Below, one piece after another: positions 1-33,512 of a DNA stretch of 33,512 nucleotides. The notes below the pieces were generated by a model, which saw only the letters and a program-made list of their open reading frames with translations, was not told where the DNA came from and did not search any database. How positions within the stretch are numbered: the first letter of the stretch is position 1; each line of letters begins with the position of its first letter. The translations under genes and the position numbers were made by a program. The stretch comes from Clostridia bacterium (GTDB taxonomy: Bacteria > Bacillota > Clostridia > Lachnospirales > Lachnospiraceae). The stretch spans positions 1 to 33,512 of the forward strand of contig CAJTDE010000042.1 in assembly GCA_910574835.1 (NCBI GenBank), given 5' to 3'.

Positions 1-3
1 GTT

Positions 4-104
4 TTAATAGCTATAATTCCAAAAGCTGTCGCACCGAAATGCAACAGCTTTTACTATTTTCATAAACTAACGCCATTTTTAAATGTCTGATACTAAAGAC
101 AGGT
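4..104 (-). repeat. Left copy of 101-bp terminal inverted repeat
   Basis: This stretch is the exact reverse complement of 33412-33512, so the window is bounded by two copies of one element pointing outward. Read outward (minus strand) it begins ACCTGTCTTTAG, contains a small inverted repeat (TGTCT/AGACA) and then a strong hairpin. It probably continues beyond the window. Identity stops abruptly at 104; on the minus strand a TATAAT lies three bases upstream of the repeat. It could be the end of an insertion sequence or another dispersed repeat at which an assembly stopped. I do not recognise the family. Confidence 0.9.
21..52 (-). terminator. Outward-facing terminator-like hairpin in left repeat
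   Basis: AAAAGCTGT and ACAGCTTTT form a stem that extends through GCA/TGC around a short loop. Read on the minus strand the one interior mismatch becomes a U-G pair and the loop contains UUCG, so the outward direction is the better RNA fold. The U run is short (UUUU, then GG), so termination is plausible but not certain. Confidence 0.5.
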
Positions 105-348
105 TTGATTATAGATTATGATACAGGAATCTCTAAAAATTCTCTAAAACGGAATAACATGTAGAAATTACACTATACCTTTTAAGAAAAATCCGATATA
201 TACAGTACAATGCATTCAATTAAATACACTTAAATAAGTGTGGCATTTATGAGTATTTTGGGTAAAAACTGGTGTAGTTAATTAGTGAACGATGTACTGA
301 GAATCAAAAAGAGAAGAAAGATATATTACAAGGAAGTAATATTTAAAA
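105..348. other. AT-rich stretch without a gene
   Basis: I see no open frame with a ribosome site and no recognisable protein remnant here. The stretch is AT-rich. A minus-strand TATAAT at 108-113 with a poor -35 could drive transcription outward into the terminal repeat. Confidence 0.5.
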
Positions 349-383
349 GAAAAAGGAGCCACAGCATATAATTCTATGGCTCC
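349..383 (-). terminator. Rho-independent terminator of the DUF378 gene
   Basis: GGAGCCA (355-361) pairs with TGGCTCC (377-383). On the minus strand the hairpin is followed by a U-rich tail (A run at 349-354 on plus). It lies just past the stop codon of the small membrane-protein gene. The plus strand also has T-rich sequence after it, so it may act both ways. Confidence 0.8.
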
Positions 384-404
384 CTTTCTTTTTTCATTTG
401 TGCC

Positions 405-614
405 TTATGACTCGTAAGACACCTTGCCTGTTTTACCGTAAAAGGTCAGAAGATACACCGCGCAGATACCTACCAGCGCATAAATAATCCTTGCCAGTCC
501 GCCGTTTCCGAAAATAAACTGGACCAGATTAAAGTTGAAAAATCCAATCAGCCCCCAGTTCAAGGCTCCGATGATACCGATAGTAAGGGCCAGAATATCC
601 AGGGTTCTATTCAT
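405..614 (-). CDS. DUF378 family small membrane protein
   Basis: A protein of 69 residues that is almost entirely hydrophobic, with two predicted membrane segments (about residues 5-28 and 38-58) and a short charged tail ending in GKTGKVSYES. The pattern LDILALTIGIIGALNWGLIG is typical of the DUF378 family, whose members have this length and no established function. I chose the ATG at 614 because AGGAGGTG lies eight bases before it; the frame is open 20 codons further upstream but without a ribosome site. A terminator follows directly, so the gene is probably transcribed alone. Confidence 0.85.
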   Translation of the reverse strand: MNRTLDILALTIGIIGALNWGLIGFFNFNLVQFIFGNGGLARIIYALVGICAVYLLTFYGKTGKVSYES

Positions 615-666
615 AACAACACCTCCTAATTGTAGTTCCGCAACATCCTTTCCTGTGCAGCGGTAA

Positions 667-712
667 GAAATCAATTTCGGGCCGTAAGGGCATGTGTCTG
701 TAAATTGATTTC
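667..712. repeat. Palindromic dispersed repeat, copy 1
   Basis: GAAATCAATTT (667-677) is the exact reverse complement of AAATTGATTTC (702-712), around a loop containing GGGCCG and TGTGTCTGT. The minus strand of 28838-28890 carries a related sequence: the same AAATCAATT arm, a GGCCG-containing middle, CTGTAAATTGATTT and then TGCA-TG. That makes this a two-copy family in the window rather than a chance hairpin. Its function is unknown; it lies just upstream of the DUF378 gene. Confidence 0.65.
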
Positions 713-978
713 TGCATTGTAGGGAACATTACGGTTTTTGCAAGCTTATTAGACAAATAGATGTCTGTTATCAATTTTCCCGAAAGCAAGAAGTGTTATT
801 CTCACAGATTCAGGATGGTTAAAACCGTTTGCCATGCCATTTTTTTATGAAATTTGATAAAATTTACATAATAAAAAATGATGAAAAAATTGCAAAAAAG
901 AAATAGAAAAATAGGTGAAAATTATACCGCAGGATTTTGAAAAGGGTATTGTCAAGCGAATTATTTATGCAACTATGA
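713..978. other. Intergenic stretch without a supported gene
   Basis: The stretch is AT-rich, especially 840-920 with long A runs. Short open frames occur on both strands but none has a ribosome site or recognisable protein pattern. It leads into the decayed GGDEF sequence. Confidence 0.5.
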
Positions 979-1251
979 AGGCTGTGCGGCAGTATGGCCC
1001 GGTATGGAGGGGAGGAATTTGCGGCCCTTCTTGTGGGAGACACTTCCCGCAAGGCATTTGAACATCCGAAAAAAATTCGGTAGGCGGTAGAGGAGCGCCA
1101 TATCGCTCATGCGCCTTCCGTAGCCCGGTGGGTGACGGTCAGCATCGGCTCGGATCACCAATATCACAAGGGAGACAAATTTTTATTGAGGGTAAGGCTT
1201 CTTGCGGAACGTCCGGGGGTCCGCCATGCTTTGCCAGGTGCTGTGGATTAG
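979..1251 (+). pseudogene. Remnant of a GGDEF (diguanylate cyclase) domain
   Basis: In one plus-strand frame, 1000-1041 translates to RYGGEEFAALLVGD, the signature loop of diguanylate cyclases (GGEEF is the active-site variant of GGDEF). The same frame continues as KKIR, a TAG stop at 1081, AVEERHIAHAP and then WVTVSIGS, matching in order and spacing the conserved end of the domain, usually IR..VE then VTVSIGVA. The N-terminal half of the domain is missing and no start codon or ribosome site precedes it. It is therefore a broken fragment. Family recognition is from motif order only; the stop codon and truncation are seen directly. Confidence 0.7.
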
Positions 1252-1366
1252 CGAAAGGGAGAAGGCGGAATTTGGATATGGCTGTCAGTTTTTGGAGATG
1301 ACGGAGGAAGATTAGAGAGCCATCACACAGAATATATTCGCAGCCCGGAAGAAGCGGGAGAGGTAA
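1202..1366 (+). pseudogene. Remnant resembling the C-terminal end of a PilZ domain
   Basis: A second plus-strand frame reads VLWISEREKAEFGYGCQF, then LEMTEED, a TAG stop at 1313, RAITQNIFAARKKRER and a terminal stop at 1364. The pattern YGCxF-L-x-x-(S/T)EED-(Q)-x-x-I-x-x-x-IF-x-x-(Q/R) followed by a basic tail is how many PilZ c-di-GMP receptor domains end. The TAG stands where these proteins often have Q (CAG), a one-base change. It overlaps the end of the GGDEF remnant in another frame, so deletions or frameshifts have joined the two. The assignment is weaker than the GGDEF one. Confidence 0.5.
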
Positions 1367-1530
1367 TGCCATGCGGGTTTTTTCCAAAAAGCAGAGCAGA
1401 AATAAGGCCGTTACAAACGTTTTTTTGTTGACTTAAAGCTGGGTTTAAGGAGTAGAATGGAGAAGAATGGAGCCGGAATCAGCAGGCTCGGCAAGGAGAT
1501 ATCTGAAAAATAACAGGAAAGCGAGGCGTA

Positions 1531-2532
1531 ATGATGTCAGAGAAAAAAATCATTCCGGGTACAGGAGGAGATTGCTACGTTCCTTATGAGGAGCGTGAGG
1601 GCGCGGAGTCGATCGTATTTTTTACAAGAGATTTGTCAGCGGAGGGGCTGCTTCGGATATATGAGCGTGTTCAGATGGCTTTGGGCGGAAAGGTAGCAGT
1701 GAAGCTTCACACCGGAGAAAAGAACGGTCCCAATATCATTCCCCGGGAGTGGGTTAAGGAGCTTTTGGAAAAGAAATTTACGGATGCGGTGATTATCGAG
1801 ACAAATTCCTACTATGAAGGGGATCGGGATACCACGGAAAAACACAGAGAGACATTAAAGGTCAACGGGTGGACCTTTGCTCCGGTGGATATTATGGATG
1901 AGGGAGGAACGGTTTCTCTCCCGGTTAAGGGCGGAAAATGGTTTACGGAAATGTCTATGGGTAAAACACTTACGGAGTATGATTCCCTTCTGGCTCTTAC
2001 TCATTTTAAGGGTCACAGCAAAGGGGGCTTTGGCGGCTCCAACAAGAATATCGGTATCGGATGCGCGGATGGCAGGGTTGGGAAAGCTATGATTCATACC
2101 ACACCGGGGCAGAATGATCAGTGGGATATCAGCAACGAGGAGTTTATGGAGCGCATGACCGAATCAACGAAGGCCGTAGCAGATTATTTTAAGGGAAAAA
2201 TTGCCTATATTAATGTGATGCGGAATATGTCGGTTTCCTGCGACTGTGAGGGAATCTATGCGGAGCCGGTGGTGACGCCCAATGTGGGAATCTGCGCTTC
2301 TTTGGATATTCTGGCTCTTGATCAGGCATGTGTGGATATTATTTATGCGATGAAAGAAGAGGAGAACCATGCCCTGGTGGAGCGGATGGAGACACGTCAT
2401 GGTCTGCGTCAGCTTTCCTATATGAAGGAGCTGGGAATGGGGAATGACCGCTATACGCTGGTGGATATTGATCATGAGGACAGAGTGATGGAGCTTGCGG
2501 ATGCGGTGAAGGATTTGGCGCCGTTTGCGTAA
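1531..2532 (+). CDS. DUF362 domain protein
   Basis: A protein of 333 residues. Its core (KVAVKLHTGEKNGPNIIP, ALTHFKGHSKGGFGGSNKNIGIGCADGRVGK, and CDCEGIYAEPVVTPNVGICASLDILALDQACVD) matches the DUF362 family, often annotated as iron-sulfur-associated. Many relatives carry an added two-cluster ferredoxin domain with CxxCxxCxxxCP repeats; none is present, so this is the short form. Scattered cysteines (about C178, C231, C233, C248, C260) could still bind metal. Two ATGs lie in tandem at 1531 and 1534, preceded by a weak GAGG-like site, so either could be the start. A hairpin follows and ssrA comes next. The biochemical role is unknown. Confidence 0.85.
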   Translation: MMSEKKIIPGTGGDCYVPYEEREGAESIVFFTRDLSAEGLLRIYERVQMALGGKVAVKLHTGEKNGPNIIPREWVKELLEKKFTDAVIIETNSYYEGDRDTTEKHRETLKVNGWTFAPVDIMDEGGTVSLPVKGGKWFTEMSMGKTLTEYDSLLALTHFKGHSKGGFGGSNKNIGIGCADGRVGKAMIHTTPGQNDQWDISNEEFMERMTESTKAVADYFKGKIAYINVMRNMSVSCDCEGIYAEPVVTPNVGICASLDILALDQACVDIIYAMKEEENHALVERMETRHGLRQLSYMKELGMGNDRYTLVDIDHEDRVMELADAVKDLAPFA

Positions 2533-2586
2533 AAATCTTATTCGGTTAAAGAAAAGAATCCCATGAAAATATAGTATAAACATTAA

Positions 2587-2620
2587 GTGATGGCAGAATT
2601 GATTTTTTGCCATCGCTTTA
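2587..2620 (+). terminator. Probable terminator after the DUF362 gene
   Basis: GTGATGGCA (2587-2595) pairs with TGCCATCGC (2608-2616), nine pairs with one G-U, followed by TTTAATT. The tail is short, so termination may be partial. Confidence 0.55.
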
Positions 2621-2637
2621 ATTAGAAATCACTAAAT

Positions 2638-2664
2638 GTTACTGTTCACTCCGTGACCAGTAAC
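2638..2664. repeat. 27-bp imperfect palindrome, copy 1
   Basis: The left arm GTTACTGTTCAC and right arm GTGACCAGTAAC flank TCC, giving a near-perfect hairpin with one internal mismatch. Related sequences lie at 5227-5252, 16172-16198 and 33202-33228, always between genes. This copy lies between the DUF362 terminator and the ssrA promoter. Confidence 0.75.
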
Positions 2665-2703
2665 CACTAAATCACTGCTTATTTAACGGCTTTTAAATTA
2701 AGG

Positions 2704-2732
2704 TTGCAATTTTTCGTTTTTCGGGGTATACT
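2704..2732 (+). promoter_or_regulatory. ssrA promoter, sigma-A type
   Basis: TTGCAA (2704-2709) and TATACT (2727-2732) are spaced by exactly 17 bases and lie about 24 bases before the mature 5' end of tmRNA. The extra leader would be removed by RNase P. Confidence 0.8.
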
Positions 2733-2755
2733 ATAGAAACAGACTTACCCTACAG

Positions 2756-3092
2756 GGGCTTGTACTGGTTTCGACGGGGGTCTCGCAGCTGGTGAAGCTA
2801 TCCGCAGGCGATGCGTCAAATCGCAAATCTAAATATAAACGCTGAAGACAATTTAGCATACGCTGCCTAATGGCAGCTGTCGGCCTTAGAGCACCTGCAC
2901 TTTAAGAATCCGGCATCGACTATGCAGGAAACGACTTGCGTTAAGCTTTGCGCGCATGGGCGTATGATGAAGCTACTAAAGCCGTCAGGGTGTTAGTTCC
3001 CGGTCGGTGGAGGGAATGTCAAAGAACTGACTATGATAGTAGAAGAACAGGGAACAGGCTTTCGGACAGGGGTTCGATTCCCCTCAGGTCCA
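2756..3092 (+). ncRNA. ssrA: Transfer-messenger RNA (tmRNA)
   Basis: tmRNA rescues ribosomes stalled on broken messages by acting first as alanyl-tRNA and then as a template for a degradation tag. The 5' part reads GGGCTTGTACTGGTTTCGAC, a hallmark of one-piece tmRNA. The 3' end has a T-arm (AGGGG-TTCGATT-CCCCT) followed by CAGGTCC, which forms seven acceptor pairs with GGGCTTG at the 5' end. The discriminator is A3092 and CCA is not encoded. The tag frame is 2841-2870 and translates to AEDNLAYAA followed by TAA, ending in the usual hydrophobic residues plus AA. Promoter and terminator are both visible. Ends were set from the acceptor stem. Confidence 0.97.
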
Positions 3093-3101
3093 TTACTAAA
3101 T

Positions 3102-3137
3102 CGGAAACTCTTGTGTATGGGAGTTTCCGGTTTTTTT
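3102..3137 (+). terminator. Rho-independent terminator of ssrA
   Basis: CGGAAACTC (3102-3110) pairs perfectly with GAGTTTCCG (3121-3129) and is followed by seven T residues at 3131-3137, ten bases after the tmRNA 3' end. Confidence 0.92.
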
Positions 3138-3245
3138 ACGGGATTTTCTGTGTGAAAGAATGAATAGAGGATGAGTTTTGCCGGATGAAAGGGATGAGCA
3201 GATGTCATCCAGTAAGGATACGTGATTGGTTGGAGGTTATAGGCT

Positions 3246-3935
3246 ATGAAGCACTTTGATGTTATTTTATGGGATGTGGACGGGACGCTTCTTAACTTTT
3301 TGGAGGCTGAAAAGGCGGCTATCCGTTCGCTTTTTTCGGAGTTTGGGCTTGGAGAGTGTACGGACGAAATGCTGGGGCGGTATTCGGGTATTAACCGGAA
3401 GTATTGGAATCGGCTGGAGCGGGGAGAGATGACAAAGGCGGAGATTTTGGTTGGGCGGTTTGAGGAATTTTTTGCTGCGGAAGGGCTTGCTCCTTCTCTG
3501 AGCGGGCGGTTTAATGAGGCTTATCAGGTGCGGCTTGGGGATACGGTTGTGTTTTGCGATCATAGTAAGGAGCTTGTGGGTTCTCTTGTTGGGAAGATTC
3601 GGCAGTATGTGGTGTCCAATGGGACTGTGGTGGCGCAGACAAAGAAGCTTCTTAATTCCGGATTTGATAAGCTGATGGATGGGGTGTTTTTGTCGGAGGA
3701 GATTGGGTTCGAGAAACCGGCTAAGGAGTTTTTTGAACGGGTTTTTGAGCAGATTGGAGATGTGGAGCGGGAGCGGGTGCTGATCGTGGGGGATTCGCTG
3801 TCGAGTGATATTTTAGGAGGGACTTATGCGGGGATAAGGACTTGCTGGTATAATCCGGGCGGGAGTGTGAATGATACGGAAGCTCGGGTGGATTTTGAGG
3901 TGCGGGATTTGAATGAGATTGTGGCTGTGCTTTAG
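3246..3935 (+). CDS. yjjG: HAD-family hydrolase, YjjG-type pyrimidine nucleotidase
   Basis: A protein of 229 residues, the usual length for this group. HAD motif I is WDVDGTLLNF (nucleophile D10, acid D12); motif II is VVSNGT; motif III/IV is GFEKP followed by GDSLSSDILGGTYAGIRTCWYNP. The strings LLNFLEAE, SEEIGFEKPAKEFF and TCWYNP are characteristic of YjjG nucleotidases, which dephosphorylate non-canonical and pyrimidine nucleoside monophosphates as a house-cleaning activity. The start is the ATG after GGAGG. Codon use is strikingly rich in G and T compared with fabH downstream. Substrate specificity is inferred from the family. Confidence 0.88.
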   Translation: MKHFDVILWDVDGTLLNFLEAEKAAIRSLFSEFGLGECTDEMLGRYSGINRKYWNRLERGEMTKAEILVGRFEEFFAAEGLAPSLSGRFNEAYQVRLGDTVVFCDHSKELVGSLVGKIRQYVVSNGTVVAQTKKLLNSGFDKLMDGVFLSEEIGFEKPAKEFFERVFEQIGDVERERVLIVGDSLSSDILGGTYAGIRTCWYNPGGSVNDTEARVDFEVRDLNEIVAVL

Positions 3936-3964
3936 ATTGTGCGGAGTCTGGCGATAATTTGACA

Positions 3965-4822
3965 TTATTTAAACAATTTTCCATAAAAAAACTGCTCTTG
4001 AAATGAGATGTCGCCTAATATTTTTTCTTCCGCAATATCTTCCCCATTCAAAGACACAATCCACTTATCCTCCACATCATCAAAACGATGCCATACGGCA
4101 ACTACTTTCCCCCGAAAATTCTTCAGAGGCTTATTGGTTCCAAATAAATAAACATCCTGTTCCGCTCCATCATCAGCAAGCACATTATTTACATATCCGT
4201 AATTGATTGGATAAATGATCTCCGGATGACAGGGGTGAGCGGTGCCGCATGGTCTGTCAACAGTTCCGCTTACCATTTTCCCAATAATATGGCTGTAATC
4301 CGGCTCATCTGCTTCCATAACACAGAAAAAATAGTCCAATGTCCGCACAAGCCTATTTTCCTCATATAACTTTCTGATTTCAGAAACTGTCATCCATCTA
4401 CAGTCAGCAACTTCGTCCGTTGTTGCATCTTCCAAATGCAGGTCTCCATCGTATTCAAAAAGCCATACATCCACAATATCATTAAATTCTTTGTATTCAT
4501 ATTTCACATCAACACCTCGGATTTTAGTAAAAAGGAGTTTTCCCGTTTCAGGTTTTAAATCCAGTCCCACTTCTTCTTTTACTTCTCTAAGCGCCCCGCC
4601 AATACTGCTTTCGCCCATTAAAACAGAACCGCCAACACACTCCCACATAAGCGGAAATGTCAGTTTGCTAAGGGAGCGTTGGGAAATAAGATATTCCCCT
4701 TTGCGGTTTCGTATCCATACATGCACCACTAAATGGTAGAAACCTTTTGGAATCCTTTCGCCTCGAATCTGCTCTTTTCCTGTCTTTTCTCTATATTTTG
4801 TATACAAGTCCCATTTTTCCAT
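3965..4822 (-). CDS. Nudix hydrolase fused to an inorganic-pyrophosphatase-like domain
   Basis: A protein of 285 residues. Residues 28-165 form a Nudix domain with a complete Nudix box at 65-87 (GSVLMGE, seven residues, REVKEEVGL), so hydrolysis of a nucleoside-diphosphate-type or prenyl-diphosphate substrate is likely. Residues 180-285 resemble a small pyrophosphatase-like domain: SGTVDRPCGTAHP, YPINYGYV, DVYLFG, FRGKVVAVWHRFDDVEDKWIV and FQEQFF. The opening resembles isopentenyl-diphosphate-isomerase-like Nudix proteins (YTKYREKTGK, RIPKGFYHLVVHVWI). The start ATG follows AGAGGAAC. It is convergent with the HAD gene and 29 bases from it. Pairing a pyrophosphate-releasing hydrolase with a pyrophosphatase-like module is plausible, but I cannot tell whether the second domain is active. 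Confidence 0.85.
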   Translation of the reverse strand: MEKWDLYTKYREKTGKEQIRGERIPKGFYHLVVHVWIRNRKGEYLISQRSLSKLTFPLMWECVGGSVLMGESSIGGALREVKEEVGLDLKPETGKLLFTKIRGVDVKYEYKEFNDIVDVWLFEYDGDLHLEDATTDEVADCRWMTVSEIRKLYEENRLVRTLDYFFCVMEADEPDYSHIIGKMVSGTVDRPCGTAHPCHPEIIYPINYGYVNNVLADDGAEQDVYLFGTNKPLKNFRGKVVAVWHRFDDVEDKWIVSLNGEDIAEEKILGDISFQEQFFYGKLFK

Positions 4823-5226
4823 ATTTTTATGTGTTCCTCTGAATTTTATAAGCTATCCGCCGCAAATCTATCTTAGCATATATTTTAACATTTATCATGA
4901 AAAAGTTTCCTGATATTTCTATTTTCCACACCATCATTTTCATGCGGCACAAAGTACGTAAGCAGAGGACCGGACACCGGATATCGAAAAATCCTGAGAA
5001 CGGATTCCATTTTCTCATCACCATCACCAGCCCCAGTTCCTGAGATCTTACATTCCCCCCCATTTTGTAAATTGTATTTATTCACCAGTTTGCTAAAATC
5101 TAAATCAGTCGATACGTAATCAGTCGATACCCAAAAAGCACAGAAAGCAGCACCCCATCCCGCAAAAAGCACCCTGTCCCGTCAGCAGTCTAAAAGGCGC
5201 CAGCCAAGGGGAGAAGGCGGAAAGTG
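4823..5226. other. Intergenic stretch without a supported gene
   Basis: A minus-strand frame of about 95 codons runs 5172-4885 but has only a GTG start, no ribosome site and no family resemblance I recognise, so I do not call it. Two direct copies of AATCAGTCGATAC lie at 5103-5115 and 5118-5130, and a related pair of GCACCC..TCCCG strings follows near 5148-5180. They could be regulator sites for the fatty-acid operon, but nothing identifies a protein. I see no convincing fabH promoter. Confidence 0.45.
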
Positions 5227-5252
5227 GTTACTGGTCACAGATTAACAGCAAC
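5227..5252. repeat. 27-bp imperfect palindrome, copy 2 (inverted, degenerate)
   Basis: GTTACTGGTCAC opens this copy and TTAACAGCAAC closes it, matching the other copies in reverse orientation with more differences on the second arm. It lies 36 bases before the fabH start codon. Confidence 0.6.
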
Positions 5253-5287
5253 AGAAAGTGCGAATAACAGAGGTTACAAAATAAGAG

Positions 5288-6268
5288 ATGACTGGACAAA
5301 TCATAGGAACAGGCGCCTGCGTGCCTGAAAAAGTAATAAACAATCAAGAACTGGAAGGGCTTGTGGAAACAAGCGACGCATGGATACAGGAGAGAACCGG
5401 CATAGAGAGGCGGCACATAGCTGTCAAAGAAACAACGGTCTCTATGGCAGCCAAAGCAGCATCGGAGGCATTGAAAGAGGCAGAGCTTCCCCCGGAGCAG
5501 ATCGACCTGATCCTGGTATCCACCATGTCCCCGGAAGAAATCATGCCCTGTACCGCCTGTAAGGTGCAAAGAGAAATCGGAGCTTCCCGGGCGGTATGCT
5601 TTGACTTAAGCGCCGCCTGCAGCGGATTTGTCATGGCATACGTCACCGCATGCGCTTACATAGAAGCCGGCATTTTCCAAAACATCCTCGTCATAGGAAG
5701 CGAGTGCCTGTCAAATGTCACCGACTGGAGCGACAGAGGAACCTGCATCCTCTTCGGAGACGGAGCCGGCGCCGCAGTCCTTACGGCAGCAGAGGAAACA
5801 AAATATCTTCCGTCCATATATTCCGACGGAAGCAGGGGCGGCGCGCTGACCTTAAAAAGCCGCCAGAACCATAATCCCTTTGGAAAGGAAGCGCCCGCCG
5901 GGGACGAGGGAACTTCCTACTATATTGAAATGGACGGCCAGGCCATTTTCAAATTTGCGGTCAGAAGCATCCCCCAGGCTGTGGAGGAAGTGCTTCGGAA
6001 GAATCATTTGCATAAAAGCGACATTCGATACTACGTACTTCACCAGGCAAATGAGCGTATTGTAGAAGCAGTAGCAAAAAGGCTTGGAGAGCCGGCCTAC
6101 AAATTCCCCATGAATATGAAGGAATACGGCAATACCTCCTCCGCAAGCATCCCCCTTCTCATCCATGAAATGAAGGAGAAGAACATGCTGCACAGCGGCG
6201 ACCGTCTGGTGCTTGCCGGATTCGGCGGGGGTCTCACCTGGGGAACCGCAATTATTACATGGAAGTAA
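5288..6268 (+). CDS. fabH: Beta-ketoacyl-ACP synthase III
   Basis: A protein of 326 residues, typical for FabH, which condenses acetyl-CoA (or a branched primer) with malonyl-ACP to start fatty-acid synthesis in the cytoplasm. The catalytic triad is visible: C111 in DLSAACSGF, H252 in LHQANERI and N282 in GNTSSAS. The C-terminal GFGGGLTWGTAIITWK is also characteristic. The ribosome site before the ATG at 5288 is weak. It is the first gene of the cluster and is separated from acpP by 181 bases in which I see no terminator. Codon use is rich in A and C, unlike the G- and T-rich genes from accB on. Confidence 0.96.
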   Translation: MTGQIIGTGACVPEKVINNQELEGLVETSDAWIQERTGIERRHIAVKETTVSMAAKAASEALKEAELPPEQIDLILVSTMSPEEIMPCTACKVQREIGASRAVCFDLSAACSGFVMAYVTACAYIEAGIFQNILVIGSECLSNVTDWSDRGTCILFGDGAGAAVLTAAEETKYLPSIYSDGSRGGALTLKSRQNHNPFGKEAPAGDEGTSYYIEMDGQAIFKFAVRSIPQAVEEVLRKNHLHKSDIRYYVLHQANERIVEAVAKRLGEPAYKFPMNMKEYGNTSSASIPLLIHEMKEKNMLHSGDRLVLAGFGGGLTWGTAIITWK

Positions 6269-6449
6269 TCCAAAAGTGCCCGAAGAGCTGCCTTTCTGAT
6301 TTACTTAAAAATAAGACAGCACCAAATGAACTGCCCGCAGGAGAACACTTACGTTCTCAAAGAGTCAGTCCATAAGCCACAGATCAGGGCTTCACGCTTG
6401 GGGGCACAGGGATTTCACTAAAATAACAAAGAAAAAGGAGAAAAAAACA

Positions 6450-6674
6450 ATGTTTGAAGAAATTAAGACAATCGTAGCCGACAATCTGGGAGTAGACGAG
6501 GACAGCATCACCAAGGAGACCTCCTTCAAAGAGGACTTAAATGCGGATTCACTGGATCTCTTTGAAATGGTAATGGCGCTGGAGGAAAATTACGGCGTTG
6601 AAATCCCTTCCGAGGATTTGGAGCAGCTTTTAACCGTAGCAGACGTTATCAACTATATTGAAAGCCATAAATAA
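6450..6674 (+). CDS. acpP: Acyl carrier protein
   Basis: A small acidic protein of 74 residues carrying growing acyl chains on a phosphopantetheine arm. The attachment site is S34 in NADSLDLFEMVMALEE, the standard DSL motif, and the overall four-helix pattern fits. AAGGAG precedes the ATG. It lies between fabH and fabK, as in many clostridial fatty-acid clusters. Confidence 0.96.
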   Translation: MFEEIKTIVADNLGVDEDSITKETSFKEDLNADSLDLFEMVMALEENYGVEIPSEDLEQLLTVADVINYIESHK

Positions 6675-6782
6675 GGAAAAATACACTGCTGAAAAGCATT
6701 GTGAACAGGTAAAAAATCAGCAGGTTTTTCAGCACGGCAAAATAACATTGCGGAATAAATGGAAACAAAAAGAGGTAGAACA

Positions 6783-7721
6783 ATGCGGACAGAATTAGCA
6801 AAATTACTTGGCATCCAATATCCGATTATCCAGGGCGGCATGGCCTGGGTAGCGGAATATCATCTGGCAGCGGCCGTATCCGAAGCAGGGGGCCTGGGAA
6901 TTATCGGTGCGGCCAACGCGCCGGCGGAATGGGTCAGAGAGCAGATACATAAGACAAGAGAGCTGACAGATAAGCCTTTCGGCGTTAACGTGATGCTTAT
7001 GAGCCCCTACGCGGAGCAGGTGGCGCAGGTCGTTGCCGAGGAAGAAGTCCCGGTTGTAACCACAGGCGCAGGAAGCCCGGAAAAATATATGGAGCTTTGG
7101 AAAAGCAAACACATCAAAGTAATTCCCGTGGTAGCTTCCGTGGCTCTGGCAAAGAGAATGGAGCGCTGCGGAGCCGATGCATTGGTGGCGGAGGGCTGTG
7201 AATCCGGCGGTCATATCGGGGAGAGCACAACCATGTCTTTAGTTCCCCAGGTAGTGGACGCGGCAGGCGTACCCGTGATAGCTGCGGGAGGAATCGCGGA
7301 CGGAAGAGGCATCGCGGCGGCATTTATGCTGGGAGCCAGAGGCGTGCAGATGGGAACCCGGTTTGTGGCGACCAAAGAGTGCCAGGTGCATGAGAATTAC
7401 AAGGAAAAGATTATCAAGGCCAAGGATATTGACACCAGAGTGACAGGAAGAAGCACCGGCCACCCCGTGCGCACCCTTCGAAATGATATGACGAAAAAAT
7501 ACCTGGAGCTTGAGAGCAAGGGTGCGACCCTGGAAGAACTGGAATACCTTACTCTGGGAGCGCTGAGAAAAGCGGTTCAGGAGGGCGATATGAAAAACGG
7601 AAGCGTTATGTCCGGTCAGATCGCCGGTCTTGTTAAGGAAGAGCTGACCTGCAAAGAACTGATGGAGCGCCTGGTAAAAGAGGCGGACGAACTTCTGACA
7701 GGAGCAAAGAATTATGCGTAA
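6783..7721 (+). CDS. fabK: Enoyl-ACP reductase II (FMN-dependent)
   Basis: FabK reduces trans-2-enoyl-ACP in the last step of each elongation cycle and replaces FabI in many Firmicutes. The protein has 312 residues, with IQGGMAWVAEYHLAAAVSEAGGLGIIGA at the N-terminus, ESGGHIGE and PVIAAGGIADGRGIAAAFMLGARGVQMGTRF, all typical of the FabK/nitronate-monooxygenase TIM-barrel flavoproteins. I chose the ATG at 6783 because AGAGG lies just before it and the usual family start MRTELAKLLGI follows; the frame has an earlier ATG at 6759. The stop overlaps fabD by eight bases, indicating translational coupling. Confidence 0.94.
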   Translation: MRTELAKLLGIQYPIIQGGMAWVAEYHLAAAVSEAGGLGIIGAANAPAEWVREQIHKTRELTDKPFGVNVMLMSPYAEQVAQVVAEEEVPVVTTGAGSPEKYMELWKSKHIKVIPVVASVALAKRMERCGADALVAEGCESGGHIGESTTMSLVPQVVDAAGVPVIAAGGIADGRGIAAAFMLGARGVQMGTRFVATKECQVHENYKEKIIKAKDIDTRVTGRSTGHPVRTLRNDMTKKYLELESKGATLEELEYLTLGALRKAVQEGDMKNGSVMSGQIAGLVKEELTCKELMERLVKEADELLTGAKNYA

Positions 7722-8634
7722 GCTGGCATTTATTTATCCGGGGCAGGGAGCGCAGAAAGCCGGAATGGGCGCTGACTTTTATGAGAACAGCCCTGAGGCA
7801 AAGAGCCTTTTCGATGAGGCTGACGCGGCGCTGGATTTTGATTTGAAAGAAATCTGTTTTCAGGAAAATGAGAAGCTAAACGAAACCCAATACACGCAGC
7901 CGGCTATGGTAGCCGCATGTCTTGCCATGACGCGTGTACTGACCCGGCGGGGTATCCGGCCGGACATGACGGCAGGCTTGAGCCTGGGCGAGTATGCGGC
8001 CATTGCCGCGGCAGGAGCCTTAAAAGAGCTTGACGCGGTCCTTCTGGTGCGCAAGCGCGGACTTTTTATGGAACATGCGGTTCCGGCGGGAGAGGGCGCC
8101 ATGTGCGCCGTACTGGGAATGACAGGTGAAGCTCTGGAACGGGAGCTTAGAGACACGGCGGATGTAACCATAGCCAATTACAACTGTCCCGGTCAGATGG
8201 TCATTACCGGAAAGGCAGAGGCAGTCCGGGCCGCCGCAGAGCGCTTAAAGACAGCAGGAGCCAAACGCACCGTTCTTCTGAATGTCAGCGGACCCTTCCA
8301 TTCTCCATTTCTCAGGACAGCCGGAGAGGAGCTTCGAAAGGAAATCGAAAAGACAGAGCTTCATCCTCTGATGATACCTTATGTGGCCAACGTCACGGCA
8401 GAAAAGGTGGAGCGCCGGGAGGAAATCTCCGATCTTCTGTCAAGAGGCGTATCCTCCCCGGTGAAATGGCAGCAAAGCATGGAGTACATGATCAAAGAGG
8501 GCGTGGACACCTTTGTGGAAATCGGGCCGGGCAGAACCCTATTCGGTTTTTTGAAGAAAATCAGTACGGAAGTATCCGTATATCATATATCCTCCTGGGA
8601 GGACATGGAAAGGGCGGCAGGTGAATTATGCTAG
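7714..8634 (+). CDS. fabD: Malonyl-CoA:ACP transacylase
   Basis: FabD moves malonyl from CoA to ACP. The 306-residue protein starts with the family pattern [12 protein letters not shown]. The nucleophile is S90 in GLSLGEYAA, and H196 in GPFHSPFL completes the active site. [16 protein letters not shown] near the C-terminus is typical. It overlaps fabK by eight bases and fabG by seven, so these genes are tightly coupled. Confidence 0.95.
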
Positions 8635-9368
8635 AAGGAAAGACAGCTATTGTAACGGGAGCTTCCCGGGGAATCGGAAGAGCGATTGCCCTGGAGCTTG
8701 CCAAAAAAGGCGCTTATGTAGTGGTGAATTACAACGGCTCCGGTGAGGCGGCCGATGAGGTAGTGAAGGCCATCGAGACAGAAGGCGGACAGGCGGAGGC
8801 ATACCAGTGCAACGTGGCGGACGGCGAAGCCTGTGAAAAGCTGATAAATGATGTGATCGGCAGACATGGAAGAATCGACATTCTGGTGAATAACGCCGGA
8901 ATCACAAGGGATAATCTGCTGATGCGGATGTCGGAGGAGGACTTTGACGCCGTACTTGGCACCAACTTAAAAGGCGCTTTCCATACCATGCACTTTGTGT
9001 CCCGTTACATGCTCAAGCAGAGAAGCGGCCGGATTATCAATATGGCCTCCGTGGTAGGCGTGGCAGGAAATGCGGGCCAGGCCAACTATGCCGCATCCAA
9101 GGCGGGCGTCATCGGTATGACAAAATCAGCGGCAAAAGAGCTTGCAAGCCGCGGTATCACGGTCAATGCGGTAGCGCCGGGCTTTATTGAGACGGATATG
9201 ACGGGAAAGCTCAGCGACAAGGTCCGCGATCAGGCATCGGCGCAGATTCCGATGGGAGCCTTTGGAAAGCCGGAGGATGTGGCAAAGGCCGTAGGCTTCT
9301 TAGCCTCCGAGGATGCCGGCTACATTACCGGTCAGGTAATCCATGTAGACGGCGGCATGGTGATGTGA
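8628..9368 (+). CDS. fabG: 3-oxoacyl-ACP reductase
   Basis: A short-chain dehydrogenase of 246 residues that reduces 3-ketoacyl-ACP with NADPH. The nucleotide loop is TGASRGIG (10-17), NNAG is at 88-91, and the catalytic set is N113, S141, Y154 and K158 (YAASK). [11 protein letters not shown] and the ending [12 protein letters not shown] are standard for FabG. It starts inside fabD and is followed by fabF after 15 bases. Confidence 0.95.
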
Positions 9369-9383
9369 GAGGAGTAATAAGCA

Positions 9384-10625
9384 ATGAAAAGAAGAGTGGT
9401 TGTAACCGGACTGGGGGCGGTAACTCCCATTGGAAATACGGTGCCGGAATTTTGGAGCGGCATCCGGGAGGGCAGGGTCGGCATCGGAGAGATTACAAAA
9501 TTTGACACTGCGGAATACAAAGTAAAGCTGGCCGCGGAGGTCAAGGGTTTTAAGGCCGGGGAGCGCATGGACGTGAAGGCTTCCAAGCGCATGGAGGCAT
9601 TTTCCCAATACGCCGTAGCAGCGGCAAAGGAAGCATTTGCGGATGCCGGAATTGATATGGAAAAGGAAGATCCCTTCCGGGCAGGCGTTACCGTGGGTTC
9701 CGGTATCGGAAGCTTAAGCGTTGTGGAGACGGAATATGCAAAGATTCTGGCAGGCAAGATGAACCGGGTGAATCCTTTGATGGTGCCCCGGATGATTTCC
9801 AATATGGCGGCGGGCAATATTTCCATCCAGTTAGGACTTCGCGGAAAATGCACCAATGTTGTGACCGCATGTGCATCGGGCACCCATTGTATCGGAGACG
9901 CTTTCCGGGCGATTCAGTATGATGATGCGGATATTATGGCGGCGGGCGGCGCGGAGAGCTGTATCTGTCCTACGGGAGTGGCAGGCTTTCATGCACTGAC
10001 GGCGCTCTCCACGGCGACAGACCCCCTGTGGGCATCCATTCCCTTTGACCAGGAACGTCAGGGCTTTGTACTGGGCGAGGGAGCGGGCGTTGTGGTATTG
10101 GAGGAGCTTGAGCACGCCAAGAGGCGCGGCGCGCGGATCTATGCGGAGGTTGTGGGCTACGGAGCTACCGGGGATGCTTATCACATTACGTCTCCCTGTG
10201 AGGATGGAAGCGGAGCGGCAAAGGCAATGGAGCTTGCTATAAACGAGGCAGGGATTGCGCCGTCCCAGGTGGATTATATCAATGCCCACGGGACCAGTAC
10301 CCATCACAACGATCTCTTTGAGACAAAGGCAATTAGGGCGGCCTTTGGGGAGGCGGCGGATCAGGTAATTATCAACTCTACGAAATCTATGATTGGTCAT
10401 CTGCTGGGAGCGGCAGGCGGTGTGGAATTTATTGTGTGTGTGAAATCCATAGAGGAAGGCTTTATCCATCAGACGATGGGGACGGTTACACCCGGGGAAG
10501 GCTGTGATCTGAATTATGCAATCGATGCTCCTGTGGAAAAGAATATCGTCTATGCTCTCAGCAATTCCCTGGGCTTTGGGGGACATAATGCTTCTGTGCT
10601 GATCCGTGCGTATGAAAATAAGTAA
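9384..10625 (+). CDS. fabF: Beta-ketoacyl-ACP synthase II
   Basis: FabF elongates acyl-ACP by condensation with malonyl-ACP. The 413-residue protein shows the thiolase-fold active site: C163 in TACASGTH, H302 in NAHGTSTHHND and H339 in SMIGHLLGAAGG. The C-terminal SNSLGFGGHNASVLI is characteristic. GAGGAG lies before the ATG. A 140-base gap with a tandem repeat follows before accB. Confidence 0.96.
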   Translation: MKRRVVVTGLGAVTPIGNTVPEFWSGIREGRVGIGEITKFDTAEYKVKLAAEVKGFKAGERMDVKASKRMEAFSQYAVAAAKEAFADAGIDMEKEDPFRAGVTVGSGIGSLSVVETEYAKILAGKMNRVNPLMVPRMISNMAAGNISIQLGLRGKCTNVVTACASGTHCIGDAFRAIQYDDADIMAAGGAESCICPTGVAGFHALTALSTATDPLWASIPFDQERQGFVLGEGAGVVVLEELEHAKRRGARIYAEVVGYGATGDAYHITSPCEDGSGAAKAMELAINEAGIAPSQVDYINAHGTSTHHNDLFETKAIRAAFGEAADQVIINSTKSMIGHLLGAAGGVEFIVCVKSIEEGFIHQTMGTVTPGEGCDLNYAIDAPVEKNIVYALSNSLGFGGHNASVLIRAYENK

Positions 10626-10645
10626 ATTTTTGTACGGTGGGGTTC

Positions 10646-10745
10646 GGAGCTTTATGAAATGACATGATCTTGTATGCGTTATGGAACCTTACGGGATGAC
10701 ATGCTCTTGTATGTATTATGGAGCTTGATGTGGAGTATTTGACTT
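10646..10745 (+). repeat. Tandem repeat, 37-bp unit, about 2.7 copies
   Basis: Units begin with GGAGCTT, GGAACCTT and GGAGCTTGATG at 10646, 10683 and 10720, exactly 37 bases apart. Within the first two, TGACATG-(two bases)-CTTGTATG-(two bases)-TTATGGA is conserved. The last unit is partial and decayed. The array fills most of the fabF-accB gap; it could be a decayed duplication or a regulator-binding array. Confidence 0.75.
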
Positions 10746-10765
10746 GATATAGAAAGGTAGAATCA

Positions 10766-11209
10766 ATGGAATTTGAAAATCTTTTAAGATTGGTGGACTG
10801 TGTTTCCAATTCGGGATTGGACAGCTTTTATTATGAGCAGAATGGGACAAAAATCAAGTTGAAGAAGAGCCCAGGGGCGGCCCGTAAAGGAGCGCCGGTA
10901 ATGGTGGAGGCAGAGCCGGAGGTCTTTTTGGAGAGCGGCAGTTCGAAAGGGACTAACCTTAAAGGGACGGCAATTAAGTCTCCGTTGGTGGGTGTGTTTT
11001 ATGCGGCGCCCAGTGAGGGTGCGGAGCCGTTTGTTGTATCGGGTGATCGGGTGAAGAAAGGGCAGACGCTTGGGATTGTGGAGGCTATGAAGCTGATGAA
11101 TGAGATTGAGAGCGACTGTGACGGAGTTGTGACGGAGATTTGTGTCCGTAACGGTGATATGGTGGAGTATGGGCAGGCTTTGTTTGTTGTTTCGCCGGAT
11201 GGGGAGTAG
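10766..11209 (+). CDS. accB: Biotin carboxyl carrier protein of acetyl-CoA carboxylase
   Basis: A protein of 147 residues that carries biotin between the carboxylase and transferase subunits. Residues 70-145 form the biotinyl domain with the biotinylated K109 in VEAMKLMNEIE; the hinge before it (about 35-65) is flexible, and the N-terminal helix LLRLVDCVSNSGLDSFYYEQNGTKIKLKK is typical of AccB. AAAGGTAG precedes the ATG. Confidence 0.95.
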   Translation: MEFENLLRLVDCVSNSGLDSFYYEQNGTKIKLKKSPGAARKGAPVMVEAEPEVFLESGSSKGTNLKGTAIKSPLVGVFYAAPSEGAEPFVVSGDRVKKGQTLGIVEAMKLMNEIESDCDGVVTEICVRNGDMVEYGQALFVVSPDGE

Positions 11210-11270
11210 CGCCGGGAGTGGTGCATCATTTTGGCTAAGCAAAAAGCTGTGCAGGCTGCGGGCAAGAACC

Positions 11271-11291
11271 GCCACCCCTGATCGGGGCGGC
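11271..11291 (+). other. GC-rich hairpin between accB and fabZ
   Basis: GCCACCCC and GGGGCGGC form an eight-base stem with one A-C mismatch around TGATC. A C-rich and then G-rich stretch follows (CCTCC and GGGAGG). There is no T run, so this is not a classical terminator; it may affect RNA stability or expression of downstream genes. Confidence 0.45.
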
Positions 11292-11390
11292 CCTCCTCCC
11301 CTCCGCCGGGAGGTTTACGGTGTTTGGCGGATAGTTTATAGTTTTAGATAGCCGGGGTTGAATTTGGCGGAAGCGGGATTGGAGAATAGA

Positions 11391-11819
11391 ATGAAACATT
11401 TGAATAATAAGGAAATTCAGGAAGTTATTCCTCATCGGCATCCGTTTTTGCTGTTGGATTATGTTGAGGATTATGAGCCGGGGGAGTATGCGGTTGGGTA
11501 TAAATGTGTTACCTTCAGGGAGGATTTTTTTGCCGGACATTTTCCGGGGGAGCCGGTGATGCCCGGGGTGCTGACGATTGAGGCGCTTGCCCAGGCAGGG
11601 GCGGTGGCGATTCTTTCCTGTGAGGAGAACAAGGGGAAGACGGCGTACTTTGGAGCTATCAATAAGTGTAAGTTTAAAGGTAAGGTTGTTCCGGGGGATA
11701 AGCTTCGTCTGGAGACAAAGATCATTAAGCGGAAAGGTCCTGTGGGAGTGGGCGAGGCTGTGGCCAGTGTGGACGGCAAGGTAGTGGCTCAGGCGGAACT
11801 GACCTTTATGGTGGGATAG
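11391..11819 (+). CDS. fabZ: 3-hydroxyacyl-ACP dehydratase
   Basis: FabZ dehydrates 3-hydroxyacyl-ACP to the enoyl form. The hot-dog-fold protein has 142 residues, with IPHRHPFLLLDYVE near the start and the active-site H50 and E64 in GHFPGEPVMPGVLTIEALAQ. I chose the ATG at 11391 because GGAG lies about eight bases upstream and the protein then begins as FabZ proteins usually do; a longer frame from a TTG at 11358 is less likely. Confidence 0.95.
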   Translation: MKHLNNKEIQEVIPHRHPFLLLDYVEDYEPGEYAVGYKCVTFREDFFAGHFPGEPVMPGVLTIEALAQAGAVAILSCEENKGKTAYFGAINKCKFKGKVVPGDKLRLETKIIKRKGPVGVGEAVASVDGKVVAQAELTFMVG

Positions 11820-11850
11820 GACTTTACGGGACTGGAATAGGAGATTGGGA

Positions 11851-13185
11851 ATGATTAGAAAGGTTCTGGTTGCAAACCGGGGAGAAATCGCAGTACGCAT
11901 TATTCGGGCGTGCAGGGAGATGGGGATTGAGACGGTTGCCGTGTACTCGGAGGCGGATCGGGAGGCAATCCATGCAAAGCTGGCGGATGAGGCTGTCTGT
12001 ATCGGTCCGGCGGCTCTCTCGGAAAGCTATCTTGCTATGGAAAGGATTATCAGCGCTACGATTGTGTCGGGCGCGGATGCGATTCATCCGGGGTATGGGC
12101 TTTTGTCTGAAAACAGTAAGTTTGCTGCTCTGTGTGAGAAGTGTGACATTTGCTTTATCGGTCCTTCCGCTCAGGTTATGGCCAGGATGGGGGATAAGCA
12201 GGAGGCCCGCAATACGATGAAGCAGGCCGGCGTTCCCATTGTTCCCGGCAGCAAAAGCGCTGTTTTTGATGCGGCCGAAGGTATGAAGGAGGCTGAAAAG
12301 GTGGGGTATCCCGTTATGATTAAGGCGGTTCTCGGCGGAGGCGGAAAGGGTATGCGCATGGTGGAGCGGCCGGAGGACTTTGAGCAGAATTTCTATCTGG
12401 CCCAGACGGAGACAAAGAAGGCTTTTGGGGATGACGCGATGTATGTGGAGCATTTTATCACAAGACCGCGGCATATTGAGGTGCAGATTCTGGCGGACAG
12501 TCATGGAAATGTGATCCATCTGGGAGAGCGTGACTGCTCCATACAGCGGAATCATCAGAAAATGATTGAGGAGGCGCCAAGCGCCGCTTTGTCAGAGGAG
12601 CTTCGAAGGGAAATGGGCGAAACTGCGGTGCGGGCGGCCAGGGCAGCCGGATATGTGGGCGCAGGGACCATTGAATTTTTACTGGAGAAGAGCGGAAGCT
12701 TTTATTTTATGGAGATGAATACACGTATTCAGGTGGAGCATCCGGTGACAGAGTGGATTACGGGTATTGATCTGATTAAGGAGCAGATTCGCATAGCGGA
12801 CGGAAGGAAGCTTTCTTATACCCAGGAGGATGTGAGGATCACGGGACATTCCATTGAGGTGCGCATCAATGCGGAGAAACCGGAGGAGGGCTTTCGTCCC
12901 TGTCCGGGCACGGTTACGGGGCTGCATCTGCCGGGAGGAAAGGGCGTGCGCATTGATTCCGCTATTTACAGCGGGTATGCCATTCCGCCTTTCTATGATT
13001 CCATGATAGCCAAAATCAGCGTATGGGCCAAGAACCGGGGCGAGGCGATTCGGAAGATGCAGAGCGCACTGGGCGAGGTGATTATCGAGGGTGTGGACAC
13101 GAATGTGGATTATCAGTATGACATTTTAAATCACCCGGACTTTCTGGCGGGAAATGTGGATATTGAATTTATTAACGGACTTTGA
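11851..13185 (+). CDS. accC: Acetyl-CoA carboxylase biotin carboxylase subunit
   Basis: AccC uses ATP and bicarbonate to carboxylate biotin on AccB. The 444-residue protein begins MIRKVLVANRGEIAVRIIRA, contains the ATP-grasp glycine loop GGGGKGMRMV, the metal and biotin region EMNTRIQVEHPVTE, and a C-terminal biotin-carboxylase domain (RINAEKPEEGFRPCPGTV). The ATG at 11851 has AGGAG seven bases upstream and is preferred over an in-frame TTG six bases earlier. accDA follows after 15 bases. Confidence 0.96.
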   Translation: MIRKVLVANRGEIAVRIIRACREMGIETVAVYSEADREAIHAKLADEAVCIGPAALSESYLAMERIISATIVSGADAIHPGYGLLSENSKFAALCEKCDICFIGPSAQVMARMGDKQEARNTMKQAGVPIVPGSKSAVFDAAEGMKEAEKVGYPVMIKAVLGGGGKGMRMVERPEDFEQNFYLAQTETKKAFGDDAMYVEHFITRPRHIEVQILADSHGNVIHLGERDCSIQRNHQKMIEEAPSAALSEELRREMGETAVRAARAAGYVGAGTIEFLLEKSGSFYFMEMNTRIQVEHPVTEWITGIDLIKEQIRIADGRKLSYTQEDVRITGHSIEVRINAEKPEEGFRPCPGTVTGLHLPGGKGVRIDSAIYSGYAIPPFYDSMIAKISVWAKNRGEAIRKMQSALGEVIIEGVDTNVDYQYDILNHPDFLAGNVDIEFINGL

Positions 13186-13200
13186 CGTTGAGGTGAAAGC

Positions 13201-14937
13201 ATGAATCTGGATCACGTATTTAAAAAGACGAACAAAAGATTTTCCCTGGACGGAGATAAAAAGCCTCAGGTGCCGGAAGGACTTCTGTGCAAATGCAGCA
13301 AATGCGGGGGAACTCTTCTGGTGGAGGATGTGCGCAGGAGCTACTATGTATGTCCGAAATGTAAGGGCTATTTCCGGGTGAAGGCATATGAGCGCATCCG
13401 GCGCCTGGCGGACGAGGGGAGCTTTGCGGAGTGGGATAAGGAGCTGATTGGCGGCAATCCGATGGAATTTGAGGGCTATGAGGAAAAGCTTGCGGCTACA
13501 AGGCTTAAGTCCCGGATAAATGAGGCGGTTGTCACGGGAAAATGCCGGATCAACGGCTGTGAGACGGTGCTTGGCGTTATGGACGGCCGGTTTCTGATGG
13601 CCAGTATGGGCGCTGCCGTGGGAGAAAAAATTACAAGGGCCGTGGAGCGCGCCACGAAGGAAAAGCTTCCTGTGATTCTCTTTACCTGCTCCGGCGGTGC
13701 GCGTATGCAGGAGGGCATCACCTCTCTGATGCAGATGGCAAAGACTTCGGCGGCTCTAAAGCGGCACAGTGACGCCGGCCTTTTGTATGTGAGCGTGCTC
13801 ACGGACCCCACCACCGGCGGCGTGACGGCAAGCTTTGCGATGGAGGGCGATATTATTCTGGCGGAGCCGGGGGCGCTTATCGGCTTTGCGGGGCCGAGAG
13901 TGATTGAGCAGACCATCCGGCAGAAGCTTCCCAAGGGCTTTCAGAAGTCGGAATTTCTTTTGGAGCACGGCTTTGTGGACCGGATTGTGGAGCGGGATGA
14001 GCTGAAACAGGTTTTGGGCGACATTTTAAGACTTCATATTTGGCAGGATACGCGGCAGTCCGGGCGGGGAGAGCAGTCCGATTTGGCGGCTCTGCAATCG
14101 GCAATAGAAGCGCAGACTCAAATTTCCCGGGAGGAAAAAAGGCAGCGCTATCAGAAGATCGGCGTCTGGGATCGGGTGCTGCGCTCCAGGGATAAGGACC
14201 GTCCGGTGGGAAGCGATTATGTGGAGGATCTGTTCGAGGGCTTTTATGAATTTCATGGGGACCGGTACTTTGGAGACGATCTGGCCGTAATGGGCGGAAT
14301 TGCCTGGTTTGAGGGACGGCCCGTGACGGTCATTGCCCAGGAAAAAGGAAAAAATACAAAGGAAAATATCCTGCACCATTTCGGCATGTGTGCTCCCGAG
14401 GGCTACCGGAAGGCGCTGAGGCTTATGAAGCAGGCGGAAAAATTCGGGCGTCCCGTTATCTGTCTGGTGGATACGCCGGGAGCGTTCTGCGGCCTGGAGG
14501 CAGAAGAGCGGGGACAGGGCGAAGCTATTGCCCGGAATATTTATGAAATGTCCGGCTTGAAGACGCCTGTTCTCACGGTGATTATCGGGGAAGGCGGAAG
14601 CGGCGGCGCTCTGGCTCTGGCTGTGTCCAATGAGGTGTGGATGCTGGAAAATTCCATTTATTCCATTCTGTCACCGGAGGGCTTCGCCAGTATTCTGTGG
14701 AAGGACAGCAAGAAGGCAAAGCAGGCGGCGGAGGTGATGAAGCTGACTGCAAGGGATCTGAAAAAGGCCGGTATTGTGGAGCATGTGTTTGGAGAGCCGA
14801 GGAAGTTTTCCAAGGAAACGCTTGCCGAGGTAACGGAGCCTATGAGGGCAAAGATTAGGCGTTTTCTTGATACCTACGGGAGTATGGATACAGAGGCTTT
14901 GCAGAATCACCGGTATGAACGCTTCCGCAATATGTAA
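13201..14937 (+). CDS. accDA: Acetyl-CoA carboxylase carboxyltransferase, beta and alpha subunits fused
   Basis: One 578-residue chain contains both halves of the carboxyltransferase that makes malonyl-CoA. Residues 1-280 are AccD-like, with a zinc ribbon (C32, C35, C51, C54) and the crotonase-fold strings [10 protein letters not shown] and [33 protein letters not shown]. Residues about 290-578 are AccA-like: [72 protein letters not shown] and [13 protein letters not shown]. In Escherichia coli these are separate proteins that assemble as two plus two. The frame is continuous across the junction, with no stop or internal ribosome site needed. GAGGTG precedes the ATG. Confidence 0.95.
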
Positions 14938-15053
14938 GAAGTTAAATTTTGCACCGGCAAGATTTGTTCTGTCCACTGAGGGGATGTATGGCATTTGGCA
15001 AATAAGCTGAAATGAACAGGTTATGGAAAGGCCGCATGGAGGAAGGAGCAGGA

Positions 15054-16112
15054 ATGAAAGGAATGTCTTTGAAAATAGGTGACTTAACACTTAGAAAACC
15101 CATTTTCCAGGGAGGAATGGGAGTAGGCATCAGCCTTTCCCGTCTGGCCGGAGCTGTGGCGGCGGAGGGCGGCGCCGGGACGATCTCGGCGGCTCAGATT
15201 GGCTTTATGGAGGAGGACTTTGATGAAAATCCCAGGAAGGCCAATCTCCGTGCTATGGGAAAGGAGCTTAAGAAAGCCAGGGAGCTTGCCCGGGGCGGCG
15301 TGGTGGGCTTCAATATTATGGTGGCGATGAATCATTACGGGGAATATGTAAAGGAGGCGGCAAGGCTTGGCGCCGACTTTATTGTATCCGGCGCAGGGCT
15401 TCCGGTGGATCTTCCGGCCCTAGTGAAAGGATTTTCCGTTAAGATAGCTCCTATTGTTTCCACGGAAAAATCGGCCAGGGTGATTCTCCGGTACTGGGCG
15501 AAAAAGTTTAACCGTATTCCTGATTTCCTTGTGATTGAGGGGCCTAAGGCCGGCGGGCATCTGGGCTTTACGAAGGAGCAGTTACAGGAGTTCGGCCCGG
15601 ATGCCTATGAGGAGGAAGTAGAGAAGATTCTGGGTCAGGTCCGGGCCTATGAAACGCGGTTTGAGAAAAAAATCCCGGTTATTCTGGGGGGAGGAATCAG
15701 CGGCAGGGAGCAGGCGGATCGGGCCTTTGCCCTTGGAGCGGACGGAGTTCAGGTGGCAAGCAGGTTTGTGACAACGGAGGAATGTGACGCAGATCCGGCA
15801 TACAAGCGGGCCTATGTAGAGGCGCGGGAGGAAGACATTGTTCTGGTAAAAAGCCCTGTTGGAATGCCGGGACGGGCCATTCACAATTCTTTTTTGGAGC
15901 GTGTGGAAAGGGGAGAGCGGGTTGCCCCTCAAAAGTGCCGCGGCTGTCTTGGGAAGTGTAAGCCGTCGGAAATTCCTTACTGCATTACGGAAGCCCTGAT
16001 TCATGCGGCAAAGGGCGAGATGGAGGAGGCCCTTATGTTCTGCGGCGCGGATACCTATAAAATTCACGGAATTGAAACAGTGAAGTCGGTAATAAAGGAA
16101 TTGCTGAATTAG
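15054..16112 (+). CDS. FabK/nitronate-monooxygenase-like flavoprotein with cysteine cluster
   Basis: A protein of 352 residues in the FMN-dependent TIM-barrel family that includes FabK and nitronate monooxygenase: KPIFQGGMGVGISLSRLAGAVAAEGGAGTIS, GFNIMVAMNHYGEYV, VIEGPKAGGHLGF, PVILGGGISGREQADRAFALGADGVQVASRFVTTEEC. Near the C-terminus four cysteines lie close together (C295, C298, C302, C310), a pattern that could bind metal or an iron-sulfur cluster and is absent from the FabK at 6783. AAGGAG seven bases before the ATG at 15054 sets the start; the open frame extends to 15012. It closes the fatty-acid cluster, suggesting a lipid-related reduction or removal of a toxic by-product. The substrate is unknown. 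Confidence 0.85.
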   Translation: MKGMSLKIGDLTLRKPIFQGGMGVGISLSRLAGAVAAEGGAGTISAAQIGFMEEDFDENPRKANLRAMGKELKKARELARGGVVGFNIMVAMNHYGEYVKEAARLGADFIVSGAGLPVDLPALVKGFSVKIAPIVSTEKSARVILRYWAKKFNRIPDFLVIEGPKAGGHLGFTKEQLQEFGPDAYEEEVEKILGQVRAYETRFEKKIPVILGGGISGREQADRAFALGADGVQVASRFVTTEECDADPAYKRAYVEAREEDIVLVKSPVGMPGRAIHNSFLERVERGERVAPQKCRGCLGKCKPSEIPYCITEALIHAAKGEMEEALMFCGADTYKIHGIETVKSVIKELLN

Positions 16113-16171
16113 CTTTCCTGTTTTGCAAAAATATGTTATTCTAGTGGCAGGTAAGATTGGCATGTTGCCTG

Positions 16172-16198
16172 GCTGCTGTTCACTCCATGACCAGTAAC
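16172..16198. repeat. 27-bp imperfect palindrome, copy 3
   Basis: The left arm ends CTGTTCAC, then TCC, then ATGACCAGTAAC. It has the same orientation as the copy at 2638 and differs at a few positions, mainly in the first five bases. It lies between the flavoprotein gene and the tetR-type gene. Confidence 0.7.
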
Positions 16199-16248
16199 AC
16201 GGGTTTTCAGTTCTCTGTACATATTTACGGCAGGAAGGGCGCGGTGCG

Positions 16249-16797
16249 GTGGGAAATTTATTTTCGAAAAATTACAATAAGAGAACACGCTTTACCAGAG
16301 TGTGCATTGGGGAGGCTATCTTTTCCCTGATGGATAAAAAGGAGTATAGGGACATTAAGATCTCGGATATTGTAAAGAGAGCCGGGGTGTCACGGATGAC
16401 CTTTTACCATTATTATGAGACGAAGGAGGAGGCTTTGGCGGACTTCTTTCATGAGATTGTGGCCGGGTATATCCGGGAATGCGTTTCCGAGAAGGAGAGA
16501 GTAGGAGAGTTCCACGGACTGTCCAGTATTGTTCATGCCCTTCAGTATTTTGACCGGTATGCCAGCTTTATTTTAAAATTGGTGGATGCCAAGCTTTATT
16601 ACATTGTGATTGATGCCATGAACGCCTATATGAAGAACCGCATTATGCCCCGCTATAAGATTCCGGTATATGAGCTCTACTTTTACGGAGGCGCGCTGCT
16701 GAATGTGTTTATTATGTGGGAGCTGAACGGAAAAAAGGAAACGGCGGAGGAGATCGCCGGGATGGTTGCGGGCAGCCTTGGAGCTTCCGGGAAGTAA
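16249..16797 (+). CDS. TetR/AcrR family transcriptional regulator
   Basis: A protein of 182 residues. The N-terminal helix-turn-helix reads TRVCIGEAIFSLMDKKEYRDIKISDIVKRAGVSRMTFYHYYETKEEAL, the standard TetR pattern. The C-terminal part (about 75-180) is helical and resembles the TetR_C domains often seen in Firmicutes. The start is a GTG with a modest purine-rich site (GGAAGGG). It lies just after the fatty-acid cluster on the same strand and before an unrelated two-component system. Control of the lipid genes is possible by position only; no operator can be assigned. Confidence 0.85.
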   Translation: MGNLFSKNYNKRTRFTRVCIGEAIFSLMDKKEYRDIKISDIVKRAGVSRMTFYHYYETKEEALADFFHEIVAGYIRECVSEKERVGEFHGLSSIVHALQYFDRYASFILKLVDAKLYYIVIDAMNAYMKNRIMPRYKIPVYELYFYGGALLNVFIMWELNGKKETAEEIAGMVAGSLGASGK

Positions 16798-16833
16798 CTG
16801 CGATTTTGATAAAAGAATAGGATAGGAATCGGA

Positions 16834-16888
16834 AAAAGCAATCAGTAAGCCAGGGCAGGATGAAATGGGGCGGAGTGGTTGCTTTTCT
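16834..16888 (+). terminator. Probable terminator after the tetR-type gene
   Basis: AAAAGCAATCA (16834-16844) pairs with TGGTTGCTTTT (16876-16886), eleven pairs including one G-U, with a long loop of 31 bases and T residues at the end of the stem. The long loop makes it less certain than others here. Confidence 0.55.
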
Positions 16889-16917
16889 TAGTATTGTTCA
16901 CAAATCCTACATATTTC

Positions 16918-16928
16918 TCTGCTATACT
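16918..16928 (+). promoter_or_regulatory. Extended -10 promoter for the two-component operon
   Basis: TGC directly precedes TATACT (16923-16928), forming an extended -10 element about 48 bases before the response regulator start. The best -35-like strings (TTGTTC or TTCACA near 16894-16902) are at non-ideal spacing, which an extended -10 can tolerate. Confidence 0.5.
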
Positions 16929-16975
16929 AACAAAAATAGCTGCAACAAAGAATATAAACCAGGAGGGAATACCTG

Positions 16976-17662
16976 ATGGATAAATTGAAGATTCTGGTGG
17001 TAGATGACGAAAGCAGAATGCGTAAGCTGGTGAAGGACTTTCTGGTGAAGCAGAATTATGAAGTTCTGGAGGCGGAAAACGGCGCCGAGGCTTTGGATGT
17101 TTTTTTTGAAACGGACGGGATTGCCCTGGTGATTCTGGATGTGATGATGCCGAAGATGGACGGCTGGCAGACTTGTAAGGAGATTCGGGAATATTCCAAG
17201 GTGCCGATCATTATGCTCACGGCCAAATCTGACGAGCGGGATGAGCTTCAGGGCTTTGATCTTGGGGTGGACGAGTATATTTCCAAGCCCTTCAGTCCTA
17301 AGATTCTGGTCGCCCGGGTGGAGGCGATTTTACGCAGAACGAGCGTAAGGACTGCGGAGGAGACCTTAAGCGCCGGGGGCATTGAGCTGAATAAGGCCGC
17401 TCATATGGTTATGCTGGAGGGGGAAGCTCTGGAATTGAGCTTTAAGGAATTTGAGCTTTTGGCTTATTTTATGGAGCATGAGGGAATCGCCCTTTCCAGG
17501 GAGAAGATTCTCAACAATGTCTGGAATTATGATTACTTCGGGGATGCTAGGACCATTGATACCCATGTGAAGAAGCTGCGGAGTAAGCTTAAGGACAAGG
17601 GGGATTTGATAAAAACGATTTGGGGGATGGGGTACAAGTTTGATACAAGTGATTGTGAGTAA
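16976..17662 (+). CDS. OmpR/PhoB-type response regulator
   Basis: A protein of 228 residues. The receiver domain (1-118) has acidic residues D10 and D11, the phospho-acceptor D55 in VILDVMMPKMDGW, T in MLTAKS and the lysine in ISKPFSP. The C-terminal winged helix (about 130-226) reads LSFKEFELLAYFMEHEGIALSREKILNNVWNYDYFGDARTIDTHVKKLRSKL, the OmpR class. AGGAGGG precedes the ATG. The kinase gene follows after 34 bases, so the two are a pair. Target genes cannot be told from the sequence. Confidence 0.94.
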   Translation: MDKLKILVVDDESRMRKLVKDFLVKQNYEVLEAENGAEALDVFFETDGIALVILDVMMPKMDGWQTCKEIREYSKVPIIMLTAKSDERDELQGFDLGVDEYISKPFSPKILVARVEAILRRTSVRTAEETLSAGGIELNKAAHMVMLEGEALELSFKEFELLAYFMEHEGIALSREKILNNVWNYDYFGDARTIDTHVKKLRSKLKDKGDLIKTIWGMGYKFDTSDCE

Positions 17663-17696
17663 TAAGCGTGACAGTGTTTGAAATAGAGGTGCCGCT

Positions 17697-19172
17697 ATGA
17701 AGCATTCCATTAAACGCCAGATGGCCGCCTGCTTTATCGGCGTTATGGCCGCTACGCTGATTTGCTGCTGGCTGGCGAATCATTTTTTTCTGGAGGAGTA
17801 TTATTTAAAAAATAAGAAAAATGTGATTATCAGCGCTTACAATGTGTTAAACAGCGGAATGTCTCAGGGAAGAGCCGAGGAGGAGGAATTTACCACGGAG
17901 CTTACCCTGATTTGTGCTACGGATAACATTTCCATTTTTGTTATGGATACCAGCGGGAATCCCAGGCTGTACACGGAGAGCACCTATAAGACGCTGCAGA
18001 GAAAGCTCTACGGCTATATTTTCGAGCTTGAGGCCAAGGATATGTCCAAGGTCGTGCTTCAGGCGGAGCGCTATCTTGTCCGGGAGAGCAAGGATCTTCT
18101 GACCCAGGCGGACTATATGGAACTGATTGGGACACTGGATACGGGAGAGCCGTTTATTATGCGGACGCCTCTGGAAAGCATCCGGGAGAGCGCCCAGATT
18201 TCCAACCGCTTTTTTGCCTACTGCGGCGTGGTGGGGATTCTGGTAAGCTCCCTTCTGATCTGGTGGCTGTCCCGGCGGATTTCCCAGCCGATTATGCGGC
18301 TTGCGGATCTGTCAAAGCGGATGACGGAGCTTGATTTCAATGCCAAATTCACCTCCCCGGAGCGCAACGAGATTGGCCTTCTGGGGCACCATATGAATCA
18401 GCTTTCGGAAACTCTGGAGCACACCATTTCCGAATTAAAGACGGCAAATAACGAGCTGTTGAGGGATATTGAACAGAAGATACAGATTGACGAGATGCGC
18501 AAGGAATTTCTCTCAAACGTATCTCATGAATTAAAGACGCCCATCGCCTTGATTCAGGGCTACGCCGAGGGCTTGAAGGAATGTATCAACGACGATGCGG
18601 AGAGCCGGGATTTTTACTGTGAGGTAATTATGGACGAGGCGGGGAAGATGAATACCCTGGTAAAGAACCTCCTGGCGCTCAATCAGCTGGAATCGGGAAA
18701 TGATCTGACGTCTATGGAGCGGTTTGATCTTGTGGACCTGATTCGCAATGTGCTTAATTCCGTCGGAATCCTGCTGGAGCAGAAAGAGATTCGTCTGATC
18801 TTTAAGGAGCAGGAGCCGGTTTATGTGTGGGCCGATGAATTTAAGGTGGAGCAGGTGGTGACGAATTATATCAGCAATGCCATCAATCACTGCGGCGACG
18901 ATAAGATTATAGAGGTGAAGCTTGCCGGCCATGAGGATGCCGTGAGAGTATCCGTATTCAATACGGGTGAGCCGATACCGGAGAGCGATTTGGATAAAAT
19001 CTGGGTGAAGTTCTACAAGGTGGACAAGGCGCGGACCCGGGAGTACGGCGGAAGCGGAATCGGCCTTTCCATTGTCAAGGCTGTGATGGAGGCTATGAAC
19101 AAGGATTACGGCGTGAAGAATTACGACAACGGCGTGGAGTTCTGGTTTGAAGTGGACGGCAGTGCGAATTAG
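17697..19172 (+). CDS. Membrane sensor histidine kinase
   Basis: A protein of 491 residues. A membrane segment at about 9-30 and a second at about 172-194 enclose an extracellular sensor region of some 140 residues without a recognised domain. A HAMP linker follows (RRISQPIMRLADLSKRM...), then a coiled coil, the H-box SNVSHELKTPIALIQGYAEGL with phospho-acceptor H277, the N-box VVTNYISNAINH, and the ATP-lid glycines GGSGIGLSIVKAVM. It partners with the preceding response regulator. The signal is unknown. Confidence 0.93.
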   Translation: MKHSIKRQMAACFIGVMAATLICCWLANHFFLEEYYLKNKKNVIISAYNVLNSGMSQGRAEEEEFTTELTLICATDNISIFVMDTSGNPRLYTESTYKTLQRKLYGYIFELEAKDMSKVVLQAERYLVRESKDLLTQADYMELIGTLDTGEPFIMRTPLESIRESAQISNRFFAYCGVVGILVSSLLIWWLSRRISQPIMRLADLSKRMTELDFNAKFTSPERNEIGLLGHHMNQLSETLEHTISELKTANNELLRDIEQKIQIDEMRKEFLSNVSHELKTPIALIQGYAEGLKECINDDAESRDFYCEVIMDEAGKMNTLVKNLLALNQLESGNDLTSMERFDLVDLIRNVLNSVGILLEQKEIRLIFKEQEPVYVWADEFKVEQVVTNYISNAINHCGDDKIIEVKLAGHEDAVRVSVFNTGEPIPESDLDKIWVKFYKVDKARTREYGGSGIGLSIVKAVMEAMNKDYGVKNYDNGVEFWFEVDGSAN

Positions 19173-19237
19173 ACGGAAGAGATGAGGCATAAGTGAAGCG
19201 GAACGAGAATATTTGATTGTCAGAAGGGGGTTTTTAG

Positions 19238-19507
19238 ATGGTACGCAGACATATTTATTTTTCCGGGAGAGTTCAGGGGGTAGGCTTTCGCTTTCAGGCA
19301 TCCTGGGCGGCTAAGCGGCTTGATCTGACCGGATGGGTGAGGAATCTGGACGACGGGCGTGTGGAGATGGAGGTCCAGGGGGAGCCTCATGTCATTGACC
19401 GGATGCTGGAAGCTCTGAGGGAGGATTCTTTTATCCGCATCAGTGATATTGACAGTGCGGAGATTCCGCTGGAGGAGGGGGAGCGCAAGTTCCGTACCTC
19501 TTATTAA
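19238..19507 (+). CDS. acyP: Acylphosphatase
   Basis: A small protein of 89 residues that hydrolyses acyl phosphates. The phosphate-binding loop FSGRVQGVGFR contains the essential R18, and the catalytic N36 lies in GWVRNLDDGRVEMEVQG. The length and the C-terminal FRTSY fit the family. A purine-rich site (AAGGGGG) precedes the ATG. It follows the kinase gene after 65 bases and ends at a strong hairpin. Confidence 0.93.
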   Translation: MVRRHIYFSGRVQGVGFRFQASWAAKRLDLTGWVRNLDDGRVEMEVQGEPHVIDRMLEALREDSFIRISDIDSAEIPLEEGERKFRTSY

Positions 19508-19514
19508 AGTAATT

Positions 19515-19556
19515 GCAGTCTTGCATACTCTTTCTATATGGAATATGCAAGACTGC
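19515..19556. terminator. Bidirectional terminator between acyP and the regulator-kinase gene
   Basis: GCAGTCTTGCATA (19515-19527) pairs perfectly over 13 bases with TATGCAAGACTGC (19544-19556). T-rich sequence follows on plus (TTTGTTCATTT), and the minus strand has a looser T-rich tail. The two flanking genes converge on it. Confidence 0.85.
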
Positions 19557-19565
19557 TTTGTTCAT

Positions 19566-21449
19566 TTAAACCGGCAGCAGATCCGGTTCTTTTTTTCGAA
19601 TATAAGATTCCAGAGTGCTCTGATCGATAAGGGCGGGCGTAACACCTTCCCTGGAGACACAAAAGCCCGCGGCGTATGTGGCAATTCGAATGGTATTGCT
19701 GAGTGAAAACCCTTTTTGCAGATAAACGGCCAGCGTACAGATAAAAGCGTCGCCGGCTCCCGTATTGTCTACGGCCAAAAAGTTCTGAGCAGGAAAATAT
19801 TCCTCCTCCTGCCGGGTTTTCAGATAGCACCCCTGTTCTCCCAGTGTGATAATCACTGTTTCCACCCCGGCATTCAAAAAGGTATCCGCCTGTTCTCTCA
19901 GGCTTTTTCCGGGACATAAGATATTGATTTCCTTCTGATTGGGTACCAGAATATCTACATATTTTAAAAGCTCCGGCTCGATGAAGGAGCAGGCGGAGGG
20001 TTTTAAAATGGTTTTGACACCGTACTTATAGGCTGTCCTTCCGGCCTGGATCAGCACATCATGAGGAATCTCTGTCTGGAACAGGCAGTAGCCGCTGTCC
20101 TTAAAAGCATCCTCATTACGAAGAATATCCTCCGGGCACAGGGTGGCATTGGCGCCGGAGAGGATAGAAATCATAGAGTTTCCGTCCGGCTGTACAAAAA
20201 TATAGGCTTTTCCGGTGGCCGTATCCGGACATCGGCGGATGCTGCCGGAGTGAATGGCATGCTTATCCAGAGCGGCAAAAATATGGTTGGCATCCATGTC
20301 ATTTCCTACGGCTCCAATCAATGCCACACGAGAGCCGAGGAGGGAAGCGCCAATGGATTGATTGATGCCCTTGCCTCCCGGAAAGAGGGAAAAGTCCGTT
20401 GTAGACACGGTTTTTCCTGTGACGGGAAGCTCCTGAACCTTCAGATAGTTATCAATATTGATACTGCCCACGACCGTCAGCTTCCTTAAGGTGTGAAGTG
20501 GCGGAACGGACAGGTACTCCTTATGCTCGATTGAAAGATCTGCCTCAAACCTTGGTACAGGCCCTTTGTCCTCCGCTAAATGAATCACACTTTGACACAG
20601 ATGACGCCCATAGTACAAATAGGGGATCATAATAGTAGAAATAGGAAGAAAATCAAAAGCTTCCTGGGTATCCTTCCGCAGAGAGAGAAGAGTAATGTCC
20701 CGGGGCACATGGAAATGCAGATGATTCAGCCGTTCATAAAGCCGGAGTCCGGTGGAAAAGGCGGAGCAGACAATTCCTGTGACAGCCCGGGATGCGATAC
20801 AATCAATCAAGTGATCATTGAGTGTATGAAAAACCAGCTGTTCCTGAAAAGGGATGCCTTTGTCAAGAAAGCATTGCCGGTATCCGGCCAAAAACTGCTC
20901 CGTATAATCTTCATGGGATAAGAGGCAGGCAATATTGCGGTGATTGGCTTCAATCAAAGCAGAGGCGGCCGTAAAGCCTATTTTGAAAAAATCAATATTG
21001 CAGGCGTCCGCGATAGAAAGAGAATGGAAGGGCAGATAGGGAATCTCAGCTTCCTCCAGAATGGAACCGTTTAAAAGGCTGTCTTTACTCAGCGGTTCCC
21101 AAAGAACGGCGTCCACGTGATGCTGCCGGAATTTGTGGAGCGCCTTTTGCTCTGCCAAAGGGTCTTTTCCTGTTTCACCGATAAGAACCGCATAGCCTTT
21201 GCTCCGGGCTGCCTCTAAAATTCCTTTTAGAGTATTGTTGGATTCACAGGAGCGAACAAGCAGTCCCAGGAGAAAAGAGCGTCCGCTGCTTCCCGGTGTG
21301 TGTGAGTACGGCGCATAATTAAATTCTTTAATAATTCTAAGAACCCGCTCCCTGGTTTCGGCGCTGATGCTGGCGTCCTTCTGATTCATAATTTTTGATA
21401 CGGTGGAAATGGACACACCGGCCATCTGTGCAATTTCTTTGATTGTCAT
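19566..21449 (-). CDS. LacI-family regulator fused to a PfkB/ribokinase-type sugar kinase
   Basis: A continuous 627-residue protein. Residues 1-50 are a LacI helix-turn-helix (MTIKEIAQMAGVSISTVSKIMNQ). Residues 55-315 resemble the periplasmic-binding-protein-like effector domain of LacI regulators. Residues 323-627 are a complete PfkB kinase: VVGSINIDNYL (substrate region), FPGGKGINQSIGASLLG (first signature) and DNTGAGDAF at 561-569 with catalytic D567. No stop or frameshift separates the parts. The ATG follows GGGAG. It diverges from the nucleoside-uptake genes, and palindromes resembling LacI operators lie in the shared region. Kinase chemistry on ribose or a related sugar and repression of the divergent operon are inferred. 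Confidence 0.93.
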   Translation of the reverse strand: MTIKEIAQMAGVSISTVSKIMNQKDASISAETRERVLRIIKEFNYAPYSHTPGSSGRSFLLGLLVRSCESNNTLKGILEAARSKGYAVLIGETGKDPLAEQKALHKFRQHHVDAVLWEPLSKDSLLNGSILEEAEIPYLPFHSLSIADACNIDFFKIGFTAASALIEANHRNIACLLSHEDYTEQFLAGYRQCFLDKGIPFQEQLVFHTLNDHLIDCIASRAVTGIVCSAFSTGLRLYERLNHLHFHVPRDITLLSLRKDTQEAFDFLPISTIMIPYLYYGRHLCQSVIHLAEDKGPVPRFEADLSIEHKEYLSVPPLHTLRKLTVVGSINIDNYLKVQELPVTGKTVSTTDFSLFPGGKGINQSIGASLLGSRVALIGAVGNDMDANHIFAALDKHAIHSGSIRRCPDTATGKAYIFVQPDGNSMISILSGANATLCPEDILRNEDAFKDSGYCLFQTEIPHDVLIQAGRTAYKYGVKTILKPSACSFIEPELLKYVDILVPNQKEINILCPGKSLREQADTFLNAGVETVIITLGEQGCYLKTRQEEEYFPAQNFLAVDNTGAGDAFICTLAVYLQKGFSLSNTIRIATYAAGFCVSREGVTPALIDQSTLESYIRKKEPDLLPV

Positions 21450-21493
21450 ATTGTGTCTCCCAAATGATATGGTATAGCTTTTCCCTGTAAATC

Positions 21494-21506
21494 GAAACTT
21501 GTTTTC
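21494..21506. promoter_or_regulatory. Candidate operator for the LacI-kinase protein, site 1
   Basis: GAAACTTGTTTTC is a near-palindrome (GAAAAC..GTTTC on the other strand). It abuts the -10 element of the minus-strand promoter, where binding would block expression of the regulator itself. It shares GAAAAC/GTTTTC arms with the sites at 21656 and 21694. Confidence 0.45.
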
Positions 21507-21535
21507 ATTATAACCGAGAAGCGTCTGTCTGCAAA
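21507..21535 (-). promoter_or_regulatory. Promoter of the LacI-kinase gene
   Basis: On the minus strand TTTGCA (21535-21530) and a perfect TATAAT (21512-21507) are spaced by 17 bases. The start codon lies about 58 bases downstream. Confidence 0.65.
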
Positions 21536-21603
21536 GAAAAAAAAGTATACAAAAAATCTTAAAAAATTTTAAAAAATTGGTAAAGAAAAAATAACTAAAT
21601 AGA

Positions 21604-21632
21604 TTGACAAGCAGATTGAATGATGGTATGCT
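21604..21632 (+). promoter_or_regulatory. Promoter of the nucleoside-uptake operon
   Basis: A perfect TTGACA (21604-21609) and TATGCT (21627-21632) are spaced by exactly 17 bases. Transcription would start near 21639, giving a leader of about 90 bases that contains two operator-like palindromes. Confidence 0.8.
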
Positions 21633-21655
21633 TATTTCACAAAGAAAACACTTTA

Positions 21656-21669
21656 GGAAAAAGTTTTCC
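21656..21669. promoter_or_regulatory. Candidate LacI-type operator, site 2
   Basis: GGAAAAAGTTTTCC is palindromic except for its central pair and differs from a GAAAAC-GTTTTC operator at one position. It lies about 17 bases after the expected transcription start, a position from which a bound repressor blocks RNA polymerase. Confidence 0.5.
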
Positions 21670-21693
21670 TGTAAAATAATACAAAAACAGGAA

Positions 21694-21708
21694 GGAAAAC
21701 ATTTTTCC
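21694..21708. promoter_or_regulatory. Candidate LacI-type operator, site 3
   Basis: GGAAAACATTTTTCC has GGAAAA and TTTTCC arms like site 2, with one extra central base. It lies in the leader just before the ribosome site of the lipoprotein gene. Confidence 0.4.
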
Positions 21709-21728
21709 GAAGAAAAAGGAGGATAAAA

Positions 21729-22850
21729 ATGAAAAAAGTGTTAAGCTTGATGCTGGTATTAGCTCTGACATTCAGCCTCTGCGCATGCGGCGGAAAAGAA
21801 GAGACACCGGCAGCAACCAATGAAGGTGAAACAGAAGCTCCCGCAGCAGATGCGGAGGGCGGCGATGATGCGGCAGAGCCTGCGGCATCCGGAGACAAGA
21901 TTCGTGTCTGCATCGTTTATACAGGAAACTTGGGCGACAAGTCCTACAACGATTCCTGCAACATCGGTGCGACAAAGGCTGTTGAGGACTTCGGCATTGA
22001 GCTGAAATCCCTTGAGGGAACCACCGCTCAGGAGTGGGAAGCCAACCTGGTAGCGGCTTGTGAAGAGGGCTACGATTTGATTATCGGCGCTTCCTCCAAC
22101 ATTGCTGATTACATTGTTGAGCATGGCCCCAACTACCCGGACGTAAAGTTTGCAGTTATTGATACAACTGTAGATCTTCCCAACGTTCAGTCCGTAAGCT
22201 TTGCACAGAATCAGGGTTCCTTCCTGGCAGGTGCGGCAGCAGCTATGTTTACCGAGAAGACCGACATTGACGGCGTAAACGAGGAAGCCATCATTGGTTG
22301 GGTAGGCGGAATGGATATTCCGGTACTTCATGACTTCTACACCGGCTATGAGCAGGGCGCAAAGTACATCAATCCTGATATCACCATTCTTCAGGCATTT
22401 GCAGGAACATGGACAGACCCGTTAAAGGGTAAAGAGCTGACTCTGGCACAGATCGAGCAGGGCGCCGACATCGTTATGAACGTTGCATCCGGTACCGGCC
22501 CGGGAATCTTAGAGGGAGCAAAAGAGGCTGGCGTATACGCTATCGGCGTTGACTTGGATCAGGATAATGATCAGCCAGGTACCGTTCTTACCTCTATGGT
22601 GAAGAGAGTAGACAATGCCTGCTATCTGTTGATTGAGTCCGTAGTAAACGGAACCTTCCAGGGCGGAACTACTTCCTACCTGACACTGGCAGAAGGCGGC
22701 GTAAGCTTGACAGACTTCTCCGTAATTAAGGAGTACTTAGGAGACAAGTTCCCGCAGGACATCGTTGACAAGTGTGCTGAGCTTGAGCAGAAGATTATTT
22801 CTGGCGAGATCGTAGTAGAAAACTATGAAGGCTTTGGCCCTGAGCAATAA
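21729..22850 (+). CDS. BMP-family nucleoside-binding lipoprotein
   Basis: A substrate-binding component of an ABC importer, 373 residues. The N-terminus is a lipoprotein signal (MKKVLSLMLVLALTFSLCAC) with lipidation expected at C20, followed by an acidic, alanine-rich linker (about 21-55). From about 60 on it matches the BMP/Med family that binds purine or other nucleosides: RVCIVYTGNLGDKSYNDSC, YDLIIGASSNIADYI, FAQNQGSFLAGAAAAMF, IGWVGGMDIPVLHDFYTGYEQGAKYINP and AIGVDLDQDN. AAGGAGG precedes the ATG. A leaky terminator separates it from the ATPase gene, an arrangement that usually makes the binding protein more abundant than the membrane parts. Ligand identity is inferred from the neighbours. 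Confidence 0.93.
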   Translation: MKKVLSLMLVLALTFSLCACGGKEETPAATNEGETEAPAADAEGGDDAAEPAASGDKIRVCIVYTGNLGDKSYNDSCNIGATKAVEDFGIELKSLEGTTAQEWEANLVAACEEGYDLIIGASSNIADYIVEHGPNYPDVKFAVIDTTVDLPNVQSVSFAQNQGSFLAGAAAAMFTEKTDIDGVNEEAIIGWVGGMDIPVLHDFYTGYEQGAKYINPDITILQAFAGTWTDPLKGKELTLAQIEQGADIVMNVASGTGPGILEGAKEAGVYAIGVDLDQDNDQPGTVLTSMVKRVDNACYLLIESVVNGTFQGGTTSYLTLAEGGVSLTDFSVIKEYLGDKFPQDIVDKCAELEQKIISGEIVVENYEGFGPEQ

Positions 22851-22864
22851 GCTTTGAACACAAA

Positions 22865-22897
22865 AATGCAGGGATTATATATCCCTGCATTTTTTTT
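22865..22897 (+). terminator. Intra-operon terminator after the lipoprotein gene
   Basis: AATGCAGGGAT (22865-22875) pairs perfectly with ATCCCTGCATT (22881-22891), and the T run extends to 22897. The ATPase gene starts 15 bases later with no promoter visible between, so partial read-through is likely. Confidence 0.88.
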
Positions 22898-22911
22898 AGA
22901 GGGGTATATGC

Positions 22912-24450
22912 ATGAGAGAATATGTAGTTGAGATGAATCATATTGTCAAGTCCTTTGGCGAGGTTCGGGCGGTTAAGCATGGAGAATTTACACTTCGCAA
23001 AGGCGAGATCCATTCCCTGATCGGAGAGAATGGAGCCGGAAAATCAACCATGATGAAGCTTTTATATGGAATGTATCCCATCGACAGCGGCGAGATTATC
23101 ATAAATGGGGAAACCATGAAAAAGCTGGAACCGAAGATTGCCATTGAACACGGTGTCGGAATGGTACACCAGGAATTTATGCTGGTAAATGATCTGACGG
23201 TTCTTGAGAACGTGATCCTTGGCTTTGAGCCGAAAAAGGGTCTGACAATTGATTTTGCTAAGGCGAGACAAGAAGTAGAGCATTACATTGAACAATATAA
23301 TATGGATATCCAGCTGGATAAAAAAGTAAGTCAGATTTCCGTTGGTGAGGCACAGAGAGTAGAGATCATCAAGACGCTTATGCGCGGTGTCGAGATTATC
23401 ATTCTGGATGAGCCTACCGCTGTTCTGACGCCCCAGGAGACGAAGAAGCTTTTTGAGATTTTGGCGAATCTGAAAGCGGAAGGAAAGTCTCTGGTATTTA
23501 TTTCCCATAAGCTCAACGAGGTAATGGAGATATCGGATCGAATCTCCGTAATGCGTCAGGGTGAATACATGGGAACCGTAGACAAGGATAAGACCACACC
23601 GCTCGATCTGACGAAGCGTATGATCGGCCGTGAGGTATTCCTGAACATTGACAAGACCTACTCCAAGGTGGGACAGACGATTTTGGAAGTGAAGGACGTA
23701 TGGGTACCGGCCCTGAAGGAATCCTCCAAGATCCGCGGTATGTCTCTCCATGTGAATGAAGGTGAGATCGTAGGAATCGCCGGAATTGACGGCAACGGAC
23801 AGTCAGAGCTGATTGAGGCCATCACGGGACTTCGCAAGGTAGAGAAGGGCAGCGTCATTCTAAACGGCAAGGATGTGACCAATCTGAAACCCCGCAAGGT
23901 TCGCGAGGCGGGCCTGGCCCACATTCCTGAGGACAGAAATAAAAGAGGTCTCAACCGGACCATGAGCATTGAAAACAATCTCATTGCGGTTGAGATTGAT
24001 TCGGGAGCTTATACCAAGGGCGTGCTGATGGATATTCCGGCACAGGATAAGTATTCCGAGGAAATGGTAAAGCAGTTTGATATCCGGCCTACGGATTATA
24101 AGCTTCCCACTTCGGCGCTTTCCGGAGGAAATGCCCAGAAGGTAGTTGTTGCAAGAGAGGTTTCCATGAAGAAAAAGCTTCTGATTGCATCACAGCCCAC
24201 CAGAGGCGTGGATATCGGAGCGATTGAGTCTATCCGCAACACCCTCGAGGTAGCTAAGAAGGACGGAGCGGGCGTACTGCTTGTATCTGCCGAGCTGGAG
24301 GAGATTATTTCCCTGTCCGACCGGATCATTGTTATCCATGAGGGAAAGATCACAGGTGAGATGCCGGCAAGCGAAGCAAATGAGAACAACCTTGGACTGC
24401 TGATGATGGGCGGAGCGGTTGAAGAGGAGAAAGGAGGGGAAGCGTCATGA
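22912..24450 (+). CDS. Nucleoside ABC transporter ATP-binding protein (two ATPase domains)
   Basis: A protein of 512 residues with two ABC domains in tandem, as in simple-sugar and BMP-type nucleoside importers. The first domain is complete: Walker A GENGAGKST (about 38-46), signature ISVGEAQRVEI and Walker B IIILDEPTAVLTPQE. The second has a changed Walker A (GIDGNGQSE, lacking the lysine), signature LSGGNAQKVVVAREV and LLIASQPTRGVDIGA in place of the usual DEPT Walker B, typical for this subfamily where the second site is degenerate. The stop overlaps the next gene by four bases (ATGA). Confidence 0.95.
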   Translation: MREYVVEMNHIVKSFGEVRAVKHGEFTLRKGEIHSLIGENGAGKSTMMKLLYGMYPIDSGEIIINGETMKKLEPKIAIEHGVGMVHQEFMLVNDLTVLENVILGFEPKKGLTIDFAKARQEVEHYIEQYNMDIQLDKKVSQISVGEAQRVEIIKTLMRGVEIIILDEPTAVLTPQETKKLFEILANLKAEGKSLVFISHKLNEVMEISDRISVMRQGEYMGTVDKDKTTPLDLTKRMIGREVFLNIDKTYSKVGQTILEVKDVWVPALKESSKIRGMSLHVNEGEIVGIAGIDGNGQSELIEAITGLRKVEKGSVILNGKDVTNLKPRKVREAGLAHIPEDRNKRGLNRTMSIENNLIAVEIDSGAYTKGVLMDIPAQDKYSEEMVKQFDIRPTDYKLPTSALSGGNAQKVVVAREVSMKKKLLIASQPTRGVDIGAIESIRNTLEVAKKDGAGVLLVSAELEEIISLSDRIIVIHEGKITGEMPASEANENNLGLLMMGGAVEEEKGGEAS

Positions 24451-25541
24451 GTCAATCCATGAAGAATTTACTGAAGGTTGCGATTACCATGATTTTGTCC
24501 CTGGCAATCGGAGCAATCTTTATCCTGAGCATTGGGGAGAATCCCATTGCAGCCTATGGAGCGCTTCTAAAGGGAGCCTTCGGCACAAAGCTTGGAATCG
24601 GAACTACCATTGCCGGATTTACACCCCTTCTTCTTACCTCCATTGCCTTTGCGGTGGCAGCCCAGGCGGGAGCCTTTAACGTAGGAGTGGAAGGTGAGGT
24701 TATCTTAGGCGGAATCACGGCGGCGTACATAGGAATCCATTGGGGATTCTTACCGGCTCCCCTGCTGTATCTGGCCTGCTTTGCAGGCGCTATGGCGGTT
24801 GCGGCGGCCTGGGCCTTTATTCCGGCGGCGCTCAAGGCATATTATAATGTTTCAGAGGTCTGCGTAACCATTTTGATGAATACGGTTGCCCTGTATATCG
24901 GCTCCTACCTGGTAAGCGGACCCATGAGTGCGGGCGTGGCAACACCCCAGACAGATCCGGTGCTGGTAACCATACCGAAGATCTTAAAGCCGTCGTCGGC
25001 AAATGCCGGTGTGTTCCTGGCAATTGTGATTGTGATTCTCGTCATTCTGATGCTCTATAAGACAAAATGGGGCTACAAGATCCGCACCGTGGGAACGAAC
25101 CCGGATCATGCGGATTACGTAGGAATTGACGCAAAGAAAACCTTTATCAATGCCATGCTTCTCTCCGGTATGCTTGGCGGAATCGCAGGATGCATTGAAG
25201 TTCTCGGCGTACATGGTTATTATCTGGACGGCTTTGCAAAGGATTTGGGAACCAACGGTATGCTTGCGGCTTTGATTGTAAAGTCCAATATGGCGACTAC
25301 GCCTCTGATGGCCTTCTTCCTTGCGGTTTTGAAGTCGGGCGCTATGGCTATGCAGCAGACCACCGGTGTGCCAAAAGCCATTGTGGATACTATTTCAGCC
25401 GTATTTATCATTATCGCTACTATGGAATTTGTGATTCAGATAAAGAAGAGAAATCAGAAGAAGGAGCAGGCAGCGGCCGTTACGTCAGGAGAAGCTCCCG
25501 GCACAGCGCCGCCTGCGGAATCTGAGGATAAGGAGGAGTAA
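24447..25541 (+). CDS. Nucleoside ABC transporter permease 1
   Basis: A hydrophobic protein of 364 residues with about eight to ten membrane segments and the BPD_transp_2 pattern of ribose/nucleoside importers: FTPLLLTSIAFAVAAQAGAFNVGVEGEVILGGITAAY and later GYKIRTVGTNPDHADYVGIDAKK, the loop that contacts the ATPase. The C-terminal tail (about 333-364) is hydrophilic and acidic. It overlaps the ATPase gene by four bases and is followed three bases later by the second permease, so translation is probably coupled. Confidence 0.93.
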   Translation: MSQSMKNLLKVAITMILSLAIGAIFILSIGENPIAAYGALLKGAFGTKLGIGTTIAGFTPLLLTSIAFAVAAQAGAFNVGVEGEVILGGITAAYIGIHWGFLPAPLLYLACFAGAMAVAAAWAFIPAALKAYYNVSEVCVTILMNTVALYIGSYLVSGPMSAGVATPQTDPVLVTIPKILKPSSANAGVFLAIVIVILVILMLYKTKWGYKIRTVGTNPDHADYVGIDAKKTFINAMLLSGMLGGIAGCIEVLGVHGYYLDGFAKDLGTNGMLAALIVKSNMATTPLMAFFLAVLKSGAMAMQQTTGVPKAIVDTISAVFIIIATMEFVIQIKKRNQKKEQAAAVTSGEAPGTAPPAESEDKEE

Positions 25542-25544
25542 GCG

Positions 25545-26498
25545 ATGGGACTGATGGAAAATTTAGGTAAAATATTTAATGTATCACTGATTTACGCAAC
25601 GTTTCGGGCTTCTACTCCGATTATTTATGCGGCCCTCTGCGCGGCCATTACCCAGCAGGCAAATATTCTGAATATCGGTACGGAGGGTATTATGCTGGTG
25701 GGCGCGTTTACGGCGGTAGCGGTAAGCTACACCACAGGAAGCTGGTTCCTGGGCGTGATTGTGGCTATGCTTGCGGGAGCGGCAATTGCCATGATTATGG
25801 CTGTGGGACATATTAAGTACAATTCGGAAATCTGTGCGATTGGTATGGGAATCAATTTATTTGCCATTGCAATTACGAAGTTCCTGTTAAATACTTTGTT
25901 CCACACCAACGGAACCTTTTCCGATCCCAAGATTATTCCCATTCCCAGAGTGCAGCTTCCGTTTCTGGAGAATATACCGTTTTTGAATCAGCTATTCAAC
26001 AACTGGTGCTTTACGGAATGGTTTGTAATCCTGTTCATTATTATCCTGCAGTTCCTGTTTTACAAAACCGTATGGGGACTTCGCCTTCGGGCCGTAGGAC
26101 AGTTCCCGATGGCAGCCGAGACGGCAGGTATCCGGGTAAATGCCGTGAAATATCAGGCGATGCTGATTTCCGGACTGATCGGCGGTCTTGCAGGAGCACA
26201 CCTTTCCTTAGGTTACAGTGCGCAGTTCGTAGAGAATATGACCAACAGCCGCGGTTTCATGGGTGTTGCGGCTATGTACTTCGGCGGCGCCAATCCGGTG
26301 CTCACGGCAGTGGGCTGTCTGCTCTTTGGTTTCTCGGATTCCGTGGGAGCAAGATTGCAGGCTTATGGCTTCCCAGCACAGTTTGTACTGATGATGCCGT
26401 ATCTGGTAACCGTTCTTGTGCTTGCTATCTCTATGGCAATTAAGCTGGGAGCGGAGCGCAAAAGAGAGTCTTCCCTTGTTACCGGCGATACACATTAA
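25545..26498 (+). CDS. Nucleoside ABC transporter permease 2
   Basis: A hydrophobic protein of 317 residues, the partner of the preceding permease. It contains RASTPIIYAALCAAITQQANILNIGTEGIMLVGAF and the ATPase-contact loop GLRLRAVGQFPMAAETAGIRVNAVKYQ. GNI/GTEG-type permeases of BMP systems have this length. AAGGAGG lies before the ATG at 25545. A GC-rich hairpin without a T run follows. Confidence 0.93.
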   Translation: MGLMENLGKIFNVSLIYATFRASTPIIYAALCAAITQQANILNIGTEGIMLVGAFTAVAVSYTTGSWFLGVIVAMLAGAAIAMIMAVGHIKYNSEICAIGMGINLFAIAITKFLLNTLFHTNGTFSDPKIIPIPRVQLPFLENIPFLNQLFNNWCFTEWFVILFIIILQFLFYKTVWGLRLRAVGQFPMAAETAGIRVNAVKYQAMLISGLIGGLAGAHLSLGYSAQFVENMTNSRGFMGVAAMYFGGANPVLTAVGCLLFGFSDSVGARLQAYGFPAQFVLMMPYLVTVLVLAISMAIKLGAERKRESSLVTGDTH

Positions 26499-26508
26499 CG
26501 GAAGTGAA

Positions 26509-26540
26509 CATGCGGCCGGTTTTTACCTGCCGGCCGCATG
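26509..26540 (+). other. GC-rich hairpin between permease and hydrolase genes
   Basis: CATGCGGCCGG (26509-26519) pairs perfectly over 11 bases with CCGGCCGCATG (26530-26540). AATATTAAG follows instead of a T run, so it is more likely an RNA-stability or processing hairpin than a terminator. Confidence 0.7.
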
Positions 26541-26571
26541 AATATTAAGAAAAGAAAGAGGATTGTTTAAA

Positions 26572-27504
26572 ATGGATAAGATTAAGATAATTCTGGACTG
26601 CGATCCGGGACATGATGATGCGGTTGCGATTACACTGGCGGCAAAGAGTCCGAAGATTGATCTTCTGGGAATTACCGTAGTAGCGGGAAATCAGACTCTT
26701 GAGAACACGGAGCGCAATGCACGCAATATTGTTCAGTGCTTAGGGATCGACGTACCGGTGTACGCTGGCTGTGACCGTCCCATGATTCGGGAGAAGATGA
26801 CGGCGGGCGATATTCATGGAGAGACCGGTCTGGACGGCCCGGTATTTGCTCCTCTGACCAAAGAGCTTGAAAAGGAGCACGCGGTGTCCTATATCATCCG
26901 CACCCTGATGGAGTCCGACGGCGATATCACGGTGGTTACCACAGGGCCTATGACCAATCTGGGCATGGCGATCCGTATGGAGCCTAAGATTGTTGATAAG
27001 ATTAAGCAGATCGTTCTGATGGGCGGCGCCTATACGAACGGCAATGTGACGCCGGCGGCAGAGTTTAACATTATTGCGGACGCGGACGCGGCTTATGTAT
27101 GCTTTACATCCGGCAGACCCATTACCATGATGGGACTGGATGTGACGAGACAGGTTCTCTGCTATCCCAGCATTGTTGAGCGTATGGGCAAGATTGGAAA
27201 CCATGCATCCAAGCTCTTTGTGGATCTCATGGGGCATTTCTGCAAATCCCAGAAGGAAGTGTTCGGCTGGGAGGGCGGTCCTCTTCACGATCCGGTTACC
27301 ATCGCTTACCTGATTGATCCTTCCGTTGTGGAAGTAAAGCCTATGAATGTGCAGATTGATATCAGAAGCACTCAGTCCTACGGAAGAACAAACTGCGATT
27401 TCTTCGGATATCAGCAGCTTCCGGCTACGGCAGATGTGGCTATCGGCATTGATGCGGAGAAGTTCTGGGATATTATTGAGGAAGGACTTCGCCTTTACAG
27501 CTAG
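26572..27504 (+). CDS. Ribonucleoside hydrolase (IUNH family)
   Basis: Cleaves the N-glycosidic bond of imported ribonucleosides to give base and ribose. The 310-residue protein begins with the calcium-binding motif DCDPGHDDA (D9, D11, D15, D16), contains TGPMTNLGMAIRMEP, MGGAYTNGNVTPAAEFNIIADADAA and the C-terminal PLHDPVTIAYLI with the active-site histidine. DCDPGHDDA is the form found in the RihA/RihB/RihC group, but the base preference cannot be read. I chose the ATG at 26572, which has GAGG about 11 bases before it; a TTG at 26563 would be too close to that site. Confidence 0.94.
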   Translation: MDKIKIILDCDPGHDDAVAITLAAKSPKIDLLGITVVAGNQTLENTERNARNIVQCLGIDVPVYAGCDRPMIREKMTAGDIHGETGLDGPVFAPLTKELEKEHAVSYIIRTLMESDGDITVVTTGPMTNLGMAIRMEPKIVDKIKQIVLMGGAYTNGNVTPAAEFNIIADADAAYVCFTSGRPITMMGLDVTRQVLCYPSIVERMGKIGNHASKLFVDLMGHFCKSQKEVFGWEGGPLHDPVTIAYLIDPSVVEVKPMNVQIDIRSTQSYGRTNCDFFGYQQLPATADVAIGIDAEKFWDIIEEGLRLYS

Positions 27505-27522
27505 AGTGAAAGGGATTCATGA

Positions 27523-28803
27523 ATGGAAAGTCTAAAGGAAGTATTAGAAAAAAATAAAGAGCAGTACATACGGCGTTTAATGGATCTTCTTGCCATCGAT
27601 ACCCATGACATTGGTCATGGGATCGGCGGAGGTCTGGAAAAAGAGGGCCAGGATTATATGGTAAAGCTCTTTGAGGAGATGGGCGCGTCCAAGATTGAGA
27701 AAGACCCGATGGAGGAGGCTGTCATCGAAGCATGCTTAAGGGAGCATCAGGAGGGAAACCTGGGCCATGACCAGACGGACCGGTACAATGTCTATGCCAC
27801 CTTTCAGGGAAAGGAAGGAGGAAAAAGCCTTCTCTTTAACAGCCATATTGACGTAATGCCTGCGGATGAGGCGGACGGCTGGACCCATCCTCCCTATGAA
27901 CCGGTGATCGTCGGCGACAAGCTGTATGGCCGGGGCGCGGCGGATATGAAGGCCGGACTGATGGCCTCCGCTATGGCAGTTAAGCTTTTGCAGGATGCAG
28001 GGTGCGAGCTTCCCGGAGATGTCATCATTACCTCAGTGTGCGATGAAGAGGGCGGCGGCAACGGCTCCATGCAGGCGGTGATGCGCGGCCTTAAGGCGGA
28101 CGGCGTGATCAACTGCGAGGGCAGCAGTGACGAGCTGATACTGGCCCATATGGGATGGGTGTTTTTCAAAGTAGAGTTTGAGGGAAGAGCCTGTCATTCC
28201 GGCGGGAAGAAGAACGGCGTCAGCGCCATTGACAAAGCGATCAAGGTGATTCAGGCGCTGAATGAAAAGGAACATGACTGGCTGCTTCAGTATAAGCATC
28301 CGCTGCTTCCGGCGCCCAATCTGAATATCGGCGTTATCAAGGGCGGCACGGCGGGTTCTACGGTTCCCGGCGAGTGTGAATTTTCCACCTGCGTGCATTT
28401 TATTCCCAATCAGATGAGTCACGATCAGGTTGTGAAGGAATTTACGGATACGGTCAGCCGGACGGCTCAGGCCGATCCCTGGATGCAGGAGCATCCCCCC
28501 AAGGTTACCATGTATCAGGCGGGCAACGGTTTTGAGATGGAGCCGGACCATGCATTTGTGAAGACATTTTTAGGTGCATATAAGGATATGATGGGAAGAG
28601 ACATCAAGATTGTAGGCTCTCCCTCCGGCTGTGATTCCAGACTGTGGCGCAATATCGCCGGCTGCCCCACCATCCAGTTCGGCCCCGGGAATCTTTCCGA
28701 GTGTCATAGTGTGGATGAGTGGGTGAGTGTAGAAGCATACCTGCAGTCCATTTTGGTGTATGCCAATACGATTTTAGAGTGGTGTAAAGATAGTAAGAAC
28801 TAA
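27523..28803 (+). CDS. M20-family metallopeptidase/deacylase, first copy
   Basis: A protein of 426 residues of the ArgE/DapE/ACY1 group, zinc enzymes that cleave amide bonds in N-acyl amino acids, small peptides or carbamoyl compounds. Metal ligands and catalytic residues are visible: H108 in FNSHIDVMP, D141 in GRGAADMKAG and E175-E176 in CDEEGGG; the dimerisation domain lies between about 205 and 325, and FGPGNLSECHSVDEWVSVEAY near the C-terminus supplies the last histidine. AAAGGGA precedes the ATG. It follows the hydrolase gene by 18 bases and so belongs to the operon. The substrate is unknown. Confidence 0.9.
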   Translation: MESLKEVLEKNKEQYIRRLMDLLAIDTHDIGHGIGGGLEKEGQDYMVKLFEEMGASKIEKDPMEEAVIEACLREHQEGNLGHDQTDRYNVYATFQGKEGGKSLLFNSHIDVMPADEADGWTHPPYEPVIVGDKLYGRGAADMKAGLMASAMAVKLLQDAGCELPGDVIITSVCDEEGGGNGSMQAVMRGLKADGVINCEGSSDELILAHMGWVFFKVEFEGRACHSGGKKNGVSAIDKAIKVIQALNEKEHDWLLQYKHPLLPAPNLNIGVIKGGTAGSTVPGECEFSTCVHFIPNQMSHDQVVKEFTDTVSRTAQADPWMQEHPPKVTMYQAGNGFEMEPDHAFVKTFLGAYKDMMGRDIKIVGSPSGCDSRLWRNIAGCPTIQFGPGNLSECHSVDEWVSVEAYLQSILVYANTILEWCKDSKN

Positions 28804-28826
28804 AAATAGTAGGAATTAAAAATCAG

Positions 28827-28916
28827 TAATATCCTGACAGTGCACAAATCAATTTACAGGCGCAGCATTAAGCGGCCGGGAATTGATTTAGATCAGGGTG
28901 TGCCGGAAGGATATTA
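28827..28916 (-). repeat. Palindromic dispersed repeat, copy 2, in a 90-base hairpin
   Basis: TAATATCC pairs with GGATATTA at the outside (28827-28834 with 28909-28916), GCAC with GTGC further in, and AAATCAATT with AATTGATTT (28846-28854 with 28881-28889). The core, read on minus, resembles 667-712 including the GGCCG and CTGTAAATTGATTT parts. It fills the gap before the GATase-like gene, where it could act as a leader structure or just be an inserted repeat. Confidence 0.65.
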
Positions 28917-28942
28917 TGGAACTAAGATAAGGAGATTGAACA

Positions 28943-29689
28943 ATGGCAAAAAAAATACTTTTAGCAGGAGAATCCTGGATGAGCCACACAACTCATGTAA
29001 AAGGCTTTGACACATTTTTTACTTCCGTATATGAGACAGGCGAGCAGTATCTGAAGGCAGCTATGGAGCGCGGAGGCTATGACTTTACCTTCCTTCCCAA
29101 CCATCTGGCTATGGAGGAGTTCCCCTTTACCCTGGAGGAGCTTAAAGAGTATGATCTGATTATCCTTTCCGATATCGGTGCGAACACCCTGCTTCTGCCC
29201 ACGGCAACCTTTACCAGAAGCGAGATGAAGCCCAACCGCTGTAACCTTATCCGTGATTACGTTCTGCAGGGCGGTTCACTTCTGATGGTAGGCGGCTACA
29301 TGACCTTCTCCGGTGTAGATGCAAAGGGCAAATGGCAGGATACCGCCGTACAGGAGGTGCTTCCCGTTACCGTTCTTTCCGTTGACGACAGAATGGAGCA
29401 CTGCGAGGGCGTTCGTCCCGTAACCGTAAAGGAGCATCCCGTATTGAAGGGACTTGGCGAGTGGCCGAGAGTGCTTGGCTACAATAAGACTGTAATCCGT
29501 GACGGCGCAGAACTTCTTGCAACTGTGGAGGAAGATCCTTTTATCGCTCTTGGAACCTATGGCGAGGGACGTTCCGCCGTATTTACAACGGACTGTGCGC
29601 CTCACTGGGCGCCGCCTGAGTTCTGCGAGTGGGAAGGCTATGACGTGCTGTTCCAGAATCTGGCAAAGTGGCTGACAAAGGAAATCTAA
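28943..29689 (+). CDS. GATase1-like (DUF1355/ThuA-type) protein
   Basis: A protein of 248 residues with a flavodoxin-like Rossmann layout: KKILLAGESWMSHTTHVKGFDTFF at the start, then YDLIILSDIGANTLLLP, LIRDYVLQGGSLLMVGGYMTFSGVDAKGKWQDT, and FIALGTYGEGRSAVFTTDCAPHWAPPEFCEWEGY. This pattern fits the putative glutamine amidotransferase family DUF1355. I do not see the usual nucleophile-elbow Cys of true amidotransferases, so amidotransferase activity is doubtful. AGGAG lies before the ATG. It sits between two M20 peptidase genes, which suggests handling of the same unknown compound. Confidence 0.8.
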   Translation: MAKKILLAGESWMSHTTHVKGFDTFFTSVYETGEQYLKAAMERGGYDFTFLPNHLAMEEFPFTLEELKEYDLIILSDIGANTLLLPTATFTRSEMKPNRCNLIRDYVLQGGSLLMVGGYMTFSGVDAKGKWQDTAVQEVLPVTVLSVDDRMEHCEGVRPVTVKEHPVLKGLGEWPRVLGYNKTVIRDGAELLATVEEDPFIALGTYGEGRSAVFTTDCAPHWAPPEFCEWEGYDVLFQNLAKWLTKEI

Positions 29690-29732
29690 TTATTTGCCTA
29701 ATGTACAGGTAATGAAATCTAAGCTTATTAAA

Positions 29733-29861
29733 TGGTAAAGCCGCAAAGGCGCACGAGAGAAACTTTTATGAGTGCCCTTTCGAATAAAAGTTTCTCACAT
29801 CACAGGTGTGTCGAAGCGGCTTTACCCTTTAGTGCCGTCGCGCAGCGACTACAATAGGGGG
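29733..29861 (+). ncRNA. Structured 129-base repeat element, copy 1 (possible leader RNA)
   Basis: An outer stem GGTAAAGCCGC/GCGGCTTTACC (29734-29744 with 29816-29826) encloses a second stem GGCGCAC/GTGTGTC (29748-29754 with 29806-29812) and a 13-pair hairpin GAGAAACTTTTAT/ATAAAAGTTTCTC (29757-29769 with 29784-29796). A small hairpin GTCGC-GCA-GCGAC (29837-29849) follows just before the ribosome site. The copy at 32189-32317 differs at ten of 129 positions and keeps every stem. The element ends in the Shine-Dalgarno sequence of the next gene. I do not recognise it as a known riboswitch or ribozyme class. Confidence 0.75.
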
Positions 29862-29868
29862 AAGTACA

Positions 29869-30999
29869 TTGGAAAATAAGGCTTTGAATTTGTTAAAAGC
29901 GCTGCTTGAGATTCCGTCCGTAAATTCCAAAGATCGGGAAAGCCGGGTGGCCGAATACCTGGCGGATTACTTTCAGAAGCATGGGATAGAGTCTTGTGTT
30001 CAGTATCTGGATGAAAACCATGCAAATGTGCTGGCTTATATACCGGGAACGGATTCCGGCCGGCGTATGATCTGGAACGGACATTTGGATACGGTACCTT
30101 ATGGTAATTTGGAGGAATGGAAGACCGATCCGGCAGCGGCCGTTCTAAAGGATGGCAGGCTTTTTGCCCGAGGTGCTTCGGACATGAAAAGTGGGTTGGC
30201 AGCTATGGTGTATGCGCTGTGTCATACACCGGAGCCGCCGGCTTATGATATTCAATTTATCGGAACCTGTGACGAGGAGAAGAATGGCCTGGGCGCGTCG
30301 TCAGTCCTTAAGGACGGAATGATGGATGCGGAATACCTTTTGGTGGGTGAACCGACGAATATGAGTCTGGGAGTTGCACAAAAGGGGTGTCTCTGGCTTG
30401 AGATTCGCACAAAGGGAAGGACCAGTCACGGAGCCTATCCCCAGGAGGGAATCAACGCGGTAGACTATGGAGTGGAGCTGGCGTCAGGGCTTAAGGCTTA
30501 TGTACAAAGCTTTACCTCTCAGATCCTTGGAGCGTCTACGGCGCAGATTACCATGATTCAGGGCGGCGTGGCTATGAATATGACGCCGGACGAGTGCGGG
30601 ATTCGAATGGATATTCGCATGGTTCCCGGGCTGACAAAAGAGATGGTGCTTGAGAAGGCCGAAGAGCTTCTTTTGAAGGAGCAGGAAAAGGAACCCGGTT
30701 TTGCGGCGGAATTTGCCGTTTTAAACGATCGCCGGGCCATTGAGATTGACAGCCGAGACTGGCTGCCTTCAACTCTTCGCAGGCTTCTTCAATCATATGG
30801 ATACGAAGGAAGCGATATCGGCGTCAATTTCTTTACGGATGCTTCCGTTTTGGACCGGGCGGGAGAAAAGAAGATTCTGCTGTTTGGACCAGGGGAGCCG
30901 TCTATGGCACATAAGCCCAATGAATATGTCAGCGTGAAGAAATATGAGGATGCAATTCAGGTACTGCAGAAATTGATGCGGCAGAAAATGCCCGGATAG
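29869..30999 (+). CDS. M20-family metallopeptidase/deacylase, second copy
   Basis: A protein of 376 residues of the ArgE/DapE group, shorter than the copy at 27523 and clearly diverged from it. Active-site residues are H72 in WNGHLDTVP, D105 in RGASDMKSG and E136-E137 in TCDEEKNG; LVGEPTN and the lid domain with TKGRTSHGAYPQEGINAV are typical. The C-terminal FGPGEPSMAHKPNEYVSVKKYEDA supplies the last metal-binding histidine. The start is TTG at 29869 behind AGGGGGAAG. The structured repeat lies immediately upstream. The family cleaves N-acyl or N-succinyl amino acids and peptides; the substrate here is unknown. Confidence 0.9.
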   Translation: MENKALNLLKALLEIPSVNSKDRESRVAEYLADYFQKHGIESCVQYLDENHANVLAYIPGTDSGRRMIWNGHLDTVPYGNLEEWKTDPAAAVLKDGRLFARGASDMKSGLAAMVYALCHTPEPPAYDIQFIGTCDEEKNGLGASSVLKDGMMDAEYLLVGEPTNMSLGVAQKGCLWLEIRTKGRTSHGAYPQEGINAVDYGVELASGLKAYVQSFTSQILGASTAQITMIQGGVAMNMTPDECGIRMDIRMVPGLTKEMVLEKAEELLLKEQEKEPGFAAEFAVLNDRRAIEIDSRDWLPSTLRRLLQSYGYEGSDIGVNFFTDASVLDRAGEKKILLFGPGEPSMAHKPNEYVSVKKYEDAIQVLQKLMRQKMPG

Positions 31000-31010
31000 A
31001 ATTATGTTGC

Positions 31011-31039
31011 TTGTCATGAAATGAACAGTATGGTATGAT
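31011..31039 (+). promoter_or_regulatory. Promoter of the ribokinase gene
   Basis: TTGTCA (31011-31016) and TATGAT (31034-31039) are spaced by exactly 17 bases and lie about 30 bases before the ATG, just after the stop of the M20 gene. The kinase may therefore be expressed separately from the upstream operon. Confidence 0.7.
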
Positions 31040-31068
31040 GTTATGGAAAAAAAGAAGGAGAACGGGTA

Positions 31069-31971
31069 ATGAAGGTAATCTGTTTTGGCTCATTGAATAT
31101 TGATTATACGTATAAGGTGGATCATTTTGTACAAAAAGGGGAGACGCTGTCTTCCGATTCCCTTCAAGTTTTCAGCGGCGGGAAAGGATTGAATCAGTCG
31201 ATAGCGCTGGCCAAGGCGGGTGTTGAGACCTGGCATGCAGGCTCCATCGGAGAGGACGGAAGATTTCTTTTAAAGCAGATGGAGGATGCCGGTGTCAATA
31301 CGGACTGTGTTACTATTTTGACTGACACAAGAACCGGCAATGCAATCATTCAGAATGACAAAGAGGGAGACAACTGTATCCTTCTTTATGGCGGGGCAAA
31401 CCAGGCCATTACCAGGGAGCAGGTGGACGAAGTTATGGGCCGCTGCGAGAAAGGGGATTTCCTGGTACTGCAAAATGAGATCAATGAGCTGACCTATATT
31501 GTGGAACAGGCTCATGAAAAAGGGCTTAAGATTGTGCTGAATCCTTCGCCTATGAATGAAAAGATCCGCAGGCTGCCGCTTGCGTATGTGGACTATTTTA
31601 TGCTCAATGAGATCGAAGCGGGACAGATCCTAAATCGGGAGATTCAGGAAGGCTTTGACAAGGAAGAGCTTGGTAGGGCCTTAATGGAGTGCTTCCCCAA
31701 TGCGGTGATAGTATTGACCCTGGGAAAAGAGGGCGCTATCTATATGGATCAGAATGAGACCTTTACGCAGTCCTCTTACAAGGTGAAGGCTGTGGATACC
31801 ACAGCTGCCGGGGATACTTTTACCGGATACTTTATCGGAGGAATCTTAAGAGGGCTTCCTGTTCGGGAGGCTATGGATATGGCGTCCCGCGCTTCAGCCA
31901 TTGCCGTGACGAGGCTGGGGGCTTCGCCCTCAATTCCGGTTTTAAAGGAAGTAGAGGAGATTTCGTTTTGA
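31069..31971 (+). CDS. rbsK: Ribokinase (PfkB family)
   Basis: Phosphorylates ribose released by the nucleoside hydrolase to ribose 5-phosphate. The 300-residue protein has GSLNIDYTYKVDHFVQKGET, the first PfkB signature FSGGKGLNQSIALAKAG and the catalytic loop DTTAAGDTFTGYF (243-255, base D249). The AAGD form and the C-terminal AIAVTRLGASPSIP closely follow Escherichia coli ribokinase. AAGGAG precedes the ATG. It has its own promoter and a terminator after it. It is a paralogue of the kinase half of the protein at 19566. Confidence 0.88.
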   Translation: MKVICFGSLNIDYTYKVDHFVQKGETLSSDSLQVFSGGKGLNQSIALAKAGVETWHAGSIGEDGRFLLKQMEDAGVNTDCVTILTDTRTGNAIIQNDKEGDNCILLYGGANQAITREQVDEVMGRCEKGDFLVLQNEINELTYIVEQAHEKGLKIVLNPSPMNEKIRRLPLAYVDYFMLNEIEAGQILNREIQEGFDKEELGRALMECFPNAVIVLTLGKEGAIYMDQNETFTQSSYKVKAVDTTAAGDTFTGYFIGGILRGLPVREAMDMASRASAIAVTRLGASPSIPVLKEVEEISF

Positions 31972-32032
31972 TACATAAGTAAAATAAGCGTGTCGGCTTT
32001 ACGCTTGGCGCGCTGTCAAAGAAAAGGAAGCG

Positions 32033-32064
32033 AAGGGATGTGGCGGCTGCCATGTCCCTTTTCT
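32033..32064 (+). terminator. Rho-independent terminator after the ribokinase gene
   Basis: AAGGGATGTGGC (32033-32044) pairs with GCCATGTCCCTT (32049-32060), twelve pairs including two G-U, around GGCT, followed by TTCT. Confidence 0.75.
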
Positions 32065-32188
32065 AAATGGCGCTGTGTCCGGAAGTCTCTGAGAGTATCA
32101 GGAAAAAATAGCGGTTGATATTTTTACAGGGATGTGATAGGAATATAGACAGTAGATAAAAAAGAGCTGTATCGTAGCGACTAGAGTC

Positions 32189-32317
32189 TGGTAAAGTCGC
32201 AAAGGCGCACGAGAGGAACTTTTATGAGTGCCCTTTCGAATAAAAGTTTCTCTCATCACAGGTGCGCCGAAGCGACTTTACCCTTCAGTGCCGTCGCGCA
32301 GCGACTCAAATAGGAGG
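32189..32317 (+). ncRNA. Structured 129-base repeat element, copy 2 (possible leader RNA)
   Basis: Same fold and length as the copy at 29733. The outer stem is GGTAAAGTCGC/GCGACTTTACC (32190-32200 with 32272-32282): a C-G pair of copy 1 is replaced by T-A, a compensatory change. In the second stem the partner reads GTGCGCC, turning two G-U pairs into G-C; in the long hairpin one A-U becomes G-U. The terminal hairpin and the AGGAGG at the 3' end are kept. The degV start codon lies nine bases after the element. Confidence 0.75.
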
Positions 32318-32325
32318 TTTATATT

Positions 32326-33174
32326 ATGGCAGTAAAGCTGGTAGTGGATTCTGCATCGGATATTGATTTGAAGGAAGCGGAAGCGCTGGGTGTTCATATG
32401 ATACCCATGTCCATCCAATTTGGAGATAAGACCTATGCGGATGGCATCGATCTGTCCGGCACGGCATTTTTTGAGAAGCTCATAGAGAGCAGCGAGCTTC
32501 CCACCACAAGCCAAATCACTATGTTTCAATTTGAGGAATGTTTTACCGAGCTTACGGCGGATGGCAGTGAGGTGGTTGTAATCACCTTATCCTCCAAGCT
32601 TTCCGGAACCTATGCGGGAGCCGTATCCGCGGCGCGCTCCTTCCCGGGAAAGGTGTTTGTGGTAGACAGTCTCAATGTATGTATCGGGGAGCGGATTCTG
32701 ATTCAATATGCGGTTCGGCTTCTAAAGGAAGGACTTACTGCAAAGGAGCTGGAAGAGAGGCTTCTAGAGGCTCGAAAGCGGATAAAACTTATGGCCCTTC
32801 TGAGCACACTGGAATATCTCCAAAAGGGAGGAAGAATCTCTGCGGCTGTGGCTATGTCCGGCGCTGTTCTACATATTAAACCGGTTATTTCCATTGAGGA
32901 TGGAGAGGTCAAGATGATAGGAAAGGCTATGGGTTCGAAAAAGGGAAATAACCTTTTGATGCAGCTTATAAGCAAGTCCGGCGGTATTGACTTTGAGATG
33001 CCTTATGCGACGGCATATTCAGGCCTTGAGGACAGCCTTTTGAAGAAATATCTGAGGGACAGCGCATTTCTCTGGGAAGATGAGATTGGTGAGATTCCTT
33101 CCTACTGTATCGGAAGCACCATCGGAACCCATGTGGGACCGGGGGCGATTGCGGTAGCATTTTTTGCAAAATAA
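32326..33174 (+). CDS. DegV family protein (FakB-type fatty-acid-binding)
   Basis: A protein of 282 residues. DegV/FakB proteins bind a fatty acid and present it to the kinase FakA for phosphorylation and entry into phospholipid synthesis. The N-terminal VVDSASDIDLKEAEALGVHMIPMSIQFGDKTYADGIDLSGTAFFEKL and TTSQITMFQFEECF, the middle LSSKLSGTYAGAVSAA, LEYLQKGGRIS and the C-terminal IGSTIGTHVGPGAIAVAFF are standard for the family. AGGAGG at the end of the structured repeat serves as ribosome site. No fakA lies in the window. The link to the fatty-acid cluster is functional only; the genes are 16 kb apart. Confidence 0.92.
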   Translation: MAVKLVVDSASDIDLKEAEALGVHMIPMSIQFGDKTYADGIDLSGTAFFEKLIESSELPTTSQITMFQFEECFTELTADGSEVVVITLSSKLSGTYAGAVSAARSFPGKVFVVDSLNVCIGERILIQYAVRLLKEGLTAKELEERLLEARKRIKLMALLSTLEYLQKGGRISAAVAMSGAVLHIKPVISIEDGEVKMIGKAMGSKKGNNLLMQLISKSGGIDFEMPYATAYSGLEDSLLKKYLRDSAFLWEDEIGEIPSYCIGSTIGTHVGPGAIAVAFFAK

Positions 33175-33201
33175 GCGGTTGGCGTTTACATTGTGACCGG
33201 T

Positions 33202-33343
33202 GTTACTGTTCACCCCGTGATCGGCAACACGCTTCGCGATGCACAGAAATCGCAAAAAGATGCGATTTTGCGCTGAAAAACTCGGGATTTCCGCACAAAA
33301 TGTGCGGAAACACCTCGCGGAACTGTGGTGTGTGAACAGTAAC
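33202..33343. repeat. Multi-hairpin intergenic element bounded by inverted 12-bp repeats
   Basis: GTTACTGTTCAC (33202-33213) and GTGAACAGTAAC (33332-33343) are exact reverse complements. The left end also forms a complete copy of the 27-bp palindrome (33202-33228). Inside are two perfect hairpins: AAATCGCA/TGCGATTT (33247-33254 with 33261-33268) and TTTCCGCACA/TGTGCGGAAA (33288-33297 with 33301-33310). No coding capacity is present. It looks like a small non-autonomous mobile or repetitive element after degV. Confidence 0.7.
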
Positions 33344-33382
33344 TGACCGGTAGCATTAGATCATCCGAAGCTGACGGAAGTA

Positions 33383-33411
33383 TGTACAAAGCGGCAAAAA
33401 CTTGCTATAAT
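33383..33411 (+). promoter_or_regulatory. Outward promoter at the right terminal repeat
   Basis: TGTACA (33383-33388) and a perfect TATAAT (33406-33411) are spaced by 17 bases. The terminal repeat begins at the very next base, so transcription would start within the repeat and run out of the window. Confidence 0.65.
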
Positions 33412-33512
33412 ACCTGTCTTTAGTATCAGACATTTAAAAATGGCGTTAGTTTATGAAAATAGTAAAAGCTGTTGCATTTCGGTGCGACAGCTTTTGGAAT
33501 TATAGCTATTAA
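33412..33512 (+). repeat. Right copy of 101-bp terminal inverted repeat
   Basis: Exact reverse complement of 4-104. It begins ACCTGTCTTTAG directly after a TATAAT and runs to the last base of the window, so its true length is unknown. It may be the end of a mobile element or the start of a repeated small RNA gene. Confidence 0.9.
33464..33495 (+). terminator. Outward-facing terminator-like hairpin in right repeat
   Basis: Read outward, AAAAGCTGTTGCA pairs with TGCGACAGCTTTT with one U-G pair around a UUCG-containing loop, ending in TTTT. It lies about 46 bases after the expected start of the outward transcript, which would give a short RNA of roughly 75-80 bases if it terminates. Confidence 0.5.

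Follow-up and report, generated by a model that had tools for sequence, protein, structure and literature searches.

The two 129-base repeats that stand in front of an M20 peptidase gene and degV in a Clostridia genome are members of a large family of structured elements, rather than a two-copy riboswitch. This family (B) is accompanied by a second (C), and both are very probably mobile elements placed at Shine–Dalgarno (SD) sites. Overall, we see an even prospect that they are non-autonomous, SD-targeted mobile leaders, probably copied from RNA, like SINEs; taken by itself, copying through RNA would come close to an even chance. Element B is 118 nt in length, and often has a 5′ hairpin (A; AG/TCCGGC...GCCGGC) directly in front. 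Element C is a second structured family, with a hairpin-like fold of ~100 nt (GTAATATCC...GGATATTACGGAACTGGAATAG) and its 3′ end at the SD.

The window (the whole stretch of 33,512 nucleotides that was analysed) contains two copies of each element. As the initial annotation described, the two repeats, at 29733–29861 and 32189–32317, are equal in length, differ at ten positions, lie in the sense orientation and end in an SD. The first contains a 118-nt B unit at 29734–29851 (+; L001:1507-1624) formed by P1, P2, P3 and a 3′ tail hairpin, and hairpin A is not seen in front of it. The restored SD, AATAGGGGG, lies at 29853–29861 (+), and the M20 peptidase gene (29869–30999, +) begins with the TTG at 29869. 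The 118-nt unit of the second is at 32190–32307 (+; L017:1502-1619), followed by the restored SD AATAGGAGG at 32309–32317 (+) and the degV gene (32326–33174, +) with ATG at 32326. The claim that every stem difference keeps the pairing was slightly overstated. Four of the five do so (C-G/T-A in P1, two G-U/G-C in P2 and A-U/G-U in P3), while the A at 29797 of the first copy creates an A-A in P3 where the second has A-U. Both copies fold far better than their shuffled sequences (z = −5.93 and −6.78, respectively). The two C copies, absent from the earlier list of features, are found at 28826–28923 (+, 82.6 bits), followed by the SD AAGGAGA and the ATG at 28943 of a GATase1_like gene, and at 634–732 (−, 68.6 bits), before a 69-aa minus-strand reading frame starting near 614. 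Elsewhere in the window, a palindromic stretch identified by eye (GTTACTGTTCAC...GTGAACAGTAAC, 33203–33345) lies just downstream of degV, and a protein encoded at 19566–21449 (−) combines LacI HTH, periplasmic-binding and PfkB sugar-kinase domains as a regulator-kinase fusion. A repeat of ~106 bp occurs at both ends of the contig (5–109 and 33406–33511) and at the start of another (L238 1-106); it could be a mobile element that caused the assembly to break.

How numerous are the elements, and where do they lie? Searched at the DNA level, the own genome (5.0 Mb in 133 contigs) yields 86 matches to B, 54 of them 99 nt or longer; this is a lower bound, as scoring was limited to 40 of the 166 candidate stretches. 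We read 44 arrays around these matches. A start codon in sense, opening at least 60 codons, lies behind 43 of them, some of these calls being weak (e.g. C5_8300); the array C9_60000:11567 is without any. Two to four full or partial units are present in 17 of the 44, head-to-tail arrays occur among the B copies, and several of the junctions between units have no SD and are specific to their array. Our sample, 433.5 kb in all, consisted of the window and twenty 20-kb stretches at round-number positions. It was scanned with covariance models R1 for B and R2 for C (the latter including the window), the two B copies of the window being added by hand. This yielded 43 copies in 31 arrays, from which we estimate by proportion some 350 arrays in the genome. 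With open reading frames called mechanically throughout, 29 of the 31 arrays have a start codon with SD 12–29 nt downstream in sense, the two exceptions being L226:3290 and the weak match L233:10899. By comparison, 295 of 4000 random positions (7.4%) fall within 30 nt of a start, and 620 of 4000 within 60 nt. A looser BLAST cut placed 33 of 37 arrays of the own sample within 45 nt of a start. In a second genome (G005) this holds for 28 of 30, and one of the exceptions meets the end of its stretch; the sample from G028 gave one weak match, too few copies for repeating the statistics. The pattern proposed earlier as speaking against a leader, with copies in both orientations and downstream of genes, is not seen among the arrays. 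In other genomes, 85 of 132 B ends lie before a gene start, 18 before another B and 5 before A; one has an SD only, and of the 23 others ~18 run into conserved unit C, as judged by their tails.

The AGGAGG motif fails to explain these sites alone, as just 120 of the 440 such motifs in the sample precede an open reading frame, so that one has to suppose that insertions elsewhere are selected against. Nor does every repeat of this genome go to SDs. A dispersed family of palindromes of ~200 bp, element D (L222:10365-10583, L226:2198-2411, L235:18972-19176, L238:3130-3325 and L223:19805-20000), begins 6–27 nt past the end of an open reading frame at four of its five places; it is a candidate for a terminator-like element or a MITE.

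Elements B and C fold on the sense strand, with compensatory changes. In an alignment of 55 B units (53 distinct), both sides have changed at 10 of 38 pairs, giving 43 cells compared with 10.9 in shuffled alignments and at most 3 when slid. For 32 C units the corresponding values are 11 of 31 pairs, and 64 cells compared with 17.6 when shuffled and up to 12 when slid; in both cases the shuffles take no account of relatedness, and the same sequences served to derive the structures. Further pair types in B are not in excess over shuffles (24 versus 22.5; 84/500). Cells with G-U outnumber those with A-C by 100:13 in B and 61:3 in C. Counted by distinct pair types the ratios are 12:9, a slight bias, and 14:3. 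Such an excess of G-U over A-C is expected if it is the sense strand that folds. Unpaired parts are also conserved, namely the AAA/GAA internal loop and the P3 loop. The P3 loop contains an ATG at unit positions 35–37 behind the SD-like GAGAGGAA, a possible hidden leader reading frame whose frame is not conserved. This small reading frame was dropped as a coding sequence, as it contains one-base gaps in copies L021, L056 and L032, and the length of the tail before the SD also varies.

All this might be read as a cis-acting regulatory RNA, i.e. a riboswitch or a leader bound by a protein or an sRNA, whose spread and retention were favoured by selection because it controls the translation of many genes. 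The sense placement at the SD, the covariation and the conserved unpaired loops would agree with such a function, yet we consider it an unlikely explanation. The ten downstream genes examined have no common theme: among 43 downstream proteins listed, the ten given NCBIfam names are encoded by murI, nifU, plsX, prfA, polA, proB, cobB and genes for a sigma factor, an aldolase-like and a hisC-like protein. Of the cis-acting leader that the initial annotation considered, the sense-strand fold with covariation and the 5′-leader position at the SD stand, but the shared gene theme does not. No Rfam class matches either: the window (searched at E up to 10) and five further loci that include copies of both elements (E up to 5) gave no hit over a B or C copy; group II intron and domain V models likewise matched none of the copies in the same scans. 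The window search did find a tmRNA gene at 2756–3095 (+). Against a regulatory origin there is also the variable presence of the elements at a given gene between species, where one family may replace the other, and the 5′-truncated copies whose 3′ part alone is still at the SD.

The origin of the elements is revealed by orthologous sites. Of 277 element–gene junctions in the loci fetched, 31 filled junctions are covered by the 44 comparisons that passed a filter, which required a flank continuing almost up to the start in a relative without the element or without one unit; some of these differ solely in tandem number, and some flanks are no more than ~75% identical. In the pair L043/L120, with 99% identical flanks, one site is 173 nt longer by an A-B insertion. 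The empty site reads ttttacag/GAGG and the filled one ttttacag/A-B...AATAG/GAGG. A 5′-truncated B of 52 nt is present in L221 relative to L342 and L356, the flank being otherwise continuous and ~80% identical, and L224:12589/L355 is another clean case with a truncated B. The pair L119/L186 has B, then B plus C, while C plus A-B in L023 compares with C in L282; L301 and L304 have no element at this gene, but their flanks are just 66–69% identical. Further clean cases are L272/L172 and L224:6350/L081. In the clean cases the GAGG of the SD stays with the gene, older elements lie further upstream and the newest is nearest the gene, while the 3′ end of the element, usually AATAG, restores the SD. 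The insertion point can be read cleanly at A-B and B sites; that of C is ambiguous by a few bases at its 5′ junction (AACAG at the filled and AATAG at the empty site). There is no clear target-site duplication, of the kind expected of a MITE, at the A-B and B junctions, where AG alone is shared. At the C site L224:8576, GGAAT flanks the insert on both sides and could be a short target duplication, but GGAAT is also the usual 3′ end of C. Element-free orthologous sites thus show that the alternative raised initially, a repeat inserted before genes, was right as to origin, and polymorphic insertion between relatives is also a trait of MITEs. Compared with the B arrays of the own genome, B is kept at 22 of 26 orthologous genes in G009 (21 by pattern, one by reading), with C at two and neither at two. 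In G005 the pattern finds B at 3 and C at 7 of 21. B is found at none of 14 in G001 by reading (one pattern label being a chance match) and at none of 13 in G003.

Stacking at one site, with the newest unit next to the gene and the junction regenerated, would also be generated by site-specific recombination of small integron-like circles, with the SD as attachment site and AG as crossover. This is very unlikely, as the same recombinase would be needed for two unrelated families, and neither 5′-truncated insertions nor array-specific junctions would be expected from it.

The truncated copies have a marked polarity. Queries spanned the whole unit, so that either kind of loss could be found. Of 49 copies in the own sample 29 are full, 16 have lost 5′ sequence with the 3′ end intact and none has lost the 3′ end only. 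The remaining 4 lack both ends by this scoring, although two of them (L236) are full according to the covariance model. The 38 copies in G005 comprise 25 full, 12 with 5′ loss and one with 3′ loss, and in this last ATAGGAG is still present after the break. The ratio of 5′ to 3′ loss over both genomes is therefore 28:1 as scored, and 24 are 5′-truncated after reading, as four of the 28 (L224:8576, L381:16626, L388:9778 and L383:19308) resemble full copies that have diverged or suffered internal deletions. Internal deletion, not truncation, accounts for some partial units (e.g. L227:15687 and L375:942). An intact 3′ end combined with 5′ truncation is characteristic of SINEs, and its frequency hints at copying through RNA.

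What might move the elements? Of 16 genomes in the genus, eight contain B (at E 1e-4) and these same eight contain C, G015 being included by four weak B matches only. When 199 other genomes drawn from the family were searched with strict filters, both were present in G028 and G199 alone, the latter with one B match. Among the matches listed, the carriers include Lachnospiraceae, Lachnoclostridium, Acetatifactor muris (DSM 23669, a cultured relative that carries B) and [Clostridium] symbiosum. Searches of phages and plasmids and one exact-pattern scan of viral contigs gave no match. DNA transposition by a single-strand or rolling-circle mechanism of the IS200/IS605, REP or Helitron/IS91 type, aimed at a target adjoining GAGG, is rather unlikely as the source of the copies. 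It could account for one fixed end next to a short target motif, for the hairpin located ~9 nt inside the 3′ terminus of B, for the head-to-tail arrays and for the lack of clear target duplication at A-B and B sites; truncations would be early stops of strand transfer and arrays missed terminations, a reading of similarly low probability. Y1 transposases (PF01797) are indeed encoded in the own genome, but Y1_Tnp is missing from the carriers G008, G009 and G015, yet present in the element-free G002, G003 and G013. Inspection by eye revealed no likeness between the ends of 11 IS200-like loci and A, B or C, the Y2 transposase (PF04986) occurs in 3 of the 16 genomes with G005 as the sole carrier among them, and the wobble bias of the sense strand would need another cause. 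The Y1 and Y2 transposases were rejected as drivers. The reverse transcriptase family RVT_1 (PF00078) is present in 6 of 8 carriers (not G006 or G015) and 4 of 8 element-free genomes, and in these draft assemblies its distribution shows no correlation with the elements. The single RVT_1 match of the own genome (L318:820-2394, −) is a 524-aa reverse transcriptase that falls below every curated NCBIfam cut-off. The driver may have been lost from the draft genomes or be of another kind.

For SD-targeted elements copied from RNA we can envisage the following pathway. Both families, B together with the hairpin A at its 5′ end and C, insert in sense at AG/GAGG of the SD of a gene. As the 3′ end of the element rebuilds the SD, the gene is left with a ribosome-binding site and with a target for further insertion. 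We infer that copying starts from the 3′ end of the element; most likely, a leader RNA terminating at its own SD, GGAGG, is reverse-transcribed. This RNA would pair with CCTCC on the antisense strand of another gene, the 3′ end of which would then be extended. Early stops would leave 5′-truncated copies, and head-to-tail templates would give tandem arrays. In its strongest form, which we offer as a tentative reading, the elements would be bacterial SINEs, structured leaders that copy themselves via a borrowed reverse transcriptase into the SDs of other genes, hundreds per genome. The SD would then serve, with the same reserve, as both target and primer through pairing of GGAGG with the antisense CCTCC, and any SD would be a landing site. 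The ribosome-binding site as an address would explain how structured leaders spread genome-wide without breaking genes and, by extrapolation, a copied RNA domain would stand in front of some hundreds of genes. An effect on host gene expression is likely, and as the sites are polymorphic between close species both movement and expression can be tested directly.

How do the elements compare with known systems? We know of no SINE-like retroposon described in bacteria, and no description of A, B or C was found in the open-licence literature. Group II introns are bacterial retroelements with structured RNA; the element copies scanned, in contrast, match no group II intron model. The BOX, RUP and SPRITE repeats of Streptococcus pneumoniae are, like our elements, small, dispersed, modular, clustered and inserted into one another; they are over-represented between convergent genes and were read by the authors as parasitic (PMC3049150), whereas A, B and C occupy SD sites and face the gene in sense. 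Short structured repeats in many copies per genome are also known as REP elements with TnpA-REP/RAYT, but these are described as palindromes of 20–40 bp (PMC3733652, PMC6006769, PMC8266576), unlike the 100–170-nt folds found here, and the Y1 transposase does not track our elements. The TAACTGA repeats of Beggiatoaceae, heptamers that overlap the ribosome-binding site, are mostly forward and just upstream of start codons, like the present elements, and canonical SDs are rare beside them (PMC4679880). Eukaryotic SINEs and LINEs are copied by target-primed reverse transcription (PMC12503042). The bacterial host, the SD target and the lack of a known partner reverse transcriptase set the A, B and C elements apart from these. 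Yet SINEs are non-autonomous, with an intact 3′ end and frequent 5′ truncation, traits that our elements share, and if the latter are copied via RNA they would be a SINE-like retroposon in bacteria.
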